Of a stretch of DNA of 64,000 bases, positions 1 through 64,000 are shown one piece after another. The stretch lies in the NCBI GenBank assembly GCA_034670405.1, contig JAXDDX010000337.1, positions 1 through 64,000 of the forward strand, given 5' to 3'. How positions within the stretch are numbered: the first letter of the stretch is position 1; each line of letters opens with the position of its first letter. The position numbers and the translations under genes were made by a program. The stretch is from Hoplostethus atlanticus. Taxonomy: Eukaryota; Chordata; Actinopteri; Trachichthyiformes; Trachichthyidae. Below the pieces are notes generated by a model. It was given only the letters and a program-made list of their open reading frames with translations. It was not told where the DNA came from and searched no databases.

Positions 1-334
1 AATGAAATGAAGGCTTGTCAAAACAAGGTTGTTAACCACTCATGCATCACTATGTAATCATATTTAAGGTTTTTTTTAAACTACAGATTACATCCTAACA
101 CAATGTAGTGAAAGAAAAAAGCTCTAAATAAAATGTCACCCAAATTCACACTTTTATTATCCTTTTCTGCCAACACATTAATCTCACTCAAAAAAATGCG
201 TATGGTACGCATGGTGTGAAGGATGGGTACCGGTACGCACATTCTCGCCGCCTGTGGATTTTTATACATTCGGAACCTGAGTGGAAAGTGGCGTAAGTAG
301 TTTTTGTGCGTACGCATGGTTTATTAATTTGGCC
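1..334. other. Unassigned flank
   Basis: I see no gene here. The stretch has a T-rich run near 70 and several GTACGCA-like words (about 205-320), some in opposite orientation. That would fit a decayed inverted-repeat DNA element, but no clear pair of termini is visible. The LINE coding similarity starts abruptly after it. Confidence 0.3.
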
Positions 335-2826
335 CCTGGTCTGCTAAAGAACTGGAGACCAGTTCCTTTGCTTTGTACAGAGTACAAAATACTGTCTAAA
401 TGTCTTTCACATAGACTGAAACATTATATGGACACCTATATCAATCAAACATATTGTGTATCCGAGCATACAATAATGGATAATCTGTTTTTAATACGGG
501 ATATCATTGATTTATCTAATTTTGAAAAGCAAGATTTAGGTTTCTTATCGATTGACCAAGAAAAAGCATGTGATAGAGTAGATCACAAATATCTGTTCAA
601 AACACTTGAGACCTTTGGTGTAGGTAAAGCTTTTATTTTGTGGATGTGGTTGCTGTATTCAGAGGCTTCAGTCATGGACTTAGTTGGCCAGTTAAAGTAT
701 ATAGGGGCATAAGACAAGGTTTCCTGTTATCAGGACAGCTCTACTCTTTGGCTATAGAACCTCTATTGAGCAAACTAAGACAGAATTTACAGGGGTTGTC
801 TCTACATGGTGTTCAGGAGGGGAGCACTGTAGCTTTGTCTGCATATGCATATGATGTAAGCGTTCATTAGAGGGCAGGGATGTTCAGATTCTTATTCAGA
901 ACCTGACATTGGGCCTCATCTGCCAAAGTCAACTGGGCAAAATGTGAGGGATATTCTGTAGGGCACTGGCAGGGTAAAGACACACCAGAGCTACCAGGAG
1001 GGTTAGAGTGGAGTCAAGTAGGTATGAAGTGTTTAGGTATTTTTTAGGTAATGAGGAATATAAAAAGAAAAACTGGGAGGGAATAGTGGAGAAGGTGAGT
1101 GCCATTGTCTGGCCCAGACAGCTCAGTAGGTAGAACATGATACTCTCGGGTCGTGGGTTCGATCCCCACATAGTCTCAAGTACGTTTGTACGTCGCTTTG
1201 GATAAAAGCATCTGCTAAATGACAGTAATGTCTCGGTGGTCCTGTGTCCTGTCCCAGTTATCCTATAGGGGGAGAGTCTTGGTTGCAAATAATCTGATTG
1301 CCTCAATGCTGTGGCATCGATTCACCATGTTGGAACCACCAGATACGGTGGTCAAAGAAATCCAGAAGAGGTTGGTGACTTTATTCTGGAGTGGACATCA
1401 CAGGACCAGGCCAGCAGTTCTGTCTCTGCCAGTAGCTGAAGATGGACATGGACTGATTGATCTTTGCAGCCGTATTAACATTTTTTGCCTACATACAGCA
1501 CAGCGGCTGCTTTACAAAGAGGGGGTAGTCTGGACAGATACAGCACGTTTGCTCTTACATAGAGTAAAAAACCTGGGTTATGACAAACATCTCTTTCTGT
1601 TGAAGTTGGAAGTGGTTGGCCTGTTAGGAACCACTCCTTTGTACCAGTCAGTCCTACGGGCGTGGACTGCAGTCCTGAGGATTGAAAGGGATACTGCTCG
1701 TTTCTATGGCCAGGTGGAAGAGGAACCATTGTTCCACAATCCCCTCATACCAGCGAGGGTACTGAACTCTGTGTGTATACAGAGAATATTTATTAGAACT
1801 GGACTTACCAAGCTGGCCAACCTGAGGTCAGGTAAGGCTTGGAAAACGGCTGTAAGACTGATCGAAGACACTCGGATTTAATCAATTCGGTTTCTGCAGA
1901 AACTGATAGACGAGGTGGTGTTTTCACTTCCTGGTTCCTTAAGGAGGGCAATGGGAGGGGGGTCTGTCCTGGATGGTCAGTGGGTCTTCCCTTCTCTGGC
2001 CATCTCTGCTGCACTGGAGGAGCAGCAAGAGGAGGTGGGGTCACTACTCTCGTTCAGGACACCACAACTAGAGGATTTCTCAGGAACATCAAAAAAAGAC
2101 TTGTACATCATCAGTGTGAAGGTCATTCATAGATCTGTGGCTGGACTGCAGGAGTCAATGTGGTCGGGTGTGTTTGCACCAGGTTCTTCCCCAAGGGGTA
2201 GCTGGAGATCCCTATAGAGAAACGCACTGTGGATCTCCAGTGGAGGATTGTCCATGGGGCCGTGGCTACAAACAGACATGTGGCTCACATCGATCCTACA
2301 GTACAGGGCAGCTGTCCTTTCTGTCAGACTGAGGAGACTCTAGAGCATCTGCGGCTGAGGTGTCCAAGGCTTACTGGTCTGTTTGAGGTGCTGCAGAGAT
2401 GGATTAGTGGTTTTGGGGAAACCCTGGATGACGTCACCTTTATCTTTTGCCCTAAATACAATGCTGCACACCGTAGACGTGTGTGCTTGCTCAATTTCAA
2501 TAACAAGGAGGAACAAAATAAAAGTGGTGGGCTCAGTTGTACCTGAGCTGATGGTCAAGGGACTTGTTGCAGCTCGTCTTAGAGTAGAATTTGCATTTTC
2601 CAAAATGACTTACTTGTTGAGGTTTGGGGTCAAGGAGGGGTTATATGTAGCATAGGTCACTGGCTTTGTCTTTTTGATTTTGGTCTTATGAAGGAATGTA
2701 AACAGAGCAATAGTGTTTTGTCTCTTTTATACCTTTTTGTTTTAATTTATTTTTTTATTTTTAATCTGTGTTTTGTGATGCTCTGATTGTTTTCTGTTTT
2801 GAGTAATAATACAATTATGCCAATAA
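335..2826 (+). mobile_element. 5'-truncated Tx1-type (L1 superfamily) LINE, ORF2 relic
   Basis: This is a non-LTR retrotransposon remnant that once encoded a reverse transcriptase for target-primed insertion. Seen directly: translated pieces at 335-870 carry NWRPVPLLCTEYKILSK, then YCVSEHTIMDNLFLIRD and SIDQEKACDRVDHKYL, which are reverse transcriptase blocks typical of the Tx1 branch of L1. The catalytic box reads AYAYDVSV where YADDVS is expected. A downstream block at 1240-1880 (YRGRVLVANNLIASMLWHR) matches the Tx1 post-RT region. A C-terminal Cys-Cys-His-Cys knuckle, CPFCQTEETLEHLRLRC, lies near 2308-2358. The endonuclease and ORF1 are absent, so the copy is 5' truncated. Coding is broken by several frameshifts and stops and by a SINE at 1111-1228. 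The 3' end is near 2826, just before a CT run. The copy is old and inactive. The clade assignment is from memory of the family. Confidence 0.82.
1111..1228 (+). mobile_element. Short tRNA-derived SINE inside the LINE
   Basis: A tRNA-like head (GCTCAGTAGGTAGA resembling an A box, GGGTTCGATCCC at 1155-1166 as B box) is followed by the widely shared fish SINE tail TCGCTTTGGATAAAAGC and TCTGCTAAATGA. LINE coding resumes immediately after it. TGTCT at 1106-1110 and 1229-1233 is a candidate short target duplication. It is too short and lacks a cloverleaf, so it is not a tRNA gene. The insertion post-dates the host LINE. Confidence 0.8.
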
Positions 2827-2900
2827 AAGTATGGTCTCTCTCTCTCTCTCCTGCTCTCATACACACACACTGACAAACACATCCACACACACACTGGTCA
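2827..2900. repeat. CT and CA simple repeat
   Basis: A run of about twelve CT units is followed by a CA-rich stretch directly after the LINE 3' end. Such runs often grow from LINE tails. Confidence 0.8.
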
Positions 2901-3274
2901 ACCAGTGTAGATTCCCAGTATGGTTAGTGGTGACTGGTGTGGTTTAGAAATTCCATCATAATTAGCATGATGAGCAGCCACGCTGAAACACACAGCCTCA
3001 GTCTGACTGGTCAGATAGACGCTCGATGACTCATCGTCTGTTTATCACCACCCCCCTCTTGTTCTTCTCCTCTCTCTCCCTCCATCTAACAGTGGGTGAT
3101 ACATGGACCCCCTCTACCTGCAGTAACCTGTGTCCTAGGTGATCAGATCAGATCCCGCAAATACGTATCAAATCCAGTTGTAAATGCACCCAAAACACAT
3201 TGAAAATCCGATCATCCAAAGCAGTTCCAGAGGTGGTCAGAGATGCATTTGGTCTCATTAACAACAAAGAGTAT
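2901..3274. other. Intergenic, nothing recognised
   Basis: The sequence is unique-looking and of mixed composition, with pyrimidine-rich patches (3055-3090). There is no ORF of note, no RNA gene and no recognised repeat. Confidence 0.4.
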
Positions 3275-4552
3275 AGGTGCGTTCACACCAAGCATGTTTG
3301 GAATGGTTTATTCGAACTCCATTCATCTGGCCAGATGAGAACGATGACATTCAGCACCAAATAACCGAGACAATGCGGCTCTTGATCCTCTTTCAAGTGA
3401 ACTGTGGTGCAGTTCATCTGATAGCCAGCAGCTCCACATGTTTGGAAAGCCTAGTATAACAAAATTAACTAAGGACAAACCGCAATCTGCATATTCCTTC
3501 ATGTGTTCTTAACTGGTGTGAACACCAGAGAAGGTCAATTATGACAAAGAGTGCAGACAAGTCCATCATGCTTAGGTAGTTAAAGGGACTGGAATTGGAT
3601 TATACTAATTGGAAATACTTGTTGTAGAGCCTGAAAATATTTCTAGGGATATTCAACATTTCCTTGGCCCATTAGAATGTAATGTCAAATCAAGCTGTAA
3701 GGGTGGGTGTCCTTTTGACCCTCAGTTAAATTCTGAGCAGCACATCAAAAAGTTAGTTCAATCTTGCTGCTTTCACTTGAGAAACATTGCCAAAATTAGA
3801 GCTTCCCTGTCTTTTGAAGACACTGAAAAAGTCATTCCTGCTTTTGTATCCTCTAGACTGGACTACTGTAACTCCCTGTTCACTTGCCTTAGCCAGACTA
3901 CTAGAATCAATTTAGAATTACAATTACAATTAGAATTTAAACTCATTTGAATCACTTATAAGGCACTGCATGGTCCTGACTATATTGTTGACTTACTGAG
4001 TACTTACAACTCTGTGACTGCTCAGGTCATCAAATCAGAATCTTTTAGCCATCCCTCATGTTTGTCTTAAAACAAAGGGTGATAGTGCATTTGCTGCTGC
4101 TGCCCCTAAACTTTGGAACAACCTTCCCCTGGATGTACGATTATCTGATTCATTGTCCACTTTTAAAAAGTGACTAAAGACACATTTGTATTCCATTGCA
4201 TACCTTTGATGCTAACTGATGCTAGCCTTCAGTTTTTATAATTTGTACTGTACTTTTCTCTCAAGGTTTTAGGTTCTTATATGTTTTAGTATTTGTAATT
4301 GTTTTATGTTTTCATATACTGTGTTTTACAAGTTTGTCTAGTCTATTTTGTTTTGACACTGTCTCTTTTGTTTTTGTGTATTTGTGCATGTTGTGAAGCC
4401 CTTTGTGACCTTTGTTTAAAAAGGTGCTATATAACTGAAGCTTTACTTACTTACTTACTATTTGTTTTGACAGGTTACCAAAACCCGGTTGAATATACAA
4501 GCTACTTATGTCCACTTCTTTAAAAGCCCTGGTTCACTTGTAATTGGACAGT
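3275..4552. mobile_element. Possible DNA element split by an L2 fragment
   Basis: The left edge reads GGTGCGTTCACACCA (about 3275) and the right edge ends CAGTGTGAACC (about 4542-4552), so the ends are weakly inverted. A second GGTGTGAACACC lies at about 3514. GTGTGAAC-type ends are common on fish non-autonomous DNA elements. No transposase remains, and no target duplication is evident. The middle is occupied by an L2 LINE piece. Confidence 0.3.
3608..4458 (+). mobile_element. L2-clade LINE 3' fragment
   Basis: The translated part at 3609-3960 reads FHLRNIAKIRASLSFEDTEK and SSRLDYCNSLFTCLSQ, the hallmark post-RT region of fish L2 elements. Further pieces to about 4170 (AAAPKLWNNLPLDVR) match the L2 C-terminus, with one stop and one frameshift. 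The tail has the L2-type wording AAGGTGCTATATAACTGAAG and ends in ACTTACTTACTTACT. The fragment is strongly 5' truncated. It shares the FHLRNIAKIR block with the larger L2 copy at 18-20 kb on the opposite strand, so both belong to related lineages. Confidence 0.8.
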
Positions 4553-5600
4553 GTGAACCTAATCAAACCAAATGCAACAAAATAAATTGTTTCACTAAGG
4601 TTCAGATAAAAGATGTAGGTCTGTAGAGTAAATATATTGGACAATGTCTCTCAAATGCTCAGATGTTATAAAGAGGTAAGAGATGCTTAGGCTCAAGACA
4701 CCCTACACCATAAAAATCGTAACCGATTTTGAAAACTCATAACAGCAGATTTCTTAGATTTTTAGTCTCACAATGGTAAATCTGCTCACGTTAGACGATT
4801 AGGCGACAAGGAATCACAAACTGAACCATATGAGATTATAGTGCTGCTGATGTCACCACCTCTCCAACCAATCACAACCACACACTCATCTCACTGGGAA
4901 CTGGCCTCTCTGGCTGTTGGCAGTCTGTGATATGTGTTGAGGACCCTGCAGATCTGATTGTCGGGATTGGAAAATTTGGCGGAAATCAGACCCATAATCC
5001 TCTCGTGTGTCCCTTGCCTAAGTTCTTTTTGTGAGAAAAGACATTCTATGTGGAAGAAAAGCACTTCTGTGCAAATCCCCATGTGCAAATCCTTCTGTGC
5101 ACTTCTGTGCTGTTGCTGTGCCAGGAGGATAGTGTATTGGTCTTGAGCCAATACGATGGAATACCTCAAAGCTTTCTTAAGCCAACATCTTTTATTTTGT
5201 TGATTCATCCAGCCAAGGGCTTCTTGCTTGGTGCCCTTAATCCCACTCAACCGATTCAACACATTCAGCTTGGGAGCTTGTCATGCCCCGTGAGTGTGTC
5301 AAAAAGGCGTGTGTCATAAGTGTGTCATAAGTTGGACCCTTCATTTCCAGCTCTCAAAACCAACCTCACAAACACAGAAATAAATGGCAAAATGCAATAT
5401 TTAATAATGGAACATAACATGGAAGCACAAGCACAGTGCACCACATCCAAAATAACAAACCAAACAAAGAGTTAAATCCTTTTAACTAAACTATCCAAAA
5501 ACTAAGAATGGAACAATTAACTAAACAGAGGGCTTCTACTGTTGGAGGAAGAAGTCCAGGTCTCAGGCCAGTGATGAAGACCGGACCTCCACGCCAACAC
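4553..5600. other. Intergenic, no gene recognised
   Basis: There are A/T-rich tracts. A minus-strand open frame at 4891-5262 shows no recognised domain and no codon or motif support. The stretch just left of the LTR (5340-5600) is A-rich, with nothing that I can identify. Confidence 0.35.
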
Positions 5601-5628
5601 TTAATCTTCTTCACGATTCTGTAGATTC

Positions 5629-6050
5629 TGTAGTTACTGGAGTCTCAAACAGATTCAAAGAAGTCACTGGAGATGATCAGAGTTCGATGCAATAGAGCTT
5701 TATTCTTCAACAGAGACAAAACCCGAGTTGGTCCCGGAACCAGACTGAAGTACAACTGTCTGTGCATGATCTTATATATCCTACAAACTGGGTGGAGACT
5801 GGGTGGAGAATACTGATTCTACGCCCATTTTTCATTAATTTCAGCTTTGTCAGCAAGAAAATATTCCTTGGACACCCTTATTGCAAAAAGGGCCTCAGAC
5901 TGTATTTTTTTTAAAACTTTATGATTATTGTAGGGAAACTGTTAGACTATGTTTTTTGAAACTTTATTGAAACTTTATGATTACTTTATGATCTTTTAGG
6001 TTACATGCTTAATCAAACATACTTTATATTTATGTAGACTTATCATAACA
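5629..6050 (-). mobile_element. Probable solo LTR of an endogenous retrovirus-like element
   Basis: Read on the minus strand it starts TGTTATGATAAG, has a TATA-like GGATATATAAGATC near 5770, then AATAAAGCTCTATTGC about 75 bases downstream as a polyadenylation signal, and ends in ACA. Order and spacing fit U3-R-U5. No internal coding region flanks it, so I call it a solo LTR fossil. The inner boundary is uncertain by about 10-30 bases, and I found no convincing target duplication. Confidence 0.55.
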
Positions 6051-6273
6051 CACACACTCTGGATTATATTGCTTATTACAAAGCATATCATTGCTTAGTA
6101 CAAAGCATATTATTTACAACACTACCTCCTTTACTAAACCAAACACAGGAGAAAACAATCTACAAAGAAAATGGCAGCCCACCCCTACAGCTTCCAAACT
6201 GAAATATTCCACATGGGGGAGTAAAAAGGAAACAGTTAACGAAACAGCACTAGTGGCAGCGACATCCACAAAT

Positions 6274-6314
6274 AAATAAATAATGAATAAATAATAATAA
6301 ATAAATAAATACAA
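6274..6314. repeat. AAAT simple repeat
   Basis: Repeats of AAAT and AATAAT, possibly a decayed retroposon tail. Confidence 0.7.
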
Positions 6315-6439
6315 CCAAGGGTTCTAACAGAGCTGTTGCCAGCTGAGTGATTGGGTGATTTTGAATTCCCGGATTGTCTGGGAAAATGTAGGTGTGGAAA
6401 ATGAATGAATAAAACTCTCCCCTCTCTCAAGAACTACTG

Positions 6440-6741
6440 TTAACGCGCCCATAATCAAGGCACTGAACTCAACACTGACCTCAACTGTTCCAGTAGAACT
6501 GCTCAGTGGACAACTATGGTTCTAATGAGCAACTCCCAGTGGTCAACAGTGGTTGTACAACACTGTGGTTGTTCCCAGTGGCCACCAGTAGAAGACTGTG
6601 GTTGTATTGGGCAGCTCCCAGTGGTCAACAGTAGACGGCTGTGATTGTACTTGGAAGCTCCCTGTGTGAATGTGTGGAACTGGAAAATAGCGCAGAGCTC
6701 AGTCAACTTTCCCTGGACAAATAAATGTTATGAAAATACAA
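6440..6741 (+). mobile_element. SINE-like repeat family A, copy 1
   Basis: A core of loosely repeated units of about 45 bases (GCAGCTCCCAGTGGTCAACA, then GTAGA...GTGGTTGTA) is followed by CAGTGTGAATGTGTG-type sequence, GAGCTCAGTCAACTTTCCCTGG and an A-rich tail with ATAAATG. A second copy with the same order lies at about 43540-43700. It has no coding capacity. I place it as a short retroposon by its tail, not by a recognised promoter. Confidence 0.5.
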
Positions 6742-6905
6742 AAAAGTGCTTGCTCAGGGGCACCACAGCTGTAGTTGTTGAGTAAGGGGAGAGCATTACA
6801 CCTTTACTTTTCATGCCCAGATTTTCCCAGTTGGTTTGGGGATTTTAAATGGCAACCTTCCTGTCACATGCCTCCCAGCCACATTTCCTCTAATGCATCT
6901 GAGTT
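6742..6905 (-). mobile_element. tRNA-derived SINE fragment
   Basis: Read in reverse this gives a decayed SINE: a segment equivalent to CTTGTGACCGGAAGGTTGCC, then AAACCAACTGGGAAAATCTG, and CTGAGCAAGCAC at the far end. The same words occur in the SINE at 48180-48420. The tRNA-like head is degraded. Confidence 0.5.
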
Positions 6906-9515
6906 TAAAAAAAAAAAAATGAAATGTGAAGATGATGATGATGAAATCCACTTCAACTCATGGCCACAGTGTGTGTGTATGTATCTGTGTGTGTGGAGTT
7001 GGCATAAGCTTTTATGTAGAGCCAACATGGCATGGCCGTGTGTTGAAAACAGCACTGAGCACCATGGCAATGCGCCCACCCCTGACTACTTGATCTCTCC
7101 TTCCTTCGCCCATCTTCCTTACACATCAACCCCTTCCTCCTCATCCTCTCCTCCTTCATAACACTCAGCCGCCACCATTGTTCAGCAGTGAGCTACGTCA
7201 TCCAGCACTCTCCGTGTCAGCTGAGCTGTGACGAAATGAAGGAGTGCCTCCTCTTCCAGACAATTGGCTTCCATTTCAAAGATCTGATCCCTCTGTGGCT
7301 GGTCCATATGGATGAGGGAGTTGGGAAAGGGTCTATTGAAGAATCTGACGGTGGAGAGGATGAGAGGTAGATGGGAGGGGAATGAAGGCAGAGGAACAGA
7401 GAGATGAGATGACAGGAGAGGGCATGATGTATCAGGTAATCAGAGGAAAGGCCGTAGGGGAGAGGGTGGGAAAGTCAAGGAGAAAGAGGGGAATGGAAAA
7501 GAGGGAGGTTGCGTAGACATTTAGGGGGCAGAATGTCAATACTAAACCTACTTCATATTTGCATATACTCCATTCCCCTGTATTGGGCAGCAAGCCACAG
7601 CCCATATGTTAGAATGTGCTAATATCATGTTTGCCTCCAATGATGTATGGTTCATTTTAATGGTGCTGACACCTTGGCTGTCCTCACTGATGAATGGTTT
7701 CAATTTAACCTGCAGGACTATGCTAATGCTAACTTCTAGCCACTGAAGTGGGAAGTACAACAAACTTACCAGACATCAAAATGGTTCCTGTGTTCCTTTT
7801 AAAATGTACAGAGAAGACTAATATGGAACAATTCAAGTTCAACTATCCAAGTTCACCGTTCTTCAAACATTCAGTCCGGAGTCAATGGTGGGCATTGATC
7901 ACCCGGTGATATAGAGTGTGTCTGGGAAATGACTGTGTTTTTATACAGTGCCTGCTCTCAGAGACGAACCACGTGAAGTCATAGCTGCTCTGAAATTCTT
8001 ATTCATTAACTCCACAGAACCTTGAAATGTGCTTTCCGTTGTGGTGCATGAGAGAGCTTTGGAATGCTGCTTTGCGTCATTGCTACTCTGCACTGACAAA
8101 GATGAGGCTAACTGCGTCTTTCACTCTTTCTGGCTCTCTCTTACTCTAAATGGAATACAGCATATTTGTCTTAGCTGCTGTCTCACTCCATCTCCCTCTG
8201 GTCGCTCTGCATCTGTCTCACTCAAGAGGCCACCATGCTGCTGTAGCACTCTGTCTTATTCAGCCACAGATCAGTCTGTCTGTCTCAGTCAGTCAGTCAG
8301 TGGACTAAATTGCTGTTTTCACACTCTACCGGTGTGTCTCCCACTCATGTGGCCCTTGCCGCTGTGCTATAGTGTAGACATTTTAGAAGAGGGCCCTTCA
8401 GAAGATGCAGCACTGTGCAAGACCTCCTCACCCCTCTCAGGCTAACTGCCTTCCGCCATGGAGAGTGCTAATCAGCAAGGCTTTTTTTTATGCAGTGAAA
8501 AGGATCAGCCCAACTCAAGAGCCTTGTTAAACACACATCGGTGATGCCATCAGCTATCACTGATGATAATGCTGGAGTTGATCCAGCTCCTCTGAGATAC
8601 CCATCCACAAATTGATTCAGATGTAATTTTGAAGGTATAACTGTTACTCTGGCATTCAGACACACTCTTTGAACTTCCATCTAGCATGATTCCCCTGGAC
8701 AGTTTCTATCCCACACACTTTGATTACCTTGGTATTTAGTAAAACCTGCAGCCTTAACTGGCCAAGGGATAGTTAAGACAGATGAAGATGATGAGAGTGT
8801 TGCTGTGGAGACAGAGACTCATGCACGCTACATTATTAACGCAGGCCCTGTGGAAGTCTTGGTTAGTTTGATGGAGTAGAGAGTGGCTGACTGCTCACGT
8901 CCATTGGGAAGACTCAAACTAATGGCTTCTGCAAGTTAAAAGCTGCAGCCATGGATGAAATATGGGTTCAGAAATATGGCCCCAGCAATAGACCTCGAAA
9001 TCCCCACCTCCACTCCAGCTTGACAAGATCCTTCAGTTTCTGTTAATGCTACAGGGAATATTATTCCAAAGAACGTTTATATTCCTGCTAACAACACTCA
9101 GAATGCACTCGAGGTGAAAGCACCTCCCGGTGTTGAGAACTTCAACACATGCAAATGTCAGTGCTCAGTTGCTCTGAGCAGAATGGCAAACCTTTCATTT
9201 GCTGTGTTCATTTTTTTGTAATTGCCTGCGACTTTGGTGGCCGAGTTGTGGAGGCTTAGTTAGGCTTTACTCTCACTACCTCTCCAGTTTGAGGTGTCCA
9301 CAGGGAAAATTCAATTCAATTCAATTCTCAGGTTCAGTTCACAGGTGAGGAAAAAAATGTTCATTTTATAGATTCCCTGCTGCTACAGAGTTTAAATGAG
9401 CTGCAGAGAGCTCATTAGAGGTGGAGGCTGTGAGACTCATCCTCTGGATAGACACAAAAGTACGCTTTTATTACCATGATGATGATGATTGTGGTTAATC
9501 AAGGATTTCTCTGTC
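6906..9515. other. Intergenic, no gene recognised
   Basis: 2.6 kb without a supportable gene. There are purine-rich (7360-7500) and TC-rich (8120-8330) patches and an ATTCA run near 9310. The open frame at 8029-8445 is compositionally TC/Ser-rich and has no domain. It could be intron or intergenic DNA of the host. Confidence 0.4.
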
Positions 9516-9755
9516 ACCAGTATCCCCGCAGCTACTGGTGAGCCCTGCCTTTTGGCCGGGCCGGGCAGGTGGCCAAAAGGTGACCGGGTTCCCCGCAGTA
9601 CAGGCATGCCCCCGACCGCATCCTGCGCTGCCGCTCAGCTGGAGTCAAGCGGGCTCTTCCCAGCTGCATGGCCTCTTCGTCCGGGGGAGTCCAGGAGAAC
9701 GGGGCCGGGGTGATGGTGGGAGGAGCGGCTGCCGACCTGGCGAGAGGAGGGAGCA
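9516..9755 (-). mobile_element. Isolated Ty3/gypsy gag fragment
   Basis: About 240 bases are the reverse complement of the gag nucleocapsid region of the gypsy element at 12-16.6 kb (matching about 13338-13577), including the zinc-knuckle segment. No LTR or other gypsy part adjoins it. At its left-hand coding end a 13-base word (GCATCCTGCGCTG) recurs at 9618 and 9753, as if the junction formed by microhomology. It is a fossil fragment of the same family. Confidence 0.85.
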
Positions 9756-11932
9756 TCCTGCGCTGTCTTAGATGATGAAAACAGATCTGTGAGATAGGTT
9801 CAAATAACATTAAAAAAAGACTAGAATGATGACAACAGCGATGACAAAGGTGAAACCAACACCTGTCAGCATTGCAGTCCTCTCTTTCCACCCCATGGTA
9901 ATATCATGCTGTCTACATAGCAGGCTCTGGCTTACATTTTTTTGTGTGTCATAGCATGTAAATTCAAAGCATTATCCCTGCCCTGCTGCACATGCTTAGC
10001 CAGATCATGCCATATCTTATGGACTATGTTGGCACTACTCTTTGATTAAGTTTGTGTCTGGCCCACCCGGCTGTGACTACACAACATTATCATTTCTGTC
10101 TGTTTTCTATCATTTCACCACGTTATGGTGGTAATGCTTCTAATGGCTGCCTACCTGTCCTCTGCTGACAAAATAATTTTCTGCCTTGTTTTTCTCATAA
10201 CGGCCTATACACATCCAAAGATTATGTCTATTACTCTATTTATTCAAACAGAAATGGTAGCCATTGCGACTCTAGGTCCCACCTTGAGCTCATTTTCCAG
10301 GTGCTGCTCTTCATGGGGGGCCATTTGGATGACTTTTCCTCCCCTCAGTGTCAAATTGATGCCCTTCACATAGTGGTGTTGTTGCACTTCCTGTGCTGAT
10401 TCCACCTGGCTAGCTTGTGGCTTCGTCAGCGAGGTCTGGCCAGTTTTTCTGCCATGTTGCATTCAAGGGGACATCTGAAGGGTGAGGGAAGTGTCACTAA
10501 AACTCAGATGGTTTTTCAAGTATTCAGTGTAAAGAGAGCCACTCTTAGCGTTTCTCAGCAGAACAGCAAATTGTGAAGAAGGCTTCCCTCCAACTTTGCA
10601 GAGCAAGAATCCACTTGGGCCTCTCATAGATTGGCTGTGGGAAGGCACCGTTTGCCTGAGGTAGCTGAGCTGGAGCAGGGGTGCTATTGGTAGTGGGCGA
10701 TATTTCTGGCCCTGAAAAAACAATCCTCCTCTCTGCCCACCTGAAGTGACCTATGGATGTCCTCTCTGTCTTTGTTATATAAGCATTGTTTTCCACCTTT
10801 TAAACTCTAATTCCTGCCAATATGTTCGTTACATCTATCTCTCCTCTCTCTCTTCTCTGCGTATGGGTAATATTTGAGGCTAGAATGCTGAGCCAGTAAC
10901 TTGCCATTGAGAGATGACCCCTTCTATCGCTCGACACTTCTCTGTATTTAATTGCATTCCATGTTCAGTAAGGGTGTTTAATTCTTCAGTTATGTTGCCT
11001 CCTGGGTGAGAGGGAAGAAAGTGGCAGGCTGAAAAGGTCAAAAGTTTAAGCAGCAGTGCCCAGAAATATACGCAGGAAATGCCTCTGCAACCCGAAGACA
11101 TGTCATGAGTGGTGGAGTGTCTGGCTGCAGGAGAGAAGCCAGTGTTGTATATCACTGTATGTCTGGTTGTTTCTGGCCCGCCAGAGTAATGCCCTTGTTC
11201 AGCTCAGATTTCATTGATTACCTATTCACACAGGCAATGAGAAAAAACAGGCCCAAAGGTTTTCCACACAAGGTGACAACTGGGCACATTAAAGGACTAA
11301 TAATTGTGTTTTTTCCTTTTATTCAATCACAAGCAATACATTTACATCTACCCAAAATCATTTAATTTCCACTCATCTCAGACACTTAGAGCCTTAGATT
11401 CTAATGTAAAAGTACAGCCGTCTTATCAGCCTAAATCAGGAAGAGGGGCTGCACCAAAGAGCATCCGCTCCCCACTAATTGAGACGCCATAGACTCACCC
11501 TATTTGCCCAAATTAAATTCTGGTGTCTGGTGCGGTCACTGGTGGGAAATCCTCTCCATGCAGGAAGTGACAAATCACTTTTTTTCAAGTTTTCGAATGG
11601 AAGGAATTTGTCATTTTGACAATGGTGTTGTTGTTTTTGAGTGGAATATGTTGTTTATGGAAGTATAATTTGGACAAGTGTGAAAATGTTCTTACATGCT
11701 GTTATGTGGTCAGGTTTGCCATTTCCACCTATGCAAAGTAGAAACTGTTCATACGTCAGCCATAACCCTCAGTGTGTTCAGTTCCTTCTATAAACCCATC
11801 CTCTGCAAAACTGAAAAAGAAAAAAAATGCGATAAGAGAATACACAAGTCACTTTGGAACCGTATTAACAATCAATGGGAACCATTAAGTAGGACAGACT
11901 GGACTGATATGGTGAACATTGTGGGGTAATAT
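9756..11932. other. Intergenic, no gene recognised
   Basis: Short open frames at 10125-10373 (+), 10463-10796 (-) and 10880-11155 (-) carry no domain that I recognise and overlap each other on opposite strands. There are no RNA genes and no clear repeats. Confidence 0.4.
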
Positions 11933-11934
11933 TA

Positions 11935-12086
11935 CAGTTTTTCTCAGTCGCTTTGGTCGCTTTCTCAGATCAGAATTGAAATTCTCAAAACTACTTGTTC
12001 AATCTCCACATCATCTAGTCACTTGTGCACATCATAAAAGTAATTTCTCATTCTTTTGAACAAATTGCAAATGCTTTGGCACATTC
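11935..12086 (-). mobile_element. TA-flanked inverted-repeat element, copy 1, first part
   Basis: It begins after TA with CAGTTTTTCTCAGTCGCTTT. It is the reverse complement of 22345-22503 in copy 2, sharing the segments equivalent to CACAAGTGACTAGATGATGT and CAAATTGCAAATGCTTTGGC. The gypsy 5' LTR starts immediately after it. Confidence 0.85.
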
Positions 12087-12520
12087 TGTCACGGTCTCAG
12101 CCGTGCCCCCTGTGTTCCCTATGTGTCTCTATCTGTCTGTCCCTGTCTGTGTGTGTTCGTGTGGTGGGCGTGGCTTCCCATCCTACTCCCGATTCCTGGC
12201 TACACACCTGAACCCCATCAACTCATCAGACTTCCAGTATATCTTCTCCGGTTTTCCAGTCATTCATCGCCAGATCGTTGATTCAGCCAATGTGGATCAT
12301 TATCGTCTCCAGCCATTCCGCGCATCCCCGTCTACCTGCCTGCTACCTGACTACCTGTTCATCCTCCACCTGCCTGCCCTGCCTGCCGTGTGCCCTGCCT
12401 GTCTCCCTGCTTCGCCCTGCATCCACCCTACCCTCCGGTGTTCCCTCTAAATAAACTCTCTTTGTTGATTTCACCTCTGAGTCCGAGTTTGCGTTTGGGT
12501 CCGACCAGTACACCGTTACA
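12087..12520 (+). repeat. 5' LTR of the gypsy element
   Basis: It starts TGTCACGGTCTCAGCC and ends ACACCGTTACA, the TGT...ACA boundaries usual for LTRs. AATAAACTCTC near 12449 may serve as the polyadenylation signal. The gag start ATGGACTCAGCG follows at 12538. With only one LTR seen, age from LTR divergence cannot be estimated. Confidence 0.75.
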
Positions 12521-12537
12521 GAACGATCTGGCCAACA

Positions 12538-13558
12538 TGGACTCAGCGAGCTCGGGCTCGGAGGCGGCCTCGCTCCAGAGAGCGATCGCCAGCCAGGGCG
12601 AATTTCTGGGCCAACACGATCAGGCACTCAGGAACCTCGCCGACAACAACCAGGAAATAATCGCCCAGATCGCCCAGCTAACCGAGCAAGTAGCTACGCT
12701 AACCTCTCACCTTACCCCGTCAATTTCCGCAGCTCAGCACGACCAGCCCGTCCTGGTTCCACCCCCGGCGCCTCCTCCGACCAGGGACTCCTACGCCCCA
12801 GATCCGGAACATTTCTCCGGGGACGCGGACAAGTGCCGTGGTTTTTTACTCCAGTGCTCTCTGATTTTCCACCAGCGGCCGCAAACCTTCCCCTCCGACC
12901 AGTCCAAGGTACGTTACATCATCGGTCTGTTGAGAGGAAGGGCGCTGGCATGGGTCGAAGCGGTTAATTCGCACCAGCCAGTTGAGGGATTTCGTTTTGA
13001 TGATTTTATATCTGCCTTTAAAGACGTCTTCGACCACCCTGTTCACTGGGGAGACGCGGCTAAACGCCTGACCAATCTCCGTCAGGGAACCCGGAGCGTG
13101 GCTGACTTCTCTGTGGATTTTAAAACTGGCAGCTGATGCTGGGTGGGCCGACGCGGCGCTTCGGGGCACGTTTTTAAATGCTCTTAATGAACACCTGCAG
13201 AACGAAATAGCCGCCCGAGATGAACCGTCAGATTTTAAGGCTCTTGTCTCCCTGGCAATCCAGCTCGATAACCGTCTGCGGGGGCGCCGCAGACAAAAGG
13301 CGGCACTAGTTCTGTCTCCGAGCTTCTCTGCCTCCACTCTCCCTCCTCTCGCCAGGTCGGCAGCCGCTCCTCCCACCATCACCCCGGCCCCGTTCTCCTG
13401 GACTCCCCCGGACGAAGAGGCCATGCAGCTGGGAAGAGCCCGCTTGACTCCAGCTGAGCGGCAGCGCAGGATGCGGTCGGGGGCATGCCTGTACTGCGGG
13501 GAACCCGGTCACCTTTTGGCCACCTGCCCGGCCCGGCCAAAAGGCAGGGCTCACCAGT
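12538..13558 (+). pseudogene. gag: Gypsy gag (capsid and nucleocapsid)
   Basis: A structural protein region. The N-terminal part is Ser/Ala/Gln-rich, followed by a retrotransposon gag-like helical segment (FLLQCSLIFHQRPQTFPSD and RYIIGLLRGRALAWVEA) and a C-terminal CCHC knuckle, CLYCGEPGHLLATC (about 13489-13530). The knuckle and the gag block are standard for fish gypsy elements. The region is no longer one intact frame. Confidence 0.88.
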
Positions 13559-15520
13559 AGCTGCGGGGATACTGGTGAGTCAAGCGTCCACCTCTCCCGT
13601 TCCCCGCATGCAGTTTAAGGCCACCCTGTGCTGGGATCAGGAGACCCTGCCCCTGGTGGCCTTAGTGGACTCTGGGGCCGATGAGAACTTTATCGACTCC
13701 AGCCTCACCTCACAAGCCGGTCTCGCCGTGGAGCCCTTAGCTGCTCCCCTGGACGCCAACGCCTTGGATGGCAGACTTCTGGCTCGGGTCACCCACCAGA
13801 CCAAGCCTCTACTCCTCATCCTCTCCGGCAACCACCGTGAGCAGATCCGGTTCCATGTAATCTCGTCACCCCATGCCCCCATCATCCTCGGTTACCCCTG
13901 GATCCAGCTGCACAACCCTCACCTCGACTGGGCCACCGGCAAGGTAAGCAGCTGGAGTCCATTCTGCCTTTCCACGTCTGCAGTCTGCTCTTTCCCCAAC
14001 AGAGGGCATAGCCGCTCCATCGCTGCCCGAGTCCCCGGACTTGACTACCATCCCATCTGTTTACCACGACCTGGGGGAGGTCTTCAGCAAACAGCGGGTC
14101 CTCTCTCTGCCTCCTCATCGCCCCTATGACTGCGCTATAGACCTCCTCCCGGGAGCCACTCTACCTTCCAGCCGCCTATACAACCTGTCACGTCCGGAAA
14201 GGGAGACCATGGAGGGTTACATCAGGGACTCTCTGGCTGCGGGTATCATCAGGCCCTCCTTATCCCCGGTAGGAGCAGGTTTTTTCTTTGTGTCCAAGAA
14301 GGACCACTCCCTCCGCCCATGCATTGACTTCCGGGGCCTGAACAATATCACTGTGAGAATTAAATATCCTTGATAAACTCTGCCTTTGAGCCCCTTCAGG
14401 ACGCCACGGTATTTTCGAAGTTGGACCTTCGAAACGTCTACCATCTGGTGAGGATTCGGGAGGGGGACGAATGGAAGACGGCTTTTAATACTCCGATGGG
14501 ACACTTTGAATATCTGGTGATGCCCTTCGGCCTGACCAACGCGCCGGCCGTCTTCCAAGCCCTGGTCAATGACGTGCTCCGGGATTTCCTCAACCGATCC
14601 GTGTTCGTTTACTTGGACGACATCCTCATCTTCTCCCGCAGCCCCGAGGAGCACGTCCAACACGTCCGCCAGGTGTTGCGACGCCTGCTGGAGAACAAGT
14701 TGTTCGTGAAGGCGGAGAAGTGCGAATTCCACGCCAGTTCGGTGAGCTTCCTGGGCTATATAATCGAGTGCGGGCAGGTGCGACCAGATCCAGGCAAAAT
14801 CCAAGCTGTGGTCGAGTGGCCTACGCCCACGTCCCGGAAACAACTACAGCGCTTCCTTGGCTTCGCCAATTTTTACCGTCACTTCATCAGGGACTTCAGT
14901 CGCATCGCCGTCCCGCTGACCAAGCTCACCTCTCCAGCACTCCCCTTCACCTGGACCCCCGAGGCGGGACGGGCCTTCGCTGAGCTAAAGGAGCGCTTCA
15001 CGTCCGCACCCATCCTGGTTCACCCCGACCCCTCGCGCCAGTTCATCGTGGAGGTGGATGCCTCTGACACGGGGGTCGGGCGGTCCTCTCCCAACGATCC
15101 AGCTCGGACCAGAAACTCCATCCCTGCGCCTTCCTGTCTCGTCGTCTGTCCCCCGCCGAACGCAACTATGATGTGGGCAACCGGGAGTTGCTGGCCGTGA
15201 AGCTTGCCTTGGAGGAGTGGAGACACTGGCTGGAGGGGGCCGAACTTCCTTTTGTGGTCTGGACGGACCACAAAAATCTTGCCTACCTCCAGTCAGCCAA
15301 GCGCCTCAACTCCCGTCAGGCTCGTTGGGCCTTGTTCTTTGGGCATTTCGCTTTTACCCTCAGCTATTGTCCGGGATCGCGCAATATTAAACCAGACGCT
15401 CTCTCCCGCCTGCATGTCTCCCAGGAGGCTCCGGCCAACTCGGACACCATCCTCCCGTCTTCCTGCGTGGTGGCTGCTGTTACCTGGGAGATCGAGGCGA
15501 TGGTGAGGCAAGCCCAGCAG
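13559..15520 (+). pseudogene. pol: Gypsy protease, reverse transcriptase and RNase H
   Basis: The aspartic protease signature LVDSGADENFID lies near 13660. The reverse transcriptase follows, with [46 protein letters not shown] and the catalytic YLDDILIFS near 14610. The connection and RNase H region holds [26 protein letters not shown] and [10 protein letters not shown]. Order and motifs are diagnostic of Ty3/gypsy. Broken in a few places. Confidence 0.92.
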
Positions 15521-16628
15521 ACCCAACCCGACCCAGGTAACGGCCCCCCTAACCGTTTGTTTGTTCCCAACTCAGTCCGCTCCCAGGTCCTCCAGTGGGG
15601 TCACATGTCCCAGTTGGCCTGCCATCCAGGGATGGGCTGCATGCTGTCGCTCCTCAGAGGACACTTTTGGTGGCCGACCATGGAGGCCGACACCCGCGCC
15701 TTCGTCGCCGCCTTCACGGTGTGTGCGCGTGGCAAGACCTCCCACCGGCCCCCGGCTGGCCTGCTCCGCCCTCTACCTTTTTCCCAGTCGCCCGTGGTCC
15801 CACATTGCACTCGACTTCGTCACCGGACTACCCCCGTCACAAGGTAACACCACCATACTCACCATCGTCGACCGTTTTTCAAAAGCTGCACACTTCGTTG
15901 CTCTCCCCAAACTCCCCACAGCCCATGAGACGGCCGAGCTACTTACCTTCCATGTTCTTCGCCTCCATGGGATCCCATCGGACATCGTGTCAGACCGGGG
16001 GCCACAATTCATTTCCCAGGTGTGGAGGTCCTTCTGCCAAGCCCTGGGAGCCTCGGTGAGCCTCTCCTCTGGCTTCCATCCCCAAACCAATGGCCAAACG
16101 GAGCGGGCTAACCAAGACCTGGAGTCTGCGCTCCGCTGTGTCGCCGCTCGCAACCCCTCCTCCTGGAGCTCCCAGCTACCGTGGGTAGAGTATGCCCACA
16201 ACTCTCTCACCAGTGCAGCCATGGGGAGGTCGCCATTCGAGGCCTCCTTGGGCTATCAACCTCCCCTGTTCCCAGCCCAGGAGGAGGAGATTGCGGTGCC
16301 ATCCGTCCAGGCCCACCTACGCCGTTGCCGCCGGATTTGGAGGGAGACACGCTCCGCTCTCCTCCGCACTGCCGACCGCAACCGACGCCTGGCCGACCAC
16401 CACCGGACCCCGGCTCCGGAGTACCGCCCAGGTCAGAGAGTTTGGTTGTCATCGAGAGATATTCCCCTCAGGGTTACCTCTAGGAAACTGTCCCCCCGTT
16501 TTATTGGTCCTTATGAGATCGATAGCATCATCAACCCCTCTGCCGTTAGACTGAAACTTCCCAGGTCCATGAAAATCCATCCTACCTTCCACGTCTCCCA
16601 GATAAAACCAGTGTCTGTCAGCCCTTGC
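15521..16628 (+). pseudogene. pol: Gypsy integrase region
   Basis: An HHCC zinc-binding part (HPGMGC, then [10 protein letters not shown]), the catalytic core with [17 protein letters not shown] and [12 protein letters not shown], then a C-terminal GPY/F-type module ([20 protein letters not shown]) and [11 protein letters not shown]. These place it as the integrase of the same element. The sequence passes directly into the flanking DNA element, and no 3' LTR follows. Confidence 0.88.
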
Positions 16629-17135
16629 ATATCAAGCATGTCAACCATTTCTATTAGACTTTTTTTGTAAATGTGTTCTGAATTGATGAATCTTGACTTT
16701 CACTACAGTTTTTCTCAGTTGCTTTGGCTCAATTCTCCAATGACAGTTGAAGTCGTCAAATCAATATGTGAAATTCTTCACAACATTTTGTTACTTGTGC
16801 ACAACAGAAAGAGCATTTCTCTTTGTTACCATTTGCAAATGTTTTAGCACATTTAGACAAATGACAATTATGACTTATTGGTTGTATATGTCTTTTGAAA
16901 TTGATATATGCCATACAAAAAAAGTGCAGCCTTGTGCATTTTCAATCATTGTCATCAAACCCTTCGCCATAGTTTCCATCAGAGTAACTGTTCTATTGAC
17001 AACATGGCTAAGCATTTTGACTATCTTGTTTGTACTCAATGACACAAGGACTTGTCATTCTGATGGCACTGACATGTTCATTGACGTAAAGATTACTTTT
17101 GAGAGATGAACTAAGGACTTTGAGCAAGTATTGTA
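16629..17135 (-). mobile_element. TA-flanked inverted-repeat element, copy 1, second part
   Basis: Reverse complement of about 21665-22165 in copy 2. It contains the internal terminal-repeat-like end CAGTTTTTCTCAGTTGC at 16706, next to TA, exactly as copy 2 has at 22085-22100. Similarity fades near 17135 before the outer terminus is reached. There is no coding capacity. Confidence 0.85.
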
Positions 17136-17440
17136 ATCCGACTTTCTTCTTCTGTGCGCTTTTTTTGCTCACCTGTAGCCAGAAAACTGCTTGTGCCACA
17201 TATGTGGTTCAGGTATCGAAATGTGTGGAATTATGCGATGGGGTGTGGAAATTAGAAACGAATGCAGAAATTTGCACGATTTGCAAGTTATCGCAGAAAA
17301 ACATGATTTTTTTAAAAACGCGGTTGAAGTGTATCTCCTCCTGCAGTTTTCGAGCGACATGCACGTGTCATATGTCAAACTGGCCGGAATTATGTGTAGA
17401 AGTGTGCTATGTCTTTTCTAAGAGATACTAGTAGTACTTT
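17136..17440. other. Unassigned
   Basis: Nothing is recognised. Short overlapping frames on both strands have no domain. Confidence 0.4.
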
Positions 17441-17976
17441 AGGAATTATGAAGTACTTTGTACCGGTGCTGAGTTAGCAAAAAACGCCCATAGACTTCAA
17501 TGTATTTTGAACTCTCCATAGACTTCAATGTATTTTGTACTCTCATAGACTGCAACTGCATTCAACTTCATTCAACTTTCAAGTACTACTAATAGTACTA
17601 CTACATATGCTGCCATTTTGGATCGAGGTGGCCATTTTGGATCCAGACCACCATTTTAGATCCAGAGAGTACACCTTAGCAATCACATAGACCTCAATGT
17701 ATTTGTAATGCAACTGCATTCAACTTCATACAACTTTGAAGTACTATGACTAGTACTACTACAAATGCCGCCATTGGATCCAGGCGGCCATTTTGGATCC
17801 AGCCACTAAACGTTAGCAATGACATATTAGACCCTAGCAATGACTTATAAACAACGTAGGAACCAACTATGACACTTTAGCAACCAACTATGACACCCTA
17901 GCAACCAACTATGACACCCTAGCAACCGCCTAGGACACCATAGCAACGGCCCAGGACACCCTAGCAACACCCTAGC
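17441..17976. repeat. Minisatellite block: 158-bp unit, then CCTAGCAAC units
   Basis: TGCAACTGCATTCAAC recurs at 17551 and 17709, giving a period of 158. Each unit carries CATAGAC(T/C)TCAATGTATTT, TACTACTACA and GCCATTTTGGATCC. From about 17820 this passes into degenerate units of 20-30 bases built on CCTAGCAAC and CCAGGACAC, which resume after the LINE at 20396. Confidence 0.85.
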
Positions 17977-18310
17977 CATCAAATCAAATCAAATCAAATC
18001 ACATTTATTTGTATAGCCCTTAATCACCGTTACAGTCTCTAAGGGCTTCACAGTGCCCAACATGTGAAAATAATAAATGGTTAGTACACGACATCCCCCA
18101 GCCTTAGACCCTCAGAGAGGACAAGGAAAAACTCCCACAAACCCTCACTGGGAAAATTGGGAGAAACCTTGGGAGGGGCTACTCAGAGAGGGATCCCCCT
18201 ACCAGGACGGTTGGGTGTGCAATAGATGCCGAGTTTGGGCAAGCAGCGTATACACAATATATGAAAGTTTATTTTGGTGGGACATCCAGATCTGATGGGG
18301 CGGCATCACA

Positions 18311-18533
18311 GCAACGGCAACTCAGTCAGCGTCATCATAGGACTAGGGGACCATGCAGGCGCCAACACTGCCCACATAGGAGAACGCAACATCCGCTCAG
18401 TCAGCATCGTGCTAGGAGGCGGGACCAACCAGACGCCAACTCTGCCCAGATAGGAGAACGCAACGTCCGCTCAGTCAGCATCGTCCTAGGAGGCGGGACC
18501 AACCAGACGCCAACTCTGCCGGGCTGCGGCCTG
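18311..18533 (-). repeat. 74-bp tandem repeat in the LINE 3' UTR
   Basis: CGCAAC(A/G)TCCGCTCAGTCAG recurs at 18385 and 18459 (period 74), with a diverged partial unit before and another partial unit after. Each unit includes GGAGGCGGGACCAACCAGAC. Confidence 0.85.
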
Positions 18534-18735
18534 GAACAGATAGGAGACTCACCCACACACACCCATACACACACTCTCACTCACACAGACAAACATGACC
18601 AGCGTCAGTGGACAGGAGCAGGTAGACCAGGAGAATAGGACATGTAGGCAGGATGCTAGTATCCATCGGCAGGACCCTGATCTAGGATGAGCTAACTGGT
18701 CTAGCCTTACTCTGAGAAGAGACTGAGCCACTCCC

Positions 18736-20245
18736 TCAAGGCTGGTCAAATGACAGAGAGAATAAATGGGTTTTTAGCCTTGACTTAAAGACTTCGATAG
18801 AGCCTGCCTCTCTGATTGAGGCAGGCAGACTGTTCCATAGATAGGGAGCCCGGTAAGAGAAGGCTCTGTTACCTGCAGTTTTCTTTTTGACTGCTGGGAT
18901 AGACAGGTAGCCAGCGTCCTGAGATCTGAGGGCGCGTGGCGGTTTATAAGGTTTAATCAAATCGGATAAATAGGACGGTGCCATCCCATGTAATGATTTA
19001 TATGTAAGTAAAAGCACCTTAAAGTCACACCTGGCCTGAATTGGTAGCCAGTGTAATGAGGACAGGATGGGAGTTATATGGTCGAATTTCCTAGTTTTGG
19101 TCAGGATTCTGGCAGCAGCATTCTGGACCAGTTGTAGTTTTTTTAGTGCGCCCAGTAGGTAAGCCCGAGAAAAGGACATTGCAATAATCGATTCTGGATG
19201 ATACAAAGGCATGTACTAAAATTTCTGCGTCTGCCTCTGTTAGCATAGGTCGAATTTTAGCAATATTGCGAAGATGATAAAACGCTGATTTAGTGATCTC
19301 CTTAATGTGCAACTCCAATGAGAGGGTAGGGTCGAATTTTACCCCAAGGTTTTTAACGTATGGGCTCTGGGAGATTACACAACTATCAAAGTTAAGAGTA
19401 CTATTCTCAAATAAGTGTCTATGTCTAGCCGGTCCCACAATCAGCATCTCAGTTTTGCTGCCATTAAGGAGTAGGAAGTTTAGGGACATCCAATATTTGA
19501 CCTCTGATAGGCAGGCCTCTAGTTTTTGGAATTGGGTGTCATCGGTTGGTTTGACTGGTATGTAAATTTGGGTGTCATCGGCGTAGCAATGGAAGTTAAT
19601 GCCAAATTTGCGAATGATGCCACCAAGTGGTAGCATATAGATAGAGAATAGCAGTGGTCCTAGGACAGAGCCTTGTGGGACACCAAAGTCCATATTGCAA
19701 CACTCTGAGGTCATGTTGTTGTAAAAGACGTGGTGTGATCTATCAAGTAGGTAAGACCTAAACCAAGAAAGGGCTGATCCCCGGATACCAATATAATGTT
19801 CAAGACGGTTCAAGAGTATCGCATGATCAATTGTGTCGAAGGCTGCACTCAGGTCAAGTAGCAATAGTGCTGAGGTTGAATTGGAGTCAATAGCTAACAA
19901 AAGATCATTTACCACTCTCGTAAGTGCAGTTTCGGTCGAGTGAAGGGATCTAAAGCCAGATTGAAAGGGATCAAGCAGGTTATTTTTTGTCAAAAAATCT
20001 GTAAGTTGACTGGCTACTGTTCGTTCAATTAATTTGGAGAGGAACGGCAGATTTGAGATTGGTCTATAGTTCTGAAGTACTTCGGGGTCAAGGTTCGGTT
20101 TTTTCAGTAGTGGCTTGATCACGGCCGTTTTAAAGGCGGAGGGCACCGTGCCAGTGGAGAGCGACTGATTGATCATATAGAGAATGGAGGGTCCTAGGAT
20201 AGGGAATACTTCTTTAAGTAGTTTAGCAGGTAGAGGGTCAAGCAT
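18736..20245 (-). pseudogene. L2 reverse transcriptase and C-terminal region
   Basis: The open frame 20245-19091 has the reverse transcriptase blocks LPAKLLKEVFP, NYRPISNLPFLSKLIER, FQSGFRSLHSTETAL, LLLDLSAAFDTIDH, GVPQGSVLGPLLFSIYM and the intact catalytic box CYADDTQIYI near 19590. The post-RT part reads FYHLRNIAKIRPML and SSRIDYCNVLFSGLP. The continuation is in another frame (19212-18736: LQLVQNAAARILTKT, HWLPIQARCDFKVLLLTYKS, YLWNSLPASIREA), so there is one frameshift near 19150. The endonuclease is missing because of 5' truncation. This is a dead copy with an otherwise well preserved RT. Confidence 0.92.
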
Positions 20246-20395
20246 GCAGGTCGTGGGTTTTGAAGACAGAGTTAGCTTGGTGAGAGAGTCTAAGGAAACT
20301 AAATCAAACTGTGAGAAAAGACATTCAGCCCGGGGAACACCAAGTGGACTTTTCAGGGGTGAGACGGCACCGCCAGTAGAGAGTGTACTGGTAGA

Positions 20396-20620
20396 AACAC
20401 CCTAGCAACGGCCCAGGGCACCCTAGCACACCTAGCAACGGCCTAGGATACCTTAGCAACACCCTAGCAACGGCCCAGGACACCTAGCAACACCCAGGCA
20501 ATGGCCTAGGACACCCTAGCAACACCCTAGCAACGGCCTAGAACACCCTAGCAATGGCCCAGGACACCCTAGCAACACCCTAGCAATGGCCCAGGACACC
20601 TTAGTGACCACCTGGTACAA
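20396..20620. repeat. CCTAGCAAC minisatellite, right part
   Basis: A continuation of the array cut by the LINE: about ten degenerate units of ACACCCTAGCAAC and GGCCCAGGACACC. Confidence 0.85.
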
Positions 20621-21531
20621 CAGAGTAATATATACTTCGCGGTTTGCCCGTACAGCAATCCCACGCATTTTCCGCAGGAAATGCATTTCTAGTTTGTTTA
20701 TTGCGTGTCTACAGAAGGGCAGGACTGCTACCTCTGTCATTTCCAATCACAACACTGCCTGTCTGAGGCTTGCTACATGCATGAGTGTTTGTGTATTTGT
20801 GTGTGTGTGTGCGTGTGTGTTCTGATTCTTCTGTCCTTGTGAGATTTTAGACCTTCAGAGTGAAGACATTTCTGTGAAGTGAGGTCATTTGGCCTCTCCT
20901 CACTCCTTCAAGCAAATTACATTGTCTGATTACATTGTCATAACATTGTGGCAAAGTAACAACTTATGTCGTCACAACCGGAAAGGTTCAATTCCAGGAT
21001 CCGTCACAATGACGCAACGATGCAACATTGTCAGGGCTGTAACTACTAAGAGGCGGTCTAATTACCACCATGTACAAAAATACCTGAGGTGTTACCCTAG
21101 TCTGACACGCCGCAGCATTGCTCTCAAAGCAATACGTGAGAGCGCAGACTGTAATCTCCCACTGTAGCTGAACCAGAGGCCACCAGATAAAGGGTTGCCC
21201 ATGTGGGTATGGTATGAGTCTTTCATGATGCTTTCTTTTAATCTCATCCTCTGACATTTGAAAGAGAGTAACTCTCAAATGGAACACTCTCTCTCTTTTT
21301 TTAAATTTCTTATTTTTACCTTGTTATATTGTCTGCCAGCTGTGCCTTCTTATAGGAAAGCAAAATCCAAGAAGAGATATCATACCTTTAATTTTGCCTA
21401 GCTAACTAAAATGAGATTAAAGGCATTTTCTCCTCAAATTCAACTCAAGAGAAACAACCACATATAGGCTCATGTTATCCTCACTCTGATCAAAACAAGA
21501 AATCTCCAAATGACCTTAAATAACTGTCAAT
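20621..21531. other. Intergenic, nothing recognised
   Basis: There is a TG-rich patch near 20795-20820. Short frames on both strands have no domain. Confidence 0.4.
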
Positions 21532-21533
21532 TA

Positions 21534-22503
21534 CAGTTTTTCTCAGTCGCTTTAGTACATTTCTCGAATCATCCTTAAGATTTGCAAAACAGTAAGTGCA
21601 TTTCTCGAAACAATTGGTACAAACAGCACAACACAATGGATTACCTGCAAAAGCCTGTAATTTGCTCAAAATACTGAGTTCATCTCTCAAAAGTAAATCT
21701 TTATGTCAATGAACATGTCAGTGCCATCAGAATGACAAGTCCTTGTGTCATTGAGTACAAACAAGATAGTCAAAATGCTTAGCCATGTTGTCAATATAAC
21801 AGTGTACTCTGATGGAAACTATGGCGAAGGGTTTGATGACAATGATTGAAAATGCACAAGGCTGCACTCTGTATGGCATATATCAATTTCAAAAGACATA
21901 TACAACCAATAATTGTTCAAATTGTCAGTCATAATTCTTAGTCATTTGCCTAATTGTGCTAAAACATTTGCAGATGGTAACAAAGAGAAATGCTCTTTCT
22001 GTTGTTCACAAGTAAAAAAATGTTGTGAAGAATTTCACATATTGTTTTGACGACTTCAACTGTCATTGGAGATTTGAGCCAAGGCAACTGAGAAAAACTG
22101 TAGTGAAAAGATTAAATTCAGGACACATTTACAAAAAACTTCTAATATAAATGTATAGAAAATATGCTTGACAGATTATGACAACTGGTTCAACCATTTT
22201 GCATGTAATGACTTATGCAATGAACTAATGCCTAGATGTTTTGGGGGGTAAGACTATTCAACAGAGAACCAATATAATACATTTTGATCAACATGACAGA
22301 AACTATTGATAATGTAGGAAACAGCAGACAGTTGGACATAATCATTTGCATGAATGTGCCAAAGCATTTGCAATTTGTTCAAAAGAATGAGAATCTGCTT
22401 TTATGATGTGCACAAGTGACTAGATGATGTGGAGGTTGAACAAGTAGTTTTGAGAATTTCAATTCTGATCTGAGAAATGTACCAAAGCGACTGAGAAAAA
22501 CTG
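21534..22503 (+). mobile_element. TA-flanked inverted-repeat element (Tc1/mariner-like MITE), copy 2
   Basis: It is bounded by TA at 21532 and 22504. The left end CAGTTTTTCTCAGTCGCTTT matches the inverted right end AAAGCGACTGAGAAAAACTG. A third terminus, GCAACTGAGAAAAACTG followed by TA, lies inside at 22084-22100. The element therefore looks like a 567-bp unit plus a 403-bp extension with its own end. No transposase remains. The TA duplication suggests Tc1/mariner or a TA-targeting relative. Copy 1 at 11.9-17.1 kb has the same three-ended design in reverse. Confidence 0.85.
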
Positions 22504-22539
22504 TAACTCAACTGTCTGAATGCATGAGACAGGCACACA

Positions 22540-23200
22540 AGTAGTTAATATTGGACGCCTCCTGTCAAAATTTGATTGATGACCTTTTGACCCCCATTTG
22601 ATTGATTGACAGCTTGTCAATATTGACAGTTTTTATTGACAGCTTGTCAGTATTTGACAGTTTTGATTGATGACCTATTGACCTCCTTTTGATTGACAGC
22701 CTGTCAGTAATTGCCAGTTTTGAATGATGACCTGTGTGATGTGACATGTTGTGACCTTTTAATTATTTAATGATCCTATTGATGAGGTATTTCAGAGTGT
22801 GTGGGCGGAGGCGTCATTCATTTGTTCTTTTGATCCTGAAAGGGGGTATTGACCAACTGTGGGGCATTGGAGGTTGTGGGACACCTGGAGTGCTATGGGA
22901 AAGTGTTTTTGTTTTATGCTCATTAACTGTCCAGTATCAAGCAATGGTCATTGTGGGGATTGTGGACACCTGGAGTGTTATGGGAAAGTGTTTTTGTTTT
23001 ATGCTCATTAACTGTCCAGTATCAAACAATGGTCATTGTGGGGATTGTGGACACCTGGAGTGCTATGGGAAAGTGTTTTTGTTTTATGCTCATTAACTGT
23101 CCAGTGTCAAACAATGGGCATTGGGGAGCTGTGTGTCACAATGGGCACTATGGACTGTTTTAGTTTTATGCTCATTAACTGACCATTGTCAAATGTGTCA
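22540..23200 (+). repeat. Left Polinton terminal repeat with internal tandem repeats
   Basis: The outer 380 bases match the right end in reverse. Within it are units of about 58 bases built on TGACAGCCTGTCAGTA, then three copies of an 85-bp unit starting ACACCTGGAGTG at 22881, 22966 and 23051. The right end carries only one such unit, so the two ends differ in repeat number. Confidence 0.88.
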
Positions 23201-24065
23201 TTGGGGAGCTGTATTTGTTTTATAATCCTTAAGGAAGTCTATTGATCTATGGCAAATGCGGTTCTTTGGGTGTTTAACCCTGATTTGTTCTTTACTAAAT
23301 AATGAGATTGTCCCTATGACTATCAGCCTTTATATCACTGCTGATATACATATTGGGTATAGGAAGGCTATTTGGCCATGTTATAATATGACCAAATATA
23401 TTAGGACATCTAAATTAGACTAATATATAGAGCAGGGCTATATTTCAGCTAGACACAACCGACAACATAAGGGTCTAATGTGAAAAGATAGCTACATTAA
23501 ACAAGGTTTTGGTGTTTTTATAATAATGATTTTGTCACACGTGCACACACACACACACACACATACACACAGTCCGGCGATACGGACGGCCATCAGAGCG
23601 AGTGCCTGATGATACCTTAGGACGCACACAGATAGTTATTGACACTGAGTGAGAGATGTCCATGGGATGGTGGAGCTGTCACGTTATGATTTTAAATTAT
23701 TTAATGCTCCTATTGACGAGAAGCTATTTCTGAGTGATAAATGAAGTGTGTTTGTCCTGAACAAATCGCGACGCTCAGGGCGTCTAAGTCTGGATGGTGC
23801 GCAAGGCGGGGGGGGGCGAGATGCCAATCATTTGGTTTTACGATAGTAATTGAGGATTACTGCCCAGATCACACGTGACATTTTGGAGCGCTAAATTTGA
23901 ATGTGCGCAAGTCTGAATTGTGAGAGCCGTCTTTGGGGATATAAGGCGCACGGAGCCGATGTATTTTGACCAGCCGTAGCGTATCCACGTTGCATAGACG
24001 CTGCACGGCCCCATTTTTTCGCAAGACAGGCTTCAACGCTGCGGAATCGACCTAACCTAGACAAG
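23201..24065 (+). promoter_or_regulatory. Polinton left non-coding region with TATA-like promoter
   Basis: No gene up to about 24065. There is a CA run at 23544-23566 and a G run at 23808-23817. GGATATAAGGCGC at about 23936 is a good TATA-type box, with the first ATG of the leader gene about 130 bases downstream at 24066. The reading as a promoter is inferred from position and motif only. Confidence 0.5.
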
Positions 24066-25342
24066 ATGTTTGTTTACTGTAAGTATTCTATTTAACTATG
24101 TCATATTCTATTCAAACGGTAACCCATAGTTGGATGAAAACTAATACGATATGTTTTTCTTTTTGATTTGGTGAAGATTAGGGGGGAAAAGCAACACAAT
24201 TGAGGATCTTACAGAGGCCTCTACAAGCCACGGTAAGGCCGTTGTATTCTATGCATGTGTCTTATTAGATTGAGTTGCATTACCACGTATTTAAAACTAT
24301 GTATCACCTATACATGATTGTCTATGTTTTGTATCTATTTCTCTCTAGAATCACAAAATATATTAGATCGGACCAGGAACAGAAATTCTGATACCCGTGT
24401 GGGTACTGGTCGGACACGTACGGACAAAGAAAATAAACACCCTAACAAAAGTAGGTTTTTATTCTACATTCGGGCGCATATTTTTAAAGCCAGGGTTCTT
24501 TCTAATGAGTTGAACTTTCTAATGAGTTGTACATTTCATTTTTGCTCCTGCATTTCTTAGGTCTTCTAGGAAAAAAACGTGCACCACTTAAAGAACGGTT
24601 TCCTCAAAACACCAGTAAGTATTTGATATAAATCAAAATTGAAATGAAAAAATAAACGGCAAATCTCATATTGTGTTTTTTCTTTTTTTTTTTTTACTGA
24701 ACATCAAGGCGAGGCGTTAAACAAGCTTGAACAATTTGTGAATAACGTTTCAAAGTCGTCTGTTGAGGGAGAACCTGAGACACAGGAGCCAAAGGCAAAA
24801 CGCACAAGATCTGAAAACGGTATAGTATTAGCATCTGATACATCCTATGTTTAAAAGTACATTGTCCCTTTTATAATAATCACCGACCAATGGACTATAC
24901 CACCTAATGTGTCTTGTTTTTTAGTAAGCGGTGAGGAGGAGACGAGCGCATCCGTGGGATAGTTTTAAATCTCCAGTCGGACAGCTGGACTGATGAAGAC
25001 ATTGCACGCTGGGATCGCTCTGACTTTGGGCTGACACAGACGAGCAGCGAAGAAAACACCGTCCAAGACCCGGAAAACATTGCCATACCGACACCACCGT
25101 CATCTGCAAGGGTGAGCGATCGAGATGTCGTTGTGTTGATCAAATCCATGATTCGCAGCATAGAGGCATTATCCAAATCTATTTTAAAAAATAATGATGA
25201 TTTTATGAGACAGCGCAACGAGTTTTCCCGAAAATTTGATAGCATAGAACAAGCCATTAAGAGACAAAACTCGCTGATATGCGCATCACACACAGAGCTT
25301 CTTGCTGAGATAAGAGCTCTTCGACAAATTAGGAGATTTTAG
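24066..25342 (+). other. Possible multi-exon Polinton leader gene
   Basis: Short coding-like stretches are separated by AT-rich sequence with donor-like GTAAGT words (about 24079 and 24613) and acceptor-like TTTCTTAG and TTTTTTAG words (about 24560 and 24924). The stretches are Lys/Arg-rich at first (KENKHPNK, LGKKRAPLKERFPQN). The last one (25112-25342) forms a helical, coiled-coil-like segment, MSDRDVVVLIKSMIRSIEAL. Splicing is known in some Polinton genes, and here it is inference. I recognise no homologue. Confidence 0.4.
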
Positions 25343-25452
25343 TAGTGCATATACCAACAGGGTGTCATCGGTGCTTTTATGGGTTTATGTTTTGTTGGGG
25401 AGTACTTTAATTGCAAATGTTTTTTATTTTTATTTTTTTGCTGTTGTAAATC

Positions 25453-25893
25453 ATGAAAAGATCGTACAAATCAGTGAACGGTCGTAGAAATGCAGAGAGA
25501 AGCCAGTATGACTTATCCACTAATGATGATGATGATGATGATGGTGAGGAGCAAGACTGTGGTCTTCAGGCTAGAAACCGGTTTGAGGATGACAGTGTAG
25601 ATGATGACTTGCCGCAAGACTTTGATGAATTAGACACAGCCACACAATGTAGCTTGTTGATAAAGTTGGTGCAGTATCGGACTAAAAAGTATAGTGAGAT
25701 GTTTGATACACCCAACCTTTACAGCAAAGAACATGGAACAGGGCTTGATTTTGATGATGAGGAAGAGGAGGACGATGAGCAATATCAGCTGAGAGCATGG
25801 ACTATTGTACAGTACACACTCCGAATCAGTCAGGACATGTTTTTGAGCATAATAGCTTATCCGGCCAAACACCGAATGTGGCTCAAGAGATGA
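25453..25893 (+). CDS. Acidic Polinton protein, function unknown
   Basis: A 146-residue frame, very rich in Asp/Glu (STNDDDDDDGEEQDCG near residue 25; DFDDEEEEDDEQ near residue 98), with a Lys/Arg-rich start. The last hundred bases overlap the next reading frame. I recognise no domain. Highly acidic small proteins occur in many DNA viruses, but no function follows from that. Confidence 0.5.
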   Translation: MKRSYKSVNGRRNAERSQYDLSTNDDDDDDGEEQDCGLQARNRFEDDSVDDDLPQDFDELDTATQCSLLIKLVQYRTKKYSEMFDTPNLYSKEHGTGLDFDDEEEEDDEQYQLRAWTIVQYTLRISQDMFLSIIAYPAKHRMWLKR

Positions 25894-28800
25894 CAGGGGG
25901 GAGTGGACCTTTTCAAACACGAAATATCCCACGGTTTAATGCTGTGGAAGTTAGACAGCCGATAGATTTGAGAAGCATATCTCTTGATAATTTAGAAGAA
26001 GTTCCAAATCTGATGAGACACAAGCTAACGGATGTGATAACGCATTGTACAGAGAATGCTCCTGCAGGCAGTCTGTTAAATGTAGTATTGCGTGGTCCCT
26101 CTCTCGCTAGCGATGTTCAAACAGTTTTAAAATCTGACGATGACTATAATGCAGACTTGTTTTTAGAGCAGATAGCACAGGTGATGCAGAGTAATGACAC
26201 ATCCATGACAGATGACGAATTAGAATTTGTCGTTACAGTCGCCCAGAACAAAAGTGGTGGAGGATATCGTTTGAAATTAGGGGCCATACCTTATGATGAG
26301 ATAATACGTAAGAAAAGACCTTGTCTTTACACCCCTCAAAACATAGGTAACAATCTGTGCTTCTTCACGTGTATTGCTCACCATCTAAGCTCAATGCGTG
26401 CAATACAAGCGAACGATATCATTACAGAAATAATGTACGAAGAGTTAGGGTTTGTGGCTAGTACAAATGACCGTGAGGAGATGGCTTATGCAGAGAAAAT
26501 GCACAGAGAGTTGGGGTATACACCTGATCGCAAGATTGGCTTTTCTGATGTCTCTAGATTCGAGAGGCATCTGAATGTGAAAATTCTAATATTCCACCAC
26601 GTCCAATCAAGCAAAAAGCTGGAGTTGTATCAAACAAGCGACACGCCCCACCCAGACACTATATGGTTGTATCTACATGATGAACACTACCACCTTATTG
26701 TGAATAAGACACGATTTTTCGGGGCAAAGCATCTCTGTGAATACTGTTACAAACCATGCAATTCAGTACTGGATCACAAATGTAAATTCCACTGTAACGT
26801 ATGTCTAACAGGCTGTTACACACACCCAGGTCCAACGATAAAATGTGACCAGTGTAGCCGTATATGTAGATCAGAGCACTGTTATAAAACACATTGTCAA
26901 TTTTCACAAACACATGGATTTACACCGTGTAAACGTTCAAAATATTGCGACTTGTGCGGTAGATTATATTTTGTACCGAAAACCCCCAAAAAGGCCGCCG
27001 ACGGTAGCGATATACCGTTCCACACATGCTCAGAGAGAAAGTGTAGACACTGCGGAGCACCCGTCGTCGATGACCTTCACACATGCTACATCCAGCCTAT
27101 CCCAGAGGAACGTCTAAAAACAAAATAAATCTTCTATGATTTTGAGACTCGCAATCATGACGGGAGACACGAGGCAGATTTTGCAGCTGCAATAACATTT
27201 AATGACAAGCCATGGTGGGCCACCGGTCTCGATTGTGTCCAAAAGTTTGTCAGACAGTATAGATGTGAACGGTACAAAAACTACACATTTGTAGCACACA
27301 ATGCCTCAGGATTCGACAACTACATGATGGAGTATTTTACAAGACAGGGCATTACACCTAAACTGGTCATGCGTGGAAGTAGGGTGATTCTGATGTACGA
27401 CGATGCATTCAAACAGCGTTGGGTAGATTCTTTTAGCTTTCTCCCTCTGCGATTGTCAAAAACACCCGCAGCGCTTGGTTTTGACGATGTAGAAAAGGGG
27501 TATTTTCCCCACACGTTTAATACAAGAGCGAATTAATCCTACATAGGCCCTTACCCAGACCCGTCCTATTATGGATACGAGAAGATGTCCGAGGGTGACA
27601 AAGGCACATTCATTACCTGGTATAACACCGTCCGTCATGAGGTGTTTGATTTCCAGAAAGAACTTGAGCGCTATGGTGTCAATGATGTTGTTGTTTTCCG
27701 AAAGGCGTGTATGGTCTTTCGTGAAACAATCATTCATTGTTTGGGTATAGATCCCCTCAGTCACACAACACTGGCATCATACTGTATGGCCATCTACAAA
27801 ACAAATTTTTTACCGGAAGACACGTTAGCACATACGAGGGAGCATATGTCGCACAGCACAAGACCTATTCGAATGTCTCCATCCAGTGGCTTGAGTTTTT
27901 AGCAAACCATCACGGTATAGAGATTCAACACGCTCTCAATGCTGGAGAAAAGCAGTTTGGTCCTTTCTTTACAGACGGATATGACCCAAACACGCATACG
28001 GCCTACGAATTTGCAGGCTGTTTTTATCACGGATGTGATCTTTGCTACAATCTGGCCCATAGAAATCCTGTCACTTGGATAGAATTTGGTCGCATGAAAA
28101 GAGAGTTTAGTGATAAAATCTCAGTCCTCAAAAAAGACTATGGTCTCTGTGTGGTAGTTATCTGGCAGTGTGAATGGGAGAAACAGAAAAAGACAGACGG
28201 CGTTGTACAGAGGTTTATGGAAACCTACAAAGCCCCCACAAGGCTTAACCCGCGAGATGCTCTATTTGGCGGTCGAACAAATGCCTATAAACTACTACAT
28301 AAAACACAACCCCATGAAAAAATCAGGTACTACGACTTCACATCTCTCTACCCCACAGTGCAGTCTTGCAAGCCATATCCTCTAGGACATCCACAGATTA
28401 TCTTTAGAGATTTTTAGTCTATCGATAAGTATTTTGGTTTTGTCAAGTGTTCTGTACTACCCCCAAGAGGGCTGTATCACCCTGTGCTCCCATACAGATG
28501 TCATGGAAAATTGATGTTCCAGACATGTGCGCAGGAGCTTAACCAGACATCTGAATGCCGGCACAGTAGTGCAGAGAGAACGCTCTCAGGCACATGGGTG
28601 TCATTCGAGCTGCAAAAAGCTCTTGAAAAAGGATACAAAATAACAACGATTGACGAGGTATGGCATTTCCCACAACAGTCAGACACTCTGTTTAAAGAAT
28701 ATGTGAAAACCTTTTTAAAGTGTAAGCAAGAGGCTTCAGGATACCCCAGCCATATAGACAATGTGCAGGCACAACAGCAGTACGTAAAGGATTACTACGA

Positions 28801-29551
28801 CAGAGAGGGCATACAGCTAGATCCCCAAAAAATCTGCGTTAATAAAGCGGTCAGAAGCTGTAACAAGCTCATTTTGAACAGCTTGTGGGGACGTTTTTCT
28901 CTACATACGGACCTAGCTATCACCGAACTAGTAACTGACTCTGAACGATTCGTACAGTTCATGTTTAGCGACATATATGATGTACGTCAGTTTTGCTTCA
29001 TCTCTGACACTGTGGCTCTGGTGCAGTGGCGCTACAAAACTAGCGAAGCCTCTAGAGCTAGAGATGTTAATGTGTTTGTAGGGGCAATGACCACCGCCCA
29101 TGCTAGACTCATGCTGTACGAGCTTTTGGACAAATTACAAGAGAGAGTCTTATACTGTGACACCGATAGTATAATCTTTGTGTCACGTGATGGGGAATGG
29201 ATTCCACCATTGGGGTCGTATTTGGGAGATTTGACAGATGAGATCAATGACGGGGAAATCTGTGGCTCCGAGCAGGAAGATTATATTACCGACTACGTGT
29301 CATCAGGTCCTAAATGCTACGCCTACTGCACACGTCAAAACAGAGTCATGGTAAAATGTAAGGGTGTCACTCTAAACGCTAAAAACGCAGCAGTTGTCAC
29401 GCACCAGACACTATGCCGACTGGTTGAAAACTTTGTAGCTAATCAGGCTATAGGGGAGGTAATAACTACAGAGATAGAGACGATTCAGCGAGATAAAAGA
29501 AAGCTACAGCTTAAAAACGCTACAGTAGGGAAACGGCTGCAGATGGTTTAG
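25797..29551 (+). pseudogene. polB: Polinton protein-primed DNA polymerase B (fossil)
   Basis: A family B replicase thought to copy Polintons by protein priming. The N-terminal extension of about 440 residues includes Cys/His-rich zinc-binding stretches (CEYCYKPCN, CNVCLTGCY, CDQCSRIC, CRHCGAPV). The exonuclease signature YDFET follows, then HNASGFDNY. The polymerase part has YYDFTSLYPTVQ (motif A), KLILNSLWGRFS (motif B) and YCDTDSIIF (motif C). These catalytic motifs are all visible. The gene is no longer a single frame and carries a few breaks. It is the longest gene of the element and starts the rightward group. Confidence 0.93.
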
Positions 29552-29591
29552 AACAAGCGTAGGGCTTTTCCTGATTATACCACACTACCAT

Positions 29592-30311
29592 ATGGATACT
29601 AGAGTCATGTCTAGAGAGGCAGAGAGGTTTGATCATCGGCTACAGCATCCATTCAGTTTGGTTGTGGCAGGTCCTTCAAATAGTGGGAAAACATACTTTG
29701 TCAAGACTGTTGTTGAAAATGCAGAGAAACTCATTTCTGACAAGATTGACAACATTGTTTACATTTATTCATGTTGGCAGCCTCTGTATGATAATCTGTT
29801 GAAAATAAGGGACATAAACTTTGTGGAAGGCATACCAGTGTCTCTCTGCGACGACTCTCTCCTACCACCGCAAAAAAATAATTTGCTCATTATTGATGAC
29901 TTGATGAATGATGCTAGCGGTAATTTGGAAGTCCAAAATGTTTTTACAAAGTATGTACAGCATAGAAACCTCAGCTGTATGTATCTAGTGCAGAACTTAT
30001 TTATTCAGGGGAAAGCCAGTAGGACAATTAGCTTAAATACCAACTATCTTGTCTTATTTAAAAATACTAGAGACAAATATCAGATCTGTCTACTGGCCAG
30101 ACAAATGTTTCCGTATAAGACAAAGTATTTCTTAGAGGCATTTAATGACGCAACAAGCATCCCATACGGATACCTTCTTGTTGACTTTAAAGCCAAGACT
30201 TCTGATTCTCTAAGACTCAGAACGGATTTGTTGTCAGACCACCCGGTTGTCTACGTGCCGTTGTTAGGTGCCACATTACCCTTTATCACCAGTCTTATTT
30301 CAAGAGATTGA
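29592..30311 (+). CDS. Polinton genome-packaging ATPase
   Basis: A 239-residue FtsK/HerA-type ATPase expected to pump the genome into the capsid. The Walker A motif is GPSNSGKTYFVK near residue 29 and the Walker B motif is NLLIIDDLMND near residue 97. Length and the opening motif fit the A32-like packaging ATPases of Polintons and adintoviruses. The start at 29592 gives an N-terminus of usual length. It looks whole. It lies 40 bases after the polymerase gene and 16 bases before the next start. Confidence 0.9.
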   Translation: MDTRVMSREAERFDHRLQHPFSLVVAGPSNSGKTYFVKTVVENAEKLISDKIDNIVYIYSCWQPLYDNLLKIRDINFVEGIPVSLCDDSLLPPQKNNLLIIDDLMNDASGNLEVQNVFTKYVQHRNLSCMYLVQNLFIQGKASRTISLNTNYLVLFKNTRDKYQICLLARQMFPYKTKYFLEAFNDATSIPYGYLLVDFKAKTSDSLRLRTDLLSDHPVVYVPLLGATLPFITSLISRD

Positions 30312-30327
30312 TGATATTGTCGACAGC

Positions 30328-31086
30328 ATGGAACATACCCAAAAAATGTATCTGGTACCACAACATCAACTCGATGCATTAAGACAACCCAGTACTCGCA
30401 AATCTATTAGACAGACTGCCGAAAACGAACTGGATAAGGATATACTGAATGTCTTGGGGCTACCAGACACTGACTTGCATGAAAAAGCAAAAAAATATGC
30501 TCGTGTTCTACAGCGTTTCTTGGTTAGACAGGGTGACCAAGAAAAAGGATTTTTGACGCTCAATCTTCCTCATGATGATGTGGTTGATGTGGAGATGAAA
30601 GATAGTACTGCCGATGACAAAAAAGATGACATTGTTGAGGAGGTTCTAAAACACATACCCCAAAAGAGCAGGGGAAATGTAACACATCTCGTGGCTTCAA
30701 TGCAGAAATCCAAAGATGTTGTAGCATGGACAGGCCAGGGTGAACTTATTGTTAATGGGAATGTGATAAGAGGGTCACACATTTATGATTTGTTGAAGAA
30801 TGTCACAGCTCCCTACAATGTTATTGTAATTCTTCCAGACCTTTAGGATTCTTCCAGACCTTTAGGATGGCGTGAGTTTTTAAAAGCTCTAGCTGATCTA
30901 AATGTGCCTCTAACCTCTATACCCAACACCCGGGTCAAGCAACTTGTTACAGGATATAAGAATATGCCTGTTTCTACTAGCGATAATGAGTCTCCAGCCT
31001 CTTCTTCTCGGGGTAATCAAAGTATTCGTGATACAGCTACATCTGGATCTACTAGACTCATGTTAAGAGATTGGGTAACCTACTGA
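30328..31086 (+). pseudogene. Conserved Polinton protein of unknown role
   Basis: It begins MEHTQKMYLVPQHQLDALRQ, an opening I associate with a conserved gene next to the ATPase in animal Polintons. The middle is charged (VEMKDSTADDKKDD), followed by a predicted globular part (KDVVAWTGQGELIVNGNVIRG) that ends near ILPDL. Coding-like sequence (GWREFLKALADLNVP) continues to about 31086. The region is broken about once. It is the last gene of the rightward group. I recognise no enzymatic motif. Confidence 0.6.
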
Positions 31087-31305
31087 TTTATTTCTTTGTA
31101 TTTGTTTTATTTGCTTTGTTCAAATGTTTTTTCTTTTCCATCTTTTGTATTATTTTTTGTATATTATCTGTATTGAATGAATTATAATGTTTTTTTTGTA
31201 TTGCTTATAAAAATCTTGCATATTAAATAAATACACTCATGCGAAAACATATTTTGACTTGGGTCATTTTATTCATCACATACATAATCATGACTTGAAA
31301 CTATA
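31087..31305. terminator. Convergent 3' region of the two Polinton gene groups
   Basis: AT-rich spacer between the rightward and leftward groups. ATTAAATAAATAC near 31222 is a polyadenylation-like signal for the rightward transcripts. TTTATTC near 31269, read in reverse, could serve the leftward ones. Confidence 0.5.
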
Positions 31306-31818
31306 TTACAATCTAGCACATACACACTGTATACAGGTAAAATCGTAATGGCTACACATATTGGGCTGTATCCGGTTAACAAATTTACAGACCATAGCAT
31401 CGTTACAGATGAGATTGTCACTATACTTTTTTAATACATTTTGGTAGGACATGGTAGGACTTATATTAAATAAGAAAAACACACAATGTTGTCCGCATGT
31501 GGTAGCCAGATTGTCTTGTACTTGGCGTGTAGAATAAAACACATCGTCGCAGTTCTGGTTAAGAAAACTGTATATGGGGTCCGAGAATGCCAAGGGTGTA
31601 TTTCCAAATGAATCAAAAAAGTAAGCCTCTCTATGGGCTGTGATGTATATGGCCAACCAATGCGTAACGGGTAAACGTGCCGGGTCTGTGTTGACTATCA
31701 GCATGGCGGGCACTCTTTCAATATCGTAGGGAAACTGATCACAGGCAAACACTCCCAAAAAAGAAGCCCTTTTGGCAAATTTTTCAATAACCGATGTCAG
31801 CTCTAGGGTATTCATCAT
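31306..31818 (-). CDS. Adenain-like cysteine protease (Polinton)
   Basis: A 170-residue maturation protease of the adenain/Ulp1 fold, expected to process capsid precursors. The catalytic triad is visible: His in VTHWLAIYI (near residue 53), Asp in YFFDSFGN (near residue 73), and the Gln and Cys of CGQHCVFFLF (near residue 113). Length and motif spacing fit Polinton and adenovirus proteases. It lies 11 bases after the capsid gene, on the same strand. It looks whole. Confidence 0.9.
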   Translation of the reverse strand: MMNTLELTSVIEKFAKRASFLGVFACDQFPYDIERVPAMLIVNTDPARLPVTHWLAIYITAHREAYFFDSFGNTPLAFSDPIYSFLNQNCDDVFYSTRQVQDNLATTCGQHCVFFLFNISPTMSYQNVLKKYSDNLICNDAMVCKFVNRIQPNMCSHYDFTCIQCVCARL

Positions 31819-31829
31819 ACGGTTGTGAC

Positions 31830-33137
31830 TTAGTAGTGATCCAATAGTACTTGTCTGCGATTGGATATTTCGATAATAGAGTCATAAACAGCATAGCAGA
31901 TTAGGTTGACGGTTCTAGCCAGAGCTGTTCTGAACCTTGCCTCTAGCCGTACATTTCCTGTTCTGATCAGTGAATCGTGTTGTCCACAACCCTCGTCAGG
32001 CTCAAGATTAAAACAAAACAATGTATATCCGTCGTCAAAATCATCACGATCGATGGCTAGACCTCGGTCTTTCAGCTGTCGCCCTGTTGCCTGAATTAAT
32101 TGAAAATACTCGCGGACATACTGTCCGTTTCTAAAATCTGGTTGGAAAGGTTTTGCAGGATATGTATGCCCGTCGGTATAAATAGCTAGGAAGTCTGTAT
32201 CATAATGTTGAAATCTGAAGGGGTTGCGACCAGTGTGCCCTGTGAATGCTTCGTTGTCAACAAAGCCTATAATGATAAATTTAGGTATCTGACCCAAAAA
32301 AAGATTGTCTTGATTACAAACTCTGGTACCGGCCGGTATGGAGTAGTTTTTAAGATAGACACGATCGATTGGGTATTTAGCATTAGTATGGGTCAATGCT
32401 TTGGCGTGGGCCAGCTTGATACTAGGTGCTACAGAAACCTTTTTAACATAGACGCTAGCGGACACAATGTTAACACGGTATTGTGTACTACCATGAGACA
32501 TGATACAAAAATCATCTTTTGATCTAATGAATTTCATTTTAAGATCAACGCCGTTCAATAATAATTTTTCTTGAAAAAATAGATCGGCGTGAACAGGCGC
32601 AATCAGTTCTACGCCATGACTGTGTGCCGTATGTCGAGCTCTCTCTTTTAGCCCCTCATTTTCTCCTGAAGGTGATGAATCGTCCATGTAGCCAGCACTA
32701 TCTTTAATAAAAAGCCTGCATGCAAATTGGGACTCCAAAGCTTCCGTTCCATAGTTTAGCAAACATTCTAGTATGCCTCTATACGGGTAGGTATTTGAAG
32801 ACTGCGTAATCAATCTATCCCCCAGTGTGATATCAACCTGGGAGAATAGTGTACAGCCAGGGTAGTTGATCAGCCCTACTTCATCCAATGCTCCTATATC
32901 TGTACCATCAGCTTTCGTGATTTTAACACGTAGAAACACAAAAGTGTTGTTTAAATCAATATAGTCTTCGCTGCTTGCCGATATGTAAAACTCCAAAGGT
33001 CCCGTGTCCGTGATGGCCGACAGAGGCGGTATCTCTTGATATGTGGATTTTTCTATTGCCATTTGTGTCAACGGCAGAGTAAAGAGGTCCAATTCACTCT
33101 TAACACATTCCTCTGACATACTGTGTAGTAAGGCCAT
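31830..33137 (-). CDS. Major capsid protein, double jelly-roll type (Polinton)
   Basis: A 435-residue frame matching the Polinton hexon-like capsid family by its N-terminus (ELDLFTLPLTQMAIEKSTY, then GPLEFYISASSEDYIDLNNT, FVFLRVKIT) and the central LINYPGCTLFSQVDITLGD. The later parts (YPIDRVYLKNYSIPAGT and LYFQ-type sheets) fit a second jelly roll. The assignment is by family resemblance, since jelly rolls cannot be proven from sequence alone. It lies between the basic core gene and the protease with short spacers, as in related elements. It looks whole. Confidence 0.88.
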   Translation of the reverse strand: MALLHSMSEECVKSELDLFTLPLTQMAIEKSTYQEIPPLSAITDTGPLEFYISASSEDYIDLNNTFVFLRVKITKADGTDIGALDEVGLINYPGCTLFSQVDITLGDRLITQSSNTYPYRGILECLLNYGTEALESQFACRLFIKDSAGYMDDSSPSGENEGLKERARHTAHSHGVELIAPVHADLFFQEKLLLNGVDLKMKFIRSKDDFCIMSHGSTQYRVNIVSASVYVKKVSVAPSIKLAHAKALTHTNAKYPIDRVYLKNYSIPAGTRVCNQDNLFLGQIPKFIIIGFVDNEAFTGHTGRNPFRFQHYDTDFLAIYTDGHTYPAKPFQPDFRNGQYVREYFQLIQATGRQLKDRGLAIDRDDFDDGYTLFCFNLEPDEGCGQHDSLIRTGNVRLEARFRTALARTVNLICYAVYDSIIEISNRRQVLLDHY

Positions 33138-33149
33138 TTTGTAATGAAA

Positions 33150-33473
33150 TTAAAATATATCCTTCGCAGTAATCTTACGACCTTTAGGGTTTGATGTTCT
33201 TCTTACAGTGACCGACGCTTTATTTGATTTCTTGCGCCTTTTAGCATTATGGGACCGCCCACGGCTGTGTGGCGGGAATTTAATTGGTCTTTTAACGACG
33301 GCGACCATGCCCGACCCATCCTGCTGTTGCATTCTGTGTCTTGTGGCGGCGTTCGCTATATTAGCGACCACATCGCTAGCAATGTTTTCGGCGGCAGATT
33401 TTAGATGAGGTTTAGCGATGGTCAGACCTTTTTTGAATAGAGGGAGTGCCATTCTGAATAGACTGCGGAACAT
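33150..33473 (-). CDS. Small basic virion-core-like protein (Polinton)
   Basis: 107 residues. The N-terminus is amphipathic (FRSLFRMALPLFKKGLTIAK) and followed by an Ala-rich helix. The C-terminal half is extremely basic (RGRSHNAKRRKKSNK, then TVRRTSNPKGRK). This resembles adenovirus core or pVI/pX-like proteins, which line the capsid or condense DNA. That role is inference from charge and position, 12 bases upstream of the capsid gene. Confidence 0.6.
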   Translation of the reverse strand: MFRSLFRMALPLFKKGLTIAKPHLKSAAENIASDVVANIANAATRHRMQQQDGSGMVAVVKRPIKFPPHSRGRSHNAKRRKKSNKASVTVRRTSNPKGRKITAKDIF

Positions 33474-33595
33474 GCCGCCAAGCCCTGCTCCATACTGGTT
33501 CTGTAATATCCCGGAAGAGCACTTCCAGCTTGATTCAAATAATACGCTGTGTATCTGTCATCATCATAGCGCGGTCTGGATACCATTTTGTCTGT

Positions 33596-34180
33596 CTATA
33601 GTCTCTGTCTAATAGGTCTAAAGTGTAGTTTGATGATGACTTTTCCGTAGGTGAATGGAATTGGTTGGTTCTGGTCTGTCTTTAGACTGATCTCGATGTC
33701 GCCGATAGTAGATTTGGAGAGAGGCACGTAGTGTGGCTTGTCAAACATCAGAATGGGGTGTTTCTTACGCGTGTCTGTAATATTAATACTTTGGAGGAGG
33801 GGAACGTGGCTGTCTCCAACGATCTGATAATCGACTATGTCTGTGTAAATAAACATGTTGTAACATCCTCCATGGATATCAGCCGGGTGTTTCGTGTAAT
33901 AGACTGCGTCAGACGGCTTACCAGGCGTCTGTAGCCCAAAGAAAGTAACTCCGGGTGTGAACCCAAGAATATGAGCCAGCTGTCCCTGAAATGCAATGCC
34001 TATATTTTGGTCTCCGGATAGACCCACATAGTTTCTAATGCTGTCATACTGTAGTTGTATTCTAAAGCCTCCGTTTTGAGTAATAGCCGAATTGAATTCT
34101 TCTAGGATCCTGGATATACCGTCATAATGTCCCACTGGTATAGATATAGTGTCTAACCTTTGCGTTTTAATATCGATCAT
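33596..34180 (-). CDS. Penton-like minor capsid protein (Polinton)
   Basis: About 194 residues from MIDIKTQRLDTISIPVGHYD to the end LHFRPIRQR. Beta-rich stretches (FRIQLQYDSIRNYVGL, GGCYNMFIYTDIVDYQIVG) and its place among the virion genes fit the single jelly-roll penton of Polintons and adintoviruses. Its frame is continuous with the integrase C-terminus upstream. I cannot tell whether that is normal for this family. Confidence 0.6.
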   Translation of the reverse strand: MIDIKTQRLDTISIPVGHYDGISRILEEFNSAITQNGGFRIQLQYDSIRNYVGLSGDQNIGIAFQGQLAHILGFTPGVTFFGLQTPGKPSDAVYYTKHPADIHGGCYNMFIYTDIVDYQIVGDSHVPLLQSINITDTRKKHPILMFDKPHYVPLSKSTIGDIEISLKTDQNQPIPFTYGKVIIKLHFRPIRQRL

Positions 34181-35269
34181 ACTCGCTTTGGCCTCATGCT
34201 CTGAAAAACTGTTCCTCTCTGAAACCCAGGAGTTGAATTTGTCGGGCCATCCTAGCCATTTAACCAACACCATTTTTCTACGCCCCTCTCTTTTTCTAGC
34301 CAATATCTTTTCTATCTTAAACACTTTGTTTTTACCGATGATTACTTGTTGCAACTCTTTCTCATAAAAAGTACCCTGTAACACATCTCCTGCGTGGTCT
34401 TTTAATATATTGATGGGGGGTCGGCGTGCTAAACGCTGTGTCATTGTAAAATATTCATCTGTAAAAGTCTGTTCATATCCTTTTCGAAAAGCACCGCGAA
34501 GCTTTGAAATTCTAACGGTGTCGCCCAGATCAAACTTAAATTCAACAGGTGATTCGGGCTTGGTTTTGTATAGCTTGTTAAACGCATCTTTCTCATTGTC
34601 TTGATTCACTTGATCAGGAGCCATTTTGATCGATCTATGATAAGTGCTGTTGTAGCTCAACACCATATCCTGCAGTTTATCTACATAACGATGTGAATTA
34701 ACCGCCGTTAAATATCTCCACATGCAAGTTTTTAGAGTCCTGTTGAAGCGTTCCACCACGCTAGCCTTGGTCTCGTTTGACATTGAGAAATGTTTAATGT
34801 TATACGTTTCCATCAGACCTTGGAACGACTTATTATAAAATTATTTTCCGGCGTCTGTTTGTAGTTTCTTGGGTATACGGCCATGTGTTAGAATGTCACG
34901 AAAAGCCTTGGTCACATTATTCCCGGTCTTAGAAGTCAGACAGCGAACCCATGCGTATTTTGAAAAGACGTCAATGACTGTCAAAAGATAACGCACGCCA
35001 TCGTTTGCATCTGAATACTGGCCCATTTCCACCAAGTCTGCCTGAAACTGTCCATCTATCCCGTTAACTAGAACCCTATTCCTCTTAAAGTTTTTGAATA
35101 GCGGTGCATGTAATGTATAAGCATCTTGTTTAAATAACCATTTCTTTATATCTTGTAGAGGTGGAGCCACACCGATATTTTCTTTTACAGCTGTGTGTAA
35201 TTTGCTAATACCGCCAAATGCCCCTGGGTTTGCAGGGTCATAATACATTTTCTCTAAGGTACTATCCAT
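34181..35269 (-). pseudogene. Retrovirus-like integrase with chromodomain (Polinton, fossil)
   Basis: It joins the element to host DNA. The N-terminal part reads DIKKWLFKQDAYTLHAP, and the catalytic core has FQADLVEMGQYSDANDGVRY and LTVIDVFSKYAWVRCL. The second half has VVERFNRTLKTCMWRYL (catalytic Glu region), FDLGDTVRISK and a C-terminal chromodomain, IEKILARKREG to KWLGWPDKFNSWV. The parts are diagnostic of Polinton integrases, and chromodomains may guide insertion to heterochromatin. Not a single intact frame. Confidence 0.88.
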
Positions 35270-35523
35270 GTGTGATGCCGTAAACCAAATGAGAAGAGAA
35301 TGGGAGTCAAACAGTCTTTATGTTATGGAATGGGTCATTTTATTTTTACATGTTTTGTTTTTGCTCATACATCAACATACATGTACAAATAGATACATAG
35401 ACACCCAATCTTATTCACAATATCGATACACCATACATGATTATTGAAATAAAAAATAATAAAAATAGATATATGGTTTGTTGTCACAGTCAGCTGTATT
35501 CAACGTTTCGTTCATTCAATTCT
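35270..35523. other. Polinton spacer, A/T-rich
   Basis: No gene. A polyadenylation-like TTTATT lies near 35338 on the minus strand, suited to end the leftward Cys/His gene. Confidence 0.4.
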
Positions 35524-36059
35524 CTAGAAGGACACCACCCAGCTCTGTACAGCTTCAAAGATGTTAGATTCGTTGGCAGGGGTGATGAGTTTTTCTTTTA
35601 TCTCAACCAGCTTCTTGTCAATGTCGTTCTCTGCTTGCAGCTCGACAGCCACTGTTTCAGCCACACCAAGAATCTTGTCAGGTGTTGTATATATATTCAG
35701 AGTGCGCCCTAAAACTTGTATTAATATTTCGAAGAAAGACTTTGTAAATAGCTTATCACATACTTTGTCGGTAAAGTAATAGGCTGGTATTCCATATAGA
35801 CAGCTATGCCTCCTTTGGCTAGGGTGGTTTGTTTGACAACCCCAACAGTCTTGCTCCAGCTTTGTAATAAGAAGCTTTTCGATACATAGGCATGTAGTGG
35901 CCTTTAAAAGATCTATAGCCTCTGAAGGTAGACGCGGGGACAAGTCTTGAGCAGGCCCTCCAACATCTGTCTTCGCTTGACCTGTTTGCTCAGCAACATC
36001 GATCCCATTCATATCTTCTTCCACTTCTCTGAGGAATGTGAGGTTCTGTCGGCCTAGAT

Positions 36060-36911
36060 CAGGCCTGGCCAACCCGCGGCTCCCGAGCCGCATGCGGCTC
36101 TTTGCCTGGTTTCATGCGGCTCTTACGTTCATATCGAAGTTTGTGTTTGTGTTTTTTTTTAATGTGCGTGTTCGCTTCGCTTGAGTTCAATACGGTATTT
36201 TCGTCAAACGCGCATGTGCGTGAGATGAAAATACCGCAAAGTTTCCCAGTAGGGGCAAGATCATTTGAGTAAACAATTTGTGTTAAGTTCGCTCTCAAAA
36301 TGGCAGGGAAAAAATGCACAGCAAAACGAAAATATGAAGATGAACACAGGACGTTTTTAACAGAGTGGGAGAGTTTATATTTTTTTGTTGAACGTAATGG
36401 CAAGCCATTCTGCCTTATATGTTAGGCGTCATTAGCGCATTTCAAAGCTTCAAATCTTCAGCGCCACTTCAGCTCACTCCATGCTAACATCGACCAGGAA
36501 TTTCCAAAAGGGACTGAACTTCGCAAGCACAAGTTGGTCACTTTGAAAAGTCAGGCAGAAAAGCAGATACAGTTTTTCCAAAAATGTACGAAGCACTCAG
36601 AGACACCCATGTGAAAGAATTGCTTTGAGTGGCAACAACGGAATACAAGCCAGATTTGAAGAGGATTGTTCAAGGCAAGGAATGCCAGAAGTCCCACTAA
36701 GCAACATGCATAGTAAAAGAAAAACGCTATTGTAAATTATTATATTTTTGTTTGTGGACTTGGTTGAACTGAGAGTTTGTGTGTGTGAGACAGTGCACAC
36801 AATGTTCATTGTTGAAAATGACTGGCCTGTGGTCTTAGTACTGTAGGAGTCAATTTCTGTCATTATCATGTTGGTGTGTGACATTTACAATAAATCTGGC
36901 TGAGCAGAGGT

Positions 36912-36944
<33 letters not shown>

Positions 36945-37050
36945 GAAGGGATGGGGTGATGTTCATGTGTGCCCATGTGTATGATGTGGCTCTTTGCGGT
37001 AACACAGTAAAAAATGTGGCTCTTAGTCTCTGACTGGTTGGCCACCCCTG
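36060..37050 (+). mobile_element. hAT element with internally deleted BED-finger transposase
   Basis: The ends CAGGCCTGGCCAACC (36060) and GGTTGGCCACCCCTG (ends 37050) form imperfect inverted repeats. GCCTAGAT at 36052-36059 and 37051-37058 is a perfect 8-bp target duplication, diagnostic of hAT. Subterminal GCGGCTC and TGTGGCTCTT words are typical of the Charlie-like branch. At 991 bp with only transposase remnants, it is non-autonomous. It inserted into the Polinton after that element arrived. Confidence 0.93.
36301..36700 (+). pseudogene. hAT transposase remnant (BED finger and C-terminal tail)
   Basis: The frame from 36301 reads MAGKKCTAKRKYEDEHRTF, then FVERNGKPFCLIC, SNLQRHFSSLH and KGTELRKHKLVTLKSQAEKQ. 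The two Cys and two His fit a BED-type zinc finger like those of ZBED5 or GTF2IRD2-related transposases. One stop (TAG, near 36423) follows the second Cys. After about 36580 the catalytic region is missing and the sequence jumps to a C-terminal tail, HVKELL then VATTEYKPDLKRIVQGK, with a TGA at the expected Arg. The protein is dead. Confidence 0.8.
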
Positions 37051-37340
37051 GCCTAGATATTCGCCATGTCCATACAGCCATGGTTTATTTTCTTTATCTT
37101 CATCATCATATCCACATCCTGCTGTCTCATCTTGTGGCAGTGTCTTGTTGAACAACTGATTGCAACATATCCATGGGTCATCGCTAGTCAGACGCCGGGG
37201 TTTGATTCTTCTGACGGGCGCATTCGGAGCGACCACCGGCACATCATCTTATCGGTTCTCAAGGTCCGGGCTCTGATAGCTCAAGTTACCCGGCATGGGT
37301 TGATCATCGATGGGTTGTGAGGGTGTTGGAGAGGCGGCCA

Positions 37341-37910
37341 TAGCGGATGGTATTGCTTCCAAAATGAGCTTCCAAATGATGACGCCATTAGTGTCCGTCT
37401 CCGTATTTAACCTTTTTTTAAATCCCGCCTCTTTTTTTTTTCTCTTTTTCTCTTTTTTCTTTTTCGACCTTCCGGTCGAAAAAATGCTTCTGAACAATAG
37501 GATCATAAAACAAAAACACTTTCCCATAGCACTCCAGATGTCACACAACCCCCAATGCCCCACGGGTGGTCAATACCCCCGTTCAGGATCAAAAGAACAA
37601 ATGAATGACGCCTCCGCCCACACACTCTGAAATACCTCATCATTAGGATCATTACATAATTAAAAGGTCACAACATGTCACATCACACAGGTCATCATTC
37701 AAAACTGGCAATTACTGACAGGCTGTCAATCAAAAGGAGGTCAATAGGTCATCATTCAAAGCTGACAAATTACTGACAGGCTGTCAATCAAAAGGAGGCC
37801 AATAGGTCATCAATCAAAACTGTCAAATACTGACAAGCTGTCAATCAATCGAATGGGGGTCAAAAGGTCATCAATCAAATTTTGACAGGAGGCGTCCTTT
37901 ATTAACTACT
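37341..37910 (-). repeat. Right Polinton terminal repeat
   Basis: The outer 400 bases (about 37510-37910) match 22540-22920 in reverse. They contain three units of about 58 bases (GACAGGCTGTCAATCAAAAG at 37717 and 37775, then a variant at 37832). Inside lies a T/C-rich tract (37425-37465). Confidence 0.9.
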
Positions 37911-37916
37911 CACACA

Positions 37917-39225
37917 TGCACAGTTTTTCCATACTGTTGCATTTTCCTATTGAAGCTATGGGGGCAGCAGCCATATAGTATGAGCTTATTACCATTGTAT
38001 ACATCACATGTTAGCATCTTAAAATTGATCTCAAGAATTTATTCTCTCTGTTATCTCTGTTAGGGGGGTTTAGGAGAAACATTTCAGATGTAGGTGATCA
38101 CAAAATGATACAAAATTGAGATCTTCCCTGTTTCTTAAAAGATGACGTAAAGACGTTTCTGAGCAAAGGACTTTTCCTCTGGGTTTGAACAAGTAGCCAT
38201 GGCTTCTCAGGATGAGAAGTTAAGATGTGCTTCCTCTGAGCATTAAATGCTGTGTGCAATTATCCACGTTTTGGTTTAGTAAATGAATGTGATCTATTTC
38301 AATAATCTCCTCCTTCATTTTTGCATCCTTCCATCATTAACTCCTCAAAATCCATTACATACGTTTGGGTAATTGGGTAAAACTTGCTAAAAGTGTCTAC
38401 CCAATTTCCATGTGCAAAATGCTTGTGCGCACAGGTTAGTAGATCTAAATCTGTATTTTTTTGCATGCAAGTACATTAGTCCCACTGCATTAGCGCCACT
38501 GCAAACCTTTAGTAAATATGGCCCTCAGTTAGTAGTCTCCATGTTGTGGCAGCATAATAGTGGAAGGGTTTGTCTAATGATATATTCAAATATTGTATTT
38601 ATGTATTATTCAATTATTCATTCATTATTATTCAAATTTAATTAAACCATTCATTATAGTGTTAGTTTTAAGATTTAGTGTCATTATAGTGTCAGTTTTA
38701 ACAGAATAACTTGTCAGTTCAACTGTCAGTTTGCTAGGCTAATGATTTTATTACAATCATGTTCAATGACATGATAAACATTGTCAATAAACAAAGGTAC
38801 ATTTTGGAAGAGCACAATTTTTATTTTGTATTAGCAGTATTAGAGTAGGGCCATACAAAGTTAATTAACTGTTTATGGTTGTTTTATTTTCTTCAGAAAA
38901 GTGAGGCGAGCATGGAAAAAAAAAAATCAATAAGGTTAGGAGCTGGAAAGCATCCTGAGACCTGAGAGGGAGCTTTGGACTGAGAGAGGACTGCGCCGGA
39001 AAGCGGCAGTCAAGATCGGCGAGTTTGATGTAGAGAGAGAGTCTGCTACAGAGCTACAGTCACTACAACTCTTGACCGCTGCATTCCAGCTCATCTCTCC
39101 TGGCTGGTGCACCTTCCGTCAGTCCTGCCAGGTCAGCTGCAGAGCACAAAAGCTGCCGAATCTAAGGACACTTTCCAGCTCCAAACCTTATTAATCTTAT
39201 ATTAATATTATAATATTACTTATAA
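37917..39225. other. Intergenic, no gene recognised
   Basis: AT-rich DNA beyond the Polinton. A GC-richer island at 38935-39180 (GAGAGGACTGCGCCGGAAAG and following) reads open in places but shows no domain that I know. It could be a fragment of an unrecognised repeat. Confidence 0.35.
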
Positions 39226-40157
39226 TATACACTGTTCACCAAAGTGGTGGTGTTTTCAGTCCAGAGCTTGAAAGTTTGTGAACCCCTTGTGCTAGTCTAG
39301 AAATTTGGGTTTTTGCCATGCAATCCCTAAATAATAGGGTATGAAGTTAACCAATCAAAGGTCAGATCTTTGGGAGGAGTTTGTGTGGCACTAAATACAC
39401 CACACCTGTTTGGTGTTGCTGCTCTGGACAGAAAATATGGTTGTATTCCAAAATGCCATGTTTGGCAACAACCCAAAACTGGAGTCAAGGTCTGGGAATG
39501 TTTTTCTTCCTCCGGACCTGGATGACAACATCATTAAAGGAACCATGAATTCTGAGGGATACCAGAGAATTCTAGACCAGAATGTCAGGCCATCAGTCCG
39601 AGAGCTAAAGCTGTGTAAAGTGACTGTTCCACCAAGTTGACGATCCTCAGCATTCAAGCAAATCTACCAAAGGATGGCTCAGGAAGAAGTTTAGTGTTTT
39701 GGATTGGCCTGAAGTGGCTGTTGCCTTCAAACCTCACTGAGTTGGCCAAGTTAAATCTAAATAGGAGTGGGCGAAAATCCCTCAAGGAAGATGCCAGAGG
39801 TGCCACAAGTTATTGACTGAAGGAGTTCACATATTTTTGCACAATAGGGTATCTGAGTTTTTGTTAAATAATTTGTTAAATAAACCCTCTATGGCATGAA
39901 TTTTTATTTTGGGGGAAAAAAAATATTTCACCCCATTTTTTGGGAGCTTGGGGGTCCCTGATAATATATCCATCATAAGATATTGGTTTGTTGCCTCAGG
40001 GCAACAATGTGCTTCGAGGGTACTGAAACACCAAGGTTTTCTATAGTACATATGATAAGTGGAATAAGGAAAACAAGCAATATATGCATTAGAAAAAGTT
40101 TTATTTTGACAAACACATTTCATATAAACATATAAACCAACGTCCAAATGACTGTCT

Positions 40158-40280
40158 GTGTGTGTGTGTGTGTGTGTGGAGGGGTTAGCCTGTGTGTGCG
40201 GGTATATGTGCGAGTGTGTGTGTGTGTGTGTGTGTGTGTGTTTCAGTGTGTCTGAATGTGTGTTTGTGTGGGTTATTGTT
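40158..40280. repeat. TG microsatellites
   Basis: Runs of TG at about 40158-40179 and 40213-40242, inside the piggyBac element. Confidence 0.9.
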
Positions 40281-40486
40281 TGAATCAGTGTTTCTCTTTT
40301 TGACGAAGCACACTCTGATTTCCTATTCTGTGTGGGACCTCAGGAAGCAGTTGCTGGTGGATGTGAAACAGAGGTGGACATCACATTTCCAGCACTTGGC
40401 TTTTGGTGTACCTGTGCACCCTGGTACCTTGCATCTCCTTCTTTTCAGCCATAATCATCCAGTGGGCTGTGGCATCCAGGCACACA

Positions 40487-41300
40487 TCAGGGAATTGGAG
40501 CAGCGGGTCCTTTTCTCCTCTTCTCCTCATACTCACCAGCAATTGTGGAACTGGGACGACCTTTCTTGCGCTCCAGACTCTTTCCACTTTTGCATAGGCC
40601 TTCAGCGATGTATGACTTGAAGGTATACAGCTTCATTTGTTCCTTCTTTCTCATGCCAGTGCCTTCACAATCTCTTCGGTAGAGCAGCCAGGTGGTCATG
40701 ATGATCATATCCAGGAAGTGGAACACCAGCCGGTGGCACCACTTCTTTGATCTGATTTTGTTCCGGTACAGTGCAATCAGTGAGTCAAGCAGATCCACCC
40801 CACCCATATTCTTGTTGTATTCTTTCACCAGGGCAGGGGACTTTGGTGATCATCTTTCGCTTGCGATCCCACCTGTCAACCTCGGTGACTAGGTGGGCTC
40901 CAGTGTAATCACTCAGAAGGGTCACTGAGCGGTTATCGTACCACTTCACAACGTGCAAGGTGGTTTCTCCAACCATGGCCATCTTCTGTTCAAAAGATCC
41001 ACGTCCTGCTCTCTTCAGCTCAGCATCGCACATCAAGTTGACGCCTGGTAGTCTGTTGCCACGAACAGTACCAGTGCAGTGAATTCCCTGCTGAGCCAGT
41101 GTGAGCACAAGAGGGACCCTAACTGCTTGATCATGTTCCTTCCGCCCATAAAATGTTCTTGTGTCCATTTCCTGTAAGTATCAGTAGATAGTAAAGTAAA
41201 AACATTGACTATGGTCATAATTATGCATCCAAGCACATCTCCACACTTTAGCATGATATTGCCCGAACTGCACAATGTTGCCCTGAGGCAACGAATCAAA
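40487..41300 (-). pseudogene. piggyBac transposase remnant
   Basis: Two overlapping frames carry the C-terminal half of a DDE_Tnp_1_7 transposase: VPLVLTLAQQGIHCTGTVR, LPGVNLMCDAELKRAGRG, VVKWYDNRSVTLLSDYTG (containing a catalytic Asp region), then YNKNMGGVDLLDSLIALYRN and KWCHRLVFHFLDMIIMTTWL. The change of frame falls near 40830. The N-terminal part is missing, and the C-terminal Cys-rich domain is not evident. Inactive. Confidence 0.9.
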
Positions 41301-41804
41301 AAACAGTTTTAGTATATAAATAAAAACAAAATAAGTCTTTAAACAATCAAACATGCTTCATTACATACTCATGCACATGCATATATTTTTTTTATATAAA
41401 GTTATTTCAATTTAAACATGTTAAAAAGTGATATTTATCTTACCAATTGGTGGCACCAATCCCATGCGGCTTTGCTTCCTGAAAGGACTGCTCCACCCCC
41501 AGACAAAAGGTCACACCCACTTCAGCCCCTCATTTCATTGGACACAGACATGTCAGGTGATATATATATTTTTTTTTATTTAAAAAAAATTAAAGGGACT
41601 GTGTGAGGTCCAAAAAGGTAGTTTGTTGCCTGAGGGCACCACCATGCCATAGAGGGTTAAATAAACAGTGAAAGTATATCATTTATTTGTGTATGTTCTT
41701 TATTTTGTATATCTTCATAAAAATTTAGTAATTCCTCTATATGAAATAATGACCATGTCCTGTAGGGTTCACAAACTTTCAAGCATGACTGAGATGCTTA
41801 CACA

Positions 41805-42065
41805 TTAAAATGTAATGAATCACATATACTATTGAAAACCTCTCACACACATTATTGAAACACTCATAAACATGACTGAAATGTATTATGCTCATATAGC
41901 ATGCACCAGTGAAATGCTGTCACAAATGCTTTTGAAAACCTAATGAAATACTTTCATATTCACTATTGAAATGCTGTCATATACACTATTGAATTATTTT
42001 TGTCTTGTATTCACTATTGAATCACTCGCTATTAAAACATTCTTGCATACACTAGTGAAATGCGG
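41805..42065. repeat. Degenerate 25-35-bp minisatellite
   Basis: Imperfect units of the type CATA(C/T)ACTATTGAAATGCT recur about eight times, directly beside the Tc1-like relic. Confidence 0.7.
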
Positions 42066-43430
42066 CAGCAGAAATTTCAAATGGGTAGCTTTCTTGCATA
42101 GAGCTTCAAGTGTGCCAACCTCATTATTATAGACTAATTTGGTCATTAATTATTATTGATTAATTAATAGATATATTTAAAAAAAAAAAAAAAGTGCTTA
42201 CTTAAATGTGCATTTGATTGACAAGTAATACATTGTAAAAATCAATTAATAATGTTGTTTTGTTCATAATGTTGATTAAATGTGGCAGTTGTTAATTCCA
42301 TTTAATAATTTTGTTTTTAAGCAATTAATAAATTAATGAATTTATAAATTGATTTGTTAAATTATTTTAATTAGACATTTCCATTTTATGTTTTGTTATT
42401 CCATTTACTAATATGCTTTCCAATTCCTTTTCCATCTCACAATTCATTGGTCCCATTGCTTTTCCATTTACAGTTTCTGCTTGGGCTACACTTTATTTTT
42501 AGATGACCCTTGTAATTAGATGATGCAAGATGAAAATAATACAAAGTCCAAGCCTCAGAGAGGTAACAGTGAGCACTCATTGGCCAGCTGACACAACCTG
42601 TCTGCAGTCAGGAGGCTATAGCTATAGCTTCCTGTCAGGGACCTCAGCAAGCCTCAGACAGGCAGTCACCAACCTGACTGTGTGCCATCACAATCCTCAA
42701 AATTCTCCTCCAACCAAGAGCGGAGTGGAGTAAATCCTGTCGACAGCCAGCATAACACGGGATTAACTTTAACCAGCAATTATCTTGTGACCTGCCTAGC
42801 TGCTACTAGCATACTGAGTAAAGCCCAATTTCTCAAAAGAACCATAAAGAAGGCCATCTCACTCAACTGACTTACAATGGTCTAAATAACTTCTTATTAC
42901 TGCTAAGATGTTTTGAAAAATTGGAATTTGTTCAGTATGCTAGTAGTATTTTACAGTATCTTAGTACAGATTCTGAGCTAATTGCTGGTGGTAAGCTCTC
43001 TTACCATCCATGGCACAAATGGGCAGCTACCAATTCTTCAGGGGGGGATAGCAAAGTAACCCAACTCCAGTTCGGTGTCAAGGGTGTCAAGCAGATCACT
43101 AGTTGAACACCTGAATGGGGAAGCAAGACTTCTGATATGCCCCCCAAGAGAGGCTCATCTCTTCAGTCAGGTCGAGAGACGGGGGCTCAGGGTCCGACCA
43201 CGGAATCCCCAACTTCTCCAAAGCCCCCTCTATCAATTCCTCATGATATGGGCCTCGCACAGAGTTGTGGTGTGTCCCCATTTGTGTCTTTTCCATTGGC
43301 TCATCTCTTTGTTCTCTCCTCTTCCTCAGAACCCCATTGGGCTGTGTAAGAATAGCGCAGCTCCTGGTGGTGAGATGTCAGTTCCCCCTCTCCTTTGCAA
43401 GTGTGCTGGGAGGGGAGATGGTGGGGCAGG
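42066..43430. other. Intergenic, no gene recognised
   Basis: AT-rich to 42480, with runs of ATTAAT and an A run at 42180. The remainder is mixed. Frames at 43075-43437 (+) have no domain and overlap frames on the other strand. Confidence 0.4.
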
Positions 43431-43710
43431 ACCCTGAGGCAACACCCAGGGCTAAATGAGACTCTTCCATGTCTTCATCCTCCCCCAGGCCACTGTAGGC
43501 CATGTGGCAGTAGGAGGGTGATTGGAGTCAAACAGCTCCACCCGGTGGTGAATCACCCCAGCTCCCAGTGTCCAACAGTAGAAGCCTGTGGTTGTGCTGG
43601 GCAGCTCCCAGTGTGAATGTGTCAAAATGTAATGTAATGTTGCTGGAAACCTTCATGGAGCTCAGTTGACTTTCTGTGGATAATCCTTGGTTAAAGAAGA
43701 AAATAAATCA
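43431..43710 (+). mobile_element. SINE-like repeat family A, copy 2
   Basis: It has the same order of blocks as the copy at 6440-6741: CAGCTCCCAGTG, CAACAGTAGAAG, TGTGGTTGTGCTGGGCAGCT, CCAGTGTGAATGTG, GAGCTCAGTTGACTTTC and an A-rich tail near 43695. There are fewer internal units. The left edge is unclear. Confidence 0.5.
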
Positions 43711-43871
43711 TGAATACTGTTTGCAGGAGGAACATTAACACTTCTCTCACCTCTCTCTCCCTTTCTCTGTCTTTCGTTTGTTGCTAAAACACACTGGCCT
43801 ACCGACTGTCCAGAGTCAGGTGGTGAGCTGAAACCAGATTTGAACTGTGAAAGAAGTTAGTATGATATTGT

Positions 43872-44481
43872 CAGTGTTGGGGATGTTACTCTGAAGTTGC
43901 CAGAGTAGTTGTCCAAGCTACCGGTTACTTCACATTGGAAGAAGTTAAACTGCAATCCTTACCTCAAGACAAATACAGTTTGATGACTAGTTACTCAGAA
44001 AAAGTAATTCAAAAGTACATTGTCAAAAATGATTCCATCTTATATAATACAAAACGTGATGCAAAAATACCACTGATTGGGATGTAAACAAAAATTAAAA
44101 CCTAAAGTCTGGAAGTAAACAAACCAAATAACCCTATCTGGCTTCACCACAATGTGGTGTAATGTCCTACATTTACAGTCAGTTTAGACCTAAACCCAAA
44201 CCGAACTACACTATTTGGCTTCTGCATAGAGAAAAGTTGAAGGAATATCATCTTTTTGTTGTATGCAAACTTAAAATAAATGAAAGGGTCCACTGGTCTA
44301 TAGTGGGGTTACACCCAAAAATAATTGGTAGTTGCAGTAGTTAAGTGCAACTCAAAATGAAAATAAAGTATTAAACTATTATAAGCACTATTCATGTTTG
44401 AATTTAGTTACAGCCACTCTACTGCAAAACTAGTTAAACTACTAGTTTAATTCCATGTAGTTCAACTACTCACCAACACTG
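43872..44481. mobile_element. hAT-like MITE
   Basis: The left end CAGTGTTGGGGA and right end TCACCAACACTG are inverted, the form seen on many fish hAT MITEs. The adjacent octamers GATATTGT and GACACTGA match at 5 of 8 positions, so a decayed 8-bp duplication is possible. Non-coding. Confidence 0.6.
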
Positions 44482-44519
44482 GACACTGACAGTTATGTTT
44501 TCAGCATGTCCTTCTTCTT

Positions 44520-45060
44520 CTTCTTATCGTATGCCGTTTCTCTGGTTGTCCCTTAGGCTGTGGCAGGAGGCCAGTATGCAGCAATTTGTTTTTTCACTCA
44601 AAAGGTATTTGAGTTTGTCCCTTTCTGATTGTTTCAAATTTTTTATATTTGTTTTGAATTTTGAGGAATAATAATGCTCCAGTTTCTGAATATATGTCGC
44701 AGTGTAGCAGACAATGTAGCTCTGTCTCCACTTCCCCCTGTATGCAGAGTGAGCACAGCCTGTCCACCCAGTCTCCGGGCTGTACCTAGTCAATATTCTT
44801 CTCAATTTATGATCAGTCACGGTGGTGAGATATTCTGCCATTGTGTACTGTTGGTTTAGAGCTGAATAACAATCCATTTTGCTTTTGTAGTGTCTTTCCA
44901 ATAAGTGATATATTTCTTTTTTTCATTTTGTCATAATTTGGTTGGCCAGATTGTCTGTGGGCTGACCCGAGATTCTGTTGGGTTGGTACCAGTAGAGGTT
45001 AGGGAACTGAGCCTCAGGACCAGCTGGCTGAAGGGACTCTTCGCCAGGTTCATCTCTTGC
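44520..45060 (-). mobile_element. L1-like LINE ORF2 C-terminal relic
   Basis: The frame 44901-44524 reads YKSKMDCYSALNQQYTMAEY, LTTVTDHKLRRILTRY, then YRGKWRQSYIVCYTATYIQK. This resembles the region after the reverse transcriptase in L1-like LINEs of fish. The sequence to its right (45000-45060) may belong to the same element. I cannot place the clade with confidence. Confidence 0.45.
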
Positions 45061-45968
45061 AGGGCCGGCCCTGGTCAAATTGGCGCCCTACACTGAAAAA
45101 AATGATATGTTGAATTTACTTAATTTTATTTAGGTAAGTGGTTGCACAAAATAAATTCATCTAAATCTAGATATATTTTTTAAATTGAGTGTACTTATTT
45201 TTTAGTAATTTCAGATGAATTATATTTATATTATAATTTTCGCTCAACTATTATGAGTAGACTATACTCTAATTTCCTAAGAAATTCCAACTAAACCCAT
45301 GTTCATTATACTAAAATTAATTATGTAACCTTTAAACCTTTTTTATTTGTACATTCAGATCAATTTAATTGTTTAATTAATTATTATTAATATAATTAAT
45401 AAATTCAATATTCAGACAAATATTTTCTTTAATTCTTTATTTTCTTTACTTACTTTATTATGCCACTTATTAGTAACCCTTAGCTTATTTATACAAAAGC
45501 TTCCTTAAAATAAAAAACATCAATTGGAGAAAAATAAAATCTGATGCTCAGCTTCTACTAAGCAAATATTAACACAAAATACTCACTGAAAAAAGCTCAG
45601 TGGTAACACCTCCTTGAGTTGCTTGACATGTAACAAAATGTACCAGTACCATCCAGTTAAAAAAACAAAACAATGGAGTACCGTTACTACCCATACGGGA
45701 ATGTAATATATGTACATATAGTAAATTTCCATATATGAAATATATGTACATATGAAGGAAAAACATGTATGTATGTACAAACTATATATGAAACCTATTA
45801 GAAATTGGAACAATTTCATATATGACATATATGTCTAGCCTATACAAATATATATGTATAATGCATTTTGTGACATATGTCACGTATATAATTATTTATA
45901 CATATAACATATACTGTATGTATACAAATATATGCATAGCATATTATGTACATATATGTCTAGCCCAT

Positions 45969-46177
45969 AGAAATGTACAGTAAATGGACTGCATTTATAT
46001 AGCGCTTTACAGTATATGCTCTCATTCACCCATTCACACTCACGGCAGTGAGCTACCATGCAAGGTGCTGGTCTGACCATCGGGACATGTGGACTGGAAG
46101 AGCCGGGGATCGAACCTACGATCTTCGAACCTACGATTGGCCGACCCGCTCTACCGCCTGAGCCACAGCCACCCCAT
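45969..46177 (-). mobile_element. tRNA-derived SINE, internally shortened
   Basis: Read in reverse: GTGGCTGTGGCTCAGGCGGT then AGAGCGGGTCGG (A-box region), GGTTCGATCCCCGGCTCTTC (B box, preceded by a duplicated GAAGATCGTAGGTTCGA segment), TCCAGTCCACATGTC, and a tail of AAAGCGCTATATAAATGCAG and TCCATTTACTG. It is the same family as the 317-bp copy at 52654-52970 but lacks about 100 internal bases. Confidence 0.88.
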
Positions 46178-46191
46178 ATAACTAGAGAGTC

Positions 46192-46235
46192 CTCCCCGTC
46201 GGGGAATTGAACCCCGGTCTCTGTACTAACGAGGA
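46192..46235 (-). pseudogene. tRNA-Asp remnant lacking the anticodon arm
   Basis: Read in reverse it begins TCCTCGTTAGTA, the 5' end of eukaryotic tRNA-Asp, and continues with AGACCGGGGTTCAATTCCCC then GACGGGGAG, its T arm and acceptor. The D stem, anticodon arm and variable region between them are gone (44 bases against 72). The T loop has A for G in GTTCGATTC. The acceptor stem can still pair. It is a broken host tRNA copy or the head of a SINE-like retroposon. No SINE tail adjoins it. Confidence 0.75.
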
Positions 46236-46744
46236 GAGGGATATGTTTATGTTATATATGTTGTTTTAATAAACATAAATATATAAATTAAACATATATT
46301 GTTAACATATATGGTTGCAACATATACCATATACAAATTCATACAATACAAATTTTTAATATATGTACATATACAAATTTTACTATGGATATTTGTTAAA
46401 AACCTATATCGTCATACATCCAGAGGATGTATGTGGTAATAATAAATCGCCTTATATGTAACATATATGGCAATATCGCTCGCTGATATAGGGGCATATA
46501 TGTCATATATTACATTTCCGTATGGGTAATATAAAACACTATAACTGGAAGACAGCGAACACTGAGGACCTGATGCTGCAAACACTTTCATTGAGTGAAT
46601 GCAATACTCAATTTCAAACAAGCACCTATGGCCAGGAATGCAATATTCCTATCAAGTGAATATTCCACATAGTAAATGTTCTCCATCACCCCCAAACCAG
46701 AACAATGCAGATTAACAGGGTTCCCAGGAGCAGCTGAAGAAATC

Positions 46745-49700
46745 TTACAGTCCAGCACTGATTTTGTTCTTTAGTCCAAGAACTTTGGGGGAAAGCCTTC
46801 CACCATCCATTTGCAGGAGCACTTTCTGAATGAATTCATAGTAGTAGCTCAGCTCTTTGGGGTAAGCCATGTTCAGTTCATAGATGACTCCCAGCATCAT
46901 TGCACAAGCTTGGGCTACAGATCCAATGTTGTCCAGAATGATTACTCCTTCAACATAAATTCCAATGTCATCATAATGTCCAGTTTCTTCACACTCCTTG
47001 TTGATGACATATATGCCCATGGTGGATTTCTGCAGGTCTCTCAGGATGTCACCTCCTTTGATGTCCTGTGTATTTAAAGAAAATAGGGGAAAAAACAAAA
47101 CATGTATTTATGCAATATATTTCATTTTAAATAACATATACTTTACTGTATGAAATTTTTTTTTTAATTTTGCTCACATACCTATCAATCACTAAAGATA
47201 AGTCTGGTCATATTGTATATTTTTCTGAATTAAACTATATATTTGTGATGTGTTTTTTAAAGATTTACGTCTTCAGTAAGAATCAATGAGCTTGGGGCTG
47301 AGTGCCAGAAATCAGAAAGGATTGAGAGATGGACTAACAGATTATTGGTTTTGGTCTTTTCATTGGACAACAAAAAAAATAATGAATAAAGCCAGCCTTA
47401 TCGTTTAAAGAACCAAATTTATGGTTTTAAATGTTTTAGCATATTAATGAGAATCACCATACAAAGCCAACAACCATGTTGTTTTACTGTTCTGGATTTC
47501 ATTTCCTCACCACAAAGCTTGACAAAGCCATGAATGTTCTCAACCTTATGGCTCCTTATAAGGTAAAAATACATTTTCTAAAATTGATCAGCAGTAATGT
47601 TATTGCATTTGTCATCAATGGGCTAAAACATAAAAAAAAGAATGATCCTTTCATACTGTGCATTAGCACAGTAGTGATGTGACAGATTTAAGTTTTAAGT
47701 TATTTGTTTGGGTTTGTTTCCGTTTTTGGCGAGTGTCCCTCTAAATCCCGTTTGTGAAAGCCATTTTCTCTACCTTGTAATCACTAGTGGGCGAGTGACA
47801 GTAGAATCTTAAAATATTTTCTAAAATAAAAGACAGTGCATGTGACTGGCAAATGCAATTACAATGACTTACCATATACTCCCGAATGAGATGTCCATCA
47901 TCCTCACCAAAATAGATGCAAAGTGCCTTGAGGACTGCTGCCCTTTTAAGGTTGACATCAGTAATCAATAATTAAAATGATTAAAATATTCCTAAATACA
48001 TCATAATTACAAAAAAATTCAAGAAATTATAGAATATTTCCAACCTGTGGTAACCTAAAAAAAAAAATACAAAGTATACAATGACTTCATTACACATACG
48101 GTAAATTGACTGCCCTCTTTAAATACAGAATGTTAGTAAATTGTGATTAATTTTGTGTAGGGGGATAGCACTATTTCAACTTCTACTTATTCAGGGAAGT
48201 TTCACTGAGCAATGCTCTCTTCTTCACAGTTCACACCTGGAACAACCTAGTACAACCTAGTGCTAGTACAACCACAGTCTGATCAGCTGGCCACTGAGGA
48301 TTAAGTGCCTTGCTCAAGGCAGGTGCTGCTCTTTCCCCACCTGGGGATTGAATTGGCACCTTTCCAGTCACAAGCCTGCTTCTCTAACCTGTATGCCACT
48401 ATTGCCTCATTAAGACATCATCCAATTTCCTTATAAATCTATCTTGCACCTTGCAAATAACCCAGGCTGTTCTTGAGGTAAAAATGGGTCTCTATATGGT
48501 ACTAGACAGGTACATTTCATAAAGTTGCTCCACAGTATATATGACAATTACAATATGACAATACAAGTGTAAACACATATTTACCTCTTCCAAGATCGCA
48601 CGATGTTTGGCTAGTTTCTGGCCAGAAACACCTCCCTTCTTCTGGAAAACAGATGTCAGCTGTAGGCTGTATGGCTATTTAAACCTTGCTAATATTTACA
48701 ATAAGTTTACAATGGGTCAAATGTCTAGATGTAATGTGAAAACCCCAATTCCAGCAGCAGGAGTTTTCATCAGACAAGCTGACGAAAGCAGAACATCGAG
48801 TGCCTAAAGAGCCAGATATTTTTCTCAGAAGTTGAGACCAAAAACAGAGCTAAAAGGAGAGTGAATATTGGACTTACATTCATCAGGTTGACAACAAACA
48901 CCACTCTAAATGAATGCTAATGCTGCTCTGTATCAGCTAGAAGGGTACATTAAATACGCAAACGGCTGCTAACGCATTCACCATCAACTTCTTCTGCTCT
49001 CAAGTGGCCAAAATTATTTCAAATTCATTGTCACCTTATCACTATTTCGGTTTCAGTAGTTACACACCAAGATTGTATGAGAAGAGCCACACTGCGAAAA
49101 AAGCAAGTATGTGCTTACCTGATCAATATGGAAAAGTGCAGGCCACCTGGCTTTAAACTCTCCGGCAGTTGGATTTCCCTGCACCACCTCTTTTCATCTG
49201 TAGGAGAATGTTTTTGACATCTTCTCTCTCACACACAGTGCACTGTTTCTTTGTCTGACATCATTCAACAGTTCAAGTCTCACATTTTCTAGGCTTTCAT
49301 CTGTTTCGCCAGCAGGGTTTGAAGGACAATAGTTGACTTCAGCCTTTTTAGGTTTCTTTACATTTTTGGCTGGGAGGCAGTCATCACTAGATTTGTTTTT
49401 CAAAGAATTTACAGTCACTTCTGGGCAGCCAATGTTTCTCATTTTTGTCCTGTAATTAGCCATTTTATATTTTAGGCTAATCATCCAGCCATAGTAACCA
49501 GTGGCAGATGGTTCTTTCAAACAGGGAAATTTTCTGATGAGTGCCCCTGCTACCTCATCTATTTGGTAATTTTGTGGATATGCCGTATACTGGAAGATGT
49601 CCTTGGCTAGCTTCTCCAAGATGTCAGACTTCAGCCCTGGAGTAACCTTCAGTGGAGTGCCCGTTTCTCTGAAGCTCTCATTTCCACGTTGAAGCTGCAC

Positions 49701-50159
49701 TTCAACATTGTATGGAAAGCGAGGAATAGGGAATTCACGTGGCCATGCACATGCTCTCAGTTCGGTGTCTGAATGTGACAGAATGATGGTGTTATCCGAG
49801 TCTGTTGAGGACAATGAGGACACACTGGGAGATGTTGGGCTGCTTACTCGTGCTCCAGATGACCAGGAAGTGCTGAGAGCATTCTGCATTGAAGAAGATG
49901 GACTCACACCCACATTATTTAACATGTACACCAACTTGACTGTACTTTTGTCCTGTAGATCTTATACTGATGTAACGTTCATGAATTCATTATTGAAGTC
50001 AGGATCCCTGAACTGAATACGAAAGTCTCTTTCAACTCCAAATGCTTGGCGAATTGTATTGTGTAACTCTGTCAAAGTTTCTGGCATTCCTGAATGGAGA
50101 TCAAGTCTTCTATAGTCATCGTCGTCCACAATGACTCTCAACTTCAGATGCTGTGACAT
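46745..50159 (-). pseudogene. SAMD3-like accessory gene of the CACTG element
   Basis: Resembles the multi-copy fish proteins labelled 'sterile alpha motif domain-containing protein 3-like'. The first large exon (50159-49119) has a PB1-like start, LKLRVIVDDDDYRRLDLHSG, a Ser-rich linker, then WPREFPIPRFPYNVEVQLQR, YQIDEVAGALIRKFPCLKEP and YGWMISLKYKMANYRTKM. It ends at donor CAG/GTAAGC. Further exons are 48642-48585 (KKGGVSGQKLAKHRAILEE, after TTTTCCAG), about 47967-47877 (RAAVLKALCIYFGEDDGHLI, donor GTAAGT) and about 47071-46745 (DDIGIYVEGVIILDNIG, YPKELSYYYEFIQKVLLQMD). In-frame stops occur at 49962-49964 and 49194-49196, the latter TGA at an expected CGA. No SAM domain is seen. Function unknown. 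By position it may assist transposition. Confidence 0.75.
48180..48420 (-). mobile_element. tRNA-derived SINE inside a SAMD3-like intron
   Basis: Read in reverse: GCATACAGGTTAGAGAAGCA, GGCTTGTGACTGGAAAGGTG, a decayed B-box region, CTTGAGCAAGGCACTTAATC, and a CTAGTACAACCTAG-rich end. It is the same broad family as the piece at 6742-6905. It lies between the third and second recognised exons. Confidence 0.65.
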
Positions 50160-50692
50160 TCTTCAATCTAATTGTTAAAGGAGACAAAATTAAATGTTGT
50201 TAAATCCATATTTGGTACTGTTGTTACTTAACTTTTTATTATAAACAGAGTTAGAGCAGGAACATACTGCCACACAATTTTAATCTGCAGTTAAAACTGC
50301 AGTTCAAATTAATTAATTTTACCATTACTTTCTTCGTGTGGAATGACCAAAAACACAGAAATTTGTTTTTTTTGTAGTTTGTGTGGTAGTTCTTCCTTTG
50401 AGCATGATACATTTTAAGTGACAGCTTTGAACATTAATTTGCATTATGTTAGCCACAAATGTTTTCCTTTACATGCACATTTCTATAATAAATGGCAACA
50501 TGAGGGTAATTTAGCACAGGGAAATGTCAGAGGACTGGATACCGTCCCTCAGAAAATTCTCAAAGATTATTTTTTCTATCTTTACTAAAAACTAAATTAG
50601 TCCTCCTGCAAGAAATGTTAGGCAGCCCTCTTGTTACCATATTTAGTGTATCAACTCATGCAACACATGAACACAACATAAATTATGATTAC

Positions 50693-53633
50693 CTAACCTT
50701 GTATGTGTATGAATCTTTTAAGTGTCACCATTCGCCGGCCTCCAATCCTGTAATCTGCCAAGGGGTACTGGTCTACCAAGGCACCGAGTTGAATGAGGGA
50801 GATTTGTGATGTGGGACATAACTCAAATGCCCTAAAATGCTCCCTATACCAAGCACCCAACTCTTTAACAATAAAGCTCAAGCTCTTCTCCACAACAACC
50901 ATCTGGATAACCTCTCCAAACTCTGGCAAGCCACCAACAGAGCCATGAACAACAACCATACCTTCCTTGTAGTTCACTCCATTAACAGACGCATTCTTTG
51001 TGAGCTGAATGTGAGTAACATCAGGGTATTTCAGCTGCAGAACCTTCTGTACATCCTGATGCAAAATGTCAACAGAGACAGTTGAGACAGCTGAGACAGT
51101 CAAGCTAGACCTTTCGGTTGTGGTTGACTCCAAGTGATATGCCATCATGAACTGATGCTTCACCGCCAGGGACAAGAGTATGTTTTTGTAGCAGCGTGTG
51201 TGTGACAACCTGCTTAAAAAACTGTGTTTTGCCTCAAACCTCATTGTCCACATCCCAACTAGTGGACCAAAAAATCTGATCATCTGTGGATAATGTTCCA
51301 CAAAATGATGTTTCGGCAACAGCTTTATACCCGGAAACACCTCTTGAAACCTACATCTATGGTCACAAATCTTGGCTTCAAGGAAAGCAATGGATTGTGT
51401 CGTGTGCACTGGTGCAACAACTACTTCGACAATATCTTTAAGGTCCAAAATGACCTGCCAGGCTGGCTCATCTGGAGGCACCAACTGTCCAACCAAAAAT
51501 GGAAGCAATCGCAAAAGACTCCAATTTTCGTGAGCATTTCCTCCAATACTTTTCTTCAGCATGAATGTCCTGGGAATAGCATGAGGACGGTTACTCTTGT
51601 CTGTCCATTTGTAAGGAAATTTCTGAATGGACTCATTGAGATTGTCAAGTGTGAAATATTTTTTTGAAATTAACAAGTTGAGGCAGTGTGCCAACTCAAC
51701 TGCCTTCAAAGATGTCATGTGCAACATCTGGAGGGTAGCCAGTGCAGACATTGAAATGAGAAAGATGTGCAGAGAAGACACACTTCCTTTTAACACCGTA
51801 ACAAGGTCGTGCATTTTCCTGTGCTGACCTGACATGCATTTCATGCACATCTTTGCTTCGGAGAGTAAACGCACCTGACTTCCTTCTCCTGAATTTCAGA
51901 CTTGTGTGCCACACAAAACCGACAAATGTATTCACCTGCAAAACTCTCAATGAATCCAGCAATTCCATGTGCTCCTAAATTGTCTGCTATGACACACTGT
52001 ATTGTGCCCTTAACAAAATCCCCAAGCTGTGCAATAAAAATACCTTGACTTTCCAAAATGACAAGATCCCTCAACAAGGGCTCTAGGACCCTTTCATAGC
52101 CATATTTCCTCACATCTTCAGACCTGCAGAGTAAGGCCAAATAAATAGAAGACAATGAAGAATGGCAACCTGGTGGTAAATTGCTGAGATGCCAATAAAC
52201 GGAGATGTGCCAAGCGGATTACAAATCTCAAAATCATCAACATACAAATTCAGTAACACTCGCAACTCACCTCCTGACAAAAAATGGTTATCCTTGAAAA
52301 ACAAACCGTCTCGAAAAGACTTGTATATCACTTCTTCTCTACCCTCTGAGATGAGATGACTATCTAACGCTTTGTTAAGAATGTGGCCATCAGTGAAAAG
52401 CTGCTGCAAAAACTTTAGTAGTGGAACATACTGCAGGGTTCTTTTATCTTTGTCATCCAAGATATATTCTATGGGTTCCACAACTTTAAAATTGTCTTTG
52501 TAGTATTTTTTGCGCTTAAAGGATTTTGCCAAAGGACAACCTTTACCAATTGATTTATACACAGGATTAGACGTACACAGAACAGATGCAAGTTCTTCAA
52601 TGACTGACTGGTCAACTTGCAGGTTGTAACTATTCAGTGTGTCATGTATCACATTGGGCGGCTGTGGCTCAGGCGGTAGAGCGGGTCGTCCGCTAATCAG
52701 AAGATCGGCGGTTCGATCCCAGGCTCCTCCAGTCCACATGTCAAAGTGTCCTTGGGCAACACACTGAACCCCAAATTGCTCCCGAAGCTGCGCCTTCGGT
52801 GTGTGAATGTGTATGAATTGTTAGATTCCCTTGATGTGCAGGTTGGCACCTTACATGGTAGCGTCCTGCCATCAGTGTGTGAATGGGGTGAATGTGAATG
52901 TAGTGTAAAGCGCTTTGAGTGGTCGGAAAAGACTAGAAAAGCGCTATATAAGTACAGTCCATTTACCATTTGTACTACACAAAGATGCTGTGCTCAACAA
53001 ATACTGAAATTCTTCCAGAAATTCATCAACTGCAGCACTTGGCACATGAACAATGTTTTCCAGCTTTAATAACACTGCCGCAATTTTTTGTTGTATTATC
53101 TCTGGCTGATCCTTTGACGTATCTAAATCAACATCATCAGACTGACTTTCATCGCAGAATTCATTGTTTGAAACACCAGGCTCTCCAGTTTCAGCTACAC
53201 AAGTTGCTTGTACTACACCATCCTTAAAATCTACAAACGACTGTAAGCTGTGCTTCTGAGTTTTGTGCGACTTGAAGGTGCTGTATACATTGGATTTGTA
53301 TTCACAGCCTTTAAACATACAAGTGACTGTCTCATTGTTCTTCAAATGATGGCTTATGTGCACAAAATAATCACGTTCGGTTCCAAGTTCTCTATAGCCA
53401 CATAAATGACAGGAAAATGTAGTAAATATGTAAGAGTGCTTCAAGGTATTGGTGTGATTCCTCGACAAGTGTGCCAAAAGTAAATTCCAAGTCTTAAAAA
53501 TGCATGGACAATCAGGATATATACACTTAATATGATGGCCACGCCCAAAATGACTATGATTTAGTCTGTAATGTTTAAGAAGTTCTGATCACCTAGACAC
53601 TTCAGCGCCACAGTCTTTACACTGCCACATAAA
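50693..53633 (-). pseudogene. Zinc-finger tnp2-like transposase of the CACTG element
   Basis: Reading leftward, it starts after a good acceptor (TTCTTTGTCCAG/TTTATG). Four C2H2-like fingers come first: CKDCG..., then IYPDCPCIFKTWNLLLAHLS, FSCHLCGYRELGTERDYFVH and CMFKGCEYKSNVYSTFKSHK. After an acidic linker the catalytic region has VIADNLGAHGIAGFIESF, CRFCVAHK, GYPPDVAHDIFEG, KSIGGNAHENWSLLRLLPFL, LPKHHFVEHYPQMIRFFGPL and MWTMRFEAKHSFLSRLSHTR, the order found in tnp2/CACTA transposases. I propose the D of ADNLGAHG, a D of PDVAHD and the E of RFEAKHS as catalytic candidates (inference). Breaks: TGA at 53589-53591 replacing a likely Arg, a SINE at 52654-52970, and frame changes near 52150, 51890 and 51705. 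Confidence 0.8.
52654..52970 (+). mobile_element. tRNA-derived SINE inserted in the transposase
   Basis: A full-length copy: head GGGCGGCTGTGGCTCAGGCG (A box), GCGGTTCGATCCC (B box), body TCCTCCAGTCCACATGTCAA, ACACTGAACCCCAAATTGCT, and 3' end AAAGCGCTTTGAGTGGTCGG then AAAGCGCTATATAAG and CAGTCCATTTACCATT. The flanks TGTATCACA (52645-52653) and TGTACTACA (52971-52979) match at 7 of 9, a plausible target duplication. Removing it restores neighbouring coding blocks of the transposase. Not a functional tRNA gene. Confidence 0.92.
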
Positions 53634-53639
53634 CTGGAC

Positions 53640-54924
53640 AAAGAACAAAGAGAGAAAAGGGGGGGAAAAATTTAACATTAGTGATTGTGTTTTTACAGTC
53701 ACCTCAGGAGCATGGTGATCTGCATCAACTTTGATTACATAAAGCCATGCACTGTAAAGCAAACAAAATCTGTGTTTAATGCAACTTGTAGTTTGGGCCA
53801 GGGAATCTCATATTAAGCAAAGTAAACAGGATGAAAAGCCCAATAGTTTGCTCAAAGATGAAGAGTAAGGCTGTCTACACAGGATCAGTGGCAGATTAAT
53901 TTGCGCTGCTGTTAGCCATTAAGAGAGACCAAAGACACAGAACCAAACCTAGCAAGAAGCTAAAACATGAAGAAAGTGTCTATGTGTACCAGTACTTTTT
54001 TCAGCATGAATAAAGCAGCTCTTCTCTATGAATTATTTGACGGCGATGTACCAGCGTTGAGCTCCTCCTTATTCCATATTTATTTTTCTTTTGGCCTTTT
54101 TTAGTATCATCACTTGCCAATAACAATGGGGAGCCCCCAATAAAGAAAGAAACAGTTACAGAACATTTATCCTTAGCGGTACTGCTGTGATCAGTATCGC
54201 TGTGAAGAGTTTGTTTGTTAAATGCACTTACCAAAACAATGTGAGGTCCCCAAACAGTTAGGTTCTCTTCCACATCACAGCAACATCAGATAGATCAGAA
54301 GTGAGAAAAACCTGCAATAAAAAGGAGCAGGAATTAAAAAGATAAATTATAAGCTTGTTGAGGAAAAAAAAAAAGGTAATTGTTTAATAATTACTAACTT
54401 GTGTCAGCACAGAACATGCTAAGCTCATGACTCAAAGGAGGTAAGGAGGTAAACAACATTAACCTGCTAGCTAAACCAATATTATCTTATCCCTGTTGTC
54501 TTCTGCCTACCACTTCAGAACCTTAACCTAGGTGTTTTCACTGGACTCAGTGGGCTGTGGTCCTGAACCCACTCTGCTTGTCCTCCTCTCTGTTGTCTGC
54601 AGAGCTGCTGTTGCTGAATGCAAAATTAGTTATTATGCATTTGCACGCTTCTATTTTTCGGGATTGCAACTTATTTTCTCTGTGCTTTTCAGCCCCACCT
54701 TTACGTTTTTAGCTTATTCGTGTAAAGCCAGACAGAAACAGTCCACTACTAGCTGCTACCACTAAGTGAAAAGAAGACACGGTAAAGGGTTGGGCGGAGC
54801 TGCGGGACTCCCGCTCCTGACGAACACAGACTATAGACTTGAGGTCCTTTCAGAAAGCAAGTTGCTGCTGCTGTCTGCTACTCGGCGCTGTTGTGTTTTG
54901 AATGAAGCAGTAATTTAGGCTATG
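53640..54924. other. 5' leader region of the CACTG element
   Basis: No ORF with a domain. One segment looks like a leader exon on the minus strand: acceptor TTTTATTGCAG near 54313 and donor TTTTG/GTAAGTGC near 54229. A T-rich and A-rich tract follows near 54365. Confidence 0.4.
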
Positions 54925-55223
54925 TCCATATTAAGCCCAGTACATTTGAAAACGCATACTCATCTCTCCGTTTTGCCCTCCCGTCCACAGCCGGCGGTTT
55001 TACCCAAAACGGAGCTTTTCGAAAATGCTCTCCCAAGTGGATACATTTGAAAACGCCGGCTAACGTTCCCCGTTCTAGGGTGGATGGCGAAAACGGAGAC
55101 TTTTGAAAACGATAACGTTTCATTGCTTTGATCCAGGCGTGAGGGAGCCCTCGGCTCTGCCATGGTTTTTGAAAACGCTAGACCCGAAAACGCCAGTTTC
55201 AAATGTACCCGGCTTAATGTGGA
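54925..55223. mobile_element. Short palindrome-ended MITE
   Basis: The ends TCCATATTAAGCCCAGTACA and, inverted, TCCACATTAAGCCGGGTACA flank 299 bases rich in TTTGAAAACG and GAAAACGGAG words. No coding potential. Inserted in the leader region of the CACTG element. Confidence 0.75.
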
Positions 55224-55339
55224 GGAAGCCTTGGGCGGCAGCTTGCTGCTGCAAGAGAGCACCTTTTACTAACGTGATTTCACATATTTAGTTTTGTCCT
55301 AATGTTACCACACTGACGGTGAGGATTAGAAGACATACT

Positions 55340-55830
55340 TACAGCCAGTCGGGAGTTTAGTAGGCATGGGAAGACTGCCCTGAGACAGCGGGGAAGGTGA
55401 AGCTGCAAGCCATTAAATAACGTTAGTCAATTAACACTGGTAGACTTGTGACAATGGCCACAAACTAATAAAAAAAAAGTCTAACAAGGCAAACATTGAA
55501 TTCATCACACATTTAACTTGAGAGCAACATCAAGTTAGCTTTTAATGTTAACAATACTAATTAACGTTAACTTACACAACTAAGCTAGCTGCTGTAACAT
55601 TAACTAATGTTAATCTATCAAAATACAAACTGATAGTGAACTACACTTTTTTTTAAGTGTAAACAGAACACTGTTTAGGCAAAAATACAATACACCCATG
55701 GTTATAAATTAGTTTACTTACTGTAATAGGAGAGCCTTGGAAATGCAGCATGTGAGGAGATACTAACTCAAATCCGAAAGAGTGGAAAAGAAATCCCCGC
55801 CCCCAGAACGTAAAATGGCGGCAAGTGTCT
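55340..55830 (-). promoter_or_regulatory. TATA-less promoter and leader exons of the CACTG element
   Basis: On the minus strand GCCGCCATTTTAC (about 55813-55825) matches a YY1-type start element, next to GGGGGCGGGG (about 55797-55806), a GC box. Downstream, CTATTACA/GTAAGTAA at 55722 is a strong donor. The next segment has acceptor CCGCTGTCTCAG and donor GGCT/GTAAGTATG (about 55343-55372) and contains an ATG. This suggests a spliced 5' leader for the transposase. All of it is inferred from motifs. Confidence 0.45.
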
Positions 55831-56297
55831 GCCCGTTGCCTTACGAAAGTCGGAACAAACTTTTAAATTAGGCCTTGTACATCTAATATGAGTGAAGATT
55901 CAGCAACTGGATAGCTTATTTCTCGCCTCAAATTTGTTCAGAAACAGATTTTGGTGCACTGCTAAGGTGAAATAAGTGAAAGTTTACGTACTTCATACAA
56001 CGGAACCCCACTACTCATGCTCAAACCCCATTGGCTCACAGAACTGGGGGTCAGGGGTCTTGAAGGGTTGTCCCATATGTGTAAATTTAGTTTTACATAT
56101 TTTTTTATAATTACTTTTAATTAAATGAAATTAACTTATTTTAAACTAGGGCAGTACATTTATGAATTAATAAAAAAAGAATTAATAACACATTAAAATC
56201 AGTTAAATAAACTGGATTAAAACATATAACATTTAAAAGGGGTCAGAATCAGTTTTTTCAGTGTAGGCGAGATTCCAGACTGCCCCCCCCCCCCCCA

Positions 56298-57348
56298 GTA
56301 ATAACATGACACCACTCAGTGTTAGCAACAAAACATGTTTTATGTCTGTTCTTTCAAAAACTAAAAAGACATTGCACATAATACACGCAGTAAACCACTG
56401 ACATTGACATTGCACCCCTCCATGGCCAGAAACAGGCACACATGCATGCATATATAATCAGGGCTAATGAAATAAAATCAATCACTGTTATACCTAAATA
56501 AGCAACCTATTAAAGCTTATTACTTTATTATAGCCAAACATTTTTCACTTTTAACTGCTTGTCATCTGATAGGAAAGGTGAGAGTCTAAAATACAGCCCC
56601 TGGTATGGAAAAAAGTACTGTACTCACCTGCTCCAGACAGAGAATGTTGCATCACCAGCAGATATAGTGTAGGTGTAAGGTTTGTTGAGGTTGATGGGAG
56701 AGTGGTTGCACTATAATCAGGGTGTTCAGATGAGGTAGATGGCAGGCTGCTGGTCTTTTCAGGCACTCAGGATTTGCAGGGGGAGTCGGGCCAAAATATT
56801 TGTGCATCTAAAAAAATGGAGCAGATGTCAATATTATGAATTACACAGTAACAGAGACATTTACAGCCAACACAATTTCTCTTAACTCAACAAATATAAT
56901 CTATAGCTAGTTGTTTTCATCACTATTTTTCTCTGTTTCTCTTATAAATGGCTTTCAGAAAGGTGTATTTATTCAGTGTATTTGACCTAGAACTATTATA
57001 ATTTGCTTGGCTATTATTGCCATAGTTAAGCCTTTTAGCTAGGTAGAAAATGCAATGAGCATTCAGTCACTACAGTCTAGTTGAACAGGGCCAAAAAGAG
57101 AGAGGTAAGTAGGTAGCAAACAGTAGCAGAAGTAGCTATGGTCCAAACTGGACAACAGTGAGGGTCGGATTACCCAAAAAACATGACTGTCACTATTTTT
57201 TATGCTCTCACTCCCTCCCATTTCAACAGTTGTCCTGTTATGAATCATACTGTGATTGTCACGCCAGCTAGCTGCCATCGCCCATCCCCTGCACTAATAG
57301 ACTCAGTGCTTTATCATGGTTTAAGTAGGCTATCTTTCTTTAATTATT
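56298..57348. other. Intergenic, no gene recognised
   Basis: A C run at 56281-56296 ends the split repeat. Beyond it I see AT-rich DNA without domains up to the Tc1 transposase. Confidence 0.4.
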
Positions 57349-58161
57349 TTGCGAGACAGGATTGTGTCAAGGCACAGATCTGGGGAAGGATACAAGAAAA
57401 TTTCTGCAGCCTTGAAAGTGCCCAAGAGGACGGTAGCCTCCGTCATTCTCAAATGGAAGAAGTTTGGAAGCACCAATAGTCTTCCTAGATCTGGCCGTCC
57501 AGCCAAACTGAGCTATCGGGGACGAAGGGCCTTGCTCAGACAGGTAACCAAGAACCCAATGGCCACTATGAATGAGATCCAAAGTTCCTTTGTGGAGATG
57601 GGTGAATCTTACAGAAGGACAACCATCAGTGCAGCACTCCACCAATTAGGCCTTTATGGTAGAGTGGCCAGACGGAAGCCATTCCTCACTAAAAGGCACA
57701 TGACAGCCCGCTGGGAGTTTACCAAAAGGGACCTGAACGACTCTAAGACCATGAGAAGCAAAATCTTCTGGTCTGATGAAACAAAGATTGAACTATTAGG
57801 CTACAATTCCCAACGGCGTGTGTGGAGAAAACCAGGCACTGAGCATCACCTCATTAATACCACAGTCAAACACGGTGGTGGCAGCATCATGCTGTGGGGA
57901 TGTTTTTCTGCGACAGGGACTGGGAGACTAGTCAGGATAGATGGAAAGATGGATGCAGAAAAATATAGAGCAATCCTGAGTAAAAGCCTTTTCCAGAGTG
58001 CTCAGGATCTCAGGCTGGGGCGAAGTGTTACATTTCAACAAGACAACGACCCGAAGCATACCGCCAAGAAAACACAGGAGTGGCTTCGGGAAAACTCTGT
58101 GGAAGTCCTGGAGTGGCCCAGCCAGAGTCCGGACCTAAACCCAATAGAAAATATGGACTAA
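57349..58161 (+). pseudogene. Tc1-family transposase, truncated at both ends
   Basis: A cut-and-paste transposase frame of 270 residues, uninterrupted. It has a helix-turn-helix region, RIVSRHRSGEGYKKISAALK and VPKRTVASVILKWKKFG, then GRPAKLSYRGRRALLRQVTK and WSDETKIELLGY (first Asp). VKHGGGSIMLWGCFSATG, FQQDNDPKHTAKKTQEWLRE (second Asp) and SQSPDLNPIEN (Glu) complete the DD34E triad. Full Tc1 proteins are about 340 residues and start roughly 13 residues earlier. The C-terminal 60 are missing, because the sequence switches to LINE at about 58162. No terminal inverted repeats were found on either side. Confidence 0.92.
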
Positions 58162-58255
58162 AAAAGGTCTGTTCCTCTTCAACCCGGGCAGCCTACCGCA
58201 GCTGTCGGGTCATCCACCATGCGGTCGAAAACACTCAATAAAGAAATCTCACACC

Positions 58256-61200
58256 ATTGCGACCTGGAATGTCCGAACTCTTCTGGATGTGCGTGATGAT
58301 TCCTGTCGCCCCCAAAGAAGAACAGCACTGGTTGCGCATGAGATATAACATCGACATCGCGGCCCTCAACGAAACCCGCGTCCATGATGAGGATTCTCTA
58401 ACAGAGACGGGAGAAGGCTACACTTTCTTCTAGAAGGGGCTTCAGGAAGGCTCCTGTCGCTGTAGGATTTGCTGTGAGGACAAGTCTACTTCAGAAGATC
58501 TAAGAATCCAAGAGTCAGCATCAGTGAAAGACTGATGACCTGGCGGATTCCCCTCACAAACAACCGTTATGCCACCCTCATCAGCACATACGCCCCAACA
58601 CTGGATGCTGACCCTGAGTGCAAGGAACTTTTCTACTCTTCCCTACACTCTGCCATAAATAAAACAGCATCCACCGACAAGCTCATTCTCCTAGGGAATT
58701 TTAACGCAAGAGTGGGCTCTGATGGTGGATTATGGCAGGGTGTGCTTGGACAGCATGGTGTTGGCAAGCTCAACGACAATGGTCTCCGCCTCCTTACTCT
58801 CTGCTCTGAACATCACTTGGTCATCACAAACACCCTGTTCCAACTCAAGAACAAACACAAGACCTCCTGGCAACATCCTCGCTCTAAACACTGGCATCTC
58901 CTGGACTACATCATTGTCCGCCAAGCTGACAGGAAGGAAGTGCGAGTCACCAGGGCTATGTGTGGAGCCGACTGTTGGACAGACCATCGATTGATCAGAG
59001 CCAAACTCAACCTGGAAATCCGCCCTCAACTGAGGAAAACACCACCACACAGGAAGCTTAACTGTGATGCACTGAAGTCCACGCACTCAATCAACCAGCT
59101 CAGGGAACAGATTGCCAATCAGCTTTCTAGGATCCCCGAAATAACAGCAGACCCCAACATCAGTACCACCTGGAGCACCCTACGTACTGCCCTTCATCAG
59201 GCAGCAGTAGAGTATATAAGGTACACCAGACGGAGACACCAAGACTGGTTTGACAACAGTACACCAGGCATTCATAACATCCTTCAAGCAAAACACAAGG
59301 CCCTTGCAGCTCACCTGTCAAACCCTCAATCCACCTCACTGAAGGCTCGCTTCAACACCCTCAGGGCCGAAACCCAGCGCACCCTCAGAGCCATGGAGAA
59401 CGACTGGTGGACCAAGAAAGCCAGTGAAATACAACATCACGCAGACACCAACAACTCCCATGCTTTCTACGATGCCATCAAGTCTATCTATGGCCCACAG
59501 AGGAAGAGCATAACCCCGGTCACATCAGCAGATGGCAGCACCCTCTACAAGGATAAACAGCAGATCCTGGACAGATGGGCTGAGCATTTCAACACCCTGC
59601 TAAACACCACAAATCCAACTCAAACGGAGATACTCGCTGACCTCCCATGCCTGCCCCCCATCAATCACTTGGACTCCCTCCCCAGCTTCTCAGAGGTACG
59701 CAAAGCCATTATGGGCCTCAAGAACAACAAGAGCCCGGGCCTTGATGGTATCCCGGCAGAAATATTAAAACAAGGAGGATATTTTACCACCCGCAGAATA
59801 CATCAACTGATCACTGCCATCTGGTCATCTGAAGTCATCCCGCAAGATTGAAAGGATGCCAACATCATCGCGATCTACAAGCGCAAAGGAGACAAGGCAG
59901 ACTGCGGTAACAGCAGAGGTATTTCCCTCCTATCAGTTGCCGAGAAGGTGCTAGCTCGGATCATGCTACTCCGCCTAGTAACCCATATAACAGAAGCCAT
60001 CCTGCCCGAATCCCAGTGTGGCTTTAGGCGTGATCGCGGACATGATCTTTGTTACTAGACAGGTACAGGAAAAATGCAGAGAACATCGCAAAGACCTGTA
60101 CCTAGCGTTCATTGATCTGTCCAAGGCCTTCGACACAGTAAACCGGGAACTGTTGTGGGAAGTACTCAGGAGGTTGGGGGTTCCACCGAAGTTCAGGAAC
60201 ATCCTGCGACAGCTCCATGATGGGATGCAAGCCTGCGTGAGCATCGCTGGCCAACAATCCCCCTTCTTCAGTGTGACGACTGCGCTCTCTTCGCTCACTC
60301 ACCAGAATCCTTACAGCGTGCGCTATATGTGGTTGCCTCCATATACAGCGCCATTGGTCTCCAGATCAACATCAAGAAAACACAGATAGTCGTGCCCCAA
60401 CCACATGCGCCTACCTTCACCCTTGATGGTCACCCACTTGCCATCGTCCCACACTTCACCAACCTCGGTAGCATTCTGTCCCCTTCCTGCAACATTGATG
60501 ATGACCTCCAGGTTTGCATTGGTCTGGCCTCTGCTGCCTTTGGCAGGCTCAAGTCCAGAGTTTTCCTAAACAGGAACCTAACCATCTCCACCAAAGCAGC
60601 TGTGTACAAGGCAGTCTGCTTTTCAACACTGCTTTACGGCTTGGAAACCTGGACCCCCTACCAGAGGCACATACGAACACTAGAGGCCCTCCACAGCCTT
60701 CAAATGATCCTGGGTTTGTCCTGGGAAGACAGAGTGCCCTACGTGGAAATCCACGACCGGACTCACACACCCAGCATTGCAGTGCTCCTTGCACAAAAAC
60801 ATCTGCGCTGGGTCGGGCATGTGATCCGCATGCCTGCCCACCGCCTCCCTAGACAGATCCTTATTTGGCCAGCTCTTGGACGGTCATAGAGCTGCTGGGG
60901 GCCAGAAAAAGCGCTACAAGGATCACCTGAAAATCCTCCTGAAGAAGTGCAACATCACATCGTCAGCACTAGAGCCCCTGGCTGCTGATCGCCACACCTG
61001 GAGCTGCACCTGCCACCAGGGAATCACTCACCTTCAGGAGCAGGCCACACAGAGGAGAATACAGCGGTGTCCACAGAGGCACCAACGTGCTGTGCTGCAG
61101 GGCCTCCCCTCTACACCTGTGCTGTATACCCCTGCCCCTCATGTGGCAAGACTTGCGGATCACGCATTGGCCTGCACAGCCACATGGCTATGCACAGGCG

Positions 61201-61274
61201 AAACACACCCCAATAATCCCCCCCACAAATTAATTTGGAGCAACGTCATCATTGACATCGATGGACTGCCATAA
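58256..61274 (+). pseudogene. LINE endonuclease and reverse transcriptase polyprotein
   Basis: The endonuclease has TIATWNVRTLLDVRDD (58256), then IAALNETRVHDEDSL after a frameshift, LILLGNFNARVGSDGG (Asn where Asp is usual in DFN) and TDHRLIRAKLN. The reverse transcriptase has LKNNKSPGLDGIPAEILKQG, a TGA at 59849-59851 where Trp is usual, SRGISLLSVAEKVLARIML and LAFIDLSKAFDTVNRELLW (motif A). At about 60275 the frame jumps from FFSV straight to DDCALFAHS. The part between, with the GC(V/P)LAP and YA of YADD blocks, has been deleted. IYSAIGLQINIKKTQIVVPQ and GLSWEDRVPYVEIHDR follow, then GGQKKRYKDHLKILLKKCNI near the C-terminus. Confidence 0.88.
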
Positions 61275-61282
61275 GTTAAGTT

Positions 61283-61550
61283 AGGCCAGTAAAGTCTTCT
61301 TTACTGGTAAAGCATCCTGTGTTTAGTTGGACCAGTATAGTCTTCTACTGGGAGGGCCTCCTGGGTTTCATTAGACCAGTACAGCTTTGTACTGGGAGCC
61401 TCCTGAGTATAGTTAGACCAGTGCAGTATTCTACTGGGAGACCCCTGGTTTTAGTTGGACCAGTACAGCCTCCTACTGGGAGGGGCTCCTGGCTTTAGTT
61501 AGACCAGTACAGCCCTTCTACTGGGAGCCTCCTTTGACTAGGTTGGAGCC
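61283..61550 (+). repeat. Tandem hairpin repeats at the LINE 3' end
   Basis: ACCAGT starts units at 61331, 61375, 61417, 61459 and 61503, with a diverged unit at 61285, so spacings are 42-46 bases. Each unit has ACCAGTA...TACTGGGAG, able to form a small stem-loop, plus a GCCTCCTG-type spacer. Confidence 0.88.
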
Positions 61551-61662
61551 AGAGTAAGTATGTTTTGGCAAAGTTTAAAGGAGAGACAAAAAATAACTTT
61601 TGGTAATGATAATTTAATTAAATATATATACAAATAAAAAGAAGATACTCATTGAATAATAT

Positions 61663-61690
61663 GATATATATATATATATATATATATACA
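61663..61690. repeat. AT microsatellite
   Basis: About 13 AT units just left of a small MITE, which may have used the TA-rich site. Confidence 0.9.
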
Positions 61691-61696
61691 TACACA

Positions 61697-61828
61697 ACAG
61701 TACTATGCAAAAGGGACAATTCTGTAAAGCAAAGATGCTTTCAAAATATTTAAAAGTTTATAAATATATATTTTTTTTTAAATTATACCAAAAAATCTAG
61801 GGTACCTAAGACTTTTGAACAGTACTGT
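61697..61828. mobile_element. 132-bp Tc1-derived MITE
   Basis: The left end ACAGTACTATGCAAAAG and right end CTTTTGAACAGTACTGT are imperfect inverted repeats. The right side in reverse reads CAAAAGTCTTAGGTACCCTA, wording typical of a fish Tc1 family terminus. It is surrounded by TA-rich DNA. Confidence 0.75.
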
Positions 61829-63440
61829 ATATATATATTGTGATGTTAAAATATGGCAAATGGCACCACAATCTCTTGACTCCTATCAAGATGATTAAGA
61901 GCATAAGTGAAAAATCACATTAAGATGTTATAGTATCAAAACTGACCATTTTATTAAGTTAAGAATAATTCTTGACATTTTACTTTTTTGTGGATTATGC
62001 TAAAACAGCTTACATTTGTATGCTATGCAACTGCCACAAATGTAGGCTACAAACGATAAAATAGATCAAACCTGAATCTTACAAAGTTCATACAAAACAA
62101 GGGCCAAAACAAAACATGAATGGTGGGCCATAGCTCATCAAGAAATCTTCAAGAAGGTTTTCCCACAGGTTTTTACACCAGAATCTGCATACTATAGTAA
62201 AGTATTACTACTTGAAATGGCTGAATTGTTACAAGCGAATTATCTTAATTGTCAACACAATATTAACCATGCAAAATTACTGCCTTCTCATTTTTTTCTT
62301 TCGTTGTTTTTATGAAAATGAAGGATCAAAAGGCTGACATTTACGATTCACAATTCTTTTTCGCAAGTTAAGGGGAAGTTAAGGAAAGTCAATACAGACA
62401 TTTTTCAGACACTTAAGCTACATATTATGTTAAATTATGTAATATATCAATAACTATGACATAGTTGGTCACCATAATCTTATTAATGTTGTCAGTACAG
62501 AACTCTATGGATTCAATTATTTTGGGCCATTATACAACTACAACCTCATATTTACAAATTCTGGCCCAAAGGGGACTTTGCTTTTGACAAGAATCTCCAC
62601 CTTGTTATATACCTTGTCATTTGTGGGTTTTTTTTCTTTTGATCAGATGCTGCCTGGCAGTATGGTTATGTACACTAGCGGGGAAAGGGCCAGGTAAGTT
62701 TGGGGTACCCTATACATTTCAACGTAGGTTGTGGTTCTGTAAAATACACTAGGTTAGAGGTGAATGCCACCCACTGTACTTTGTTTTGTAGGTAGAATAG
62801 GTAGTTGTTGTTTTTTTTGTTCCTTTAGATTAGTAGCCTACCCTGGGTCTTAGTTAGTGATGGGTTGTTTGGGTTGTTTTATTGGGTTCTTTGATTTGGC
62901 ACCACCTTTATTAGACTTTTGTAAATATTAGAAATACACCAGAGTCCATTTGGTCGCTTCTGTAAATAAATGTATTCTGTCCTTGGTTGGTCATTGTTAT
63001 TTCCCAAAACACCCTGTAGATGGTCAGTAAGGTTGTAATGCAGGAGGCTCATCTGGGATCCTTTAATTTGGGGTCCCTTTACAATCAGAACACATGAGTG
63101 GACCAAAGGCCAACAGGGTATGGATCCGTAGTATTTGAGCTGCAGAAGTTACTTAGTAACCCAGACCTACAACAGGTAGATGCATGCTATAAGGATGATT
63201 TGAAGTCCCTCACTGGAGGTTCATTGAATGTTGGGACAAGTGGTCCTTCCGGGTCTGATGTTGTACAGGTTAACCTGAATTCACCAGTTCGCAAAAGTCC
63301 CCAGCAACATTGTCATGTTTCAAGCCGTTCTCCCCTGAGTTAACTGGATTCAGTGCTAGTGATAAACTTAAAGTTTGTTTAGCACCCCTCCAGCTGGAGG
63401 CAGAGGAAAGGGAAAATGCATGGAATGTAGAGTATGATCT
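61829..63440. other. Intergenic, no gene recognised
   Basis: AT-rich, with T runs at 62628 and 62811. Small frames at 62879-63106 (-) and 63098-63343 (+) have no domain. Confidence 0.4.
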
Positions 63441-63546
63441 CGTTTAGAAATCTGTGAGCTGGAAATTGAAGCTGATGCATTTCACTACACACCTAGTGTG
63501 TGTATGTGACAATTAAACTTCTTGAATCTTGAATCTTGAATGAGGA
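63441..63546 (+). mobile_element. Retroposon 3' tail
   Basis: CATTTCACTACACACCTAGT then GTATGTGACAATTAAACTTC and the repeats TTGAATCTTGAATC look like the 3' end of a fish LINE or its SINE partner. No upstream coding part is attached. Confidence 0.55.
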
Positions 63547-64000
63547 AGTCAGGCTGAAGCAGATTTAAGTAGAGTCAATGAGAATTTCTTCTGTTGCTTC
63601 TATTTTCTCCCAGTCTATGTTGTCCACACACTATTTTGAAAAGGTCAATGAAAATATTGCCTTAGTTAGTTAGTTTCTCCACAAGACAGAAGTGGATTCT
63701 TATTTTTGTGCTTTCATTGCCACAACTATTCTTCGTGGCAATGAGCTTGTTCCAGAGGCCTACCGACAGAAAAGAAAAGACCAGAAGCCAATTAGGATAT
63801 TACGGGATACTGGAGGTTTCCAGTCATTTTTTTAGTCACCTTGCTGGTGTGCTGCCCCAAACAAACAAATCCTGTTGTCATTATATAATTTTCTCAAGGC
63901 ATGAAATTGGTTTGATGCCAGCGCCACTGCATAAGGTACATGTGCATGTCAGATACATTTTTCAAGGCAGCCATTTGCCCTACCTTATCAATTAAGGGAG
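63547..64000. other. Intergenic, no gene recognised
   Basis: Nothing supportable. An open frame at 63708-63995 has no recognised motif and runs toward the window edge. Confidence 0.4.

Follow-up and report, generated by a model that had tools for sequence, protein, structure and literature searches.

The window, i.e., the whole 64,000-nt stretch analysed here (Hoplostethus atlanticus contig JAXDDX010000337.1, assembly GCA_034670405.1, positions 1–64,000, forward strand), contains what we read, with a probability of roughly 0.85, as a dead copy of a two-gene DNA transposon of the CACTA/EnSpm type (CMCT clade), in which a SAMD3-like gene next to the transposase gene is a standard component and likely a helper. 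Two-gene CACTA elements were known before from plants. The present analysis shows an animal lineage that is two-gene too, with an unrelated-looking second protein.

Positions 45091–56263 are a single CACTA/EnSpm-type element of 11,173 bp on the minus strand, with both genes running right to left. The element starts with CACTG at 45091 and finishes with CAGTG at 56263. Its left terminal inverted repeat (45091–45106, plus strand) agrees with the right one (56248–56263, minus strand) at 15 of the first 16 bases, and a TA duplication flanks the left (45089–45090) and right (56264–56265) ends. No other pair in the window combines such a match with a spacing of 1–20 kb and an identical flanking dinucleotide, and 50 randomised windows with the same dinucleotide make-up yielded no comparable pair. 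An earlier note on this DNA had claimed matching CACTG termini, a TA duplication, and two same-strand genes between the ends; all three hold, with the transposase gene at 53630–50693 and the SAMD3-like gene at 50159–46745, both on the minus strand. The same note placed the insertion within a recognisable older repeat. The left-flank sequence (45001–45059) is indeed repeated, with 14 other occurrences, but the matches end 31 bases before the insertion point, which supports the claim by half only. The motif of the joined flank had no match in viral contigs.

Copies elsewhere in the same genome define the ends further. The left terminus has five further copies in which the match starts no more than 3 bases from 45091; when read out, all five start at CACTG, and their flanks differ. 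The right terminus has one additional copy, C14, among 40 loci compared. In C14, both window ends enclose both genes, with a TG/TG duplication of its own. Comparison of TA/TA in the window with TG/TG in C14 indicates that the duplication is 2 bp and that TA is not constant. A second CACTGAAAAAA lies 493 bases interior to the left end of the window copy. A SINE-like copy has inserted into the element, and other repeats probably have as well.

The transposase gene (50693–53630, minus strand), which relatives keep as one open frame (902 aa in P0175), is broken in the window by an in-frame stop (53589–53591), by three or more changes of frame, and by an inserted SINE-like copy, visible as a gap between transposase matches (52656–52970) and similar to a copy near 46084–46126. 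The N-terminal C2H2 region (53249–53630) keeps four finger-like Cys/His groups in the alignment, in agreement with the four zinc fingers described earlier. Every catalytic motif can be found in the window copy: the first Asp motif, VDDFEICNPLG (52209–52241); the second, IADNLGAHG (51964–51990); the C(2)C motif, CRFC (51913–51924); the H(3)H motif, PKHHFVEH (51293–51316); and the Glu motif, RFEAKHSF (51218–51241), all on the minus strand. The corresponding residues (D362, D454, C474, H684, H688, and E708) are kept in 36/36 aligned relatives, and C477 in 35/36. The transposase has the RAG1/Transib-like core fold of the CMCT clade, and its C-terminal domain (50696–51100, minus strand) is BAH-like in the predicted structure of a relative, P0201. 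The tnp2 family (Transposase_21) matched 24 of the 36 relatives at E ≤ 0.1 (best 4.3e-5), with listed scores below the curated cut-off; pieces of the window gave no match. When alignment A4 was compared by sequence with solved structures, the matches listed were zinc-finger proteins.

The SAMD3-like gene is spliced, as the earlier note had proposed, with GT donors after 49119, 48585, and 47873 and AG before 48659 and 47065 (all minus strand). Exon 1 (49119–50159) encodes a PB1-like domain and a conserved middle part, and is interrupted by stops at 49962–49964 and 49194–49196; with stops in both genes, a point absent from the earlier note, the window copy is dead. The exon encoding …LTSVFQKKGG… (48585–48659) has both splice signals and is matched by the C14 copy; the exon preceding it was not found in the window copy of the gene. 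The exon encoding …DVNLKR… (47873–47962) has a GT donor and no AG immediately before it. The last exon (46745–47065) carries the stop codon.

Many family members have a PB1 or PB1-like domain at the N-terminus; the conserved middle and an alpha/beta C-terminus follow. Despite the family name, SAM was absent from the 14 domain families matched by 63 SAMD3-like members (E ≤ 0.1), and none was found in P0084, which is called SAMD3 of Amia. A SAM-like reading, by eye, of the N-terminal exon of family 3 was dropped because Pfam gave no match. Myb/SANT was matched by 0/63 members in the same kind of scan; a Myb match in P0018 lies towards the C-terminus, beyond the SAMD3-like part itself. A comparison that effectively covered the PB1-like part only revealed no DNA-binding fold: PDB fold matches were dominated by PB1/ubiquitin-like structures, so that residues 139–537 of the SAMD3-like model were barely covered. 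By sequence, a SAMD3-like piece matched no solved structure, and alignment A3 gave weak matches only (best E 0.23).

The two genes occur together throughout the 633-Mb genome from which the window comes. Counting from the transposase and SAMD3-like loci listed, 27 of 48 transposase loci have a same-strand SAMD3-like locus within 15 kb downstream, while the remaining three arrangements of strand and side are represented by 1, 2, and 1 loci (chance expectation ~0.0009 per locus). The same-strand, 15-kb survey suggested in the earlier note, run in this one genome, finds at least 27 of 48 transposase loci paired. Among the matches listed, 21/48 lacked a downstream SAMD3-like locus; closer inspection revealed one at C91, C263, C74, C525, C465, and also C26, to which C97 is 97.5% alike. 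This leaves 14 transposase loci, 13 of them known from the listed matches alone; the other, C165, has a truncated transposase and no SAMD3-like locus in its flank. Conversely, 10 SAMD3-like loci have no listed transposase. Three of these have no transposase within 3.5 kb upstream, and for the other seven the transposase evidence consists of 22-residue matches in two.

In three diverged families (two copies each), both genes are enclosed by CACTG ends. All six both-ended copies have CACTG..CAGTG termini and equal flanking dinucleotides, in keeping with the CA..TG termini and 2- to 5-bp duplication of the CMCT clade, and the second protein gene lies inside the element next to the transposase, as in En/Spm. 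One copy pair is 99.1% alike across 6.6 kb, with unlike surroundings. In one family, the transposase is 31% identical and a diverged SAMD3-like gene is still present. The comparison of the two genes' divergence proposed earlier, made within this genome, gave a rho of 0.56, with 0 of 5000 permutations as extreme. A recurrent two-gene anatomy, joint mobility, and co-divergence are thus observed, and they support a SAMD3-like gene that is carried by the transposon; the earlier proposal of a second gene in an animal EnSpm-like lineage is borne out in this genome by adjacency, three end-defined families, and co-divergence. Several copies besides that in the window are also broken. Subterminal repeats in families 1 and 2 showed no excess over shuffles; in family 3, 7/9 CTGTAAA motifs lie within the terminal 600 + 600 bases, which is suggestive only, the motif having been picked after looking.

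Evidence from other fish points the same way. In Collichthys lucidus (P0029) and Mugilogobius chulae (P0195), a single gene model joins transposase and SAMD3-like parts in the same order. Gouania and Sarotherodon each have three near-identical SAMD3-like copies (94.6–99.7% and 98.0–99.0%, respectively) on contigs of differing size, which indirectly favors the earlier suggestion of transposon cargo behind many of the SAMD3-like genes annotated in fish. Fish members are often named “sterile alpha motif domain-containing protein 3-like” in databases; others are named coatomer subunit delta or NF-kappa-B inhibitor-like protein 2. Searches of other collections found no relatives in viral contigs (queries: a window transposase piece, transposase alignment A1, and SAMD3-like alignment A3), in a collection of genome contigs (A1 and A3), in plasmids (proteins of both genes), or in phages (transposase protein). 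The open-licence literature, a scope outside which Repbase entries fall, held nothing linking SAMD3 to EnSpm transposons or domesticated transposases, nothing joining an EnSpm transposase in fish with a sterile alpha motif, and no CACTA transposase described with a BAH domain.

In the mechanism we propose, gene 1 would encode a ~900-aa DDE transposase with C2H2 fingers, an RNase H-like core (RAG1/Transib fold), and a BAH-like C-terminus, and gene 2, which shares its strand and follows some hundreds of bases downstream, would encode the SAMD3-like protein. The element would move by cut and paste, with its CACTG ends recognised and a 2-bp duplication made, and gene 2 would have been retained as a standard component throughout the divergence of the lineage. 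The SAMD3-like protein would most likely multimerise via PB1 and work with the transposase at the ends. We consider a role as transposition helper somewhat probable; that the protein binds the ends as plant TnpA does is a tentative suggestion.

Three other explanations can be weighed against this one. The two ends might belong to different elements, with unrelated neighbours enclosed between them, as the second CACTGAAAAAA inside the left end and the early end of the left-flank repeat could hint. We reject this as almost certainly wrong, given the C14 copy with both ends, both genes, and its own TG duplication, the 15/16 end match, and the five copies that share the left start base. A host origin of the SAMD3-like gene, as a passenger acquired once or a few times, is also very improbable. 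Some fish models do fuse SAMD3-like sequence to host-like parts (a lectin-like part in P0082; an N-terminus common to P0110/P0115/P0120), but order, strand, and short spacing are constant at 27 or more of the 48 loci and in many families, the diverged gene persists beside the 31%-identical transposase, and both genes co-diverge. Together, these observations mean that the association is old and has been kept, and the passenger explanation is rejected.

A more serious possibility, although still an unlikely one, is that the SAMD3-like protein serves the element by countering silencing or by regulation, like TET/JBP of fungal transposons, and is not a subunit of the transposition machinery. PB1 domains mediate protein–protein contacts, the BAH-like domain of the transposase hints at contact with chromatin, and no result here indicates DNA binding by the SAMD3-like protein. 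Fungal transposons of the same clade bear such genes, as PMC12730594 describes. Fungal TET genes crossed superfamilies according to the same paper, whereas here both genes co-diverge, a pattern with which a regulatory role is still compatible.

On the preferred reading, of a two-gene transposon with a standard second gene, many database “SAMD3-like” genes of H. atlanticus belong, as second gene, to a large group of transposons that move by cut and paste, and apparent host genes are therefore often transposon parts. Many fish gene models that are SAMD3-like or misnamed are then transposon genes, to be masked before gene families are counted. Orphan SAMD3-like loci in this genome, among them the open copies at C8:2977472–2978473 and C83:2195183–2195905, are candidates for domestication, which becomes directly testable as constrained copies with host exons and without transposase or ends. 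The function of a helper to a RAG1-like transposase can also be tested in this system. More speculatively, an ancient and widespread vertebrate CACTA-like lineage may have used a RAG1-fold, BAH-ended transposase and a PB1 partner as one machine, with the SAMD3-like family of fish, and possibly SAMD3 itself, descended from the partner, and with several independent domestications by host-exon fusion (e.g., P0110/P0115/P0120, which are 83–86% alike over 574 aa and have a common new N-terminus).

Plant CACTA (En/Spm) elements are two-gene, cut-and-paste transposons that encode TnpD, a tnp2-type transposase, and TnpA, and make a 2- to 3-bp duplication; a 1991 paper, cited in PMC4158355, reportedly dealt with both products. 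The fish elements are similar in having two genes, CACTA-type ends, a possibly tnp2-type transposase plus a second protein, and a short duplication. Unlike the plant elements, they have a transposase that bears C2H2 fingers and terminates in a BAH-like domain, and clear subterminal repeats were not found in the fish families. We know of no sequence relation between the SAMD3-like protein and TnpA. The TA duplications are reminiscent of ESTA, yet TG occurs too. Vertebrate SAMD3 is a host gene whose name is shared by many fish members, but domain scans, with a SAM domain in none of the members scanned, set these apart. RAG, for its part, has a partner protein, RAG2. Harbinger-type two-gene elements (Nuwa), as outlined in PMC12730594, pair a transposase with a Myb/SANT protein; the fish elements likewise have a standard second protein beside the transposase, but of another kind (0/63 with Myb/SANT) and with a transposase of another superfamily. 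Fungal EnSpm, ESTA, and Plavaka elements bear TET/JBP dioxygenase genes, and the TET genes moved between unrelated transposon superfamilies, according to PMC12730594. Like those described there, the fish element belongs to the CMCT transposons and has an extra gene for a protein; this gene is a different one, and in fish it has diverged together with its transposase, in contrast to the transfer across superfamilies in fungi.

The transposase gene and the SAMD3-like gene (the database name for the second gene) form a mobile unit that has CACTG termini and duplicates 2 bp at its target, and this unit has been kept across wide divergence. In the window, the element occupies positions 45091–56263 (11,173 bp). 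The matching termini and the TA duplication claimed in the earlier note are there: the CACTG/CAGTG ends agree at 15 of 16 bases and have a TA on either side, and 50 trials with randomised windows gave no such end pair. Both genes are on the minus strand, about 500 bases apart, with the transposase at 53630–50693 and the SAMD3-like gene, of at least four recognisable exons, at 50159–46745. The description of two same-strand genes holds, with the correction that this copy is dead. A stop at 53589–53591, three or more frame changes, and a SINE-like insert of ~315 bases interrupt the transposase, and the SAMD3-like gene has stops at 49962–49964 and 49194–49196. The SAMD3-like gene also lacks a stretch of ~25 residues that is still matched in the copy at C14 (C numbers are places in the H. 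atlanticus genome).

Several other repeats are visible in the window. An inverted-repeat element in the left part of the transposon (45684–46531), whose arms have CCCATACGG-type ends, is probably a nested MITE; within it, near 46000–46180, is a SINE-like copy related to the insert in the transposase. Reading by eye suggests one more nested repeat in the element's 5' part, at about 54918–55225, where ggctatgtccatattaag .. cttaatgtgga form inverted ends. Long inverted repeats elsewhere (22540–23133 and 37501–37910, 9514–9753 and 13339–13578; 270 nt at 96% and 240 nt at 100%) are unconnected with the transposon.

In three families, a pair of copies defines both ends. Family 1 comprises the window element (TA/TA) and C14:1245966-1253549 (TG/TG); four further copies start at exactly the same left terminus. 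Since the C14 copy has the same ends around both genes and its own duplication, the ends in the window are most unlikely to come from two different elements. Family 2 (C306:146607-154858 and C20:4974065-4982053) has ends CACTGTAAACCC..GGGTTTTTACAGTG, from which the C20 copy lacks one T, and TA/TA in both; identity between the copies is 99.1% across 6646 bases and 95.7% across 1405, and their flanks are unlike. The same frame change, lying between fingers and core, occurs in both family 2 transposases, so at least one copy was probably mobilised in trans. Family 3 (C26:4662942-4672237 and C97:34821-44102; 97.5% identical over 9374 bases) has ends CACTGTAAAAAATG..TTTTTTTTACAGTG, again with TA/TA in both. 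At C26, the transposase frame is open, and a frame downstream of it matches SAMD3-like proteins at some distance (29% identity, best E 8.4e-11). The flanking dinucleotide is duplicated in all six copies; together, ends and duplications place the SAMD3-like gene inside the moved unit in each. A group of transposases, 30–31% identical to the query and mostly stop-free, is found at at least eight places (stretches L043 with L045 and L044 with L046, and also C854, C372, C120:742343, C199, C152, and C542) and seems to have been active recently; the N-terminal exon of its second gene is a different one, and that exon matches no Pfam family.

Pairing of the two genes extends across the genome. The best 50 of 513 transposase candidates were scored, and 1.5-kb flanks were examined at 28 loci besides that of the window; 20 have downstream, same-strand SAMD3-like coding sequence (weak matches at L017 and L035), none has it downstream on the opposite strand or upstream on the same strand, and one (L025) has additional sequence upstream on the opposite strand. 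These flanks showed no downstream SAMD3-like sequence at the other eight (L018, L021, L028, L030, L033, L034, L036, and L038). The L021 flank is only 57 bases, and a longer stretch, L039, does show the gene; L028 and L030 are truncated, and L033 and L034 look like one copy that appears twice in the assembly. A separate, independent search, for which the SAMD3-like protein P0001 was the query, scored the best 81 of 533 candidates, and clustering of both scored lists gave 48 transposase and 71 SAMD3-like loci. At least 27 of the 48 listed transposase loci, counting the window itself and the pair C120/C786, possibly a single copy, have a same-strand SAMD3-like locus ≤15 kb downstream, typically at 200–800 bases; the remaining three arrangements occur 1, 2, and 1 times, and the chance expectation for such adjacency is about 0.0009 per locus. 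Among the 21 listed loci outside the 27, flanks reveal a SAMD3-like stretch at five (C91, C263, C74, C525, and C465) and a diverged one at C26; C97 is 97.5% identical to C26 along the full element. The downstream partner was unseen at 14 of the 48, one of which was looked at more closely.

Viewed from the second gene, at least 27 of the 71 SAMD3-like loci have an upstream transposase among the matches listed. For 10 top-ranked loci of the 44 unpaired (leaving out C7, C295, C525, and C460), the 3.5 kb upstream contained same-strand transposase sequence in seven, two with 22-residue matches only, and opposite-strand sequence in none. The three without transposase in that interval (C8:2977472-2978473 and C83:2195183-2195905, both stop-free within the match, and C15:3090213-3091040) are candidates for orphans or domesticated copies.

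The two genes also share a history. Transposase and SAMD3-like distances between linked units correlate (rho 0.633 across 20 units, with 169 usable pairs out of 190; 0 of 2000 permutations as high), and do so with one unit per family (rho 0.563 across 14 units and 89 pairs, the transposases being at least 0.30 apart; 0 of 5000). Both parts are joined, in the window's order, in 2 of 255 distinct collected proteins, P0029 from Collichthys lucidus and P0195 from Mugilogobius chulae. In database trees, the Collichthys fusion falls near Misgurnus for the transposase part (80.7%, 218 residues) and the SAMD3-like part (76.3%, 520 residues). Within species, SAMD3-like copies on contigs of different length are 94.6–99.7% (three in Gouania) and 98.0–99.0% (three in Sarotherodon) identical.

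Annotated proteins of other species carry further features. Among those annotated as SAMD3-like, P0110, P0115, and P0120 have a common N-terminal extension (83–86% alike over 574 aa); a second extension, 85% alike in P0063 and P0083 and ~50% to P0075, resembles one that is frequent in fish zinc-finger genes. Both sets are possible fusions with host exons. P0200, a transposase of the same family filed under the bacterial bin Candidatus Epulonipiscium fishelsonii, is taken for fish host DNA. In public records, such transposon proteins bear host gene names (P0028, P0065, P0070, P0179, and P0186), with misnomers such as coatomer subunit delta, NF-kappa-B inhibitor-like protein 2, and Shikimate kinase.

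Genome pairing, defined ends, and co-divergence support the earlier proposal that the SAMD3-like gene is the second gene of an EnSpm-like lineage. DDE/CACTA transposases excise and insert elements by cut-and-paste, and the transposase would move this element in the same way; we infer that the SAMD3-like protein would assist, perhaps through PB1-mediated multimerisation. It may act at subterminal sites as TnpA does, but a search for subterminal repeats in the three families found none that were clear. A less likely rival reading makes the SAMD3-like protein an anti-silencing factor of the element. In the open-licence full-text papers searched, three features appear to be undescribed: the identity of the second gene, how widely it is spread within a vertebrate genome, and the transposase's BAH-like end. 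The kind of element to which they belong, a CACTA-type transposon with two genes, is already known.
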